From: Pleurocapsa sp. CCALA 161
GTDB taxonomy: Bacteria; Cyanobacteriota; Cyanobacteriia; Cyanobacteriales; Xenococcaceae
Assembly: GCF_003003995.1 (NCBI RefSeq)
Contig: NZ_PVWF01000015.1
Span: 1-58,673 of the forward strand
Direction of reading: 5' to 3'
Length of the DNA stretch: 58,673 nucleotides
The notes beneath the pieces were generated by a model that was given only the letters and a program-made list of their open reading frames with translations, was not told where the DNA came from and did not search any database. Of the stretch, positions 1 to 58,673 are shown piece by piece. The position numbers and the translations under genes are program-made. Every line of letters starts with the position of its first letter. Position 1 is the first letter of the stretch.

Positions 1-54
1 ATTCGACTTTTGATGCATTACTTAAGATTTAAACGAGTCCCTATTTTTACTTAA

Positions 55-210
55 TCCACCTTTTATTCAGCAACGCCCTGTCAAAAAGATATTTTAGAGC
101 AGGCAAATATTCAGGCAAAGGAAGCGATCGCACAGCTTTTAAATAGTACTGGACATCAGCAGATTCAAGTTAATACTGCGCCTGCTGTCTGTGACATTAC
201 GAGAAAATAA
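55..210 (+). pseudogene. C-terminal fragment of a DUF4230-like protein
   Basis: An open stretch with no start codon runs from just after a stop at 52-54 to a stop at 208-210. It encodes a helical tail beginning SATPCQKDILEQANIQAKEA and ending with a cysteine and DITRK. The pattern of a cysteine, then LxQAN, then an LL-x(3)-G-x(3)-I-x-V end resembles, from memory, the C-terminus of cyanobacterial DUF4230 proteins. The frame is closed upstream, so this is either a truncated relic or the end of a frameshifted gene starting left of the window. The family assignment is tentative. Confidence 0.35.
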
Positions 211-407
211 ATCATTGTTTGAGCAACTAATTAAACCAGTTTATTTAAATTATTTTCTGGGAATTGGGCTGGGAATTCAGATTAATTAAGCTAATTATGT
301 GAGACTATATAATAATTGAGCGACTAATTTAAGTATTTTTACTCCTTACATTTTTGAAAATTATCAATGATAATTAAGTCAAAAATTTTCACTTTGGCTT
401 GTTAATA

Positions 408-617
408 ATGTCAGCAAACATAGTTACTTGGTATTGGATCATCTGCTTGATGGTCTTTGTCTATTGGTTTAGCCTTTTTTACTCAGATTACAGCACCTCT
501 AAACTCGATCTAATTTCTTGGTGTGTTCTGTTGATTGCGTCTTTATTTTGGCCAATTGTTTTACCCGTATCTAGCTGGGAATTAAGCCGCAAAAGTTTGC
601 ATAATATTTTGTTATAG
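408..617 (+). CDS. Small membrane protein, two predicted TM segments
   Basis: A 69-residue protein starting at ATG 408 (MSANIVTWYW...). An in-frame TTG lies 9 bases upstream but ATG is the simpler choice. Two hydrophobic stretches, roughly residues 5-24 and 34-54, suggest a small bitopic or hairpin inner or thylakoid membrane protein. No family is recognised and no catalytic motif is visible. Its 3' end overlaps the convergent gene at 612-821 by six bases, so the two share a tight tail-to-tail junction. The function cannot be deduced. Confidence 0.55.
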   Translation: MSANIVTWYWIICLMVFVYWFSLFYSDYSTSKLDLISWCVLLIASLFWPIVLPVSSWELSRKSLHNILL

Positions 618-821
618 CTGGGGTTCAATTCTTGTTTGAGGAAGCTCTGGAGCAATATTGCCTCGATTGGTTTTTGGCTGCAATTTAGGATCTACCTTGA
701 CTTGGTACCCCATGTGTTCGAATTGTTCAACAAACTCTGTGGCACTATATTTTTGGTTAGATTTATTCGATTTAACAGTGGCTTGCTGCCTTAATTTTTT
801 GAGCTTGGCTTTTCTACCCAT
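612..821 (-). CDS. Small basic hypothetical protein
   Basis: A 69-residue protein with a lysine/arginine-rich N-terminus (MGRKAKLKKLRQQ), then a short segment, ATEFVEQFEHMGYQVKVDP, that looks like a folded alpha-beta unit. The tail is rich in proline and asparagine. The basic head is compatible with RNA or ribosome binding, but that is only an impression from composition. The gene converges on and overlaps the small membrane protein gene at 408-617. No family name is assigned. Confidence 0.55.
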   Translation of the reverse strand: MGRKAKLKKLRQQATVKSNKSNQKYSATEFVEQFEHMGYQVKVDPKLQPKTNRGNIAPELPQTRIEPQL

Positions 822-907
822 AATATTTTATATATTTGATCGCAATTCACGGACAAAATCTGTTGGCTTAATTTTTAATCGGTAAAGTTTATGTGGCAGT
901 AAGCAGA

Positions 908-1342
908 TTACGGCACTACATTTACAGTGTAGCTTAATTTAAAAGGCGCAAAGCTCTGATCTTTAGCTGTACCGCTGATTTCTAGCTCGTATGCTCCCCC
1001 CTGGGGAAAGGTTATTTTTGCACCAGGTATTTCCCGATATTTTTCTACATTAATAGGGATTAATGCAGGTTCAAATAAAGGTGTGGCATCATTAGCGCGA
1101 GGAGTGCGATATACCCGAAGAATACAGTGACATTGGGACAAGGGAATGCTGTTTCCACCACGACGAGTTAAAGCAAACCAGGCTGTGGTTGGTTGATTTA
1201 CCTGGGGATTATGATTAGGTTCAATGTGAAATGTTGCAGCTACCTCTTCAGATACTTCAACATTATGGGCGATCGCTGGTATCGAAGCGAAAGTTAACAG
1301 AGATATGATAGTAACAATTTTAAACTGGTTTAAAAAAAACAT
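908..1342 (-). CDS. Secreted conserved cyanobacterial protein
   Basis: A 144-residue protein with a clear N-terminal export signal: a hydrophobic core at about residues 10-20 followed by an Ala-x-Ala type cleavage site near SIPAIA-HN. The mature part looks like an all-beta, immunoglobulin-like fold. It contains the motif QCHCILRVY, with two cysteines separated by one residue, and a typical beta-sandwich ending GGAYELEISG. Similar small periplasmic proteins are common in cyanobacteria but have no established role that I can name. The CxC pair could bind metal, which is inference only. It stands alone, transcribed away from the response regulator at 1845. Confidence 0.6.
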   Translation of the reverse strand: MFFLNQFKIVTIISLLTFASIPAIAHNVEVSEEVAATFHIEPNHNPQVNQPTTAWFALTRRGGNSIPLSQCHCILRVYRTPRANDATPLFEPALIPINVEKYREIPGAKITFPQGGAYELEISGTAKDQSFAPFKLSYTVNVVP

Positions 1343-1844
1343 CTTATTGTATCTTAATTATATTTAGCTTTAGAACTCACAGGGTTGTGATGAGATATAC
1401 GGAAAACGAACTATTAAGTAGTATTGACAATTTGAGTGATCTCAAAAATGGTGGTGTTGCTGAGATTAGTATTTAATTTTAAGCTTTATCTAACCTTTTA
1501 AGAATTAATTATCTAAAAATACTAACTGTTTTAATTACTAATTATTATTAATAGTTTGTTACTTATCTACTAGACAGAAGTTGTAAAATATTTTACAGTT
1601 ATGTAGTGATTTGTTTAGGTTAAATTGGTGATGCAGCTCATTATAAGCTTGATTGCAATTTGAATTGTTAGGGTTTGATTGGTTGTGTAGCAATTTGAAG
1701 TTACTTAACTACTATTCAAATTTTTAGGACTCAAATAAGATTGCTATAGGTTCGTATTTTTTACTTAGTAATCATTCCAGCTCAAAATATATGTATTTTT
1801 ATTAATCAACATTTATTATAATTATTCAAGCTCAGGGTATATTC
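1343..1844. other. AT-rich intergenic stretch
   Basis: About 500 bases lie between the divergent secreted-protein gene and the response regulator. The stretch is very AT-rich and should hold both promoters. The only open frame of note is a 28-codon ORF at 1390-1476 (MRYTENELLSSIDNLSDLKN..., ending GGVAEISI). It has a leader-like look with two glycines near the end but nothing else supporting a real gene. No RNA gene or repeat is apparent. Confidence 0.4.
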
Positions 1845-2705
1845 GTGATTAAGATACTAGTAGTAGACGATCAAAACTTCACCAGGCAAGCTTTGCAAAC
1901 AATTCTCGAAAATGAGCCAGATTTTCAAGTGGTGGAGAAAGCTACTAGTGGGGTCGAAGCAATTAAGTATTTAGAGCAAAATAGGGTTGATATTACCATT
2001 GTCGATTTAGAAATGCCTGAGATGGACGGTTTAAGCCTAACTAAAATACTTAGTGAACGTTTTCCTGAAACTAAAGCAATCATCCTCAGTAGTCATGACC
2101 ATGAAGATCAGATCAACTCTGCAGTAGAGGCAGGTGCAAGAGGTTATCTGCTAAAAAATACCTCAGCTCAAGAAATTGGGGATACGATTCGTGCTGTACA
2201 GCGAGGTTATTTTCAACTTGGACCAGGATTATTTGAAAAGCTATTGTCCCATTTAATTAAAGAAAAAGAACAGGCTGCCGAGAACTTAATCGACTTACAC
2301 AGTAAGTATGCGCGATCGCTCGTCGAGTTAGAGCAAAAGGTTTTAGCACAAAATGAAGCCTCAAGGAAAGAAATGTATCAAGAGTTAGAGCTTCAGATAC
2401 TTAATATCAAACAAGATTTTCGCTTAGGATTAGGCAATTTCCAGTCGCAGGTAAGTCAGCAGTTACAAACTGGAATTGAAGCTGCAAGCTCTCAAATAAA
2501 CCGTTCTGCACCAGATATGTATAAGGTGGAGATGCAGATTGACCATCGTAATTTGGAACAGCAAAGGTATATTAACACTCTCTTTGCAGGTAATAAACAA
2601 GCTCTTAGAAAACTGGAAAATCAAATTTACATATTGCGCTATTTTGTGACCTTTCTCAGCATTATTTTTTTTATCGTGGGCGTAAGTGTTCTGGTTTTCA
2701 ATTAA
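1845..2705 (+). CDS. Response regulator, REC-coiled-coil-TM
   Basis: A 286-residue protein with a GTG start. Residues 1-120 form a NarL-type receiver domain: acidic pair DD near residue 8, phosphoacceptor Asp in IVDLEMPEMDG, the S/T position in ILSS, and the lysine in YLLKN. The usual LuxR-type DNA-binding helix-turn-helix is missing. Instead a long charged helical or coiled-coil region (about 130-255) leads to one C-terminal transmembrane helix (about 262-284). The protein therefore probably acts at a membrane, not on DNA. A paralogue of the same architecture lies at 41099-42160. No kinase gene is adjacent. Confidence 0.75.
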   Translation: MIKILVVDDQNFTRQALQTILENEPDFQVVEKATSGVEAIKYLEQNRVDITIVDLEMPEMDGLSLTKILSERFPETKAIILSSHDHEDQINSAVEAGARGYLLKNTSAQEIGDTIRAVQRGYFQLGPGLFEKLLSHLIKEKEQAAENLIDLHSKYARSLVELEQKVLAQNEASRKEMYQELELQILNIKQDFRLGLGNFQSQVSQQLQTGIEAASSQINRSAPDMYKVEMQIDHRNLEQQRYINTLFAGNKQALRKLENQIYILRYFVTFLSIIFFIVGVSVLVFN

Positions 2706-2844
2706 AATAGGATTTGTTTAAAGATTTATTGGCAATGCGATCCGCGTAGGCTTTGCCTAATTGCAATTTAGTGACTCAAGATTTTGCTACTTGTTTCGGT
2801 AATCCCTACAAGACTAATTAATTTAATAATTTAGATAATGTTTT

Positions 2845-2871
2845 TTAGCACTCACTACTGAAGAGTGCTAA
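2845..2871. promoter_or_regulatory. CIRCE element (HrcA operator)
   Basis: A perfect inverted repeat TTAGCACTC-N9-GAGTGCTAA lies 40 bases before the groEL start codon. This is the exact consensus of the CIRCE operator bound by the heat-shock repressor HrcA. It predicts HrcA-controlled, heat-inducible expression of the downstream chaperonin gene. Confidence 0.96.
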
Positions 2872-2889
2872 ATTTGCAAATGAAAGTAG

Positions 2890-4593
<1,704 letters not shown>

Positions 4594-4647
4594 TGCCCGC
4601 TACTCTATCTAATTAGATGAGTCACAAGTTTAATAATTTAATATTTT

Positions 4648-4682
4648 GAGGTAGTTCTTTGGATTAGACTACCTCTTTTTTT
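4648..4682 (+). terminator. Rho-independent terminator of groL
   Basis: An 8-bp perfect stem (GAGGTAGT pairing with ACTACCTC) encloses a 12-base loop and is followed by seven T residues. It lies 55 bases after the groEL stop codon and should end that transcript. Confidence 0.85.
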
Positions 4683-4876
4683 GTAGGTAAAGTAAAAACA
4701 ATAATAATCCTCTATGAAGAGAATTTCCTTGAAAAATGAAGATTAGATAAAATTACAGACATTTCCTTTAAAATTTAGAAAATGCTTGGGGTAAATACTA
4801 GCTTGTTTGAATGGTAAATTTTCAATCTCAGTCAATTAACTTAAGTAAAATTATTTATATATTTTTTAACTAGCTA

Positions 4877-6787
4877 ATGTTAAAGCTATTTCTAAATCTT
4901 TTTTCCAGCGAAGCCAAGTCAACGCAGACGGCTATCGTTAAGTCTGATGTCTCCAAATGGGAGGCGCAAATTGCTCAAGCGGATACTTTCTGGGAACAAG
5001 GAAAAATAAGCGAAGCTGTGGCAATTTATGATTTAGCAATTGAACAACATCCTCACCTGCCAGAAATTAAGCAGCGTTTGGCAGGGCGTATGAAGCACCA
5101 GATAGATCTTGCCATCGCTTACCAAAAATTAGCTATCAGTTTAAAAAAACAGGGCAAAATTGAACAAGCAGCTAATTACTATCGTCAAGCAATTAGTCTT
5201 AAAGCCCTAACAGGAAATACTAAAAATCAATTATTAGGTTCTCATGTTGCTCCTGTCAAAAAACCGCCAATTCCTGTTGCTAGTTTAAAGGAAGCTGCCT
5301 TTTCTTTTCAGCCCTTGACTAACAATTTGGCGATCGCTAGAGTGAGATCGCTATCCCCAAGCTTGCCTAACCTTGAAGCAGTAGTTGACCCCACTCCAAG
5401 TTTTTCGCCCCGCATTAAGGCAATTAATCCTGAACAGGCAAAACAAATAGATTGGGAAACGGCACAGGTTTACTTCCAAAAAGCACTAGACCATCTTGAA
5501 AAGCAAGAATGGGAACAGTCAGCATTAGCTTGTAAACAAGCCACGCAAATCATGCCTAAGATGGCAGAAGCATATAAAATTTGGGGTAATGCTCTCCAAA
5601 GAATGGGTCAAACTGGAGAAGCCATGGCTTGCTATGCTAGAGCGGTAGAGGTGAAACCTAACTTAGCTGATGTATACGCGGGTATTGCCGATATTTATGC
5701 TCAACAATTAAAATGGCAGCAGGCAATCAAGCATTATCAAAAAGCGATTATTATCAAGCCCAGTGCCAAAACCCATCGCAAACTAGCGGCAATCTGGGAA
5801 GAAGTTGGTGAAACTGAGAAAGCAGAGTTTAGTCTTGATCGGGCTTCAGAATTGGAGTTATCTGACAGCTCAACTAGCAACACCCCCAATTCAGAATTAG
5901 TAGCAATCAACCACAATAATATTGAAGAGGCTGTAGCGTCTTATTGTCAGGCAGCAAGGCAGTTGGAGCAAAATAACCAGTGGCAACTAGCAGCAAAATA
6001 CTATCGGCAAGCTGTCAACTTAAGTATGTCACGCCCTGCTTTAGCTGCGTCTAAATCAACTCACAATCAGCCAGAGTTATCTCAAATACCTTCGTTTTCA
6101 CAGCAGCCTCAAACAAAAGATGTTTTCAGTCAATTAGACAAAGCAATTCAACGTTATCATCAGCAAGCAAAGTTGCAGCCTAGCTCTCCTAAAATTTTTA
6201 CAGATCTTGGCAATCTTTACGCTAAAAAAAATAAGTTCTCTGAAGCGATCGCCTGCTATCATCAAGCGATTAAGTTAAACCTTAAATATCCTAATGCACA
6301 CCTAGGTTTAGCCAGAACTTTACTCAAAGCTGGCAAGCAGCAAGAATTTGTTAAGGAGATGCAGCTAGCTTTGGCTTTACAGCCCAATATTGGCACGGCA
6401 ATAGATCGATTCTCTCTGGCAGATGCCTTGGTTGAGCAGAATCAAGAACAACAGGCAACTGGTTTTTATCATCAGGTAATAACTCTCGATCCTACATTTT
6501 CTTCTTCATATCATCGTTTAAGCGATCTTTTAAGTAGGCAAGGAAAACACGAACAGGCGATCGCATTGTTAGAACAAGGAATTAGGCAAAATCCACATAA
6601 TCCCGAATCATATTATTTATTGGCCCTTCAATGGGAAAAGCTGGAAAATTGGGACAAGGCGGTCAAAACTTATAGTCAAGTACTGCAAATAGAGCCTCAA
6701 TATCCTGAAGCATCGAAAAAGTTAAATCATGCTTTAGCGCAAAAACTGAAGCGTAATCTTCAAATGCAAAATAAATCTAATCAATAA
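4877..6787 (+). CDS. TPR-repeat protein
   Basis: A 636-residue protein made mostly of tetratricopeptide repeats, which form helical protein-binding scaffolds. Repeat signatures such as AEAYKIWGNALQRMGQTGEA, FTDLGNLYAKKNKFSEAIAC and SYYLLALQWEKLENWDKAVK are spaced at 34-residue intervals. They cluster at roughly residues 25-110, 185-320 and 415-620. The linkers between clusters are rich in Ser, Pro and Gln. There is no signal peptide, TM segment or enzymatic domain, so it is probably a cytosolic adaptor. The partner is unknown. It lies alone between groEL and the gene-less stretch before recN. Confidence 0.8.
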   Translation: MLKLFLNLFSSEAKSTQTAIVKSDVSKWEAQIAQADTFWEQGKISEAVAIYDLAIEQHPHLPEIKQRLAGRMKHQIDLAIAYQKLAISLKKQGKIEQAANYYRQAISLKALTGNTKNQLLGSHVAPVKKPPIPVASLKEAAFSFQPLTNNLAIARVRSLSPSLPNLEAVVDPTPSFSPRIKAINPEQAKQIDWETAQVYFQKALDHLEKQEWEQSALACKQATQIMPKMAEAYKIWGNALQRMGQTGEAMACYARAVEVKPNLADVYAGIADIYAQQLKWQQAIKHYQKAIIIKPSAKTHRKLAAIWEEVGETEKAEFSLDRASELELSDSSTSNTPNSELVAINHNNIEEAVASYCQAARQLEQNNQWQLAAKYYRQAVNLSMSRPALAASKSTHNQPELSQIPSFSQQPQTKDVFSQLDKAIQRYHQQAKLQPSSPKIFTDLGNLYAKKNKFSEAIACYHQAIKLNLKYPNAHLGLARTLLKAGKQQEFVKEMQLALALQPNIGTAIDRFSLADALVEQNQEQQATGFYHQVITLDPTFSSSYHRLSDLLSRQGKHEQAIALLEQGIRQNPHNPESYYLLALQWEKLENWDKAVKTYSQVLQIEPQYPEASKKLNHALAQKLKRNLQMQNKSNQ

Positions 6788-7302
6788 AAAAGATTTTTAT
6801 AAATTAATGTCGGGCTGAAAACTCATGCGTCTTGTACCTTGAGATGAAAGCCCGACCAGGAAACAAACATCCGAAGGATACCGCTTAAATCGAGAACTTG
6901 AACTTAAAATCAAAATCTGAAATAATACAATAACTACAAATGAAAGAGTCCGTTCTGATACATGGCATCCCAACAGGGAAAGAGGAATTGTAAGCGACGA
7001 CGGGTAGCTCCCTTACAGAGGCGTAACAACGATATTGTAGTCGAACCATGAAAACTTAAAGTTAGAGGTTCTGTCGAAGAATACGTCCGACAGGTAAAAA
7101 CTTTAGCGTGAGCGTAAAAAACTCTAATTCTCTCTTCTACCTTTGGGTCGGAAGAGCAGGGCGTGACACCACGCGGTGTGGCAACTTTGGTTGTCTTGTC
7201 AATCGTCCGAACGTAACGCATCATTTGGTGTAGTTACAAGCTGCATCCGCTTGTCGGTGCAGTAATTGACTATTAGTTCCAGCTAGCCCTAACCTTATAT
7301 AG
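6788..7302. other. Gene-less, apparently structured region before recN
   Basis: About 510 bases without a convincing gene. The stretch looks visibly richer in G and C than other spacers here and contains many complementary segments. These include GTCGGGCT (6809-6816) with AGCCCGAC (6849-6856), TGTAAG with CTTACA near 6990-7015, CTGTCG with CGACAG near 7073-7095, CTCTTC with GAAGAG near 7134-7158, and ACACC with GGTGT near 7165-7180. A 96-codon minus-strand frame (6934-7224) crosses it but has no recognisable protein features. It may be a structured RNA or the eroded end of a transposon, for example an IS200/IS605-type end with its non-coding RNA. I could not match it to SRP RNA, RNase P, tmRNA or a group I or II intron. 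Confidence 0.45.
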
Positions 7303-9060
7303 ATGCTCGTTAATCTAAAAATTAATAATTTTGCTCTAGTTGATTCCTTAGAACTTAATTTAGACAATGGATTAAACGTTTTGACTGGGGAAACAGGAGC
7401 GGGTAAATCGATTATTCTTGACGCGATTGACATGGTGTTGGGAGGGAAAGCAAATAGCCGTATGATTCGCACAGGTAGCGATCGCTCGACGATTGAAGCT
7501 ACTTTCCAAATTAATCCTAGTTTGAGTGCTTGGCTCGCGGCGCAGGAGATCGATCCTCTAGAGGAAGATACTTTAGTTTGCAGTCGCGAGATTGTGATTA
7601 ATAAGACTAATTTGCGCTCCCGCAGTCGCGTCAACGGAGTGTTGGTAAATCTGCCGTTAATGTCTCAATTGCGATCGCGGTTGGTGGAAATTACCGCCCA
7701 GGGTCAAACGGTCAACTTATTAATTGCCGAACAGCAACGGCATTTATTAGATGCTTATGGTGGCAAGGGGATAGGTAAGCAGTTAACTCTAGTTGCTCAA
7801 GCTTATGAGGCAACCCAGCAGGCAAAGCGAGAATTAAATAAGCGGATTCAGTCGGAACAGGAATTATTGCAACGACAAGATTTAATTAAGTTTCAACTTA
7901 AGGATTTAGACGAAGCAGAATTGAGGGATGAGCATGAATTAGATGAACTAGAGCAAGAACGGGATCGCTTATCTCATGTGGTTGAGCTACAGCAATTGGG
8001 TAATCAAGCTTATAAACTGCTTTATGAAGGAGACGATGATGCACCAGCAGGGGCGGATCTATTGGGTCAGGCGGAATCTTGTTTAATGGAGATGGTGGAA
8101 TATGATTCTGAGTTAAACCCGATTTTAGAAATGGTGCAGTCAGGATTAGTGCAGATTGTTGAAGCAGGGCAGCAAATCAATGGCTACAGCGAGGGATTGG
8201 AGGCTGATCCAGAGAGGTTAGAAGAGATTGAAGCCAGAATTAGGCAGTTAAAGAGTATTTGTCGCAAATATGGCCCAGATTTAAGTGATGCGATCGCTCT
8301 TTACGAACAGCTACAGTCTGAATTGGCTCTAATTACTGGGGGTGGACAATCCATTGCCACTTTGGAATCAGCATATCAAGAGGCTTTGGCACAGCTTACT
8401 ACAGCATCTAAGCAACTCACTCAACTTAGGCAAAAGGCAGCAACTAAATTAGAAAAGCAGCTAGTCAAAGAATTGAAACCCCTGGCGATGGATAAGGTGG
8501 TGTTTGAATGTCGTTTGATTGAATGTTCGCCAACGGCAATGGGTGCAGACAGGATCGTATTTTACTTTAGCCCCAATGCGGGAGAAGAGATTCAGCCCCT
8601 CTCCGTCATTGCTTCGGGGGGAGAAATGAGCCGTTTTCTTTTGGCATTAAAAGCCTGTTTTTCGGGGGCAGAAGAAAGTTATGGGACTTTAATCTTTGAT
8701 GAAATTGATGCGGGAGTATCGGGAAAAGTGGCTCAAGCGATCGCCGAAAAACTCCACCAACTTGGTCAACAGCATCAGGTGTTGTGTGTCACTCACCAGC
8801 CACTAATTGCTGCGATGGCAAACGGGCATTTCAAAGTCGAAAAAACCATTATTGAAGAGGGTAGCAAATCTCCAGGACAAAATGGTAATAGCCTGGTGGA
8901 TATTCGCACAGTGGTTAGAGTTAAAGCTTTAGCTAATCATCAGGTACGAGCAGAAGAGTTAGCTCAAATTACAGGAGGACATTCCGCCGAAGATGCGATC
9001 GCCTTTGCTGAGTCTTTATTAACTAAAGCTGCTAGGTATCGCGCTACTCAAGGGCAGTAG
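7303..9060 (+). CDS. recN: DNA repair protein RecN
   Basis: A 585-residue SMC-like ATPase that acts early in double-strand-break repair by holding DNA ends. The N-terminal Walker A GETGAGKS is at about residues 29-36. Long coiled-coil arms occupy roughly 160-220 and 300-390. The C-terminal half carries the ABC signature SGGEMSRF, the Walker B region LIFDEIDAGVSG and the switch histidine in VTHQP. Length and domain order are normal for RecN. Transcription runs out of the structured stretch upstream. A heptanucleotide tandem repeat begins right after the stop codon. Confidence 0.96.
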   Translation: MLVNLKINNFALVDSLELNLDNGLNVLTGETGAGKSIILDAIDMVLGGKANSRMIRTGSDRSTIEATFQINPSLSAWLAAQEIDPLEEDTLVCSREIVINKTNLRSRSRVNGVLVNLPLMSQLRSRLVEITAQGQTVNLLIAEQQRHLLDAYGGKGIGKQLTLVAQAYEATQQAKRELNKRIQSEQELLQRQDLIKFQLKDLDEAELRDEHELDELEQERDRLSHVVELQQLGNQAYKLLYEGDDDAPAGADLLGQAESCLMEMVEYDSELNPILEMVQSGLVQIVEAGQQINGYSEGLEADPERLEEIEARIRQLKSICRKYGPDLSDAIALYEQLQSELALITGGGQSIATLESAYQEALAQLTTASKQLTQLRQKAATKLEKQLVKELKPLAMDKVVFECRLIECSPTAMGADRIVFYFSPNAGEEIQPLSVIASGGEMSRFLLALKACFSGAEESYGTLIFDEIDAGVSGKVAQAIAEKLHQLGQQHQVLCVTHQPLIAAMANGHFKVEKTIIEEGSKSPGQNGNSLVDIRTVVRVKALANHQVRAEELAQITGGHSAEDAIAFAESLLTKAARYRATQGQ

Positions 9061-9095
9061 GTAGTAGGTAGTAGGTAGTAGGTAGTAGGTAGTAG
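9061..9095. repeat. Short tandem repeat, 5 x GTAGTAG
   Basis: Five perfect copies of the 7-mer GTAGTAG follow the recN stop codon directly; part of a further unit (GTAG) overlaps the end of the gene. Heptameric short tandemly repeated repetitive sequences are a known feature of cyanobacterial genomes. Copy number is likely to vary between strains. Confidence 0.9.
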
Positions 9096-9202
9096 ATATT
9101 AGTAAAAAAATGTCCTAACATTGTCTAGTTTTACTATAAAAGCTTTTTTCAGCCGAGGGTAAAACCAGTCAATCTAAACCTAGCTGATCCATCCCGAACA
9201 TT

Positions 9203-9598
9203 CTAACTTGTAACCAATACAGGGCAAGAAGAAAGATTAATTACGCGGTTGGTGACGCTCTCCGCAGCAGCTTCTTCATCGATTAAGCCTAAACCCCGAC
9301 AACTCATAATAATCAAGTCGGCATTGATTTCATCGGCAACATCACAGATAGTAAAAGCGGGTAAGCCTTCTCTTTCCAAAGTTTCGGCAGAGATTCCCTG
9401 ATTAGCAAAAAATAATTTGGCTTCTTGCAGCAGTTTTGCTACCTGCGTTTCTGAACTCATCACGCCATCCTCTTTGGTTTCGACTACAGAAAGAATAGTT
9501 AGTCTACTTTGATGAGTTTTAACCATATCCGCCGTCAGTTGAATTCCTTTGCGCGCTTCTCTACTTAATTCGATGGGGAATAAAATATTTCTGAACAT
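9203..9598 (-). CDS. Universal stress protein (UspA family)
   Basis: A 131-residue single-domain Usp protein of Rossmann-like alpha/beta fold. Typical features are the N-terminal MFRNILFPIELS strand, the LTILSVVE strand and the C-terminal segment ADLIIMSCRGLG, which ends in VTNRVINLSSCPVLVT. The ATP-binding Usp pattern G-x2-G-x9-G-S/T is only partly kept, because the third glycine is replaced (ESVTN). It may therefore be of the non-ATP-binding type. The gene is monocistronic. Confidence 0.88.
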   Translation of the reverse strand: MFRNILFPIELSREARKGIQLTADMVKTHQSRLTILSVVETKEDGVMSSETQVAKLLQEAKLFFANQGISAETLEREGLPAFTICDVADEINADLIIMSCRGLGLIDEEAAAESVTNRVINLSSCPVLVTS

Positions 9599-9721
9599 AA
9601 AAAAATATTAATACTAGGTAATGATACTGCTGCAATGAATCATTGTGTCAGAAAAGCCTCTGCTGATTCAGAAAATTTACCAATTTTAATTATTAATGCC
9701 AGTATTAATCTCAGTTTAGCT

Positions 9722-12340
9722 CTACTTACGGCTTAAGCGATCGCCTTGGCGACAAATTAAGTCATAATCACAATAACGACAGGCTTGACGATCTAGATCG
9801 GGGGCAATGGGATAATGTCCTAGGCTCAAATGATTTTTTACCTGTTGGGCAAAAGCGGCTAATTCGGCAGGATCTTTTTGCGGACGACTAATGGTTTTTT
9901 GTTTAGTCAGAGAATAGTAGGCTGCTGTGTCAATCACTGCTTCGGGGTATCGCTGGGAGATCGCATCTTGATAGACTGCTAGTTGAATATCTAGATTAGC
10001 TTTGCCTGTGGCATCTTTGACCCCAGCGGGAGTTGCTCCACTAGTTTTGTAATCAATTATAGTTAAACCTGTGGGAGTGCGATCGATTCTGTCTACCTGT
10101 CCTTTGATCTGCAAACCATGCCACTCCATTGCAAACTTAGTTTCAGTCGCCATTACTTCTCTGGCTGGAGGTAGAAATTCGACGCTAGCAAGGTTAAGGG
10201 CAAGCAAGTTTAAATGTTCTTGGCGCTGAAATTTCCATCCTGATAATTCAGTCAGTTTTAATTCCTGTTCGCTAGTCGCAAAGGCTTGGGCTAATTGTTC
10301 TTGATTAAATTGAGCTAAGTCGCTAGCGGTTTTAATCCCCGTCAAAGCTAATTCTAGACAACGATGGTAGAGATTCCCCCGCATGGCAGCCACGAGATCT
10401 GATTCTGCTTCAATTAATTCTTTTAGCCTCAGTAAGCGCCTACTAAACCATTTAAAGGGACATTGCCCCAGTTGGGTTAATTGAGAAGCACTGAAAATTT
10501 TACTTTGGGGATCGATACTAATACCGATGACACCATCATACTGATCGGGCGCGATCGCACTTTCTCGATTATTCTCTACTTTTAAGGCATGAGCAATTTC
10601 TGGCATTAACCATGAGCTATCTGACTGCCATAAATTTGGTTGGCGCAGATATAGCTGACGCGCTTGCTCGATACTTGCTATGGGCAAATTCTCGACTGGA
10701 CTTGGTTTTAAGCCTAAACATGCTAAATAAGGACTTGCGATCACACAATTGCGTTCAATTAATTCAGGATAAGAAAAGCTAATTTGCTCCGTCGGCACAT
10801 TTAACAGATTGTAAAAATCAAAAGTTTCTTTTGAAGCAAGCTCTACCGCTGTTGATATATTTAACCCCTGTTTAGCTAACTGCTTACGATGATGAAAATC
10901 TAAAATAGGATCATCGGCGATCGCTGCTGGCAAAATCCCCGCACCACAACCTAAGATAAATACATAGGAATAATGCGTTCCTAATATAGATGTGGGGCAA
11001 TGTAGCTCAATTCCTCCCTGCCCAGGTTGAACAGGAATAGTCAATAAAGCTAATATTTCGCTAATTTCCTGGCAAAAAGCCTGTTTACTAGAATGATGCG
11101 ATCCATTTTTGCTTAATTCTTTTAATCCTGACTGTAATCGATAGTAAGCTAATATTTCTCGCGCCCAAGATTTGGCATTTTCTAAAACATTCCAAGCCGA
11201 CAAGATTTCTAATAGACGATTAACCCAATTGCGAGGATGACTAGTTTTCAAATCGAGCAGGCTTAAATCTACTCCTAACTCCTGCCAAGCATTCAAGCCT
11301 TGAGGATGGGTTTCTCTAGCTCGTTTCCAGATCTGAGCCGAGAGATACTTAGCTAAAGGGTGAGACAGTAATTTAGCCGTTGCTTCAAAAGGAAAGTTAT
11401 CTCGAACAACCTCCAGCAATAGCTCGATCCAAGCACCCAGACGAGTTTGCTGCAAAGGAACTTCATAGGATAACTGCACTGATAAACTGTATTCCCAGGC
11501 AAGATTAATTAAAGTCTCTCCATATAACTGTGGTTCTCTTGTCACCAAGACAATATCTTGAGCAGCAACCCCTTGAGACTGCAAAACTTTGGCTTGAGTT
11601 AATACACTTCTTACTTCTTGTTCTAAATTAGGATAAACATTTAACTTGACTCTTGAAGGCAGAAGCGACGTCTGTTGAAAATCTCTAAAACACTGTCTTA
11701 GCTGATGATTAATTGCTGTAATATTTGCTGACTTACCCGCTAATAATTCCCATCCCTGAGACTGCAACCAACTTAAAGCCTGGTAATTTTGAGGATATAA
11801 ATCATCTAAGGGTAATACTAAAATACTATCTTGTTTGGCGATCGCATTAATTAACGCTAATTCATCTTGCCCAGGAGTAAAATAACCATAAAAAACATAG
11901 GCTTTCTGGTAAGCAATATGAATCGCACCCTGCCAATATAACTCTGCTGCATCAACGCGTTTAACTTGTCGCAACTGGTGGCGATAAGCAGCAGCCAGAT
12001 TACCCAACTGCTGAATCCGTGGCTCTAAACTTGTCTGTAGTTTCGTCAACTCAACGCCACTACGAAACAGCTCTTTAATTGTGCCTAAAAAAGCTTTCGC
12101 TGTTCCTTCAATATCATTAGTATCAACTACTTCCCGCACCGCATTTTGCAATAAACGCCGACTTAATAGCGCTGAAGCAACTCCCATACCCCGATGACGA
12201 ACAATATTTTGGGTCAAACTTTCTAAACTGTAGTGGGGTACTTTCAGATAAGAAGCGATCGCTTTACTGGGTGTAATTACCTGAAACCTATACTCAGAAG
12301 ATACGGTAGAAGGAACTTCAGGTAAGATATATCTGCCCAT
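9722..12340 (-). CDS. AddB-like PD-(D/E)XK nuclease/helicase-fold protein
   Basis: An 872-residue protein resembling the AddB/RecB-family nuclease partner of helicase-nuclease complexes that process DNA ends for recombination. The C-terminal quarter (about 640-870) holds the nuclease: a first cysteine in QCPFKWF, GNLYHRCLE, VDRID, the catalytic IIDYKTS, the QLAVY motif and a closing CRYCDYDLIC cluster. The four cysteines fit the iron-sulfur staple of AddB. The N-terminal part is helicase-like without an intact Walker A. No addA is nearby. A second, diverged copy of the first ~35 codons lies at 15334-15440 beyond the accessory island. Confidence 0.8.
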   Translation of the reverse strand: MGRYILPEVPSTVSSEYRFQVITPSKAIASYLKVPHYSLESLTQNIVRHRGMGVASALLSRRLLQNAVREVVDTNDIEGTAKAFLGTIKELFRSGVELTKLQTSLEPRIQQLGNLAAAYRHQLRQVKRVDAAELYWQGAIHIAYQKAYVFYGYFTPGQDELALINAIAKQDSILVLPLDDLYPQNYQALSWLQSQGWELLAGKSANITAINHQLRQCFRDFQQTSLLPSRVKLNVYPNLEQEVRSVLTQAKVLQSQGVAAQDIVLVTREPQLYGETLINLAWEYSLSVQLSYEVPLQQTRLGAWIELLLEVVRDNFPFEATAKLLSHPLAKYLSAQIWKRARETHPQGLNAWQELGVDLSLLDLKTSHPRNWVNRLLEILSAWNVLENAKSWAREILAYYRLQSGLKELSKNGSHHSSKQAFCQEISEILALLTIPVQPGQGGIELHCPTSILGTHYSYVFILGCGAGILPAAIADDPILDFHHRKQLAKQGLNISTAVELASKETFDFYNLLNVPTEQISFSYPELIERNCVIASPYLACLGLKPSPVENLPIASIEQARQLYLRQPNLWQSDSSWLMPEIAHALKVENNRESAIAPDQYDGVIGISIDPQSKIFSASQLTQLGQCPFKWFSRRLLRLKELIEAESDLVAAMRGNLYHRCLELALTGIKTASDLAQFNQEQLAQAFATSEQELKLTELSGWKFQRQEHLNLLALNLASVEFLPPAREVMATETKFAMEWHGLQIKGQVDRIDRTPTGLTIIDYKTSGATPAGVKDATGKANLDIQLAVYQDAISQRYPEAVIDTAAYYSLTKQKTISRPQKDPAELAAFAQQVKNHLSLGHYPIAPDLDRQACRYCDYDLICRQGDRLSRK
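12190..12296 (-). repeat. Direct repeat copy A, inside AddB-like gene 5' end
   Basis: This segment of the AddB-like coding sequence (about codons 15-50) recurs at 15334-15440 with roughly ten mismatches over 107 bases by eye. Both copies have the same orientation. They enclose the accessory genes between 12.3 and 15.3 kb. Confidence 0.85.
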
Positions 12341-12735
12341 AATTTAAATAAAAATTAAATAATAAAAGCTGTTGAACCAGTAACAGGAGAATCTTTTTTC
12401 CTTCAGTTTTTTCACACTAAGATTGCCTACTAGCATTAGTGTGGAATGGTTTGAAGTGTTTATCTTGGTAATTTTTGCCATTTTCAGTATTTAGATTAAT
12501 TCTAATGGAGGTATAGTTATAAATTTTAACCAGGCATTAGGTTTACAGTGATCTTGCCTATGCACGGTTGATCGCTGCTACTTCACAGGAAGTATTGAGG
12601 CTGTTAGGGATTATTATGCGAGTGGGAATTTAGTGGTGAGGATTGTAGAAATTAAGTAACTATAATTGATTGATCGCTTCTGAAAAAAATAGGGAACTAT
12701 ACGCATAGTGTCATAAATAGTTCAAGCGGTAAAAA
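12341..12735. other. Spacer with a gene remnant
   Basis: About 395 bases between the AddB-like start and the next gene. Most is AT-rich with no features. At 12573-12659 a short frame without a start encodes RCYFTGSIEAVRDYYASGNL followed by VVRIVEIK and a stop. It looks like the tail of a real protein, but I do not recognise the family. The remainder probably holds the promoters of the divergent neighbours. Confidence 0.4.
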
Positions 12736-13722
12736 GTGAATCAATTACAGATAAGTAAAGAACGTTGGTTGTACGAACGATTAAAAAAAGAAAATCCTAG
12801 TGCAAACCCCCAATTTTCCTTTGATGCTACCTGCAATTGGCTTCGAGCTATTGCTCTATTGTGCGAAATTAATAGCTTTGAAAAAATTCAACTTTCGGAA
12901 TTTTATAAATCTGTTCAGCGTCGAACGGTAAATAGAACTGCCGACACATTGGTTTTTGAACAAGCATTTATGAGTTTTCATAACCTGGCAGGACTCGAAG
13001 CAATAAAGATAAATCAAGACTACCACTGTAATCTAATTCAGTCGGCAATAATAAATTGGTATTACGGAATTTACTTTGCAGCTAGTGCGATGATTACTGC
13101 TGGCGATGGCTCTTATCCTCAAGACCATGCAAGCACCGCCAATGCTTGGACTCAACACTTTGTAATTACCAAGAAAATTGTTTACCCATTTAATCTGTAC
13201 TTACCAACTTTGGTAGAAAAAGAATATAAGGTCGAAGTAGAAAAACTTCGGCAAGGAAACGCATCTTCAGTGCATGAGTCACCAATCGATGAAGGTTCTG
13301 CTCATAGCGTTTGTATATCCTTTTTAAAAGGCTCTGCGGATTGGTACAGAGAAAAAAAACAAACCGAAATTCTCAAATGTACAGAGTTTCAAAACAAAGG
13401 ATTTACTAACTTTCGGAAGCTTGAAGCTCGAAAAATAAGAGATTATCGTCTACAAAAGAAAAAAGTTAGTTTTCTTCATCAGGCGTTTCGCTTTCGAGGA
13501 AAAGCTAATTACCGCGATGCCATCTATCTCTCATACGGTGAAAAGCGAGAACAAGAAATTACTAATCTAATAGAAGATTTGTACTTTACATTACATTGTT
13601 TTCTCAGCATGGCATCGCACTATTGTTCTAAACGTGTAGAAAGACAAACTTGGTTACAGTTTTCCCAAGACATAGAAAAAAATAAGCTTGTATCTACATC
13701 TACTATACTTTTTCAAGTGTAA
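12736..13722 (+). CDS. Hypothetical protein of accessory island
   Basis: A 328-residue protein with a GTG start, mostly alpha-helical. The central part (about 95-150, QSAIINWYYGIYFAASAMIT) and the C-terminal part (about 265-305, with FTLHCFLSMASHY) look like helical-bundle units. The overall look loosely recalls HEPN-type proteins, but no R-x4-6-H catalytic motif can be fixed with confidence. No signal or TM segment is convincing. It sits in the island between the two AddB-like repeat copies, next to a decayed ATPase gene and a toxin-antitoxin pair, so a role in defence is possible. This is inference from context only. Confidence 0.55.
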   Translation: MNQLQISKERWLYERLKKENPSANPQFSFDATCNWLRAIALLCEINSFEKIQLSEFYKSVQRRTVNRTADTLVFEQAFMSFHNLAGLEAIKINQDYHCNLIQSAIINWYYGIYFAASAMITAGDGSYPQDHASTANAWTQHFVITKKIVYPFNLYLPTLVEKEYKVEVEKLRQGNASSVHESPIDEGSAHSVCISFLKGSADWYREKKQTEILKCTEFQNKGFTNFRKLEARKIRDYRLQKKKVSFLHQAFRFRGKANYRDAIYLSYGEKREQEITNLIEDLYFTLHCFLSMASHYCSKRVERQTWLQFSQDIEKNKLVSTSTILFQV

Positions 13723-13744
13723 AAAGAATTAAATAAAATGCAAA

Positions 13745-14116
13745 CTACAGTTCAATTTTTTCCAGTTCGCGATCGGCAATTGTCCATAGTTCACTTAATA
13801 CACTATTTGTGTTCCACTGATAAGCTCCTAGTAAAAACATCGTGTAATCATCTTGTTTATCTTTGATCTCTGGAAACGATGTTAAAACAAGTTGCATTGG
13901 TTGACCTTCAGTAGGACAGTTATAAGCATATTCAGATGAATAACACTCTTTCCAAAAAGTATAGGTAACTTCATGTATTTTGATTAGTTTTTCAAAGGCT
14001 TCTTTCTCTTTTTCATCCTCTATTTGTTTGTAAGCATATTTTAGATCTGCAAGCGAATTCCCGTATTCAATTTGGTTGATGCCTACTTCTGTCTTAGTCT
14101 GAAGTTTATCTAGCAA
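13745..14116 (-). CDS. Hypothetical protein, possibly 5'-truncated
   Basis: A 123-residue acidic helical protein. The only usable start is TTG at 14116. The frame stays open upstream for about 20 more codons (through EKISEEALETKK) to a stop, without any ATG or GTG. The real N-terminus may therefore have been lost when the neighbouring DNA was rearranged. Segments such as DLKYAYKQIEDEKEKEAFEK predict long helices; no domain is recognised. It converges tail-to-tail with the gene at 12736-13722 and diverges from the ATPase remnant starting near 14132. Confidence 0.5.
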   Translation of the reverse strand: MLDKLQTKTEVGINQIEYGNSLADLKYAYKQIEDEKEKEAFEKLIKIHEVTYTFWKECYSSEYAYNCPTEGQPMQLVLTSFPEIKDKQDDYTMFLLGAYQWNTNSVLSELWTIADRELEKIEL

Positions 14117-14131
14117 CTTTTTAGTTTCTAA

Positions 14132-14599
14132 TGCTTCTTCGCTAATTTTTCCGTAGCATCAAGTAAATACTATGATTTCAATATTCGTGATGTCAGCCCA
14201 AAAGGAGCAGTAATGACCGCCGATCCTAAGAAAAAATATGAACAACTCTCAGGTTTTTTTGGTTTAGCAATTTATGATAATGGCGAATACTCAAGCCGAA
14301 TCTGTGAATTAGAGAAACCTGTTACTAGCTATGATGATATTAACGATATAGAGATTAAAGACTGTGACGTTTACTAATCATATAAGCTACTTAGGAGAAG
14401 GCTCTATTGGAATCCTGAAACCGTACCCAACAGTCATATCGTCGCCATCGGTGCATCGGGCAGTGGTAAAACTCAGACCTTGAAGGCGATTACACAGTTG
14501 CGTATGCAGAAGCGATCGCTTCTACCGAAACTTAGAACTGCTCAACCAAATAAAACTGATAACCTAGATGATATAAAGCTCGCTTTTCAACCAATTTAA
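14132..14599 (+). pseudogene. Remnant of a HerA/DptH-like ATPase gene
   Basis: One continuous reading frame is interrupted by a stop at 14375-14377. The first part (14132-14377) ends LEKPVTSYDDINDIEIKDCD. After the stop the same frame reads YWNPETVPNSHIVAIGAS and continues GSGKTQTLKAI, a Walker A P-loop, then loses similarity and ends at 14597-14599. The context of the P-loop resembles HerA/FtsK-type ATPases, such as DptH of phosphorothioation-dependent restriction; this is recall, not a search result. Nothing of the rest of the ATPase remains. From ATG 14213 a 54-residue peptide could still be made. The remnant's stop overlaps the start of the antitoxin gene (TAATG). Confidence 0.55.
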
Positions 14600-14829
14600 T
14601 GACTAAAACCATAACTGCCACCTTTGACGGCGAATATTTACGTCCAGATAATCCTGTAGACCTTCAGCCCAACCAACGTTATCTAATCACCATTCAACCA
14701 GAAACAGAAACTCAGACTCCTGAAAGCGGTTGGTCAGCAATAGAAGCCCTTGCTGGAACAGTAGAAGCTCCTGCCGATTGGTCGATAGAACACGATCACT
14801 ATTTGTACGGTAGTCCCAAACAAAACTAG
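14599..14829 (+). CDS. Antitoxin, AF2212/DUF104-like
   Basis: A 76-residue protein with the typical start of the AF2212-like antitoxin family: MTKTITATFDGEYLRP, then PVDLQPNQRYLITI. That part is a small beta-barrel; an acidic, flexible tail (about 40-76) would contact the toxin. The next gene, 13 bases downstream, encodes a PIN-domain protein, so the two form a type II toxin-antitoxin module. As in most such pairs the antitoxin comes first. The start codon overlaps the stop of the preceding ATPase remnant, so the module may have been captured within that gene. Confidence 0.75.
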   Translation: MTKTITATFDGEYLRPDNPVDLQPNQRYLITIQPETETQTPESGWSAIEALAGTVEAPADWSIEHDHYLYGSPKQN

Positions 14830-14842
14830 TTAGCTTGTATTA

Positions 14843-15256
14843 ATGACCAGCGAAAGATATTTTCTAGACACCGTATTTATTCAGGCTTTACTCAACAAAC
14901 GAGATTGGTATCATCAATCTGCACTTCAACTTCTAACTCAGGTTAAAGCTGCGTCTGAAGTTTGGCTAACCGAAGCTATTTTAGTAGAGGTAGGCAATGC
15001 TTTAAGTGCAATAAATCGCCAAGCAGCAACCACATTTATTCAGCAGTGTTATAACACTCCCAACATCATATTAGTCAGTGTTGACACCGTACTTTTACAA
15101 CGTGCTTTGGAACTATACAGTTCAAGGGGCGATAAAAGTTGGGGTTTGACTGATTGTATTTCTTTTGTAGTTATGCAAGACCAGAATTTAACTGATGCTC
15201 TCACAGCAGATCGTCATTTTGTGCAAGCAGGTTATCGAGCCTTAATGCTGGAGTAA
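14843..15256 (+). CDS. vapC: PIN-domain toxin (VapC-like ribonuclease)
   Basis: A 137-residue PIN-domain protein, expected to be a Mg2+-dependent endoribonuclease held inactive by the upstream antitoxin. The acidic active-site residues are visible: Asp in FLDTVF (residue 8), Glu in LVEVGNAL (about 47), Asp in GLTDCIS (about 101) and Asp in ALTADRHF (about 120). Length and order are normal. The gene lies 13 bases after its antitoxin in the same orientation, indicating co-transcription. It is the last intact gene of the island, followed within 80 bases by the duplicated AddB-like fragment. Confidence 0.85.
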   Translation: MTSERYFLDTVFIQALLNKRDWYHQSALQLLTQVKAASEVWLTEAILVEVGNALSAINRQAATTFIQQCYNTPNIILVSVDTVLLQRALELYSSRGDKSWGLTDCISFVVMQDQNLTDALTADRHFVQAGYRALMLE

Positions 15257-15333
15257 TCAGTCATCAGTCATCAACTTCTTGGTCACTGTTTACTGATGAA
15301 AAAATGCTCACCAATTTAACCACAAGTCCAAAC

Positions 15334-15440
15334 CACGACGACGAACAATATTTTGGGTTAAGCTTTCTAAACTGTAGTGGGGTACTTTCAGATAAGAGGC
15401 GATCGCTTTACTGGGAGTAATCGCCTGAAACCTGTACTCA
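15334..15440 (-). pseudogene. Duplicated 5' fragment of the AddB-like gene (repeat copy B)
   Basis: On the minus strand this segment encodes EYRFQAITPSKAIASYLKVP followed by HYSLESLTQNIVRRRG. The functional gene at 9722-12340 has the same residues with two changes (V to A, H to R). Most of the roughly ten base differences are synonymous third-position changes, so the copy diverged while it was still part of a working gene. It ends abruptly on both sides. It most likely marks the boundary where the accessory island entered, or a scar of recombination between diverged alleles. Confidence 0.85.
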
Positions 15441-15455
15441 TATGGCTTAGTATAA

Positions 15456-16199
15456 CTACTTAACTTTACCAAAACGGCGATCGCGTTGCTGAAAAGCGAC
15501 TATAGCTCGATCGAGCTGGTCATTATCAAAATCAGGCCAGAGAGTCTCGGTAACATATATTTCTGTGTAGGCTAGCTGCCATAGCATAAAGTTACTTAAG
15601 CGCATTTCCCCACTAGTACGAATCAATAGATCGGGATCGGGACTAGCAGAAGTATAGAGATGTTGAGAGATAGTCTGGTCGTTGATGGAGTCGGTGGATA
15701 GTTCACCCTGCTGTACTTTTTGGGCGATCGCTTTACAGGCATGAATCATCTCATGACGACTACCGTAGTTAATTGCCACATTAAAAAAGACTCCTTGATT
15801 ATGCTTTGTGCGCTCCATTGAGTGATGCATTTCCTGTTGTAGGGAGGGGGGTAAAGGAGTCAAGTCGCCAATAAAATTAATGCAGACTTCTTCTGCTTCC
15901 ATCTCCTTTAATTCTTTCTGCAACAGCCTTTCAAATAAACTCATCAAAAAGCTAACTTCCCCTGTGGGACGACCCCAGTTTTCGGTTGAAAAGGCATAAG
16001 CAGTTAAGGTTTTTATCCCTAAATCCTTACAGTAGCGCAATATTTCCTTGAGGGCATTAGCACCTCGGCGATGTCCTTCAATGCGGGGTAATCCTCTTTG
16101 TTTTGCCCAACGACCATTACCATCCATGATCACAGCAACGTGGTTCGGCAATTTAGCTTGGTTGACTTGGGTTGATTTGGTGATTAATTGAGCTGTCAT
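15456..16199 (-). CDS. uppS: Isoprenyl transferase (undecaprenyl diphosphate synthase)
   Basis: A 247-residue cis-prenyltransferase that extends farnesyl diphosphate with isopentenyl diphosphate to make the C55 lipid carrier for peptidoglycan and glycan assembly. Seen in the sequence: the catalytic-Asp motif [19 protein letters not shown] at about residues 21-39, FSTENWGRP (about 70), INYGSR (about 143), [17 protein letters not shown] (about 191-207) and [12 protein letters not shown]. Length is standard. It is transcribed toward the AddB-like fragment, which begins 16 bases beyond its stop codon. Confidence 0.96.
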
Positions 16200-16262
16200 A
16201 AAAAATTATTTTAAGTTCAAAGATTATCAGAGATTAAATTTAAAAAGCAAGAGTAGTGCTAC

Positions 16263-17264
16263 TTAGGAAATAATTATTTTAGGCTGATGGCGTTCAAAAT
16301 TATTGTTCCCAAAAAATTTTGGAGTTGAGCAACATGAGTGTAAATACTCTGGAGTTAATTGACCACTCCAATCCCACATTCGTTTTAAAATCCACATAAA
16401 AGTGTAAATCAATTCACCTCGCTCCAAAACTGACCAAGATTGCCAATTTAAAACGGACATCATACGTTGAAATGTAGATTTAATATTTGCTGGAGATTTA
16501 ATTGTTGACGACTTATAGAATACAGGCAAGATAGTATGAATTTGGCTAAGAAGATAGCGAATTAACTGCTCCGTACTATCGGGATAGAGCCACATTCCCA
16601 TCCCCCAGAATTTTGTCAGGTGATTTACCTCGTCCTGCAATAGTTCTCCTAGTACTTGTTGGATAGTTCCCGTCGTATGAGACATTAGCCATAGATATAA
16701 ACAAACTGCACCATATTCGGTAATTACCCGATGTAGTCCATGTTGATATAAATCTTGATAGGCATTGATCCAAGGTTGATAACTTTTAGCAATTTTGGCT
16801 TGAGGCGTAACTGATTTGTTGGCTAGCAGTTGATAAAGTTTGATTAAGGCTGGACTATGCTGACGCTCTTCTTTTTCCCACAAACCTAATTCAATGATGG
16901 TGTCTGCTTCCACCACACCCCCGACAAACCTTGCCATACTAGGATGAATTGGTTCAAGATACTGTCTACTGGTTTGGGTATAGTCTCTGATCGGTGCTTC
17001 CGTATCCAACGCACCTTTGATAATAGACAAAAAAATATCCAGTTCAAGACCAACAATCTGTTCTGGATGAATATCTTGCCAATTAATTATTGACCATTTA
17101 CGGGGTTGCGGATGCTCAAATTGCCGAGGTAAATCTTCTAGGCGATCGCCTAATTGGTCGTAACTTAAATATCGATCGATTAAATAATTAATCCTCGCTT
17201 TAGTTTGAAAAAAATTAGGGTGAAAACAAACCTCTCCCGCTAAATCTCTAGTTGCTCGATCCAT
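16263..17264 (-). CDS. Ferritin-like di-iron protein
   Basis: A 333-residue helical protein with motifs of the ferritin-like four-helix bundle. An early acidic helix ends in EADTIIELGLWEKEERQHSP, giving E and ExxH ligands near residues 119-134. A second pair is ITEYGAV and DEVNH near 183-214. That is the E/EExxH...E/DExxH ligand pattern of di-iron carboxylate proteins related to ferritins, rubrerythrins and acyl-ACP desaturases. The substrate is unknown and there is no signal or clear TM. It is probably co-transcribed with uppS, 63 bases downstream. Family is fairly sure, function is not. Confidence 0.62.
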   Translation of the reverse strand: MDRATRDLAGEVCFHPNFFQTKARINYLIDRYLSYDQLGDRLEDLPRQFEHPQPRKWSIINWQDIHPEQIVGLELDIFLSIIKGALDTEAPIRDYTQTSRQYLEPIHPSMARFVGGVVEADTIIELGLWEKEERQHSPALIKLYQLLANKSVTPQAKIAKSYQPWINAYQDLYQHGLHRVITEYGAVCLYLWLMSHTTGTIQQVLGELLQDEVNHLTKFWGMGMWLYPDSTEQLIRYLLSQIHTILPVFYKSSTIKSPANIKSTFQRMMSVLNWQSWSVLERGELIYTFMWILKRMWDWSGQLTPEYLHSCCSTPKFFGNNNFERHQPKIIIS

Positions 17265-17375
17265 ATTATTTCCTCTTGACTGACTTGAGATACAGCTTAG
17301 GTAAATTCCCGTAGTTTGTCTGTCGGGGAAAGTCGGGAGTTTTTAAGTCGGAAAAAGTCGGCAAGTTATTGCTAG

Positions 17376-17954
17376 TTATTTTTTCTTTTGGTAAATTCTT
17401 GCCTGGCGCATGTTTGAGGATTTGGTCTTAACTTTGCTCAGTCTAGTTTTCAGGCGTTGCCTACGGTAAGAATTAAGCCAATCACTAATGCTGTGGCTCA
17501 TAGCGCCAATTTCTAAACCAATCAAGAAGGCTGCTGTTTCGTGGGGATATTTGTTAATTAATAAATGTAGTTGATTTCGCACAAAATCTTGCCAATTCCA
17601 GGCAAAACCAAAACAAAGTTGAGCGATCGCCACTCCTAGAGTACTAATCACAGAAATAATGCAAAATAGATAAAGTAGCCTGACACAAGTACCGATAATC
17701 AATCCGTGAGAAAAGAGCGAACGATGGCGCAAGCAGCGACGATAGGGCAGCCAAATACCGCGAATTATCCCCCAGCGTTTATATTGCAGCGAATGAATAT
17801 CAAGATCGGGTCCAAACATCATCCCGCTAAATAAATATCCACAAGCTAAAATCAAAGTTAGTTCAGCGCTGCGGTTAGTTAAGCAGTAAGTAATTCCTCC
17901 TACCCAAGGTAAGAGCTTAATAGTAATGCGATCGTGTACGATTCCTGAAGGCAT
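17376..17954 (-). CDS. DUF2227 putative metal-binding membrane protein
   Basis: A 192-residue protein of the DUF2227 type, similar to membrane-bound metal-dependent hydrolases. It starts MPSGIVHDRIT, and a GPDLDIHSLQYKRWG segment provides Asp and His residues. RHRSLFSHG is a conserved Arg/His motif, and a later SHSISDW supplies another His-Asp pair. Two to three hydrophobic stretches (about 28-50, 88-120) suggest membrane association. The His/Asp ligands are kept, so metal binding is plausible; no reaction is established. The tail is strongly basic. Confidence 0.8.
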   Translation of the reverse strand: MPSGIVHDRITIKLLPWVGGITYCLTNRSAELTLILACGYLFSGMMFGPDLDIHSLQYKRWGIIRGIWLPYRRCLRHRSLFSHGLIIGTCVRLLYLFCIISVISTLGVAIAQLCFGFAWNWQDFVRNQLHLLINKYPHETAAFLIGLEIGAMSHSISDWLNSYRRQRLKTRLSKVKTKSSNMRQARIYQKKK

Positions 17955-18114
17955 AATTCAGCGATCAAATGAGCAATTAACTTTATCTTTTTATCTTGTT
18001 AGGGTAAAGGACTTTTAAGATAATGCACAGTGGCAAGGGAAGAGAAAATAAGGCAAAGAGTTTAATACTTTGGTAATCTTACTTACAGTAAATTCTTCAA
18101 CAGGTGATTGGGTA

Positions 18115-19338
18115 ATGTCTGATTCGGCTAACCATAATAATTTAGATTGGCTTCATCGAGGTACTAGCGAGATTTTTCCCGATCGCCCAGATTCAGAGAA
18201 TCCAGATGAAAACTTGAGTCAGCGCATTATTCAAAGCAACTGCCCCCTCAGAATCAAACTAGGTATCGATCCCACAGGCACAGATATCCATTTGGGTCAT
18301 AGTATACCCTTTCGTAAGCTACGGGCTTTTCAAGATGCAGGTCATACCGCTGTGGTGATTATTGGCGATTTTACCGCCCAAATTGGCGACCCTACGGGCA
18401 AGTCTGAGGTGCGCCGTCAATTAAGCGCAGAACAGGTCAAAGCCAATGCTCAAAGCTATCTTGAACAGCTAAAACCAATTTTGGATTTTGACACTCCAGG
18501 TCGCTTGGAAATTCGTTACAATTCTGAGTGGTTGAGTCAACTAGACTTACCCCAAATCCAGCAGTTGCTAGCCACAATGACCGTGGGACAAATGTTAGCG
18601 AAAGAAGGTTTTGCAGAACGCTATAGTCAAGAAAAACCAATTTTTCTCCATGAGTTTTTATATCCTTTGATGCAGGGATACGATTCTGTTGCCGTTAAAT
18701 CTGATGTGGAGTTGGGTGGTACGGATCAAAAATTTAATATTGCCGTCGGACGAGATTTACAGCGGCACTTCGGTCAAAAAACCCAGTTTGGTTTGCTGTT
18801 GCCGATTTTATTGGGTACTGATGGAGTACAAAAGATGTCCAAGTCTTTAAATAATTACGTTGGACTACAGGAAGATGCTCTATCTATGTACTCAAAACTA
18901 GAAAAAACTCCTGATAATTTGCTCCCAGACTACTTTGAGCTTTTAACCAATCTCGATCTTACCCAAATACCCGAAAACCCTAGATCGGCGCAAAAATTAC
19001 TGGCGATTGAAGTCACAACTCAGTTTCATGGCAAAGAGGCAGCATTGCAGGCACAGCAAACTGCGGAACAGATAGTACTCCAGGGTAATACCACAGGAGG
19101 AGATATTAGCGAGTATTCCTTATCAAAAGTCGAGTTTCCCGCCAAGCTATTCTATATTTTGGGGGCAAGTGGTCTGTGTCAAAGCAGTGGTGAAGGTCGC
19201 CGACAGATTCAAGGGGGTGCAGTGCGTCTAGAAGGCGATCGCCAAACTGATGTTAACCTAACTTTCAATTCCCCTGAGGAACTAGCAGGAAAAGTGCTAC
19301 AGGTAGGCAAGAAAAAGTTTATTCGCTTAGTTTCCTAA
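18115..19338 (+). CDS. tyrS: Tyrosyl-tRNA synthetase
   Basis: A 407-residue class I aminoacyl-tRNA synthetase that charges tRNA-Tyr. ATG 18115 ([16 protein letters not shown]) is chosen; an in-frame TTG 45 bases earlier would add an atypical leader. Seen: [14 protein letters not shown] with the HIGH-type motif (about 65-78), [14 protein letters not shown], the tyrosine-pocket stretch [25 protein letters not shown] (about 255), and a C-terminal S4 RNA-binding domain ([15 protein letters not shown] onward). This is the TyrZ-like form with GDPTGKS. The next gene starts within its stop codon. Confidence 0.96.
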
Positions 19339-19949
19339 TGATGATGTTAGTGGTGAAGCCTAATTTTGGGCAATGGCGTTTAAGCCTATTCATAACTGCT
19401 GTCTTATCAATTGTTCTGTTTGAGCCTATGTTTAGCCGTCCAATCTACTCTATGCCTATATTGGTTGCTGATGAGCCAAAAAATTCAACCCCAAAAAACT
19501 TTACTTGCCCAAATAATCTCCCAGAATTAACCGCTTTACTTTTAAAAGACTTACCCGCCTATAGCAATCGAATTATTCAACGAACTCAAAATCTTAATCA
19601 GGCAGCAGGGATTCAAAACTATATCATCACTGCAAGTAAAGCCGAGTTTGAACCGTTAACCTTGCCTCGACTACAATATGATCACCAAAACGGTCAAGAT
19701 CCCGAACAAGTCTTTTTTACAGTTTTAGAAAGACAATATATTCAGGGCAAAATAGTTGAGATTCAAACCTATCACTGGCTATTTTTAACTCAAACCAACA
19801 GCGGTTGGCGTACAGTGATGCTCTTTTCTCGCTTGGGTAATGTTGACAACAATCAGCCTCCTGCACCACCAAGAGAGACAACTAACGGCATTATTGGTCG
19901 TGGGGTTCAATTGTGGCTGAGGGACTGTCGCGCTAACGCAGTTAGATAG
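19338..19949 (+). CDS. Membrane-anchored or exported hypothetical protein
   Basis: A 203-residue protein whose start overlaps the tyrS stop codon (TAATGATG), so the two are translationally coupled. A basic head and hydrophobic segment (about 14-32) act as signal or anchor. The soluble part contains FTCPNNLPELTALLLKDLPA and a beta-rich central domain with TYHWLFLTQTNSGWRTVMLF, then a proline-rich stretch and a C-terminal GRGVQLWLRDCRANA. Two cysteines (about residues 53 and 198) could form a disulfide in the periplasm. I recognise it only as a type of conserved cyanobacterial protein of unknown function. Confidence 0.65.
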   Translation: MMMLVVKPNFGQWRLSLFITAVLSIVLFEPMFSRPIYSMPILVADEPKNSTPKNFTCPNNLPELTALLLKDLPAYSNRIIQRTQNLNQAAGIQNYIITASKAEFEPLTLPRLQYDHQNGQDPEQVFFTVLERQYIQGKIVEIQTYHWLFLTQTNSGWRTVMLFSRLGNVDNNQPPAPPRETTNGIIGRGVQLWLRDCRANAVR

Positions 19950-20044
19950 ATAACTGATGTTAGATGTCACACACTAATCAATCTGCTAAGACTAGGTAGT
20001 ATAGTCATCTCAAATAGCAACCATTCGATCTTATAAGGAAGTAG

Positions 20045-20106
20045 CCCTAAAGGATTCCCTTCGGTATCGAGTAGGAAATAGCTCTAAAGGACTCGCTTCG
20101 CATCGC
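20045..20106. repeat. Two adjacent copies of the CTAAAGGA small repeat
   Basis: Two units, CCCTAAAGGATTCCCTTCGG (from 20045) and GCTCTAAAGGACTCGCTTCG (from 20081), each run on into a TATCG or CATCG tail. The same core occurs inside ileS (22102-22127) and in the IS transposase (46256-46279 and 46565-46619). It is a dispersed small repeat family of this genome. The rest of the 290-base spacer between 19949 and 20240 shows no gene. Confidence 0.75.
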
Positions 20107-20239
20107 AGTAGCAAGTTCAGATTCACCATAATCATTAATACAAAATAACTATCTCTGAAATTAATTGAAATGACTATAAGTTTTTTCTTTACCTACTACT
20201 TATTTTCTATCAGCTTAAAGCTTAGAGCTTAAAACTAAT

Positions 20240-21439
20240 TCAAGCATCATCCAAAGCGACGATACCAGGTAGAGTTTTCCCTTCAAGCAATTCCAAACTT
20301 GCACCACCACCAGTTGAGATATGGCTCATTTTTTCAGCCACCCCAACTTTTTCGACCGCAGCTACAGAATCACCACCGCCAATAATGGTTACAGCATCGG
20401 TTTTACCTGCTAGGGTATGAGCGATCGCTTCTGTTCCCGCAGCAAATTTATCAAATTCAAATACACCCATTGGTCCATTCCAAATGACGGCGTTACAATC
20501 AGCTAGAGCATCTTGAAATACTTTAATAGAATCAGGGCCAATATCTAGTCCCATCCAGCCATCAGGAATATCATTGATGCTGACAGTTTTAGCATTAGCA
20601 TCAGGAGCAAAATTATCAGCTACCACAACATCAGTCGGCAACAGCAATTCTACACCCTGTTCTTTGGCTTTGGCTTCTAAAGACTTAGCAAGCTCAAGCT
20701 TATCTTCTTCAACTAAGGATTTACCTACTTTTAAACCACGAGCCTGATAAAAAGTAAAAATCATTCCGCCACCAATCAGCAACTTATCGCATTTATCTAA
20801 TAAAGTTTCGATGACGCCAATTTTGCTGGAAACTTTAGACCCACCAATAATCGCTGCCAAAGGACGTTTAGGATTATCTACAGCATCTTGAAGATAGTCT
20901 AATTCCTTCTCGATCAAGTAACCAGCAACACTAGGACTTAAATAATGAGTTACCCCTTCAGTGGAAGCGTGAGCGCGGTGAGCAGTTCCAAATGCTTCGT
21001 TAACGTAGAGGTCGGCATTAGCAGCTAAGCGTTGGGCAAATTCAGGGTCATTGGCTTCTTCTTCGTTATGAAAACGGAGATTTTCTAATAACACAACCTG
21101 CCCATTGCTCATGGCATTGACAATAGAAGCTACGCTGTCGCCAACGCAATCATCACACTTAGTAACCTCTTGTCCTAATAGCTCAGAAAGTCTTTTGGCA
21201 ACTGGAGTAAGACGTAATTCTTCTTTCACCTCCCCCTTAGGACGACCCATGTGGCTACACAAGATTACTTTTCCGCCTTTATCAACTAAATATTTAATTG
21301 TCGGTAACGCAGCTTTAATACGAGTATCGTCGGTAATATTGCCACTATCATCTAAAGGCACATTAAAATCGGCCCTTACTAAAATTCTTTTTCCCGAGAC
21401 ATCTGCTTCGGTCAAATTCGCGACAGTCTTCTTAGCCAC
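20240..21439 (-). CDS. pgk: Phosphoglycerate kinase
   Basis: A 399-residue enzyme that interconverts 1,3-bisphosphoglycerate/ADP and 3-phosphoglycerate/ATP in glycolysis and the Calvin cycle. The GTG start is preceded by a strong AGGAGG ribosome-binding site. Seen: [12 protein letters not shown]-type start ([15 protein letters not shown]), CSHMGRPKG, the substrate loop [12 protein letters not shown], the hinge [20 protein letters not shown], and the nucleotide motif [13 protein letters not shown] near the C-terminus. Full length and intact. Transcription is convergent with tyrS and its coupled gene. Confidence 0.97.
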
Positions 21440-21690
21440 TGCGACTTTCCTCCTAATTGCTTGTTAAATAAGTTAAAAAAATTACCCAAGTCTAAAGATA
21501 AATTCAGCTGAATTTTAAATTTGGGGCTAGGATTAATCTACCAGAGGGACTGCACTAAAGAAAGCATCTCCTCCGTAATTATTCACTAACGCAATTGGCG
21601 ATCGCAATTACCGAAGATCATTTTGAAAGCTTTTAGCTTTTAGTCATGATGCCAATTGAGATAATTTGATTATTCACCCACTGACTTAAA

Positions 21691-24648
21691 TTAAAACTCA
21701 CCTTTTAACGCAGCATTACAGCGATCGCAAATTGTCGGATCATCTTTAAAACTACCTACAGACAAGGAATAATTCCAGCATCTTTCACATTTTTCTCCAT
21801 CAGCTTTAACTACAGCAATATTGGCAATATCTGATTCACTTTTATATTCTGAATCAGGAAGATAATCGACCAATTCAACTTGAGAAGCTAGGAAAAAATA
21901 GCGCAATTCATCAATGTTTTTCTCACTTAAAGTATCTGATGAATTATAAGCTGCCAATTTATTTTTTAATTCTGGATCACAAACATGAAGCAACACTTTG
22001 GCATCAAGAGAAGAACCGATCGCTTTTGCTGTTCTCGCCTGTTCCATGACCTTATTTACTTCATCTCGTAAATCGCGGATTATGTCCCATTGTAGGGGCG
22101 TTTCCCTAAAGGACTCGCTTCGCATCGCGCGAAACGCCCCTACGGGATTTTGCCATTCATCTTTTATTTCTACCCAACCAGATTCAAACACGGATTTATA
22201 ACCTGTGTCGTAGGGTAAAGCTTGCCAGATATCCTCTGCCATGTGACACAATACTGGTGCGATCGCTCTGGCAATGTTTTCAATTGCGATCGCTAACACT
22301 GTTTGACAGCTTCGACGACGGAAAGAATCGAGACTGCTGATATATAGTCTGTCTTTGGCGATGTCTAAATAGAAGTTAGATAAATCCACCACGCAGAAGT
22401 TTTGAATAGCCTGGAAGAAGCGGAAGAATTGATAGCTTTCATAAGCCTCAGTAACTTCAGCAAATACCTCTGTCATGCGGTGCAATATATATTTATCTAA
22501 TTCTGGTAAGTCTGCATAAGCTACAGCATCTTTTTTAGGGTCAAAGTCATGTAAGTTACCCAGTAAGAAACGAGCCGTGTTGCGTACCTTGCGGTACATA
22601 TCGGCAGTTTGCTTGATAATATTTTTGCCGATCCGAACATCAGAAGTATAATCTACGGAAGCTACCCAAAGACGCAGTACATCAGCACCATAAGCAGGTT
22701 CTTGCTTCTGGTTATTGCCTCCTTCAATGATTAACTCAGGAGCGATCCCATTACCCTTAGACTTACTCATTTTAAAGCCTTTCTCATCCACTACATACCC
22801 ATGAGTTAAGACTGTCTTATAGGGTGCAATACCGTTGGTAGCGACGCTGGTAAGCAAACTCGATTGAAACCAACCCCGATGTTGATCCGAACCTTCTAGA
22901 TACATATCCACGGGATATTTTAAGCCTCTACCTTTTGCCACCGCAGCCCAAGATGAACCAGAATCAAACCAGACATCCATCGTATCTGTACCCTTGCGAT
23001 AGGTGCGTCCATTCTGACGATAAGACTCAGGTAGCAATTTTTCTACGGATAACTCCCACCAAGCATCAGAACCTTTTTCAGCCACGATCGCCTTAACATG
23101 ATTGATAGTTTCCTCAGTTAATAAAGGCTCATTTGTCTCCTCGTCATAAAACACAGGAATCGGCACTCCCCAAGCACGCTGACGAGAAATACACCAGTCA
23201 GAGCGATCGCTTACCATAGGCGTGATGCGTTTTTCTCCTTGAGCGGGAATCCAAGTAACTTCGGCGATCGCTTTTAAGGCTTCATCTCTAAATCCTGCCA
23301 CCGAAGCAAACCACTGTTCAGTAGCACGGAAGATTGTCGGTTTACCTGTGCGCCAGTCATAAGGATATTTGTGAGGGTATTCCTCGTGTTTAAGCAATGC
23401 CCCCGCCTCTTGCAGCGCATCGATAATTGCTTGATTACCTTGGCTAACTTTTTCATTTCCTTTCGCAACTACCTGCAAACCTGCAAACTTACCTGCTTCC
23501 TCGGTAAACTTGCCACCATCATCTACAGGGGAAAGAATCGGCAAACCGTACTTTTGTCCTGTGATATAGTCTTCTTGCCCATGTCCAGGGGCAGTATGTA
23601 CTAGTCCCGTACCAGATTCAGTAGTAATATAGTCCCCACCGATAACTACTTTACTCTCGCGATTAAATAAAGGATGTCGGTAAACAGTATTCTCTAACTC
23701 TTTACCCAATAAAATAGTTTTGACGGTTAAATCGGTTTTTAGGGTTGTAGACAATTGTTGGCTCAGATCTTTAGCCACAATTAGATATCGCCCCTCACTG
23801 GTTTGGGCTACTGCATATTCTAATTCGCCATTGACTGCCACAGCTAAATTACCAGGGATAGTCCAGGGTGTAGTAGTCCAGATAGCTACGCTTAAGTTGG
23901 GCAAATATTCTTCTAATTCTGCTGCACCTTCTCCCAACTTACTAACAGGGAAAGCTACATATATACTCGGAGAAGTATGCCCTTCAGGATATTCTAATTC
24001 TGCCTCAGCTAGCGCCGTACGAGAACTAGGACTCCAGTGGACGGGTTTTAAGCCGCGATAAATATGACCTTTAAGCACCATTTGACCAAAGACATCAATT
24101 TGTGCTGCTTCGTATTCAGGCGTAAGGGTTAAATAAGGGTGTGACCAGTTGCCCCAGACACCATAGCGTTTAAAGCTCTCACACTGTTCTTGCTGTGCTT
24201 GGATGGCAAACTCTTTGGCTTTTTGACGTAGCTTGAGGGGTGTTAATTCTTGACGCTCTTTTGATTTGATTTTCTGAAGTACTTTTAATTCTATAGGGAG
24301 TCCATGACAATCCCAACCTGGAATGTAGTCGATTTTGTGTCCCTGCAATAACTTATATTTGTTGACAATGTCCTTAAGAACTTTATTCAGCGCGTGACCC
24401 ATATGCAACGAACCATTAGCATAGGGAGGGCCATCATGGAGGATAAAAGAGTCTTTAGGGTTATTCTGCGACAGTTGCTCGTAAATTTTGTTTTCCGCCC
24501 AAAATTGCTGTAATTCTGGTTCTCGTTCCACGGCATTCGCCCGCATATTGAATGCTGTTTGGGGCAGATTTACGGTTTCTTTATAAGAACACGTCGTCTG
24601 AGGTTTCCTTAGACGCTCGTGCTGTTCGTAGCTTTTTGCTTCGGTCAC
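21691..24648 (-). CDS. ileS: Isoleucyl-tRNA synthetase with two in-frame repeat insertions
   Basis: A 985-residue class I synthetase that charges tRNA-Ile and edits valine. Seen: the HIGH-type motif GSLHMGHALN (about residue 80), the editing domain with TTTPWTIPGN and GTGLVHTAPGHG, DVWFDSGSSW, KMSKSKGN (about 628), and the C-terminal zinc knuckle CERCWN...CDRC. The GTG start fits MTEAKSY. Two stretches look foreign. Residues about 8-21 (EQHERLRKPQTTCS) interrupt the normal MTEAKSY-KETVNLP start. Residues about 836-853 (PVGAFRAMRSESFRETPLQ) are encoded by a 52-bp palindromic repeat before WDIIRDLRDEV. Both keep the frame, so the enzyme is probably active. Confidence 0.95.
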   Translation of the reverse strand: MTEAKSYEQHERLRKPQTTCSYKETVNLPQTAFNMRANAVEREPELQQFWAENKIYEQLSQNNPKDSFILHDGPPYANGSLHMGHALNKVLKDIVNKYKLLQGHKIDYIPGWDCHGLPIELKVLQKIKSKERQELTPLKLRQKAKEFAIQAQQEQCESFKRYGVWGNWSHPYLTLTPEYEAAQIDVFGQMVLKGHIYRGLKPVHWSPSSRTALAEAELEYPEGHTSPSIYVAFPVSKLGEGAAELEEYLPNLSVAIWTTTPWTIPGNLAVAVNGELEYAVAQTSEGRYLIVAKDLSQQLSTTLKTDLTVKTILLGKELENTVYRHPLFNRESKVVIGGDYITTESGTGLVHTAPGHGQEDYITGQKYGLPILSPVDDGGKFTEEAGKFAGLQVVAKGNEKVSQGNQAIIDALQEAGALLKHEEYPHKYPYDWRTGKPTIFRATEQWFASVAGFRDEALKAIAEVTWIPAQGEKRITPMVSDRSDWCISRQRAWGVPIPVFYDEETNEPLLTEETINHVKAIVAEKGSDAWWELSVEKLLPESYRQNGRTYRKGTDTMDVWFDSGSSWAAVAKGRGLKYPVDMYLEGSDQHRGWFQSSLLTSVATNGIAPYKTVLTHGYVVDEKGFKMSKSKGNGIAPELIIEGGNNQKQEPAYGADVLRLWVASVDYTSDVRIGKNIIKQTADMYRKVRNTARFLLGNLHDFDPKKDAVAYADLPELDKYILHRMTEVFAEVTEAYESYQFFRFFQAIQNFCVVDLSNFYLDIAKDRLYISSLDSFRRRSCQTVLAIAIENIARAIAPVLCHMAEDIWQALPYDTGYKSVFESGWVEIKDEWQNPVGAFRAMRSESFRETPLQWDIIRDLRDEVNKVMEQARTAKAIGSSLDAKVLLHVCDPELKNKLAAYNSSDTLSEKNIDELRYFFLASQVELVDYLPDSEYKSESDIANIAVVKADGEKCERCWNYSLSVGSFKDDPTICDRCNAALKGEF
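22092..22143. repeat. 52-bp palindromic repeat inserted in ileS
   Basis: The element is bounded by a perfect 13-bp inverted repeat, GTAGGGGCGTTTC and GAAACGCCCCTAC. Between the arms lies CCTAAAGGACTCGCTTCGCA with a TCGCGC tail, the same core as in the spacer at 20045-20106. It is read in frame by ileS and adds about 18 residues in the anticodon-binding region. Such coding insertions recall Rickettsia palindromic elements. Confidence 0.8.
24587..24627. repeat. Imperfect palindrome in the ileS N-terminal region
   Basis: A 41-base segment with imperfect inverted ends: GAACACGTCGTCTGAGG at one side and AGACGCTCGTGCTGTTC at the other. It encodes about 14 residues that cyanobacterial IleRS proteins lack as I recall them, between MTEAKSY and KETVNLP. 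It is probably another small mobile repeat, of a different family from that at 22092-22143. Confidence 0.55.
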
Positions 24649-24793
24649 AGTTTCAACTAGTTGAATTTGGTTAAAGGTTTGCTCATCTTCTCATCTGTAT
24701 ATTATTATCCTATCGCACCACCAATTTCAGATTTTTATTTTCCATCTGAGATAACATCTAGAATATAGCTATTGAAGGTTTAATCACCTGAAA

Positions 24794-25264
24794 ATGTCCA
24801 AAGAATTATGTCCTTGTGGGAGCAAAAAGCAATATTCTTACTGTTGTGGGATGTATTTATCTAGTAAAAAGACCCCAGAAACAGCAGAAAAATTAATGCG
24901 ATCGCGCTACACTGCTTTTAGTCGGGGTAACGTTCATTATCTCCTTGCTACTCTACATCCAGATCAAAGAAAATTTGGTGATCGCCAAGAATTAACTGAA
25001 AATATCAACAATACGCAATGGCTAGGCTTGAAAGTTATTGATACCCAGAAAGGCAAAAAGCATGACGTGACTGGGTATGTGGAATTTGAAGCAGTTTATC
25101 AGCTAGATGAACCAGGACAACTTCACGAACGTTCTAAGTTTATTAAAACTGACGGTCAATGGTTTTATGTGGAAGGGGATATCTTACCTGGAACAGTACC
25201 CAAGCGTAACGAACCTTGTTGGTGTGGTAGTGGCAAAAAATATAAGGATTGCCACGATGATTGA
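24794..25264 (+). CDS. YchJ family (UPF0225) SEC-C motif protein
   Basis: A 156-residue protein with the YchJ layout. An N-terminal zinc-binding SEC-C motif (LCPCGSKKQYSYCCG, residues 5-19) is followed by the central NTF2-like domain with the signature PETAEKLMRSRYTAFSRGNV (about 28-47), then a second SEC-C motif at the C-terminus (EPCWCGSGKKYKDCH). Each SEC-C motif binds Zn through a CxCx(8)CC or CxCx(8)CH set. Members are widespread but their function is not established. It diverges from ileS across a short spacer that should hold both promoters. Confidence 0.92.
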   Translation: MSKELCPCGSKKQYSYCCGMYLSSKKTPETAEKLMRSRYTAFSRGNVHYLLATLHPDQRKFGDRQELTENINNTQWLGLKVIDTQKGKKHDVTGYVEFEAVYQLDEPGQLHERSKFIKTDGQWFYVEGDILPGTVPKRNEPCWCGSGKKYKDCHDD

Positions 25265-25736
25265 GTAACGAGTTTTGTACAATCTATAATGAATTTTTAC
25301 ACTAATGTTAGTTATCAATCCTGATGACCAATTGACTCAATTTAATCGATTTTCTCAGTATAAATACTGACTTAATCTTAATCAAAATAAACTCATTAAT
25401 TGTTTTAAAAATAAGCCTCCGTAATGAATATTGGTCATAAATTAGCTAAATATTGTCTATATTGCTCTTTATAATCTATGAGTAAAATTACTGACTAGTT
25501 TGTCAAAGCATCATAAAGCATCATATTTACTAGTAAACTATGAAAATAAAAGTGATCCAAATTACAGAAAAAACACACAAGTTCATCTAAAATTTAACTA
25601 CATTAAAGTAAATATCTCAGGAAAACATGATTTTGTCTAAGAAATCATCTCTTACATCTAGATCTTCTATCTCAAGTAATAAAAATAATTAAAAAAAACC
25701 TTTTAAAATCATCGAATAGAACATTGGTAAAGTTTC
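25265..25736. other. AT-rich spacer, no gene seen
   Basis: About 470 bases with no plausible coding frame, RNA gene or repeat; long A and T runs dominate. It probably contains the promoter of the small gene at 25737. Confidence 0.5.
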
Positions 25737-25943
25737 ATGAAACTAATTCGCGAAATAGTTAAGCAGGCTCTAAATACGGGGTATTTAACCTTAGAAGCAG
25801 AAGAAAAGCTCAAAAAAATGCTAGAGAACAAATACGATCTAGAAGATTTAGAAGCCTTTATCAATTTACAACAGGCTACAATGCTGGGAATAGTTAGACA
25901 AGAATCAAAAGAGATATTTGCAGCCAGTAGAAACTGTTCTTAA
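25737..25943 (+). CDS. Small helical hypothetical protein
   Basis: A 68-residue, largely alpha-helical and charged protein. Its pattern, MKLIREIVKQALNTGYLTLE then AEEKLKKMLENKYDLEDLEAF, is typical of a small conserved cyanobacterial family of unknown function that I cannot name. There is no signal, TM segment or metal motif; a single cysteine lies at the C-terminus. Its stop overlaps by four bases the stop of the convergent LapA-like gene at 25940. Confidence 0.55.
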   Translation: MKLIREIVKQALNTGYLTLEAEEKLKKMLENKYDLEDLEAFINLQQATMLGIVRQESKEIFAASRNCS

Positions 25944-26485
25944 ATCCAGTCTTCTTCATTTGATGATTCGCGGTTCACACTAGAATTAGTTTCAGGCTCA
26001 AATGAATTTTTTGGCGTTCTGTCTGGATTGTCTTTTGGGCGATCGCTTGATTCTCGATATTTATAAGAATATGTAGAACCTGAACGCTCTACATTTTGGG
26101 GTTCTTGCTTTACTTCATAACTTTTCCCCTCAGATACCTGCTTAGGAAAAGAATCTCTAATGCCGTCAACTTCAGAGTACTTTCTCGGACGATCATTGTT
26201 CCAAGCTGTATCACTATTAGGATACAAATCATCGTTAAGGATAGGCTTTTTACGATCGCTGTAGCCGTATCGATTAAGACTCTGTACCAGTAAATTAGCG
26301 ATCGCTCCTGTTAAGGTGGCTAGAGCAATCCAGGCTGCTAGAGGTAAGGGGGGAGTCTGATAGAGGCAGCTTTGGGAACTATCAGCACAAAGTAACTTTA
26401 AAGCAATTGGGTTTCTATTTTGAATAAATACAATACTCAAGGCAGCGATAATTAATATTAACAATAGTGTTTTAATCCGACTCAT
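25940..26485 (-). CDS. LapA/DUF1049 domain membrane protein
   Basis: A 181-residue protein whose N-terminal ~75 residues match the LapA (DUF1049) layout. A first TM helix (about 5-22) is followed by FIQNRNPIALKLL, then a second TM helix (about 47-68). The remaining hydrophilic tail is low-complexity, rich in Ser, Asn, Arg and Asp, and probably disordered and cytoplasmic. In other bacteria LapA with LapB takes part in envelope assembly, but no LapB-like gene is adjacent. Its role here is unknown. Confidence 0.78.
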   Translation of the reverse strand: MSRIKTLLLILIIAALSIVFIQNRNPIALKLLCADSSQSCLYQTPPLPLAAWIALATLTGAIANLLVQSLNRYGYSDRKKPILNDDLYPNSDTAWNNDRPRKYSEVDGIRDSFPKQVSEGKSYEVKQEPQNVERSGSTYSYKYRESSDRPKDNPDRTPKNSFEPETNSSVNRESSNEEDWI

Positions 26486-26723
26486 AAATCCCTCGTAATG
26501 AGATGAAAACTTTGATAATGACGTTACTTGCGTAAATAAACTGATGTTGTCATTTTACTTTGGTGTTTGAATATCCGTAACTTTTTTCGCCGATAGGCAA
26601 TCTTACTGAACTAAGATTTTCTCGAAAATGAAGTCTGGAGAATGAAGTTTAGTCAACCTAGAGATAGAGTTTGATCGTTTCTCGACTCATCAAGATAAAA
26701 AATTTTATTTCAAATGCTGCGCA

Positions 26724-27003
26724 ATGCCAGTTAAAAACATGGTATAGCTTTTGGATGAGGTGCTGTTGGTTGGACAAACCGAATCAGATACTTTTCAGTG
26801 TAATTTGACAGAAATTGAATCTAGAACTATTTTGTTTGGAATTAGCAGAACAATTACAGTTTAATGCTGATAAAAAACAGATAGAAGTTGTATTTGAAGC
26901 TCAAGGTAAAATCACCCAATCAGCTTGGGACGAAAGTTTATAAGATCAAAGAGCGATCGCCGATCTCATTAATGTTTATTGGAAAGGCGATCGCATTTAT
27001 TAG
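26724..27003 (+). pseudogene. Decayed small gene with stops and a frameshift
   Basis: Pieces of one protein of about 90-105 residues can be read across two frames. The first runs from ATG 26724 through an early stop, then LLDEVLLVGQTESDTFQCNL and TEIESRTILF. A shift follows, to LELAEQLQFNADKKQIEVVF and EAQGKITQSAWDESL. After an in-frame stop comes DQRAIADLINVYWKGDRIY. At least two nonsense changes and one frameshift inactivate it. The family is not recognised. The surrounding 700-base spacer has no other gene. Confidence 0.55.
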
Positions 27004-27115
27004 ACTTGTTGGGTAATAAGCGCAAAAATCCTTGAAATCTAGACTGAATAAGCTTTTCAGTGGTTTTGATTACTATTTTCCAACCAGTCTATTGACTGTA
27101 ATTAAATTATCTACA

Positions 27116-27153
27116 AAAAAGCGATCGCTCTAAAAGTAGAGCGATCGCTTTTT
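27116..27153. terminator. HIP1-built terminator hairpin downstream of sufB
   Basis: A perfect stem of GCGATCGCTCTA pairing with TAGAGCGATCGC around an AAAG loop is flanked by A5 and T5. It can terminate transcription in either direction. It lies 30 bases beyond the sufB stop. Each arm is a HIP1 octamer, so the genome-wide motif has been used to build a terminator. Confidence 0.8.
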
Positions 27154-27182
27154 ACAAAAGATTTTTAACCTTGGTTTTTTAA

Positions 27183-28622
27183 TTAACCCACTGTTCCTTC
27201 TAACTTAAGACTTAACAATTTATCTGCTTCCGCCGCAAACTCCATTGGTAATTCGTTCAGCACGTCTTTACAAAAACCACTTACCAACATAGAAACCGCA
27301 TCCTCTTCAGAAATACCTCGTTGAGCAAAGTAAAATAGCTGTTCTTCACCAATTTTGGCAGTAGAGGCCTCGTGTTCTACCTTGGCGGTATTGTTACCCA
27401 CTTGAATGTAAGGAAAAGTGTTAGCTTCGGCATTATCGCCAATTAGCATCGAGTCGCACTGAGAGTAGTTACGCGCACCAGTCGCCTTATTGCCAATTTT
27501 AACTAAGCCACGATAGCTACCCTGAGAGTCTCCCGCGGAGATACCTTTAGAAATAATTGTGCTGCGGGTGTTTTTGCCCACATGAATCATTTTTGTTCCT
27601 GTATCTGCTTGTTGCTTATTGTTGGTCAAAGCGATGGAATAAAACTCGCCTACGGAGTTATCGCCGACTAAAACACAGCTAGGATATTTCCAGGTAATTG
27701 CTGAACCTGTTTCTACTTGCGTCCAAGAAATTTTCGAGTTAACTCCTTTACATAAGCCACGCTTGGTCACAAAGTTATAAATTCCACCTTTACCGTTTTC
27801 ATCTCCAGCAAACCAATTTTGCACTGTAGAGTATTTAATATCAGCATTATCTAACGCCACTAACTCGACTACCGCAGCGTGAAGTTGATTAGTGTCAAAC
27901 ATCGGTGCCGTACAGCCTTCAAGATAGCTAACGGATGCCCCTTCTTCCGCCACAATTAAAGTACGTTCAAATTGCCCTGTATCACCGTCGTTAATCCGAA
28001 AATAAGTAGACAGTTCCATCGGACAGGTTACGCCTTTAGGAATAAAAACAAACGAACCATCGCTAAACACGGCGGAGTTTAAAGCGGCAAAGTAATTATC
28101 TCCTACAGGAATGACGCTACCCAAATACTGCTTAATTAGTTCAGGATGTTCTTCTACTGCTTCAGAAATTGAACAAAAGATCACGCCATCTTCAGCTAAC
28201 TTTTCTTTAAAAGTTGTCCCAATCGAAACACTATCAAAAATAGCATCCACTGCGACATTACTTAGCCTTTTTTGTTCTGATAAAGAAATACCTAATTTCT
28301 CAAAGGTTGCCAGGATCTCTGGATCTACTTCATCCAGACTACCTTTTTTTTGCTGCTTCTTTTTTGGTGCAGAATAATAGACAATATTCTGATAGTCGAT
28401 CGCTGGATAACTAACATGAGGCCAGTCTGGTTCGCTCATCTTGAGCCACTGACGATAGGCCTTAAGACGAAACTCTAGCATAAATTCTGGCTCATTTTTT
28501 TTTGCCGAGATCAGACGCACGACATCTTCGCTTAAACCACGAGGAATTTGTTCCGTTTCAATATTAGTGGTAAAACCATATTTGTAGGGCTGATTAACTA
28601 GAGTTTTGACGTTAGCACTCAT
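27183..28622 (-). CDS. sufB: Fe-S cluster assembly protein SufB
   Basis: A 479-residue scaffold subunit of the SUF system, which assembles Fe-S clusters for photosystem I and other plastid-type proteins. It has the standard SufB length and beta-helix core. Recognisable segments are [33 protein letters not shown] (conserved Cys), the [13 protein letters not shown] stretch and the C-terminal [20 protein letters not shown]. It is transcribed divergently from sufR. The usual partners sufC, sufD and sufS do not follow; the gene ends at a strong terminator, so it is monocistronic here. Confidence 0.97.
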
Positions 28623-28749
28623 GATGAGAAATTAAATAGACTGTATTGTTGGTGGTATCGGCAATTTTGGCGAGCTGTTATCAGTAAATCTTGTGACAGC
28701 TTCGGTAAAATTAACTTAAGATTGGTTTGACGAAATATTTCGTCTGAGT

Positions 28750-28814
28750 TTAACAATAAATTTGTTGTTTAAGTATATTGTAGGTTACATTAACAATAAA
28801 TTTGTTGTTTAAGT
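28750..28814. promoter_or_regulatory. Two identical operator-like repeats between sufB and sufR
   Basis: The 25-base sequence beginning TTAACAATAAATTTGTTGTT occurs perfectly at 28750-28774 and again at 28790-28814. Each contains an inverted AACAA-N5-TTGTT core, close to the CAAC-N6-GTTG type of site reported for the cyanobacterial repressor SufR. The 40-base spacing is near four helical turns, which suits cooperative binding. They probably mediate SufR repression of sufB and autoregulation. Confidence 0.8.
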
Positions 28815-28863
28815 CAAATAAATTTGGCTAATCTCTATTATTTTTTAAATACCCCTCAAGACG

Positions 28864-29508
28864 ATGACGACCACTGGTTTACCGTCTACTAAACAAAATA
28901 TCCTCCAGGCTCTATTTAAGCATGGTCAAGCAGCAGCAAGTCGACTAGCTCAAGATTTAGATCTTAGTACCCAAGCTATTCGTCGTCATTTGCATGAATT
29001 AGAAGCTGATGGCTTAATTGAATATCATTCGGTACAGCAAGGTATGGGTAGACCACAGCATTTGTATCAGCTTAGTAGTGCAGGACGCGATCGCCTTAGT
29101 CCACAAAAGTATAGTGAATTTGCCGTAAGTTTTTTGGATACTCTAGCCGAAACAGCAGGACAAGAGCAGGTTAGCAAAGTTTTGGAAAAGCAGTGGCAGC
29201 GTAAAGCAGCAGTATATCGCGATCGCTTAGGAAATGGCAATCTCAAGCAGCGTATCGCCAAATTGGTGCAGCTACGACAGGAAGAAGGCTATATGGCAGA
29301 ATTACACCAAGCCTCTGCTCAACACAAGCAAAGATTTGTTTTAGTAGAGCATAACTGCGCCATTTCTGATGTGGCAGAATCTTACCCCAGCATTTGTGGA
29401 CACGAACTGGAGATGTTTGCGGCGGTATTGCCAGACTGTATCGTGCAAAGGACTCAGTGGATCAATGATGGTGAACATCGCTGTGGCTATTCAATCGAGG
29501 TAAAGTAA
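28864..29508 (+). CDS. sufR: SufR, Fe-S-sensing transcriptional repressor
   Basis: A 214-residue DeoR/winged-helix regulator that represses suf genes when its Fe-S cluster is present. The N-terminal helix-turn-helix (about 8-70) includes AASRLAQDLDLSTQAIRRHL and a wing with GMGRPQHLYQL. The C-terminal part carries the cysteines expected for the cluster: NCAI, ICGHE, DCIV and RCGY (about residues 160-205). It is divergent from sufB, with two identical operator-like repeats between them. Confidence 0.95.
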   Translation: MTTTGLPSTKQNILQALFKHGQAAASRLAQDLDLSTQAIRRHLHELEADGLIEYHSVQQGMGRPQHLYQLSSAGRDRLSPQKYSEFAVSFLDTLAETAGQEQVSKVLEKQWQRKAAVYRDRLGNGNLKQRIAKLVQLRQEEGYMAELHQASAQHKQRFVLVEHNCAISDVAESYPSICGHELEMFAAVLPDCIVQRTQWINDGEHRCGYSIEVK

Positions 29509-29729
29509 TCAAAGTTGAAGTTGCTAATCAATTAGCGATCGCTTTGGCTTCAGTTTCTATTGGAATTAATCAGCTAATTAAAAACTTGGCGCTCGCTATA
29601 TATATATTAAGAAAATTTACGAATTAGTAAAGATATAATTGCTACTGCTTACCAGTGCTGGTGTGATTACACCTAATCAAGATAGGGTAAACTGAGTAGT
29701 TTTATGATCTAAAATTTCCAATCTTTTAT

Positions 29730-30761
29730 ATGACCGCCATAAATACTAATCTCCCCAAAAATCGACCTGACCAACCTCCTGCCGACTCTAAAGCAAGAGT
29801 AAGTCAGTTTATGAAACAGCTACAGGATGAAATTTGTGCTGGCTTAGAATCAGTTGATGGCGGTGGCAAGTTTCAAGAAGACAGTTGGGAGAGAGAGGAA
29901 GGCGGTGGCGGGCGATCGCGTGTTTTGGCAGATGGAGGTATTTTAGAACAGGGTGGAGTAAATTTCTCCGAAGTATGGGGTAGTCAGTTGCCTCCCTCAA
30001 TCCTTCAACAACGCCCCGAAGCAGAAGGACATGGGTTTTATGCTACAGGTACATCAATGGTATTACACCCCCGCAGCCCTTATCTGCCGACAGTTCACCT
30101 CAACTATCGTTATTTTGAGGCGGGCCCAGTGTGGTGGTTTGGTGGTGGTGCGGATTTAACTCCTTACTATCCTTTTGCCGAAGACGCTGCCCATTTTCAT
30201 CGGACTTATAAAGAAGCTTGCGATCGCCATCATCCTGAATATCATTCTGTGTTTAAGTACTGGTGCGATGAGTATTTTTATCTCAAACACCGTCAGGAAA
30301 CTAGAGGGGTAGGCGGATTATTTTTCGACTATCAAGATGGTACAGGTGAACTATACAAAGGACCTCATCCAAACAAAGCAGCCGCAGAGTATAGCAACAA
30401 GTTAGGGGAAGTGGATCACCGCAGTTGGTCAGATATTTTTAACTTTGTTCAGGATTGTGGCAAAAGCTTTTTATCTGCTTATCTACCCATTATTGAGAGA
30501 CGCAAGGATCTAGAATATGGCGAAAGAGAACGGGATTTTCAGCTATACCGTCGTGGACGCTATGTAGAATTTAATTTAGTTTATGATCGCGGTACTATTT
30601 TCGGCTTACAGACTAATGGGCGGACTGAATCGATCTTAATGTCCTTGCCGCCTTTAGTTCGCTGGCAATATAATTATCAACCTGAACCAAATACTCCTGA
30701 AGCAGAATTGTATGAGACATTTTTGAAGCCTCAAGATTGGATTAACTGGCAAGAGAAATGA
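29730..30761 (+). CDS. hemF: Oxygen-dependent coproporphyrinogen III oxidase
   Basis: A 343-residue enzyme that converts coproporphyrinogen III to protoporphyrinogen IX with O2 in haem and chlorophyll synthesis. Family signatures are complete: [20 protein letters not shown] (about 57-76), [58 protein letters not shown] and the C-terminal [20 protein letters not shown]. Length is normal and nothing is missing. It stands alone, 220 bases after sufR; no shared control is evident. Confidence 0.97.
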
Positions 30762-30949
30762 TTACTCGATGTACTCAAAATGACGAGCATAAACGGTTGA
30801 ACCGTGCCAAGTAGCTAGGCATAATTAATTTAAAGACTGATGTGAGGTAGTGAAGTAGTGGAGTACTGGAGATAGGGGAGAAAAATAAGAATCCGTTATT
30901 TTATATTGAATTCCACCCAGCTACTTAATTACTGATTATGTTGATTTGA

Positions 30950-32269
30950 ATGAAAAACTGTGTCATTTTTCAAGGCAAGCTAGCTTGCTATCCTGAGACG
31001 GCAACGGAATTAGGTTTCTTAACTAAAAATCATTTGTTTTGGCAGCATCAGGGGATTAAACAGGAGCTTTGTCTAGATGATGTAGTAGGTACTACACTAA
31101 TAAATCAGGGAGATAATAACCGTCCTTGTCTCGTTGTGTCTGCTTATCCGAAGCAAACAGTTGGTCTGCTCGTTAAAAAACAGCGCCGAATATTGCGAGA
31201 ATATTATTTTACCTGTGAAGATTTACCAAAGCGATCGCAATGGCAAAAAGCAATTAATAATACTTTAGTCGGTAAAGCGGTCGACGCAGATATTAAATGT
31301 CGAAAGTTACAGATTGTGATCAATCCGAATAGCGGTCAGAAACTAGCTAGTAAGGTATTTGAGCAGGTGCGTCCATTATTAGATCGTAGTAACTTAACCT
31401 ATACCGTCACGGAAACTAGCAGCGCTGCGGATACCAAAAACCTAGTGCGTAATCTCAATCTATCGGCACTAGACGGGTTAGTAATTGTGGGGGGAGATGG
31501 TACGATTCATGATGCGATCGCTGGTTTGATGAGTCGTGGCGATCGCGAAACCGCAATTAAACTACCTCTGGGGATAATTCCTGGGGGTACGGGCAACGGT
31601 TTGTGTAAGTCTATATTGGAATCGGCGAGGGAGAGTTACAATCCGCTTACTGCTACTTTTATGATCGCCAAGGGTAAACAACAGAGTTTTGATCTAGCTA
31701 GCGTTACTCAAAATGGTCAAGAGTATTATAGTTTTTTGTCCCTCGCTTGGGGTTTAATTAGTGATGTCGATATCGAGTCAGAAAAGCTCAAGTTTTTAGG
31801 TGCATTAAGATTCGATGTTTATGCCGTCATGCTGCTGAGTTTACTGCGTACCTACAAAGGTAGATTTTCTTATCTTCCCCATCCTGATTTTGAGCAGATC
31901 CAGAAACAGGAAAACTCATCGCTTACAGGTTGGCAAGTAATGGAAGACGATTTTATCTTTCTCTGGGCAATGAATACCCCTTGGGCAGCCCATGATATGA
32001 ACATTACCCCTAATGCCAGCTTAAACGATGGGGCGATCGATGTCTTAGTCATGCGCCAGGGAACATCCCGCTGGGAATTGCTACAGGCTTTGTTACGCTG
32101 CGGAAAAGGAAAACACCTCAATTTACCCCATATGGAATATTACAAAGTCAGTGCTTTTAAGCTAGAGCCTTTAACCGACGAAGGTATTTTAGTAGTTGAT
32201 GGAGAACCTGTGGATTATACACCTATAGAAATGAAAATAATGCCCAATTTAGCCGTTATTAATGGTTAG
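30950..32269 (+). CDS. Sphingosine-kinase-like lipid kinase (DAGK catalytic domain)
   Basis: A 439-residue protein. The N-terminal ~110 residues form a separate domain resembling the PH-like front part of eukaryotic sphingosine/ceramide kinases. The DAGK catalytic domain follows: QIVINPNSGQKLASKVF (about 123), the nucleotide loop VIVGGDGTIHDAIAGL (about 177-192), LPLGIIPGGTGNGLCKS (about 204-220), and the C-terminal beta domain with NDGAIDVLVMRQG and LVVDGEPVDYTPIE. The substrate is a lipid alcohol, but sphingoid base and diacylglycerol cannot be told apart from sequence. A shorter relative of the bacterial type is at 54130-55176. Confidence 0.87.
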   Translation: MKNCVIFQGKLACYPETATELGFLTKNHLFWQHQGIKQELCLDDVVGTTLINQGDNNRPCLVVSAYPKQTVGLLVKKQRRILREYYFTCEDLPKRSQWQKAINNTLVGKAVDADIKCRKLQIVINPNSGQKLASKVFEQVRPLLDRSNLTYTVTETSSAADTKNLVRNLNLSALDGLVIVGGDGTIHDAIAGLMSRGDRETAIKLPLGIIPGGTGNGLCKSILESARESYNPLTATFMIAKGKQQSFDLASVTQNGQEYYSFLSLAWGLISDVDIESEKLKFLGALRFDVYAVMLLSLLRTYKGRFSYLPHPDFEQIQKQENSSLTGWQVMEDDFIFLWAMNTPWAAHDMNITPNASLNDGAIDVLVMRQGTSRWELLQALLRCGKGKHLNLPHMEYYKVSAFKLEPLTDEGILVVDGEPVDYTPIEMKIMPNLAVING

Positions 32270-32603
32270 AAATTGATTGAGCGGACGAAGGGAGTCATTT
32301 AAGAAAGCTATAGATTTTCAAAACAGTTTGAAAAGTCAAAATGGATATGGGAAAATGATTATGTTCCCTTTCCCACTTTAATCTAACTGATATTCATAAC
32401 TAAAGCTTAATTTGAAAGTGGCGCAGTGAGATAAATGTGTCATGCTGCCCACTAGAGCCAAGTCTCTTATATGATAGGTGGGCTTAGTTTAACAAATGCT
32501 GTGTTACGCTAGGTGCGAATCAGCGAAGCTATCAGTGGCTATAATAAAAGTGGTCAATGAGTATCTCTAGTCAGCTTTGCTTTGGAACTTATCTTCTGAA
32601 ATT

Positions 32604-33392
32604 ATGAACGAAATCGACGAGCTAAAGGAAGAACTCAAACAGGCACAGCTTGCTTATCAAATGGCAGCGCAGATGAGTCAATTTAAGGCAGGGTTTTTAG
32701 CCAGAACTTCTCATGAATTGCGATCGCCTCTTAGCAGTATGATTGGGTTACATCAGTTGATTTTGTCCGATCTATGTGAAAGTCCTGAAGAACAAAAAGA
32801 ATTTATTGCTCAAGCCTATCATTCAGCTCTCAAATTGATGAAGTTGATCGACGAGATTGTTGCTGTTTCTAAGACAGAATATGGGAGTAATAGCCTGTAT
32901 TTAGAGTCCCTTGAGCTATCCAAGATATTTACCGAGATAGGTCGTCTTACCTACCTTCAGGCAGCAAACCGTAATTTAAACTTAGAGATTGTTAATCCCG
33001 ATCCTCAAATTTGTGTCTTTGCCGATCGCTCTCGTTTAATTCAGCTAATTTTTAACCTCATTGATAGCGGAATTGCTCTAATGAAAAAAGGAGTAATTAA
33101 ACTATCAACTACAGAAATAACTAGCGACAGCGTTAAAATCGAAATCGATTTAGATTGTCCTGCTGTTCTTTGGCAAGAATCTACTGTTCCTGAGCCAAAT
33201 TTTCAAACTCATGACTTATCAGAAATTCGCGAACTTTTACAAGAGATTAGTTTATCTGCCAACATGAAATTGCTGATGTCAAAAACTCTTGTGGAAACTA
33301 TGGGAGGAAGTCTAGAACTTCAAGATTTTGGTGGCTTAAATGGAAGTGAACCTTCAAGTCGAATAATCTTGACCTGCAAGAAAGCATTTTAA
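32604..33392 (+). CDS. Degenerate histidine kinase (HisKA without ATP-binding G box)
   Basis: A 262-residue protein from ATG 32604; an in-frame TTG at 32577 is less likely. A short coiled coil leads to a HisKA dimerisation domain with the phosphoacceptor His in ARTSHELRSPLSSMIG (about 40-55). A HATPase-like part follows: RSRLIQLIFNLIDSGIALM corresponds to the N box, but the DxGxG motif and lid are absent. The closing MLSKTLVETMGG-like element (LLMSKTLVETMGGSLELQDF) is kept. It can probably receive or relay but not make phosphate. No response-regulator gene is adjacent. Confidence 0.75.
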   Translation: MNEIDELKEELKQAQLAYQMAAQMSQFKAGFLARTSHELRSPLSSMIGLHQLILSDLCESPEEQKEFIAQAYHSALKLMKLIDEIVAVSKTEYGSNSLYLESLELSKIFTEIGRLTYLQAANRNLNLEIVNPDPQICVFADRSRLIQLIFNLIDSGIALMKKGVIKLSTTEITSDSVKIEIDLDCPAVLWQESTVPEPNFQTHDLSEIRELLQEISLSANMKLLMSKTLVETMGGSLELQDFGGLNGSEPSSRIILTCKKAF

Positions 33393-33564
33393 GATTAAAC
33401 CGTGTTTAGTCAAATAATCTTAAGGTTTGGGTTTAAAATTGAATAACGCCTAATGTGGATTAGCTTCATTCTAGTTTACTAGTTTTGAGCTAATAGCTAA
33501 TACCTTTTAAGATTTTTTTTCACATCAGGCTGATTAAATGTTGACCAACAAAGCTATTTAACAA

Positions 33565-33738
33565 TTAACAATGTGGATGGCTCTCTTGAGAACATTCTTG
33601 TTCCCAGCATCTTTTAAATAAAGTGATTTGATATAAATACCAAAAATGTCTAATATTCCAAACAGAATATTGATGACCTAGCTGCTGGTTAATATATTGC
33701 CAAATTAATAAAGTAATGAGCTGTATTTTTCTATTCAT
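33565..33738 (-). CDS. Small 57-residue protein, Trp/Cys-rich C-terminus
   Basis: A short gene read on the minus strand from ATG 33738. It encodes MNRKIQLITLLIWQYINQQL, then a Tyr/Trp-rich middle (HFWYLYQITLFKRCWEQEC) and ends SHPHC. The composition is protein-like, with aromatic residues and a C-terminal Cys/His cluster (two Cys, then His-x-His-Cys) that could bind metal. It resembles, from memory only, small conserved cyanobacterial proteins of unknown role. It fills part of the 560-base gap between the histidine kinase and folB. The remaining gap bases hold one hairpin (33861-33902, 10-bp stem with one bulge) without a T run. Confidence 0.5.
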   Translation of the reverse strand: MNRKIQLITLLIWQYINQQLGHQYSVWNIRHFWYLYQITLFKRCWEQECSQESHPHC

Positions 33739-33955
33739 CAACCAATATCCTTAATTAATAATTAAAAGTTGTTTTAAGCTATTAGCTAATCGCAGAATTC
33801 AACTGGAGCTAATCAACTTGTGGAATTGCCTTATATTATTAATTTTGCCCAATTGGCTTTGATTCCCCATGCTCGGAAATGCCTAAAATTTTCGTGGGGA
33901 TCAAGGTACTTTCAGTATTCTTACTAGTTGTCAAATCAGCAAAAATCTGTATATT

Positions 33956-34315
33956 TTAAGCTATGCTGCGAGTAATATCGAGAGTAATACGACCACTAAA
34001 ATCAGGGATCGGTGCTGCTGGTTTTGATAGTTGGACTCGAACCTGATTGACTTTTTCTAGGCTTAAAATCTTGTCGGCGATCGCACTAACTAACTTTTCC
34101 ACTAAATCGAATTTAGCAGTAGTAATCTGCTCTTTGACAATGGCGATCGCTTCTCGATAGTCTAAAGTATCTGTAATCTCGTCACTTTTTCCCGCAGCGC
34201 TCAAGTCTATCCACAAGGTTAAATCTACTTCAAACCACTGTCCCAATACTTTCTCTTCGGGTAAATAACCAACGTAACCATAAGCGCGAATACCACTAAC
34301 TTGAATTGAATCCAT
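33956..34315 (-). CDS. folB: Dihydroneopterin aldolase
   Basis: A 119-residue enzyme of folate synthesis that cleaves 7,8-dihydroneopterin to 6-hydroxymethyl-dihydropterin and glycolaldehyde. Characteristic features are the start MDSIQVSGIRAYGYVGYLPEE with the conserved Tyr and Glu, TLDYREAIAIVKE (about 47-59) and the active-site segment KFDLVEKLVSAIADKIL (about 67-83). The C-terminal KPAAPIPD matches the family's conserved lysine-proline loop. It is about 80 bases downstream of the REC-GGDEF-EAL gene in the same orientation. Confidence 0.95.
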   Translation of the reverse strand: MDSIQVSGIRAYGYVGYLPEEKVLGQWFEVDLTLWIDLSAAGKSDEITDTLDYREAIAIVKEQITTAKFDLVEKLVSAIADKILSLEKVNQVRVQLSKPAAPIPDFSGRITLDITRSIA

Positions 34316-34395
34316 TGTTTAATTACTAGTAATTTAACTGCATGAGCATAGATATTTTACGGCTTCTAACTGCTAACTTCTAGCTTCATACGAGG

Positions 34396-36105
34396 CTACA
34401 ATATATCCATGACATCAGTGGCATTCAGGGCAGGAGCAAAAAGATATCCCTGCCCATATTCGCAACCTAAATTCTTCAGTATTTTTAATTGGGCTGCGGT
34501 TTCAATTCCCTCGGCAACAACGTCTAAGCCCAAGCTGTGAGCTAAGTTAATAATCGCTTTAATAATATCGTAATTGGTGTTGTTGATCTCAGGCCCAATA
34601 AAGGAGCGGTCTATCTTGACCGTATCAACAGGTAAATAGCGTAAATAGTTTAGAGAAGAATAGCCTGTCCCAAAGTCATCGAGACATAGCTTAATTTCTC
34701 GTTCCTTTAGCTGTTCGAGAACCTTGGTAACAGCCGAGGTATTTTCCATTAGAGTACTTTCAGTAATTTCTAATTTAAGGTCTTGTCCGTTTAAATTTAA
34801 AGATTCAAGCAAATTATCTATTTGGGGAATTAATTCGGGATGATAAATCTGAATTCGTGAAAGATTTACGCTGACTGTTAAGGGTGAGTCACCCACAAAA
34901 GATTCTTGCCAGGTTACTAGCTGACTACAAGCTTCTGACAATACCCATTGACCAAGGGCAATAATCTGCCCAGTTTCTTCACAAATGGGAATAAATTTAT
35001 TTGGAGAAATTGTCCCCAAAGAATCGTGTTTCCACCTCACGAGAGCTTCTAAACAATGAATCTTGCCTGTGTCTAAAGAAACAATCGGCTGATAGTTCAA
35101 ATATAGCTGATGATTATCGATCGCCCTTTGCAAATCGTTTTCTAGCCTGAGTTTCTCGACTGCCTGACTCTGCATTGTCTCATCAAACAGTACCGATGTT
35201 TTGGCAAAGTTGACTTTAGCATACTGCATGGCAGTATCAGCCCAGCGCAACATTTTTTCTGGTTCGCGATTGTTTTCTTGGTTTAAGGAAATGCCAATAC
35301 TGACTGTCGAACAAACTGTTGCACCGTTAATTTCAAAAGGTTTAATTAGTTCGTGATATAAATCCTCAGCTTGATCAACTACCTCATACTGATTATTGAG
35401 TTTGCTGATTAGCAGCGCAAATTCATCTTCGCCAATTCTGGCAATTACATTTGCATTAATATTAACTACATAATTTTCTAACCGTCGGGCGATCGCGATT
35501 AACAATTTGTCACTAATTTCATACCCAAGACTACGCTTAATGCTGTGAAAGCGATCAATACTCAATAGCAATACAGCAAAAATTTGAGTGGAATTGAGTT
35601 CTTTTTGCTCTTGAGCGATTTCACTGTTGAGATGGTCTAAAAATGAAATTCTGTTGGGCAGGTTAGTCAGCTTATCATAGTAAGCAAGATATCTAAGCCT
35701 TTTTTGGGCTGCTCGATATTCCTCTCTAAAGATAGCTTCCCTTAGCTCTCGTTCCACGGCAGGAAGCAACCGCGACAATTGCCCTTTAATCAAATAATCG
35801 TGCGCTCCTGCCTTCATAGCTGCTACGGCGGTATCTTCGCCGATTTTTCCTGATATAATGACAAAAGGTAAATCTAATCCCCGTTCTTTTAAGATCTCCA
35901 AAGCAGCGATCGCGCTAAACTGAGGCATAGAATAATCAGCTAAAACAATATCCCAAGGTTGAGTGGACAAAGCAATTTCGAGATCAGTCTTGGTGTCAAC
36001 TCGCTGATCAATTACTTGATAACCACCACGCCTGAGGGTAATAGCTAATAGTTCGGCATCGTCTTCTGAATCTTCGATAATTAAGACTCGCAGAAGTTTA
36101 CTCAT
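34396..36105 (-). CDS. REC-GGDEF-EAL regulator, probable c-di-GMP phosphodiesterase
   Basis: About 569 residues. ATG 36105 is preferred over an in-frame TTG at 36117 because GGAG lies seven bases before it; it then overlaps the upstream gene's stop by 8 bases. A receiver domain (about 1-125, phospho-Asp in IVLADYSMP) is followed by a GGDEF domain (about 140-305) whose motif reads RIGEDEF. The EAL domain (about 325-560) has an intact set: CLEALVRW, NLS, ITESTLME, LDDFGTGYSS, KIDRSFI and VAEGIET. This predicts c-di-GMP hydrolysis, with cyclase activity weak or lost. It is co-transcribed with the CheY-like gene upstream. Confidence 0.9.
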   Translation of the reverse strand: MSKLLRVLIIEDSEDDAELLAITLRRGGYQVIDQRVDTKTDLEIALSTQPWDIVLADYSMPQFSAIAALEILKERGLDLPFVIISGKIGEDTAVAAMKAGAHDYLIKGQLSRLLPAVERELREAIFREEYRAAQKRLRYLAYYDKLTNLPNRISFLDHLNSEIAQEQKELNSTQIFAVLLLSIDRFHSIKRSLGYEISDKLLIAIARRLENYVVNINANVIARIGEDEFALLISKLNNQYEVVDQAEDLYHELIKPFEINGATVCSTVSIGISLNQENNREPEKMLRWADTAMQYAKVNFAKTSVLFDETMQSQAVEKLRLENDLQRAIDNHQLYLNYQPIVSLDTGKIHCLEALVRWKHDSLGTISPNKFIPICEETGQIIALGQWVLSEACSQLVTWQESFVGDSPLTVSVNLSRIQIYHPELIPQIDNLLESLNLNGQDLKLEITESTLMENTSAVTKVLEQLKEREIKLCLDDFGTGYSSLNYLRYLPVDTVKIDRSFIGPEINNTNYDIIKAIINLAHSLGLDVVAEGIETAAQLKILKNLGCEYGQGYLFAPALNATDVMDIL

Positions 36106-36574
36106 TTGGGACTCCAAAAACAGTGGGAAGCTGATTGACAGTCAGCCAATATGTACTTATCTCTTTCACAAAATTTTGGAGTTGAGTAAAGTGAATTGGC
36201 TTTCTAATATAACTGTTGCAACCATTAATATAACTGTCAATGAGGTCTTGTGGCTCATTTGAAGAGCTTATTATGACTACAGGAATAATTTTACTGTAAG
36301 AACTAGCGCGGATGCGCTTTAAAACTTCGATACCGTTGATTCTTGGTAAATTTAAATCCAGCATGATTAAAGCGGGCATTGTTGTCATGCTTAAATTTCC
36401 TGATTCTGCTGTTTGACTTTGATTATCTGCTTGTCTTTGAAGATAGTTCAAAGCTTCAATTCCATCGGCTACCACAATTAAGTTATGCGAAATTTCCCCC
36501 TGAGCGAAAGCAAGCCTCATCAACTCGCGATCGTCAGCATTATCTTCTACTAACAAGATATTTTTAGTTGGCAT
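36098..36574 (-). CDS. CheY-like response regulator (Rcp1 type)
   Basis: A 158-residue stand-alone receiver domain. The acidic pair is in ILLVEDNADDRELM (about 6-19), the phospho-Asp in LIMLDLNLPRING, the Ser/Thr position in VIISSSN and the lysine in YIRKPIHF. The VEDNxxD start and long loop before the phospho-Asp (about 48-65) match the Rcp1-like regulators that partner phytochrome-type kinases in cyanobacteria. It is the first gene of a two-gene operon with the REC-GGDEF-EAL protein, overlapping it by 8 bases, which suggests a shared light- or redox-linked c-di-GMP pathway. Confidence 0.9.
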   Translation of the reverse strand: MPTKNILLVEDNADDRELMRLAFAQGEISHNLIVVADGIEALNYLQRQADNQSQTAESGNLSMTTMPALIMLDLNLPRINGIEVLKRIRASSYSKIIPVVIISSSNEPQDLIDSYINGCNSYIRKPIHFTQLQNFVKEISTYWLTVNQLPTVFGVPNE

Positions 36575-37020
36575 TATTATAAATAATTTTTAATATTGAT
36601 AAAATTAGTTCGTGATTATTGACTAATTATTAATAATATTTATCTTTTTTATAAATCAATTTATAAATCAATATTTTAATTTTCAAAATACGCTCTGAGC
36701 TGGACATTTTCAGTTTAGATACTTCAGTTTTTTCTTGTTCTGTATCTTTTATCACATTAAAGAGCTCATTAGCAAGACTTCAAGAGTATTTTTTTGTCAA
36801 AATAATTTTGCCAGAAGATAAACTCTTAAAAAAGTATTATTTTTAGCAAATATCTACTTTTAAAGATAGTTATTAAATTTTCATACTGTAAAGTTTATAG
36901 CTTATTTGTTTGCTTCTAGATTTAAAGCGCCAGCTTATAATATACAAAAATAACCTAAGTTTACTTAGTCTTCATTTAAAGTTATCAATAGTAAATAAGC
37001 ATTAATATAAAAAGTTTAAA
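36575..37020. other. AT-rich spacer between divergent genes
   Basis: About 445 bases of very AT-rich DNA with no coding frame, RNA or repeat that I can support. It separates the CheY-like operon from the divergent protein-kinase gene and should hold both promoters. Confidence 0.5.
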
Positions 37021-38298
37021 ATGAGCGATTATTTGGATTTAACTAGCTATGGATATCAAATCGAAGCAGAATTAGGTCGTAATCGTGAGGGAGGCAGAAT
37101 TACTTGGAAAGCGATTGAAATCAAAACTCAAAAAACTGTGGTGGTTAAACAATTTTGTTTTGCTCAAGCTAACTCAAGCTGGTCAGGATACAAAGCTTAT
37201 ACTCAAGAAATTACCTTGTTACAAAATCTAAACCATCCTAACATTCCTCAGTACTTAAACAGTATTGAAACTGACAATGGTTTTTGTTTGGTTCAAGAAT
37301 ATATTACGGCGGTTCCCTGTAGTAGCTTTCGACTCTTAACTTTAGATGAAGTTAAGCAAATAGCCGTAAAGATGCTCGATATCTTAATTTATTTACAGCA
37401 ACAAACTCCGCCAATCCTACATCGAGATCTTTCGACCGAAAATATTTTGCTGGATGAATCTTTAAATGTCTACCTGATCGATTTTGGCTTTGCCAGCCTA
37501 GGAAGTAAGGAAGTTGCTGCTAGCAGCGTTTTTCGCGGGACACCAGGATTTATTGCTCCCGAACAAATTGTCAAACCAATTATGGCATCGGATATTTACA
37601 GTTTAGGAGTGAGCTTAGTTTGTTTGCTAGCCCACAAAGACATTACAGCAGTTCATACTTTTACTTCGGCTGATGATCCGTATCAGCTAAACCTCAAGCA
37701 GCTTTTGCCAGACTTAGATCGTCGGTTTTTGGGTTGGCTGGAAAAGATGACCAAGGCGAAAGTCAGTCAACGCTTCTCGGATGCTCAAACTGCCAAAAAT
37801 GCCTTGCTCAAGATAGAATTACCCGTCGTGGCATCTAAAGATCTAGCTACTCTTGCATCGAGGGATACATATAAACCGAAAATTCTTGGTGGAGTGGCAA
37901 TTTCTGTAGCTACAACATTTGCTACTTGGGCAATAGGCTTTACTACTAGTCAAGTTGAATTAAGGGTCACCACAATCGCGATCGCCATGTTAGCGACGAT
38001 CGCGATCGCTATTACTCAATTAGGCGCAGCCATAATAGTTAGCTTAGATCCTCAGACCAAAACTCAGGGAATAGCCTTGGGTGTGATTATGCCGAGTATC
38101 TTAGTCGCTGTGAGTGGATTGATTTGGGGGATGAACTCAGCTGTAGCAATCTCGTGCGCGATCGCCATAGCTGAAGTTTTGTTACTTTCTTACTTTTGGG
38201 CGCAGCTACCCAGCAAAATGGGTAATTTAGCTCAAGGAGGCTGTTGGCTAGGTGCGATCGCGATCGGCATTACTTTAGGTTTAAACTTAAGTAATTAG
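37021..38298 (+). CDS. Ser/Thr protein kinase with C-terminal TM domain
   Basis: A 425-residue Hanks-type kinase. The kinase domain (about 8-265) has the ATP lysine in VVVKQF (about 43), catalytic loop HRDLSTENILLDE (about 137-149), DFGFA (about 155), and GTPGFIAPE (about 173). The glycine loop is degenerate (LGRNREGGR). From about residue 285 on, four or more hydrophobic helices form a membrane domain (for example WAIGFTTSQ, then LATIAIAITQLGAAIIV). The kinase is therefore membrane-tethered at its C-terminus. No phosphatase or obvious target is adjacent. The hydrophobic part is rich in HIP1 octamers. Confidence 0.88.
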   Translation: MSDYLDLTSYGYQIEAELGRNREGGRITWKAIEIKTQKTVVVKQFCFAQANSSWSGYKAYTQEITLLQNLNHPNIPQYLNSIETDNGFCLVQEYITAVPCSSFRLLTLDEVKQIAVKMLDILIYLQQQTPPILHRDLSTENILLDESLNVYLIDFGFASLGSKEVAASSVFRGTPGFIAPEQIVKPIMASDIYSLGVSLVCLLAHKDITAVHTFTSADDPYQLNLKQLLPDLDRRFLGWLEKMTKAKVSQRFSDAQTAKNALLKIELPVVASKDLATLASRDTYKPKILGGVAISVATTFATWAIGFTTSQVELRVTTIAIAMLATIAIAITQLGAAIIVSLDPQTKTQGIALGVIMPSILVAVSGLIWGMNSAVAISCAIAIAEVLLLSYFWAQLPSKMGNLAQGGCWLGAIAIGITLGLNLSN

Positions 38299-38395
38299 CA
38301 ATTATTAAACACATTTAAGACTCTTAGCTATAATTCAAGATGGAATAATCAAGAGCATTTTAAATAACCTAGACAGTGTTGTGGAGGAGACGGCA

Positions 38396-39238
38396 TTGGA
38401 CGAACTCAGGGCAGGATTAGCTTTGGCCACCGAGGAAGAATTACAGCAGATTACGCAGATATTGTTTAACCGTCGTTTCAATCCCCTAGATTACTGGCAG
38501 ACACCTGAGCCAATTGAGATTCAGAGTCAGGATTTGGACTTATGGCTCGATTCTTTAGACCAAAGATTCCGCTATTTAGCAGCAGACGGAATGACGGTAT
38601 TGCGAGGGCGAACCCAAGAAGTATCTTATCGAGATATTTTGACTAAAGTTTGTAACTATCTAAAAATTCCTTACTCTAATCAGATGAGAACGACGGATAT
38701 TGAAGCCGAAATTTTTCTCCATTTAGTTAGCAAAGCTTGGGATAAATTGCCTTTCCAAGAACAGAAGACTCTTCAAGCGCAGGTGGGCAATTCCCTAACT
38801 ACAGCCCATCCTCCAGAACCTTTACCAGTACATTTACAACACAATCCTCTGAAAATTCTGCTGAAAGGGACAGGGATTGTGACAGTTAATACCGTGCTGA
38901 AATCATGGCTACTTAAACACATTGCTCGGCAGTTTGCCCTTCATTTTGCGACTTATCAAGCAGCTAAAATAGCCTTGATCAAAGGCAGCACCACCGCAGT
39001 AGCAGGATTGGGTAATCAGCTAGCATTACAAGCAGCCAAAAAAGGAATGGTGACAAATGCGGCTCGCTATGGAACAGCAAGAGGAATCTTTAGTATCCTC
39101 GGCCCAGTGGCTTGGGGCTATTTTGTCGCCGATTTGGGTTGGAAAGCGATCGCCACTAATTATGGGCGTGTTATTCCAATTGTGTTTACTCTGGCGCAAA
39201 TTAGGCTAATTCGGGGTGAATACTTGGGATTAGGTTAA
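38396..39238 (+). CDS. YaaW family (UPF0174-like) protein
   Basis: About 280 residues. I choose TTG 38396 (LDELRAGLALATEEEL) because GGAGGAG sits about six bases before it; a GTG at 38381 would place that ribosome-binding site inside the gene. The N-terminal part matches YaaW-like proteins (LATEEELQQITQILFNRRFN, LDYW, then DGMTVLRGRTQEVSYRDIL). The C-terminal half is hydrophobic and glycine/alanine-rich (about 155-265) and may associate with membranes. The function of the family is unknown. Confidence 0.78.
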   Translation: MDELRAGLALATEEELQQITQILFNRRFNPLDYWQTPEPIEIQSQDLDLWLDSLDQRFRYLAADGMTVLRGRTQEVSYRDILTKVCNYLKIPYSNQMRTTDIEAEIFLHLVSKAWDKLPFQEQKTLQAQVGNSLTTAHPPEPLPVHLQHNPLKILLKGTGIVTVNTVLKSWLLKHIARQFALHFATYQAAKIALIKGSTTAVAGLGNQLALQAAKKGMVTNAARYGTARGIFSILGPVAWGYFVADLGWKAIATNYGRVIPIVFTLAQIRLIRGEYLGLG

Positions 39239-39405
39239 GTATTGTAGAGTAACAAGAGCGATCCCCTCACCAAAATTAATCAACCTATAAACAATTTGTT
39301 AAGAATGCTAGTGGTAAGCTGAAATACCTCAGAACATATAAACAAGAAAGGAAGTTTATAAGTAAAACGACCTAGTAGAATCACTAAAATTTCGCTTTTT
39401 TCTCT

Positions 39406-40992
39406 ATGACCCACTTTCCTTGGTTAACTACCTGTATTTTATTTCCCATCGTCGCTTCTTTATTTTTGCCGATTATCCCTGACAAGGAAGGTAAAACCGT
39501 TCGTTGGTACGCTTTAGTTATTGGCTTAATTGATTTCGTCATCCTCGTTTATGGCTTTTATCAAGACTACGATTTTAGTAATCCTGACCTCCAGCTAGTC
39601 GAAAGTTATGCTTGGATACCTCAGCTAGACCTCAATTGGTCAGTTGGGGCAGATGGTCTTTCCATGCCCTTAATTTTGCTGACAGGGTTCATTACAACCC
39701 TCGCCATGATGGCCGCTTGGCCAGTTACTTATAAGCCAAAGCTATTTTATTTTCTCATGTTGGCAATGTATGGCGGACAAATTGCCGTCTTTGCCGTTCA
39801 AGATATGCTGCTGTTTTTCCTGGTTTGGGAATTAGAATTAGTTCCTGTCTATCTCATCCTGTCCATTTGGGGTGGGAAGAAGCGTCTTTACGCGGCAACG
39901 AAGTTTATCCTCTATACCGCAGGAGGTTCGCTGTTTATTTTAATCGCTGCCTTGACCATGGCATTCTATGGGGATGTCGTGACCTTTGACATGAGGGCGA
40001 TCGCTGCTAAAGATTATGCCTTTAATCTACAGTTATTTCTCTATGCTGGCTTCTTAATTGCCTATGGGGTTAAACTGCCGATTTTTCCTCTCCATACCTG
40101 GCTTCCCGATGCTCACGGAGAGGCAACAGCCCCAGCCCATATGCTGCTTGCAGGTATCTTGTTAAAAATGGGGGGCTATGCTCTACTACGGATGAATGCG
40201 GGGATGCTGCCCGATGCTCATGCCTTTTTTGCTCCCGCTCTGGTAATTTTGGGAGTAGTTAACATTGTTTACGCAGCCTTAACTTCCTTTGCCCAGCGTA
40301 ACCTCAAGCGCAAAATTGCCTATTCATCGATCTCTCATATGGGATTTGTCCTGATTGGGATTGCTTCTTTTACCGATTTGGGTACTAGTGGGGCAATGCT
40401 GCAAATGATTTCTCATGGTCTGATTGGAGCTAGCCTCTTTTTCATGGTGGGTGCTACCTATGACCGCAGCCATACCCTAATGCTCGATGAGATGGGTGGT
40501 GTTGGTCAAAAGATGAAAAAGATCTTTGCCATGTGGACGACTTGTTCCTTTGCTTCTTTAGCCCTCCCAGGCATGAGTGGCTTTGTAGCAGAATTAATGG
40601 TCTTTGTTGGCTTTGCTACTAGTGATGCTTACAACTCTACTTTCAAGGTGTGTATCATTTTCTTGGCGGCGATCGGCGTTATCCTAACGCCAATTTATCT
40701 GCTGTCAATGCTACGGGAAATGCTTTATGGCCCTGAGAACAAAGAATTGGTCGATCACACTAATTTAGTTGATGCTGAACCCAGAGAGGTGTTTATCATC
40801 GCTTGCTTATTAATTCCCATTATTGGGATTGGTTTGTATCCTAAATTAGTTACCCAAATTTATGATTCCAGCATCAGTCAACTCACAGCCAAATTGCGTG
40901 CTTCTGTACCCAGCTTGGCTCAACAAACCCGCATTTCTGCTCATAGTTATTCAATGATGTCTTTAACTGCACCAAAAATTGAAATTGAATAG
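39406..40992 (+). CDS. ndhD: NAD(P)H-quinone oxidoreductase chain 4 (NdhD1)
   Basis: A 528-residue membrane subunit of the cyanobacterial NDH-1 complex, which pumps protons in respiration and cyclic electron flow. About 14 TM helices are evident. Conserved proton-channel segments include the Glu in [17 protein letters not shown] (about 135-151), lysines in [19 protein letters not shown] and [20 protein letters not shown], and [12 protein letters not shown]. The start TWLTT-like head and ending match NdhD1 rather than the CO2-uptake forms NdhD3/4, but that is by impression. ndhF, often next to ndhD1, is not here. Confidence 0.94.
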
Positions 40993-41019
40993 GTTAAAAA
41001 TAGCTAAATAAAATTATAC

Positions 41020-41040
41020 GGGCAAGGCACCGCCTTGTCC
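41020..41040. repeat. Small hairpin repeat after ndhD
   Basis: GGGCAAGGC-ACC-GCCTTGTCC forms a 9-bp stem (one G-T pair). Repeats of this look are common in cyanobacterial spacers. A T-run (CTTTTTG) follows about 13 bases later, so it may help end ndhD transcripts, but the distance is long for a standard terminator. Confidence 0.5.
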
Positions 41041-41098
41041 TATCTTGGGTCTTTTTGACTACTTATACCATTAGTTGAAAATAATCTTAAATCCGCTT

Positions 41099-42160
41099 TT
41101 AAGAATTGGTATTGGTTTCAACATTACTATCTGGTGTGCCTTTAGTAGGATTAATTAAACTCCCTGAGTTAATCTGAAACAGGAGATACCCTGAAACCCC
41201 TAGGGCTAATAAAGCCAATAATCCACAAGCTCTTAACCAATTACGAGTGGCCTTGAGCTTTTGATCTGTTTCCTCTAATGAAGCTCGCAAAGGATTAAGC
41301 ACAGATATTAATTCCTGACGATTTTTTAACTCATAATCCTCGAAATCAGGGCGCATCTCATCTCGCTGTACTGCCCATTCCTGTAGTGCTGCCCGCTGAC
41401 GTGACCAATCATCTAAAGCTTCGATTAGTTTAGCCTCAAGATCCTGTCGCAAATTAACAATTTGCTGACTAAATTGGCTACTCAAACTACGGCTTGCTTG
41501 ATTAAATTGGCTATTAACATTAATTAATTCTTGACGAATCGATCTCCAGCTTGATTGATTTTTATTTTCTAGCTGATTAAATTTGTTGCCCTGATTAGCA
41601 TCAATTTTGTCTTCTAATTCATCAAGGCGTTGCTCTAATTTTTGCTCGATTTGTGCCAAATTATCTGATGAATAGTGAGCATTTTGTGCGGCCATCAGCT
41701 CTTCTAATTTAAGACGATAGGTTTCAATTAATTCTTCTACTTGAACTTGTAAGGGGATTAAAGAATCATGGTTTTGCAATGACTCTAATAAGTTAACATT
41801 TGTGTAAACAGAACGGATTTTTTTTACCAGTTCTTCGGCTCTGGTATTTTTAAGCAAATATCCTTTTGCTCCAGAACGCAGAGATTTGCCTAGATAAACA
41901 TCATCATCATGACCACTGAGAAAAATTACTTTCACTTTGGGAAATCGCTGGGAAATAATCTTAGTAGCTTTTAATCCGTCCATCTGGGGCATATCAATAT
42001 CCATCAGCACAATATCAGGCTGCAACTCTTCTACTTTAGCGATCGCTTCCCGTCCATTATGAGCAACACCCAAAACATTAATATCTTTTTCTACATCCAG
42101 CCAAGTTTTAAGGATTTCGCAGAGCAGAGTTTGATCGTCTACTAATAAAACAGTAATCAT
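41099..42160 (-). CDS. Response regulator, REC-coiled-coil-TM (paralogue)
   Basis: A 353-residue relative of the protein at 1845-2705. The receiver domain (about 1-120) has VLLVDDQ, the phospho-Asp in IVLMDIDMPQMDG, FLSG and the lysine in YLLKN. It lacks the LuxR-type DNA-binding domain. A long coiled-coil region (about 145-295; KLEQRLDELEDKIDANQGNK and similar heptads) leads to one TM helix (about 305-327) and a short polar tail. The architecture predicts a membrane-attached phospho-switch whose coiled coil may act as signal rod or partner platform. It stands alone. Confidence 0.78.
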   Translation of the reverse strand: MITVLLVDDQTLLCEILKTWLDVEKDINVLGVAHNGREAIAKVEELQPDIVLMDIDMPQMDGLKATKIISQRFPKVKVIFLSGHDDDVYLGKSLRSGAKGYLLKNTRAEELVKKIRSVYTNVNLLESLQNHDSLIPLQVQVEELIETYRLKLEELMAAQNAHYSSDNLAQIEQKLEQRLDELEDKIDANQGNKFNQLENKNQSSWRSIRQELINVNSQFNQASRSLSSQFSQQIVNLRQDLEAKLIEALDDWSRQRAALQEWAVQRDEMRPDFEDYELKNRQELISVLNPLRASLEETDQKLKATRNWLRACGLLALLALGVSGYLLFQINSGSLINPTKGTPDSNVETNTNS

Positions 42161-42652
42161 TCAATATACCTAAATAATTTTAAATTTTTATATTCTTGCC
42201 CAAGCAAGTTGCCAATTTATATTTCAAATTATCTTAATAGATCGAGAGAAAAAAAAAAGATTACATATCAACTCTTAAACTGTTTGTAAAGAAGGTTTGT
42301 ACAACTATCAAAATCAGTAATTAAATATTAAACAATCTCTAATTTATTCGTTTAATTATTTAGCATCAATATTCAAGAAAACGCTGATTAAAAGCTGTTA
42401 TTATAGATTTTTTTGTAGTGTTATATATAAATACAATAACCTTAAAATAAGTTCTAAATAGTATACAAGTCTTTGCTTGAGTCTAGCTGAGGAATAACAA
42501 TAATTATCCCGACCTATAAAAATTTTGGGTGATTCTCGAAAAATCAAACTAGTTGATTTGGTCTATTCTATTCTAATAACCATCATGAAAATCTACGTCA
42601 TGATTAACTAAATAATGCAGTCTACCTAAAACCGTATTTCGCAAGTGACTTT
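42161..42652. other. AT-rich spacer between divergent genes
   Basis: About 490 bases, strongly AT-rich, with no supported gene, RNA or repeat. It lies between the response regulator and the antiporter gene and should contain their promoters. Confidence 0.5.
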
Positions 42653-44254
42653 ATGGAAACAATCTTTTTGACGATAGAACCCAGCGTAACGGAGGTTTCT
42701 ATCGAGGACAATCTAGAACAATTTTTGATCGTCTTATCCGTCTCTTTAAGCGTGGCAACTATTTCACGTATCTTTAGCTGGTTTCGCCAAATTCCCTATA
42801 CTTTGTTGCTAGTGATCGTCGGACTTGGTTTAGCTTTTGTAGATATTCGGTTAGTCAGTCTCTCTCCAGAGTTGATTTTGGAAATTTTTCTGCCTCCTTT
42901 ACTGTTTGAAGCCGCCTGGAATATACGTTGGCGCAGTCTCAAGAACAGTCTGATTCCTGTGAGTTTGTTTGCGGTTGTCGGTGTAGTTATTTCTGTAGTT
43001 GGGGTAGCCTTTCCCCTCGATTATTTTACTGATATGTCGTTGGCTACAGCTCTTTTAATTGGTGCTAGTCTGTCTTCTACCGATCCTGTGTCTGTAGTAG
43101 CTTTGCTGCGAGAATTGGGAGCAAGTAAACGTTTAACAATTCTCATAGAAGGAGAAAGTCTCTTTAATGATGGAGTAGCAGTAGTTGCATTTTTGCTGTT
43201 GGTTAATATTCCTCTGGGTATTGGCGAATTTGACCTTTCAACCATTGCGATTAGTTTTATAACTTTTGCTGGTATTGGTTTTAGTGTTGGTGGCTTAATT
43301 GGATTTGGGATTTCTTATCTAACTCAAAGATTTGATTTACCTTTGGTAGAACAATCTTTGACCTTGGTATCAGCTTATGGAACCTACTTAATCACGGAAG
43401 AATTAGGTGGATCTGGGGTAATTGGGGTTGTGATTGCTGGTATTATCTTGGGCAATTTTGGTTCTCGGATTGGGATGAATCCCCGTACTAGACAATTAGT
43501 TTCGGAATTTTGGGATTTTCTGGCGTTTTTTGTCAATTCTATTGTCTTTTTATTAATTGGCGACCAAATAAATTTTATTAGTCTTAAAAGCAATTTTGGT
43601 CTAATTGTCATGGCGATCGCTGCTGTATCAGTTACTAGAGCAATAATGATCTTTGCTTTGGGTAATATTAGTAATTTATTTAGTAAAACTAAAACTAATC
43701 TGCCAGAACAAACCGTACTGTGGTGGGGTGGTTTAAGAGGCTCTGTATCCATTGCTCTAGCATTAAGTGTTCCTGAAATATTGTCGAGTAGACAAGAAAT
43801 TATTGATACAGTTTTTGGGGTAGTGCTATTTAGTCTCTTAGTTCAAGGATTGAGTATGAAGTGGCTGTTAAGCACTCTCAATCTGGTTGACGATCAGCCT
43901 CAGCGTCAAGAGTATTCCGAGTTATTAGCTCGCAAAGTAGCCATGAAGAGGGTTTTAAACTATTTAGCTAACAATGAATTAGCTTTAGAAATTGATCCTG
44001 AATACTATCGCTATCAACAAGAATTGGTTAAAGGAGAACTCAAAAACATTAAAGAAAAAATTGACAATATGCAGCAAAAGTATGATGATTTGCGATCGCT
44101 TACTATGGAACAGCTTAATGAGCAGTTATTAGATATTGAAGCCGATACCTATGCCGAATTTATCAGAGCAGGTCAATTAAATGAAAATCTTTCTTCCATA
44201 CTACAAGATATTATTGCCAAAGCAGGGGATGCAGAATTCATAGATAAAGACTAA
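42653..44254 (+). CDS. Na+/H+ antiporter, CPA1/NhaP type
   Basis: A 533-residue cation:proton antiporter with about 12 TM helices (about 25-420). Conserved features are FLPPLLFEAAWN (about 79-90), the ASLSSTDPVSVVALLRELG segment with TDP (about 138-156), and the ion-binding GESLFNDGVAVVAF motif with Asn-Asp (about 164-177). WWGGLRGSVSIALALSVP (about 357-374) supplies the conserved Arg. A cytosolic helical tail (about 425-533) is longer than the minimum and may be regulatory. It exports Na+ or K+ in exchange for H+, aiding salt and pH tolerance. The exact ion is not predictable. Confidence 0.9.
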   Translation: METIFLTIEPSVTEVSIEDNLEQFLIVLSVSLSVATISRIFSWFRQIPYTLLLVIVGLGLAFVDIRLVSLSPELILEIFLPPLLFEAAWNIRWRSLKNSLIPVSLFAVVGVVISVVGVAFPLDYFTDMSLATALLIGASLSSTDPVSVVALLRELGASKRLTILIEGESLFNDGVAVVAFLLLVNIPLGIGEFDLSTIAISFITFAGIGFSVGGLIGFGISYLTQRFDLPLVEQSLTLVSAYGTYLITEELGGSGVIGVVIAGIILGNFGSRIGMNPRTRQLVSEFWDFLAFFVNSIVFLLIGDQINFISLKSNFGLIVMAIAAVSVTRAIMIFALGNISNLFSKTKTNLPEQTVLWWGGLRGSVSIALALSVPEILSSRQEIIDTVFGVVLFSLLVQGLSMKWLLSTLNLVDDQPQRQEYSELLARKVAMKRVLNYLANNELALEIDPEYYRYQQELVKGELKNIKEKIDNMQQKYDDLRSLTMEQLNEQLLDIEADTYAEFIRAGQLNENLSSILQDIIAKAGDAEFIDKD

Positions 44255-44366
44255 CAGATAAAAACTAACAATTTTCAAGGTGTTGGCAAGGAAGCGTCTT
44301 TTTGTAGCTCAATTTCGCTAAAATTTATTTATGCTTACAAGTCCCTATTGACCGAAGAATTTAGCC

Positions 44367-44738
44367 ATGAATGCCAAGAATGTTTTAGGTGGAGAATTGA
44401 AAACATGCTGCATTTCTCCCATGACAGGATTTTATCGTAATGGTAAATGTGATACTGGGGCAGAAGATCGAGGTTTACATATCGTTTGTGCCGAAGTTAC
44501 TGCTAAGTTTTTGACTTTTAGCCAAAAACAAGGAAATGATCTGAGTACACCAATGCCAATGTACGATTTTCCAGGTTTAAAACCAGGAGACTGTTGGTGT
44601 TTGTGTGCTTTACGCTGGAAAGAAGCATTAGATGCAGGCTTTGCACCACCCATTAATTTGGAAGCCACTCATGAATCAATGCTGAACTTTATTCCCCTAG
44701 AAGTGCTTAAAGAACATTCCCTAGATTTGAATGGTTAA
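44367..44738 (+). CDS. DUF2237 family protein
   Basis: A 123-residue protein of the DUF2237 family, widespread in bacteria and some plants but without an assigned function. Family signatures are NVLGGELKTCCISPMTGFYR (about 5-24), HIVCAEVTAKFLTFSQKQGN, PGLKPGDCWCLCALRWKEAL and a C-terminal EATHESML. The conserved cysteines (C14, C15 and the CWCLC cluster) suggest metal or redox chemistry, which is inference. It lies between the antiporter and the IS-disrupted gene. Confidence 0.9.
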   Translation: MNAKNVLGGELKTCCISPMTGFYRNGKCDTGAEDRGLHIVCAEVTAKFLTFSQKQGNDLSTPMPMYDFPGLKPGDCWCLCALRWKEALDAGFAPPINLEATHESMLNFIPLEVLKEHSLDLNG

Positions 44739-45250
44739 TAAAATATATTTTCATACTAAACCTAAATTGATCGAGGTAGTTATTAACTTTTTGACCTCTG
44801 CACGGGCAAGGTAATGTTTTTCCTCCTACTGAGCTTTGAATTACAAAATGGCGCGTAAACTTTTTTTAGGATTGCTTTGGTTAGCTTTTACCATCTACGC
44901 GATCGCCTCTTCTTTTACAAAAACACAGCAAGGAGATTTTGAGTTAATTCTCAAGCTGTCTACGGGAGAATTTGCGGGAATCAACCCAATAATTATTGCT
45001 ATCTTCTATATCATGGGCATTTTCCCTGTAGTTTATGCAGCATTTATTTTGTTTGACAGTAATCAAAAGATTTCCCCCTACCCTTTCTCTGCTGTATCAT
45101 TTGGACTGGGGGCATTTGCGCTGTTGCCCTATCTTGCTTTGCGTCAGACTGATATTACGGTGAACAAGTCAAAGAATTGGTTACTCAAAATACTAGATTC
45201 TCGCCTGACGGCGATCGCGGCTAGCGTTGCTGTTATTGCCCTAATGATCT

Positions 45251-45260
45251 GGGGATTAAC
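45251..45260. repeat. Target-site duplication, left
   Basis: GGGGATTAAC directly abuts the left IS end; the same ten bases follow the right end at 46927-46936. A 10-bp duplication suits the ISAs1 family and shows a simple transposition event. Confidence 0.95.
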
Positions 45261-46184
45261 CAGGGACAACGCATCTAAATCCCCAAAGCTAGACAGAAAA
45301 AGAACTTTAAAAAGTTTTAAGCTTCAAATTAAATTTAATATCTGCATGAAAACTCGTTAATAGTAAACATGACTTACTTTTATCTGAACAAAGAAAAGTT
45401 GAGATACCAGAAATAAAGAAGAGTTGTTTTCTTCTTCATTCTGGATTGAATTTTGATGAGATATTTCTAATTAAGTAATAGTTCTCGAAGATAATTATTA
45501 TCCCAACCTGCTTTTTTTCGCTTGCCTTTAATACTGCCTTTAATACTTTTATGTTGCTTGATTAAATTCAAAGCTATATGTCTAATAACCGCCAAGTTTT
45601 CAGGAGCATTATCTTTTCTTATTCTAGAACCATCTTCATTAAAACCTACATCTAATACCCAGGGTAAGCTGATTTTCAATCCCCCAATGTCCTCGAATAT
45701 ATTCAGCTAATTGTTGAGCATCCTGAGACAAGCTAGTGATAAAATATCTATTCTCATGCTTTATTTTACCATTCTTCAATTGGCGAATTGATTCAAGATG
45801 AACAACTGAATTTAGGTTCGACCATTTCTTTGGGGAATCTACAAGTTCTTGGATGTCATTTAAAACATGATAACATCTTTGTTCAGTACGACCATGACCT
45901 GATTCATATACAATATAATTACTAGGGAAAAAGTCATTTTTATTCTCAGATAAAGCTACTTTAAATAAGTCATCTACTCGCTTATACAATCCGCCTTGGT
46001 TCTTTTTTAATGTAATCAAATAATCAGCTTGTTGATTCACTATTTGATTTACTATTTTGGTCTGACAGCCCATTGCATCTAAGGTTACAATTGCTCCTGA
46101 TAATTCTAAAATTTTTAATAATTCAGGAACTGCTGTGATTTCATTTGATTTTTTAGCTACCTTTTTTTGTGCTAGAACTAATCT

Positions 46185-46237
46185 GCCGACCGAGCCTGAA
46201 TGCATTCAGGCTCGCAAGCGGCAGTGCATTCCGCACC
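46185..46237. repeat. 53-bp palindromic insertion in transposase gene
   Basis: The segment is centred on the perfect 22-bp palindrome that starts GAGCCTGAATG and ends CATTCAGGCTC. Homology of the flanking transposase sequence (AWAKE before, RLVLAQ after) defines its limits. It is 53 bases, so it shifts the frame. It belongs to a different family from the CCTAAAGGA repeats. Confidence 0.75.
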
Positions 46238-46255
46238 ACTTTCTTTCGCCCAAGC

Positions 46256-46279
46256 ATATGCGGAGCGGTATCCTTTAGG
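46256..46279. repeat. 24-bp CCTAAAGGA repeat, in frame in transposase
   Basis: On the minus strand it reads CCTAAAGGATACCGCTCCGC plus ATAT and adds exactly eight codons (PKGYRSAY) between VMVT and AWAKE. It shares its core with the repeats at 20045-20106, 22092-22143 and 46565-46619. Confidence 0.75.
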
Positions 46280-46564
46280 AGTGACCATTACAATTGCTGC
46301 TTGTTCAGAATTATGGTCATACGAATGACGTAAAGTTTTACCATCTATAGCAATTTGTGACCCTGATATTAACGAATTAATAGATTTAATCCAATTCACA
46401 AAACATTTTTCTAATTGTTGCGGGTCTAAACGTGCAAATACTCGATTAAAGGTATCATGTGATGGAACTCCGTTTGGCAATTCTAAAAATGATTTGAACC
46501 AATCATATTTACATTCGCCAAATAATTCTATATCATCCCATGTCTCGGCTCCGCTAATTACCGC

Positions 46565-46619
46565 ATATGCGGAGCGGTGACGGGAGCGAAGCGAGCTAAT
46601 CCTTTAGGAATCCTTTAGG
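46565..46619. repeat. 55-bp CCTAAAGGA repeat in transposase
   Basis: On the minus strand it starts with two overlapping units, CCTAAAGGATTCCTAAAGGA, and ends ACCGCTCCGCATAT, the same end as the 24-bp copy at 46256-46279. It interrupts the frame after ITLC and brings in a TAG stop; downstream the transposase resumes with AVISGAETWD. Confidence 0.75.
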
Positions 46620-46926
46620 ACAAAGGGTAATTGTAATTATATCAATTAGCTTATGCCGTTTAGTTCTATCTATTCTGGGATCTTTTATCGCTGAAAAATG
46701 TTCTTCTATTGTGGTTTTGGGGCGTAATTTCACTACAAGATTGAAAACCCTTATCTTTCGGTAATTATAGTGATCATACCATCCATCATTAAAATGAATT
46801 TTCTCAGCTCATTTTAATTTAAGTCATTCTATAGAAGCTTTGAATACTACTTCTCTTCTTTCTTGACTTTTTTAGCTCTTTTTCAGAATTACTAACTATC
46901 GCTCAATTTAAGATGCGTTGCCCCTG

Positions 46927-46936
46927 GGGGATTAAC
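46927..46936. repeat. Target-site duplication, right
   Basis: GGGGATTAAC, identical to 45251-45260, immediately follows the right IS terminus (CCCCTG). Confidence 0.95.
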
Positions 46937-47219
46937 CCAGGGAGATTGGTCAGACTATGTTGCTCAATGGCAAACCAGTCAATTTATTCACGTCATGAGT
47001 ATCGATTTTTGCCTCCTCAGTCTTCTATTTCCTGCTATTTTAGGGGACGACATGCAACGGAGGGGAGTTAAAGGCTGGCTCAAGGCGATCGCCTTTATTC
47101 CTTTATTTGGCGCTTTAATTTATTGGTGTTTGCGTCCTCAATTGTTGTGATTATTGTTTCAATACTTCTTTTTTAACAATTTAATTAAAGAACTGGGGAA
47201 TTAGTGATTAATTATTTCT

Positions 47220-50200
47220 CTAGCCTTGTTCTTCAGAATTTGGTTCATTATTTTGTTGATTTCTGCTATTGTTTCCCGCTATTGACTGGAGGCGAGTTAG
47301 TGACTGGATGACTTGGTTTGCTTGTGGAACTGCTTGAGTTTGGATCACTCCTGAAACTGGCGCAGCAGTAGTCATAATCTTAGTTCGGCTTTGAGATTTC
47401 CAATGCTCATAGCCCAAGATGGGGAAAGAGGCCACTTTCTTCGCCAATGCCCAAAAGAAAACATAGCTTGCCAACAGTCGTTCAAATGCAGTAAAGCGTG
47501 ATTCTCTTAACTCTTCAATTAAAGCCTTTTGCTCTTTACTATGTTCGCTTTGGAAGTAGACAGAATCATTGCGCAGATGGAAATGCTCATCATCGCTATT
47601 GAGAATAATCGCGTTGGTAAAACCTTTATGAGCTATTTCAGGATTAGACCCCATCACCACTACTTCTGGTCCAACATCAATATTTCGAACACCATCAGCT
47701 TGTTTCCCAGTCATAATTACAGCATTTTCTTGATGTTTGAGCTTATCGCTTTTTCTCCCGTCAGGTACCCCTAGAAACATTAAAGTGCCTCTGACAACTC
47801 GATGTCCAAAATCGTGTAACAAATCGTCCTCTGGATTAGCTCCATGCACATCAAGAGAGGCGATGCCGTATGCCGTAGCTGAGAGAAAACAATTTGCTGA
47901 CATAGTTCTTCAGAAGCTGATTTACCCAGGGAACATCGCCAATAACCAAGCTTCTCTTGCCAATTCTGGCTAGCAGCTCTCTACCCTGAACGTAACGTAT
48001 TCCCAGAGTCCATAACCATGAGCCAAAAATATAGATTCCGATATCGATTAAAGTGACAACAGAATTAATCAGTTGAAGAACAAAGGAATCTTGAGGTATT
48101 GGAAGTAGCCAAAGTAAACTTGCTAAGAGTGTTTTTGCTAAAGGGATTGTATAGCCAAAGGGAATTGCCCAGCCCACAGTTATTAAAATATATAAAGCGT
48201 GTATTGCCCAAGCAGTAGGAGTTTCGATAATATGCCAAGCCCACTTACGACCACTTTTAATTAGTTCTTTTTCAATCGAAGAATCAATTTTTTTCCCTGT
48301 TGGGGTTGCTCCCATAATTTGCACTACACTAACCTCAACAAAGTCATCCTTCATGTTTTCTAACACGGCAATGCTTTGGGATGTTAAAGTCATGCCAAAA
48401 GGTGGTGTTGAATTGGGCAAAGCTTGCTTAATATTTTTAGCTAAATACAATAACAACTCAGTCAAAGTCTGCTGGGCTGCTGCCACAGCAACTGTTGCTG
48501 GTTCTGACGTTCTGCGTCCACTACCATTAACAAAAATTTTGTGATAATGTTCTTCCAGCTTAGCTTCTTTGACTTTAATTACAGGCGAACCCAAAAAACT
48601 GCCCAATTCTCCAGTTAAAAGAAAAAGCTCCTTGATTTCTCCTTGACGATATAGCTGATCTAAAGCATTGATTGCCTGAATAGTTGGAAAGGTTTGACCT
48701 GATTGAGTAACAGCTAAGATGATTGAATCTTTCCCCAATTGTAAACTGCCAAAATTATGTTTTAATTGCTGCAAAATTTGATTAGAGGAAACACTACGAA
48801 CATTCAGCCAGGGAAAAATAATTCTTAAATCCTGGCAAAATCTCTCTCCTAGCCAAAGGCTATTTTCTATCCCAATAATTAGCAAATCAACTGTGGGCAA
48901 TTGTCTACTCAACTTAGATAATCCTGCTCTCAGCATTTTTTGCCTTTGCTGATCGAAGTTACGAGCTTTTTCGCTTAATAGTTGAACTAAATAATCTGCA
49001 CTTTGACAATTAAGAGAGTCAGGATTTTTCCAATCTAACTTTATTTCTTCAAAAATAGCTGGAATTTCTTGATTATCGCTAGCAATCGGATCTTGGGTAT
49101 TGCAAGTAGGATATTTTACATGAGGTAAATAAGGATGATTTTCCATAGAAATCCATCTATCTTCTAGTTGCAAATAATTTAATTCTTCGCCTTTTTCCAG
49201 AGAATAGATGCTGATTTCGTTAGCACTCACCAAAGCAATCTCTCCTTCTTTTTGGTTTAAATCTAAACGCAGAGATTGTGGAAGGTTTAAAAGCACTGCA
49301 TCAACAGCAGCTGGTTCGGAGGCATAAACCATATAATTGTCTTGCTTATTAAAGCCAATTGACATTGGCTGCCCTTTTGCGCCGATCACCAGTCGTTCTT
49401 TTTCTAAAGTAGAGACGACAACTAAGCCAAAAGTGCCGATCGCTCCAGCCATGAAGGTTTTAGTCGCTAGATTGAGATCGTTATGGAAGAAAGCGTGAAT
49501 TGCAGTTCTCACAAAATTGACCCTTTTTTGCCACGACCATTGACTAATCATATCGTCCTTGGCAATTACCTGGAGCACATCTTGTTCTAAACGGTACAAG
49601 TATTGGTTACAGGCAGGAGAATCGGGTGCTGACAATAATTTACGGTACAGCATAAAAGTATTTTCAAATACTTTTGCCCAGTTACTCAGTTTTAATATTG
49701 TTGCAGCCGTATTAGGAGCATCTCGATGGGGAGTTTGTCCCTCAAAGGAAGATTCGATGGAATCAGCACCCGCCAAATGATACGCTAATCTCGCCGAAGC
49801 ATACCACATTCCTTTGGTTACCAAAAGATCGATCATTCCCGCAATTTTGGGGGAATCTCCCAAGGCATAATTATATGTATGCAATGCCCGCTCTAACCAC
49901 AATCCCAACGCCTCATTAGATACCTCTTGGTTATATAGCGTCCAAGCATCAAAATCTCCGTTGTGGGTAATACGATGATTAATATTTTTGTCTCGACAAA
50001 CCCATTGACCTTCTGTAAATTCCCAAACTCTTTCAACCCTAGCGCTCATCCATTCATGCCAGTGAGTTTCTATGATCGCAGGAGGGCCACTAGTGCCAAA
50101 CCGATAATGCCATACTCCCGTAGTTGTCATTTCTAAAGGGGCAATACCGTTGTTTTGAGATTTTTGTCGAACCAACGCGAAAGCTCTCTCCAGAGAATTA

Positions 50201-50871
50201 GTCAGGTTATCTCGTTTACGATTAACAAGTTTATCACCGACAAAAACAAGCTGCTTGTCTTGGTTTTGGGCTATTACCAACCCCCCACCAGCTTGTTCTC
50301 CGCGTATCTCCGTTTCTCGCCCCATTTGATAATAAATGTTTGTCATCCTTTCAGACAAAAGTAGATCTTCGTCATCTTTTCGACGTTGACAAATAAAGCC
50401 AAAATTACCACAATAAAAATTTTCACCTATTCCTGTAGCCAAGGTATAAAAATCTGTCCAAGAACAAAAAGCAATTAATAAATTGGCAACGGTAAAAGCT
50501 TGACAAAAAAGTCTAAAAAAATAGGGAAGAGAAAGATTACTACTACAAATTACAAAAGCTGTTGCAGCAGCAAGTAAATTAAAAGAGATGCCCCCTATAG
50601 CTTTTGATCGTATCCGCCAAGGAACTGCATCTCCTGCTGGTATTGAAGGATAATCTTCATGCTTGATTCCTGATAGAAATGGGATGAAAATTGGCGCACC
50701 AGGAATTAATGAGCTTAATGTATTTGGGTTATTTCCAGCTTTGAGCAGATCACTAATGTTATTGAATCTTAAAGTTGATTGTCTATCTCGATCAATAGCA
50801 GATATAGCTACAGCATGAATATTGTCTGCAAAAAATAGTGTAGTATTAACAAAATTTTGTTGACATTTCAA
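47220..50871 (-). pseudogene. Membrane GlmS-like amidotransferase/SIS protein, frameshifted
   Basis: Two overlapping frames (50871 to 47851 and 47903 to 47220) make one gene. A tandem duplication of 7 bases (TGCCGTA at 47864-47870 and 47871-47877) shifts the frame; deleting one copy gives 1,214 residues plus a stop. Two TM helices (about 92-138) precede a class II glutaminase-like domain: NFYCGNFGFICQ with Cys about 154, EIRGEQAGGGLVI and ITHNGDFDAW, as in GlmS. An SIS-like region (about 655-810, LLIGIENSLW, VTQSGQTFPTIQA) follows, then several TM helices (about 880-955) and a soluble tail with DLLHDFGHRVVRGTL. Whether it is dead, switchable or a sequencing error is open. Confidence 0.85.
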
Positions 50872-51024
50872 ATATTAGGTATGTAGAGGTTATGTTGTAA
50901 GTGATTGCCTATAGTCTATTAAACATTAATATTTATTAATTTTAATTAAAAATTACTTTTGTTTTTAGACTTTTTAAAAAAAGTTGCCGAAAGTTTTTCT
51001 ACTAATAAAGATACATACCCAAAT

Positions 51025-52725
51025 ATGAATAGAGTATTTCGCAAACTTAACCTCCAGATTGCTCCAATACTTTTGTTTCCCCTGTTAATAACTGCATTAA
51101 CAGGAATAATTCTAGGCTTAGGTAATCGTCTAGGAATTTTGCCGACAGTGGTGATTGATGCTCTCTTGGTAATTCATCAAGGCAAATTTTTAGGTGAAAA
51201 AATAACTCCTTATTATGTTTTATTTCTAGGTTTAGGAGTGCTGATAATTGGTTTAAACATTCTCATTAAAGTTAGAGATATTCTCATATCTAAAAGAACT
51301 AAATCCCTTGCCGTTAATATCTACAAAATTATAGCTTTAATGGTAGTTTTTCCTTTAGGTGTTTGTGTAGAGACTGGTGTAGCTTATCGATTGGGAACAG
51401 ATTGGTTAGATCTAACTAGTCAACAAACAGCAATATTTTTGTCTCTACACACAGGAACTCCATTGACAACGATTCTTGGAATCTCTTATACATTAGTAAC
51501 GGGTTTTAGCTTAATTTTATTATCTATCATAGGTGTGGAAACTAGTTTAATTACTGCTCAAACATCATTATCTCAAAATGAACTGATTTCTTCTTTGATT
51601 CCAGTTGAACAAGCATTTAAATCTCCTCTAACTTTATTAGATAATATTGCACTGCTGCGAAAAAAAATCCGTAATGTAATTATAATTTTCTCCTTAATAT
51701 TTCTAGTTATTCTTTCTTTGGCAACATCAACAATTTTACTTTCATTATCAATTGTTGTTATTGTTTTCACTCTTCCTGCTTTGTTTATAGCCGAACGACT
51801 AATTCAAGAGTGGCAAGAACAGCAAGAAATTCAGCCTCAACTTGAAGACTCTGAAAGTGAAAGTGCGACTATACTTAGAGCTATTCCTGATTCTATGTTG
51901 CGAATAACCGAAGGCGGAATTTGTTTAAGCTATATTCCAGCTAAAGACGCTAACTCGTTTATAATCAGAGGAGAAATCATTGACAAACATATTAATGAGT
52001 TTTTAGATCCTAAAATAGCCTTACGGTTTATCAAGTATGCTCAGCTATCTTTAAAATCTGGTTTAACTCATTCCCACCGCTTTGATCTACCTTTAGATAA
52101 TGGTGGGCGACAATATTACGAAGCAAGAATTAGTTCTATTGGGATGGCGGAAGTATTGATTATAATTCGTCAGCTTTATGATTTAAATCAAATTTTAGTC
52201 AATTCAGAGCATTCATTAAATCATAGCAGTCAAGATACAATTTTCTTGTTAAGTGAACCAGAATTAGCAGAAATTTTGGAATTGACTTTAGAACAGATTG
52301 CTCAAAACGATTACCATCACGTCATCTGCTGTTTGGTTATTGACGATTTAACTATAGACTTTAACTCAGAAGCAACTTCTAACTTACAACAAGATCCTCG
52401 ACTTAGTGAAATTTTGATGTATCAGATTGCAGCTAAAATTAAGTTGCATTTATCATCAGATTATGTAGCTCGTCTAAGCGATCGCGAATTGGTCACATTA
52501 GTACTTAACTGTTCCTTAGACCAAGCATCTATATCAATTAACAAACTACGAAAAGATTTAAATAAATTTTCATTTCAGTGGCAAGGTAATGAATATCCGA
52601 TTAATACCAGTGTCGGCTTGCTAGAAATTAATGCAGACAACGATAACCCAACCGATTTACTTAATGTAATCAAAGCAACTTGTAATATTGCTAAACAAAA
52701 GGTTGAGATTAAGACTTTTTGGTAA
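51025..52725 (+). CDS. Membrane protein with PAS and degenerate GGDEF-like domain
   Basis: 566 residues from ATG 51025; an in-frame TTG at 50959 would add 22 residues. The start, VFRKLNLQIAPILLFPLLIT, resembles PepSY-type TM proteins. Six or so TM helices occupy about 10-260. A PAS-like domain follows (about 275-385; ILRAIPDSMLRITEGGICL). The C-terminal domain (about 410-565) has the fold pattern of a GGDEF cyclase, with CCLVIDDLTIDF, RLSDRELVTLVL in place of the GGDEF strand, and a closing VGLLEIN. The catalytic motif is lost, so it is probably a receptor or scaffold. It diverges from the GlmS-like gene. Confidence 0.68.
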   Translation: MNRVFRKLNLQIAPILLFPLLITALTGIILGLGNRLGILPTVVIDALLVIHQGKFLGEKITPYYVLFLGLGVLIIGLNILIKVRDILISKRTKSLAVNIYKIIALMVVFPLGVCVETGVAYRLGTDWLDLTSQQTAIFLSLHTGTPLTTILGISYTLVTGFSLILLSIIGVETSLITAQTSLSQNELISSLIPVEQAFKSPLTLLDNIALLRKKIRNVIIIFSLIFLVILSLATSTILLSLSIVVIVFTLPALFIAERLIQEWQEQQEIQPQLEDSESESATILRAIPDSMLRITEGGICLSYIPAKDANSFIIRGEIIDKHINEFLDPKIALRFIKYAQLSLKSGLTHSHRFDLPLDNGGRQYYEARISSIGMAEVLIIIRQLYDLNQILVNSEHSLNHSSQDTIFLLSEPELAEILELTLEQIAQNDYHHVICCLVIDDLTIDFNSEATSNLQQDPRLSEILMYQIAAKIKLHLSSDYVARLSDRELVTLVLNCSLDQASISINKLRKDLNKFSFQWQGNEYPINTSVGLLEINADNDNPTDLLNVIKATCNIAKQKVEIKTFW

Positions 52726-52922
52726 TAGCGATCGCTTGCTCATCTTTATAGATTTAAAGTCAGATCAAATATGCAGTCAGCCAAAAAGTTCATTTGTATT
52801 AACTGGTTATTACTCTTGACAACTAAACAATTGCCAATATTCGTAACAAAAATTTATTTATTCTCCTCTCCGTCTGGAAAAAATTAGGTTAAATTTGGAG
52901 TTGTCTTTTGAGGGATCTTTCT

Positions 52923-53186
52923 GTGAATTTGAAATCATCAACGCGCAATCAGGATTCAGTTAACACTCAAACGAATACGATATTTTTCGATCCAAGCTTG
53001 ATTAAAGCCGCCAGAAATATTTATCGTAGTTACTGTAATTTGAATGTTGCTACGGAAAATAAACCAAGGGGAATAGTAATTAATCGAGATAACCATCGAG
53101 GTCAATTAGCGTTTAATGCTAAGCCCATATTGTTGCCTAGAGAGTGTTTTATTCCTCTCAAGCAAATTGAAGCAGAAGTATATTAA
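52923..53186 (+). CDS. Small hypothetical protein
   Basis: 87 residues from GTG 52923 (MNLKSSTRNQDSVNTQTN). The GAGGG about eight bases upstream favours this start over the TTG at 52908. A polar N-terminus is followed by NTIFFDPSLIKAARNIYRSY and a basic C-terminal part with LLPRECFIPLKQIEAEVY. There is no recognised domain, signal or TM. It lies 60 bases before pilD in the same direction and may be co-transcribed. Confidence 0.5.
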   Translation: MNLKSSTRNQDSVNTQTNTIFFDPSLIKAARNIYRSYCNLNVATENKPRGIVINRDNHRGQLAFNAKPILLPRECFIPLKQIEAEVY

Positions 53187-53249
53187 AAAACTTGAATTAT
53201 TGCTAATTATTTTTATTTATTTAAACTACAAATTAATGTAAATTAAATT

Positions 53250-54065
53250 ATGGAAACACTGGTGATGGCAATGGGATTTGCCACAGCTTTGACCTTTGGC
53301 GTATGTATTGGTAGTTTCCTCAACGTAGTTATATATCGTATTCCCGCAAAATTATCTCTAATTTATCCCCCGTCTCGTTGTCCTCAATGTCTGCATCCAT
53401 TAGGAGTTACAGAAAATGTTCCTGTGCTTGGCTGGTTATGGCTTCGAGGTTGCTGCCGTTGGTGCAAAACTAAAATTTCCAGTCGTTATCCAATTGTCGA
53501 AGCAGTCACGGGCTTGATCTTCATGGCAGTTTTTTGGCGTTTTGGCTACAGTCTAGAAACTGTTGGCTACTGTCTCTTTTTGTCCTGGTTATTGTCATTG
53601 TCACTGATCGATTTGGATACCATGACTTTACCCTCTTCTCTAACTAAATCAGGTTTAGTCTTGGGATTAGTTTTTCAGGTGGTTATCGGCTGGGAAGCGA
53701 GTCAAGGGCAAGGTGTCGCCAATGGTTTGATGTTTGGTATTGGGGGGGCAGTTGCAGGCATCTGGTTGCTAGAAATTATTGCCCTCATCGGTCTAATGAT
53801 CATGGGACAGCAGGCAATGGGTGATGCAGACGGTAAATTAATGGCAACTATTGGTGCGTGGATTGGCTGGAAATATGTCTTGCTATCTAGCTTTATTGCC
53901 TGTGGGGTGGGTTCAATTGTCGGCGGTGGCGCGATCGCTTTGAGAATTATTGGTAAAAAACAGCCTATGCCTTTTGGTCCTTTTTTGGCATTAGGTGGCG
54001 TATTAAGCTTGTTTTTTGGTGATGCTCTAATTGATGCCTATCTTAAGAATTTTTGGCGTTTTTAG
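53250..54065 (+). CDS. pilD: Prepilin peptidase / N-methyltransferase
   Basis: A 271-residue type IV prepilin peptidase that cleaves and N-methylates pilins, serving twitching motility and DNA uptake. N-terminal signature GVCIGSFLNVVIYRIP (about 17-32); zinc-type cysteines in CPQCLHP and CRWCKTK (about 49-75); SSRYPIVEAVTG. The two catalytic aspartates are in LSLIDLDTMTLP (about 122) and MGDADGKLMATIGAWIG (about 191), the GxGD-type site. Seven to eight TM helices, normal length, intact. Confidence 0.95.
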   Translation: METLVMAMGFATALTFGVCIGSFLNVVIYRIPAKLSLIYPPSRCPQCLHPLGVTENVPVLGWLWLRGCCRWCKTKISSRYPIVEAVTGLIFMAVFWRFGYSLETVGYCLFLSWLLSLSLIDLDTMTLPSSLTKSGLVLGLVFQVVIGWEASQGQGVANGLMFGIGGAVAGIWLLEIIALIGLMIMGQQAMGDADGKLMATIGAWIGWKYVLLSSFIACGVGSIVGGGAIALRIIGKKQPMPFGPFLALGGVLSLFFGDALIDAYLKNFWRF

Positions 54066-54129
54066 CTTTAATCTAGTCAATGTGAGTCAACAAAGCCACC
54101 TTTCGTAATATACATCTAACTATTGGTCT

Positions 54130-55176
54130 TTAATTACCATCAATAAACTCTTCGCCCTCTATTATTACTCCATCCTTGATCATCGTACTCAACGACTGAG
54201 GTTGTTCTTCCACAACAGGTTGTTTGGTGGTAATTTTAATCCCAGGCAGATGATCGAGTCTTTCTTGTGCTTGTAGAACCTGATCAATAGGAGTAAATAC
54301 GGTTAAGCCTTCAGGAATACACTTAACTTCTATGGGAGTTGAACCAATCAATTCTCCATCCAAAACTACTTTTTGTGGTGGATTGGTAGTAACTTTGACC
54401 CATTTAGTGCGTAAATAGCCAACATCGTCTCGTTCGGCTGCTTCTTTGTTGCTGGCGGTTTGAAGCAGATGATAAGAAATGGCGATCGCTCCTGCTCTAG
54501 TTTGGGCAGCGATAATGGTAACATCCAATAACCCATCATCATAAACTACTCCGGCTGCGCCTTGAGCCAAGACTGAAGTAGGTGGCGCAGCATTGGCAAC
54601 TGTCACGGCGTTAGCTTCAACTTCGATGATTTTATCATCGGTTTCAATTGTGGTGGTAAACTTCTCAAATTCCCTTAGCTGCTTTAATCCAGACAGAACA
54701 TAGGCTAGCATTCCTAAGCGATCTTTCGCTTCGCGATCGGCATCTTCTACGGTTTCGGCTTCAAAACCCACTCCTGCCAATAAAATCATCGGCTTATCAT
54801 TACAGGTTGCTGCATCTACCTTTTTAGTCGCACCATCAACAATTACCTTACATGCCGCTTCAATAGTGTCGGGAATGCCCAAAGCGTTGGCAAAAGCATT
54901 GGCTGTACCTCTGGCGATCGCCCCCAAGGGAATATTGCTATTAATTAAAGCTTCAGCTACGGCTGAAACCGTCCCATCTCCCCCAGAGGCAATAATTATC
55001 TCGGCATTGTTCGCGATCGCTTTCAAGGCTAATTCTCCTGCACTAATTTCTGGGGTAGTGTATTGAATATCGAGATCAAATGCTGGGTCTAAAATACGTT
55101 TTATCGTGGCTAACTCTTGTTTTGAGTCGCCTTGTCCAGCAACAGGATTGAAGATTAAACAGGCTGAACGATTCAT
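54130..55176 (-). CDS. YegS/BmrU-like lipid kinase
   Basis: A 348-residue diacylglycerol-kinase-family protein that likely phosphorylates a lipid alcohol. The start MNRSACLIFNPVAGQGDSKQ is the substrate/nucleotide strand. The GGDGT motif lies in IIIASGGDGTVSAVAEAL (about 60-77), followed by LGAIARGTANAFANALGIP (about 85-103). The C-terminal beta domain carries YDDGLLDVTIIA and VVLDGELIGSTPIEVKCIPE. It differs from the 439-residue relative at 30950-32269 in lacking the N-terminal extra domain. It is convergent with pilD. Confidence 0.92.
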   Translation of the reverse strand: MNRSACLIFNPVAGQGDSKQELATIKRILDPAFDLDIQYTTPEISAGELALKAIANNAEIIIASGGDGTVSAVAEALINSNIPLGAIARGTANAFANALGIPDTIEAACKVIVDGATKKVDAATCNDKPMILLAGVGFEAETVEDADREAKDRLGMLAYVLSGLKQLREFEKFTTTIETDDKIIEVEANAVTVANAAPPTSVLAQGAAGVVYDDGLLDVTIIAAQTRAGAIAISYHLLQTASNKEAAERDDVGYLRTKWVKVTTNPPQKVVLDGELIGSTPIEVKCIPEGLTVFTPIDQVLQAQERLDHLPGIKITTKQPVVEEQPQSLSTMIKDGVIIEGEEFIDGN

Positions 55177-55429
55177 AAGCTCTAAGATAAAATACTAAAC
55201 AATTAAAATCAAAGCTACTCAACAAAGCAGTTGGAGATATTTTTAGCTAATTATGCCTTAATAATCAAAATCAAGTGTCTACCAAAAGAATTAATTTTAA
55301 CCAATTAAAATTAAGCAAATTTTTTACTTCCTTAGCCCAAAATGCGTAAATTCTTTGGTTATCTAAATTAAAGCTAAGTTTTTGGCAGAAGTAAGCTGGA
55401 GATCGGTTAACATTACCAGCATAGCTATA

Positions 55430-55552
55430 ATTCGGTTCTAAATTAAGTATTTAGAAATAATGGGGAAAGTTTGGTGTGAGTCCAACGCTGTCCCGCAACT
55501 GTGATGAGATAACGCAAGTTATCTCTCAGTCAGGATGCCCACCGATCGCCAT
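55430..55552 (+). promoter_or_regulatory. Cobalamin (B12) riboswitch
   Basis: The leader of cbiX carries the conserved B12-riboswitch core: GGTGTGAGTCCAACGCTG, the CCCGCAACTGTGA segment, a variable stem (GAGATAACGCAAGTTATCTC), then GTCAGGATGCCCACCGATCG. The order and spacing match the family. It should lower cbiX expression when adenosylcobalamin or a related cobamide is abundant. The exact 5' boundary is approximate. Confidence 0.93.
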
Positions 55553-55588
55553 AGTTCACTAAATTAATTCTGCGAGGTACAGATAATC

Positions 55589-56581
55589 ATGGTCAACGCT
55601 TTAGTTCAAGACAATCTTAATTCTCTACAATTACCGTCCTTACCATATCAACGACCTTTACTGGCAATTGGTCACGGGACAAGAAACGATCGCGGCAGAC
55701 AAACTTTCATTGATTTTGTTGAGATTTATCAAAAATTAGACACTTCTCGTCCTGTAATTCCCTGTTTTTTAGAATTGACTGAACCGACAATTAAAGAGGG
55801 TGTTGAAACTTGTGTCCAACAAGGGTATACAGATATTACAGCCCTGCCAATTTTATTGTTTGCTGCTAGACATAATAAGTTTGATGTAACCAACGCACTA
55901 GATAGTGCGCGATCTCCCTATCCTCAGATCAACTTTAGTTATGGTCGTCACTTTGGCATCACACCTAAAATTATTGAACTCTGGCGCGATCGTCTACAGG
56001 AATTAGATCAGCCTCAACATAATCCTCGTAATATTTCCCGTGAAGATACAGTCTTACTATTTGTTGGTCGAGGTTCTAGTGATCCTGATGCTAATGGAGA
56101 TGTCTGCAAACTAGCTCGAATTATGTGGGAAGGTAGTGGGTACAAAACAGTAGAAACTTGTTTTGTTGGTATTACTCATCCCCGTCTAGAAGAGGGTTTT
56201 CGTCGAGCATATCTGCATCAGGCAAAACGGGTCATTGTCCTGCCCTATTTTTTGTTTACTGGCACATTAATGGAGAAGATATTTGATCTTACTGCTCAAC
56301 AAGAAGAACAACATCCCGAAGTTGATTTTGCTTGTTTACCAGAGATGGGTATAGCTACTCAATTGTTAGAGGTATTTCGCGCCAGAGAGATAGAGGCACA
56401 GTTGGGTCAAGTAGCCATGAACTGCGAAATGTGTAAGTTTCGTCTTGCAGCCGCAGATATGCACGGACATGGACACGGACATGGACACGGACACGAACAC
56501 CATCATGGACACCATCATGGTAGCAATGACCCCTATGCCAAGTTAGAAGATTACCATCAACGTATTTGGCAAACACCATAA
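55589..56581 (+). CDS. cbiX: Sirohydrochlorin cobaltochelatase CbiX, long form, His-rich tail
   Basis: A 330-residue chelatase that inserts cobalt (possibly also Ni or Fe) into sirohydrochlorin in B12 synthesis. Two CbiX repeats are visible: [17 protein letters not shown] (about 24-40) with [14 protein letters not shown] (about 86-99), and [17 protein letters not shown] (about 154-170) with [15 protein letters not shown] (about 214-228). A NCEMCKFR motif (about 271) could hold a metal or Fe-S centre. The tail contains an alternating His-Gly run (about 288-310), a probable metal-storage segment. A cobalamin riboswitch controls the gene. Confidence 0.95.
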
Positions 56582-56692
56582 TTTTGGTTGCCAATTGAAA
56601 TTGTATGTATATGTAGAGGTGTATAGTTATTGCCCTCTACAAATTTTGTCTAATATTTATTTAATTGATACGGAATAATAAAAAAACTATAA

Positions 56693-57253
56693 CTATACTT
56701 CTTCCTTTGAGATCCAACTGAGCAATCCTAGAGAGTTAATACTACCAAAAAAATGTGCGCCCAAAATATTAAGCTGCGCCAAGATTAAGAATAAGTCTGC
56801 ACTTCTTATTACGTGTTCTCTTTCATATACAGCAACCCCTTGAGGTCTGGCGATCGCATTGGCTACCAAAGCAACTAAACTAATCTCTGAAGCGACCAAA
56901 GCCAACAATAAACCGACTAAACTTGCTAATAAGCCGATACGGAGAAACTGAATAATTTTTGTTCTACTTGGTTGTGCATCTGGATTAACCCGCTGTAATT
57001 GTTTAGCTAGTTGGCGGTAACGATAAGCCCAATAAACTCGAAAACCTAAAGCAATCAAGCTAAAGAGCGCAATAAAAATACCTACCCCAGCCCCATTATT
57101 GGTTGCGCTTCGGCTAAAAAAGACGAGCAAGAGCGTAATTCCTGATATAGAACCTAGAAGTATATGAATCCAATAGCTGATACGGCTTAAAATGCGAAAA
57201 GTGTTGGCGAATTTGCTTTTATCGGGTAATTTTGATGTTGCTGATTTATTCAT
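56693..57253 (-). CDS. DUF3611 membrane protein (second copy)
   Basis: A 186-residue four-TM protein of the DUF3611 family, found in cyanobacteria and plant chloroplasts. Shared signature: KFANTFRILSRISYWIHILL (about 14-33), ALGFRVYWAYRYRQLAKQL (about 68-86), LLALVASEISLVALVANAIA, and the end GAHFFGSINSLGLLSWIS. The function is not established. It follows its paralogue at 57271-57840 by 17 bases in the same direction, so both come from a local duplication and are probably co-transcribed. Confidence 0.87.
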   Translation of the reverse strand: MNKSATSKLPDKSKFANTFRILSRISYWIHILLGSISGITLLLVFFSRSATNNGAGVGIFIALFSLIALGFRVYWAYRYRQLAKQLQRVNPDAQPSRTKIIQFLRIGLLASLVGLLLALVASEISLVALVANAIARPQGVAVYEREHVIRSADLFLILAQLNILGAHFFGSINSLGLLSWISKEEV

Positions 57254-57270
57254 GTTTTTACATATAAGAT

Positions 57271-57840
57271 TTATTCCCTTGTAATCCAGTTAAGTAGTCC
57301 CAAAGAATTAATAGCTCCTAATGTATGTGCGCCCAAAATTGTGATGTTGACAAAATCTAAAAATAAATCGGCTGTTTCAATTGCCTGTTGTGGCTCGTAT
57401 ATTCTTCCTCCTTGCGGTTGAGCGATCGCTTCGGCAATGATAGTTATTACCGTAGTTTCAGAAGCCAAAAAAGCTAAGATTAACCCTAAGAAACTTACTG
57501 ACAGACCAATACGTAAAACCTGAATTATCTCTGCTCTTTCTGGTTGCACAGTAACATTGGTAGATAGCTGTTTTGCCAGACGACTATAACGCCAGTCCCA
57601 AAAAATTCTAAACCCCAAGACAATCAAACTAGCCACAGCCAGAATAATACTAACTTTGATCGCTGCATTGTTGGCAGGTGCGCCCAATTTTCGACTAAAT
57701 ATTATTAATCCTAAAATAATACTTGAAGTCACACCTAGGATTAAATGAACCCAGTAGCTAATTTGTGCCAAAAGCCGAAAAATGTTAGCAAATCTTTGTT
57801 TACTAGGTAAATTAGGCGAGTTTAGTTTATCTTGCATCAT
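57271..57840 (-). CDS. DUF3611 membrane protein (first copy)
   Basis: A 189-residue paralogue of the next gene, with the same four TM helices and the same landmarks: RFANIFRLLAQISYWVHLIL (about 16-35), VLGFRIFWDWRYSRLAKQL, LAFLASETTVITIIAEAIAQ and the C-terminal GAHTLGAINSLGLLNWI. The two differ widely outside these motifs, so the duplication is old. It is the promoter-proximal gene of the pair. Confidence 0.87.
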   Translation of the reverse strand: MMQDKLNSPNLPSKQRFANIFRLLAQISYWVHLILGVTSSIILGLIIFSRKLGAPANNAAIKVSIILAVASLIVLGFRIFWDWRYSRLAKQLSTNVTVQPERAEIIQVLRIGLSVSFLGLILAFLASETTVITIIAEAIAQPQGGRIYEPQQAIETADLFLDFVNITILGAHTLGAINSLGLLNWITRE

Positions 57841-58123
57841 GAATTTCTAAAGTAAGTCTTACTATTAGATTGCAAAATAATCATAATTTTTGACTCTATC
57901 AAAAGTTATGCCTAAACAATTAATTTATTAGCTATTGCTCAGCTGGTTAAACTTGGCAAAAATGAGAAAACTTCTATCTTAAGAGAGAAATATATAAATA
58001 ATATTTGAGCCTAATGTGTCAAATATAGCATTACTTGATCGCCAACAAACATTTACCTTTATTTAATATGTAATTGCTAGAGCTACATAGTTATATTATT
58101 GACTTTAGAGCAGGATATTATTA
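57841..58123. other. AT-rich spacer
   Basis: About 280 bases with no gene or repeat recognised. It separates the DUF3611 pair from the divergent RND remnant and probably holds the promoter of the pair. Confidence 0.45.
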
Positions 58124-58501
58124 ATGAGTAAATCTACTAAACTTTTTCAAAAGCAAATAATGATACTGCGATCGCAAGGTTATTCCATTGTCAAAGCTGC
58201 GGTAGAAGCTTCCGAACAACGCTTGCGCCCTATTCTCATGACAGTATTTTCCACCATCGTTGGTCTGTTTCCACTAGCGATCGCTTCTGGGGCTGGTGCT
58301 GCTGCCCGTCAATCTTTGGCAACGGCAGTAATTGGAGGGATGATTGTAGCTACTTTCCTGAGCTTAATTATCGTTCCCATATTGTATATTGTAATTTCAA
58401 GTTTTAGCGATCGCGTTGCTAAATATTTACCTTCTCCTCCTACCAGGCACAACTCATCTAAATTCCCAAAATCAAGCCGTGCGGATTTGTCAAGTCAGTG
58501 A
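58124..58501 (+). pseudogene. Detached C-terminal fragment of an RND (HAE1/AcrB-type) pump
   Basis: 125 residues beginning at ATG 58124. Residues about 25-95 match the last part of AcrB-like RND transporters: EASEQRLRPILMTVFSTIVG, then LFPLAIASGAGAAARQSLAT and VIGGMIVATFLSLIIVPILY. That covers only the final two TM helices of a family of about 1,000 residues. Nothing before the ATG looks like the missing part, so the gene has been truncated. Whether the two-helix fragment is still expressed is unknown. The 170 bases after its stop hold no gene that I can support. Confidence 0.85.
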
Positions 58502-58673
58502 GTAAGAGAAATTAAAGCTTTGCGGAGCAAAATACAAGCTTTGTCCGAACGTGGTTCAAAAATAAATATAGTTCGCTCAAAAATCGCCTTAATGCTACGT
58601 GAGTTCGACGAAAAAATTAGAAACAAAGAAAGGCTGAGATGTAAACTCAGAATAAGCAAAAATACTGAGTATC

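Follow-up and report, generated by a model that had tools for sequence, protein, structure and literature searches.

The window, a stretch of 58,673 nucleotides from Pleurocapsa sp. CCALA 161 (contig NZ_PVWF01000015.1), carries on its minus strand a damaged gene divided between two overlapping ORFs in different frames, one of 1006 aa with a TTG start and one of 227 aa (Table 1). An earlier sequence-only reading described this region as a single protein of 1,214 residues. That figure joins two overlapping ORFs that sit in different frames, in a copy that is damaged. The glutaminase motifs of that reading, among them RGEQAGG and HNGDF, and the motif of its SIS-like region (TQSGQTF) are all present at the positions listed in Table 1. 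The Cys placed at about residue 154, behind transmembrane helices, is residue 154 of the 1006-aa ORF and follows two hydrophobic regions (residues 91-115 and 118-139). The further helices expected past the SIS region correspond to hydrophobic regions at 887-911 and 930-956, after SIS1. A weaker hydrophobic stretch lies inside the glutaminase (468-486); all five were identified by hydropathy. The two ORFs were taken separately in profile scans, and the structure of the gene was read from its intact relatives.

Table 1. Features of the damaged gene in the window (window coordinates).
Feature	Position	Strand	Basis
5' ORF (1006 aa): what is left of the N-terminal membrane domain, then glutaminase, SIS1, inter-SIS membrane segment, SIS2 start	47851..50871	(-)	ORF, relatives, coordinates
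First 18 codons of the 1006-aa ORF: former intergenic DNA, joined via the ~0.8 kb deletion; present start fortuitous	50818..50871	(-)	Comparison with L005
Remaining N-terminal membrane domain: last His of HxxGH, GISFN, NLLIAFCSWTD, linker FY before Cys	50413..50817	(-)	N-domain alignment, coordinates
Catalytic Cys codon, residue 154 (Cys1 of class II amidotransferases)	50410..50412	(-)	Conservation, coordinates
Class II glutaminase domain, approximate limits	49201..50412	(-)	Motifs, conservation, fold match including glutaminase-domain entry 1xff
Motifs inside the glutaminase	RGEQAGG 50304, WHYR 50112, HNGDF 49965, GDSPK 49860, GTFGLV 49437		
Helical insert in the glutaminase, ~110 residues, absent from GlmS; limits approximate, taken from the paralogue model	49444..49806	(-)	Secondary structure, motif spacing
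SIS1, approximate; TQSGQT phosphate-loop motif at 48708	48412..48894	(-)	hhalign, model, fold match, coordinates
Membrane segment between SIS1 and SIS2, approximate	47986..48273	(-)	Paralogue model, hydropathy
SIS2 start (RSLVIGDVPW ... SKLFSLSYG), ahead of the frameshift	47872..47955	(-)	Alignment, fold match, coordinates
Site of the 7-bp duplication (frameshift)	47861..47880	(-)	Comparison with L005
3' ORF: remaining SIS2 and C-terminal tail; homologous from ~47867 onward	47220..47903	(-)	ORF list, comparison with L005

The damage is apparent against L005, the closest intact relative, which comes from a Hyellaceae metagenome genome and shares aligned DNA blocks that are 91-94% identical to the window. 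About 0.8 kb of L005 (bases 6235-7029) is absent at window position ~50818. This deletion removed the true start, the first ~50 codons, the first membrane segment, and all of the HxxGH motif but its last His. Near the 3' end, a 7-bp duplication relative to L005 shifts the frame. The dN/dS ratio between the two copies is 0.13 over 960 codons (79 synonymous and 40 non-synonymous differences), so any decay of the window copy is recent. By this sequence comparison, the gene in the window was broken recently, barring errors of assembly at the lesions. Just downstream of the gene, the window has ~1.66 kb (45267-46923) that L005 lacks at the corresponding site. It contains two transposase-like ORFs, with DDE_Tnp_1 and the domain associated with it, which overlap in different frames, so the element looks broken. 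The genome also encodes an intact paralogue elsewhere (L002; 1222 aa, 53% identical). A second broken family copy (G289:C85; L018, L020, L067, and L069) is split over frames and lacks the start of the glutaminase.

The window gene belongs to an apparently undescribed cyanobacterial family of membrane-built GlmS relatives. A genome scan with the window ORF recovered 15 loci, all with cyanobacterial record titles. Profile searches of 388 genomes from the order and 388 from the class gave matches at E <= 1e-30, fragments included, in 22 and 18 genomes, respectively. Among 292 genomes of the phylum searched with a single protein, three matched, one of them with a weak GlmS-type match. Phyla beyond cyanobacteria were covered by the close-relative scan alone, and the cyanobacterial record is the scope of these data. 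Plasmid and phage collections gave no match for the L010 protein. During locus sampling, 10 loci were skipped at the start, two fragments (L041 and L042) and 17 near-copies were dropped, and 41 loci were kept. The main alignment comprises 39 of these rows, without L047 (a short fragment) and L061 (at a contig end, with no Cys), and does not include the window copy. One 198-residue frame (L070) looked like a free-standing membrane domain and was rejected, as its contig ends just past CGNFG.

The modelled core of the family is the whole GlmS fold, consisting of a class II glutaminase and two SIS halves that a membrane segment separates. An AlphaFold model covering the first 1193 of the paralogue's 1222 aa (pLDDT 79.5, pTM 0.68) has GFAT and GlmS as its best Foldseek rows (E 6e-14 to 2e-13). 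It matches human GFAT and E. coli GlmS over ~1000 alignment columns, which is their whole length, and this places glutaminase, SIS1, and SIS2 in one chain. The match to E. coli GlmS (2j6h) has an E-value of 1.7e-13 and a TM score of 0.71 by target length; glutaminase-domain entry 1xff (E 8.9e-6) and isomerase-domain entries are matched as well. A GlmS-like fold was the test set beforehand for the sequence-only reading, which this whole-length match leaves unrefuted. Compared with GlmS, the model shows an added membrane domain at the front and ~110 extra glutaminase residues, with helices within 384-507. Long helices at 904-999, hydrophobic by hydropathy, separate the SIS halves. Confidence is low in the linker at the Cys (177-182) and in part of SIS2 (1031-1061).

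Profile searches detect the same relationship weakly. NCBIfam GlmS models match 15/15 family members (best E 2.9e-8) with scores far below the curated cut-offs; for TIGR01135 (GlmS), the window ORF reaches 21.2 bits and L014 18.6 bits, short of the cut-off of 418.05. In an hhalign comparison with the genome's own GlmS, the 39-row profile aligns over the latter half of the glutaminase and the beginning of SIS1 (E 6.9e-5, probability 63). Pfam returned nothing above cut-off on the family proteins, DUF2777 on the 3' ORF (E 0.0029) being below its cut-off. A PDB sequence search yielded no match with the full profile and one chance match with the window ORF (E 0.98).

Conservation of the residues typical of class II glutamine amidotransferases (Ntn, MEROPS C44), whose roles we take from motif alignment, is nearly complete. 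The catalytic Cys and the RG pair occur in all 39 aligned rows, and the pocket Arg, Asn, and Asp each occur in 38. The catalytic set is kept alike in rows that carry the N-terminal membrane domain (fused) and rows that lack it (unfused). The glutamine pocket proposed by the sequence-only reading is therefore upheld by its conservation, with one correction: motif alignment assigns the pocket Arg to WHYR, not to RGEQAGG. The sole exception among the 39 rows, L065 (1330-5004), keeps the Cys and has lost all three pocket residues; from its sequence, it is perhaps a non-catalytic descendant.

The isomerase half gives a more mixed picture. The SIS1 loop, T/S-Q-S-G-Q-T, is kept in the 39 rows with few exceptions. 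Together with the whole-fold match and a glycosyltransferase neighbor in 5/39 loci (one member scanned), this loop would suit a membrane-bound GlmS isozyme that makes glucosamine-6-phosphate from fructose-6-phosphate near the membrane, whether or not the leader is removed. We consider this improbable, as a canonical GlmS is separately present in the window's genome and the isomerase site may be altered. According to PMC9272926, Glu488, His504, and Lys603 are the residues used by E. coli GlmS for isomerisation. The position of Glu488 is occupied by Ser in 33 and Ala in 4 of the 37 rows with letters there, an assignment made by eye with an SIS2 placement unconfirmed by hhalign.

A membrane domain of ~160-240 residues precedes the catalytic Cys in 31/39 rows. 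The remaining eight lack it and start exactly at Met-Cys, and an in-frame stop codon lies 2-6 codons ahead of that Met. The membrane domain was thus never seen at any place other than ahead of the Cys, and genes without it begin one codon before the Cys. These homologues support the earlier proposal that a Cys behind a membrane domain needs exposure. Judged by sequence, the Cys lies at the mature N-terminus in 8/39 rows, and the other 31/39 would need cleavage. In the fused rows, the junction mostly reads F-Y or F-N, followed by C-G-N-F-G. Three related members (L027, L029, and L048) have Cys-Cys at this place (FCCGNFG). An internal translation start could in principle yield a short active form from the fused genes with no cleavage, as the Met-Cys beginnings of the unfused forms might suggest. 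Of the 31 fused rows, however, 22 have Tyr before the Cys, 5 have Asn, 3 have Cys, and 1 has His. Because no start codon stands there in any of them, we reject this route as extremely improbable.

The trees call for more than one switch between the fused and Met-Cys forms. On quick trees with SH-aLRT support, the fused/unfused label needs five changes among 37 rows (without the partial L016 and L066), four of them forced by well-supported branches. It needs four changes, three of them forced, among 35 rows (also without the long-branched L065 and L039). A single origin is rejected (p 8.4e-6). Rooted on L065, the tree has seven fused rows as its first branches, which makes loss of the membrane domain the simplest direction; the changes could include regain of the domain by recombination. 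An N-domain search of 13 genomes, eight of which carry unfused rows or near-copies, matched five. The profile found no N-domain in 7/8 genomes with unfused rows (G436 being 88% complete), and in the eighth, G674, found it only in a fused paralogue.

The N-terminal membrane domain is itself conserved. In the 31-row N-domain alignment, the invariant residues (L002 numbering) are Arg47, Trp50, His57, Gly60, His61, Pro95, and Lys127, followed by Ala128, Gly131, Asn135, Ser165, Asp168, Gly175, and Cys182. The order of its HxxGH, GxxxN, and S/T-D motifs recalls site-2 proteases. One explanation is accordingly that the domain is a working metalloprotease of this type, cutting the junction or other membrane proteins. 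The two invariant His residues four apart, and the GxxxN and Asp motifs in plausible order, are consistent with this idea. Compared by hhalign with 12 cyanobacterial M50 domains, the N-domain aligns over the 14 columns of the HxxGH helix and nothing beyond it (E 1.5e-5, probability 80). The catalytic Glu, however, is replaced by Gly in 30/31 rows (HGxGH); the HExxH signature of Peptidase_M50 has its Glu only in L005 (HELGH), and a working protease is correspondingly unlikely. The HELGH of L005 (6875-10618) otherwise occurs only in its near-copy L024, and the region was later deleted in the window's lineage.

Pfam and Foldseek searches with the N-domain also speak against a working site-2 protease. 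Pfam gave nothing significant, with Peptidase_M50 reported in 1/31 members at E 0.61, and hhalign with M50 profiles aligned only 12-14 columns. The N-domain model (182 aa, pLDDT 93.6) has no significant Foldseek match in the PDB (best E 1.7), and no site-2 protease is among the best 50 of 165 rows. NCBIfam returned scattered single matches, the best being HpnL (1/31, E 0.0097), and a PDB sequence search with the N-domain profile gave one chance lipase match (E 0.5). Descent from site-2 proteases is thus a lead rather than a membership, as kinship was not established by profile or fold searches. The window's genome encodes a Peptidase_M50 relative (L079, 1258-2751), in whose translation no HExxH motif is visible.

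Gene neighborhoods were surveyed in 39 loci, leaving out near-copies L108, L110, and L111. A same-strand gene lies within 200 bp upstream in 14/39 loci; the other 25 have none, in some cases since the contig ends. Six of the 14 upstream genes belong to a receiver/HisKA cluster, three to a Ser/Thr-kinase cluster, and two to a cluster whose scanned member is DUF3050, with three others. The receiver-type gene is separated from the family gene by 6-10 bp in four Met-Cys loci, and the receiver cluster occurs anywhere in the locus in 15/39. Scanned neighbors, which are examples and do not stand for whole clusters, include a Tll0287-like sensor kinase, a SulP-type transporter with STAS and cNMP domains, and a glycosyltransferase. 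In the window, the gene is adjoined by a divergent membrane protein with a GGDEF domain (50959-52725), whose cluster neighbors 6/39 loci. In Hyella patelloides, a Tle1-like phospholipase-domain protein (L007, 6316-7518) follows the family gene after 144 bp.

On these sequences, the gene setting leans toward signalling over amino-sugar synthesis, and most loci have no fixed partner. The link to signalling is partial because 25/39 loci lack a close same-strand upstream gene. No result pointed to a membrane transporter, which the sequence-only reading had also thought conceivable. The same setting bears on another explanation, in which the long form is never cut and the membrane domain locks the glutaminase fold as a glutamine-binding nitrogen sensor in the membrane, the Met-Cys forms perhaps being enzymes. 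Kinase or receiver genes stand close upstream in 9/39 loci (scanned examples), and 51 bp upstream of the intact paralogue lies a Ser/Thr kinase with a Peripla_BP_6 domain (L083, 2431-4815). L065, without most of the pocket, would also fit a sensor. A pure sensor, however, would not need the Cys in every row, and the full catalytic set is present in 38/39, fused and unfused; we regard the sensor as unlikely, if less so than an isozyme or a working protease.

We favor, at a probability of roughly 60%, a membrane glutaminase/amidotransferase that is synthesized as a precursor and released when its chain is cut ahead of the Cys, where we infer the cleavage, the acceptor, and the signal. The long form would be an inactive precursor. 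Most likely the Ntn Cys itself would cut the bond before it, as happens in other class II amidotransferases, perhaps in response to a signal sensed by the membrane domain. Once free, the Cys would hydrolyse glutamine beside the membrane, and the ammonia would pass to the SIS half, whose acceptor may be other than fructose-6-phosphate. According to PMC9140057, class II enzymes remove leaders of a few residues autocatalytically. That these known leaders are a few residues long and not a membrane domain counts against the precursor, as do the loss of the pocket residues in L065 and the low model confidence at the Cys linker and in SIS2.

A more specific form of the precursor model is offered tentatively. 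The membrane domain may be a disabled, metalloprotease-like domain that became the folded, signal-gated propeptide of an Ntn enzyme, holding a GlmS-type glutaminase inactive in the membrane until the bond ahead of the Cys is cut; several lineages would have bypassed this switch with a restart exactly at Met-Cys. If so, nitrogen chemistry would be switched on irreversibly by a membrane signal.

If the precursor model is true, the family contains a GlmS-fold enzyme built into the membrane, with a whole membrane domain as its leader. The repeated, exact restart at Met-Cys would serve as a natural experiment on the requirement of Ntn enzymes for a free N-terminus. With this family one could also test directly whether an amidotransferase can be gated by a membrane domain, and the family may point to an unstudied glutamine-linked pathway in cyanobacteria. 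The N-domain is of interest in its own right, as a confident model with no significant PDB match among the best 50 of 165 Foldseek rows.

Among the matches listed in the open-access literature, as titles and abstract openings, there was no paper on such a protein, which agrees with the sequence-only reading, whose author knew of no described system with this layout. To our knowledge, neither the membrane build nor a domain-sized leader has been reported for the GlmS/Ntn family. Like the N-domain, site-2 proteases (Peptidase_M50) carry HxxGH within a membrane helix and have Asn and Asp motifs after it; the N-domain differs in its Glu-to-Gly replacement and in the lack of significant Pfam or Foldseek matches. 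With GlmS and GFAT, the family shares the order and fold of the glutaminase and both SIS halves, and conserved N-terminal Cys chemistry. It differs by the membrane segment between SIS1 and SIS2, usually by a membrane domain before the Cys, and by the helical glutaminase insert of ~110 residues. Cleaved leaders occur in PurF and glutamate synthase. As in class II amidotransferases of the PurF type, the Cys would have to become N-terminal by loss of the preceding residues, here on the strength of sequence. PurF-type leaders, however, are a few residues long, whereas the leader of this family is a whole conserved membrane domain whose cleavage is predicted. The fold and chemistry are thus those known from GlmS and Ntn enzymes, and the membrane build and the domain-sized leader are apparently the new part.
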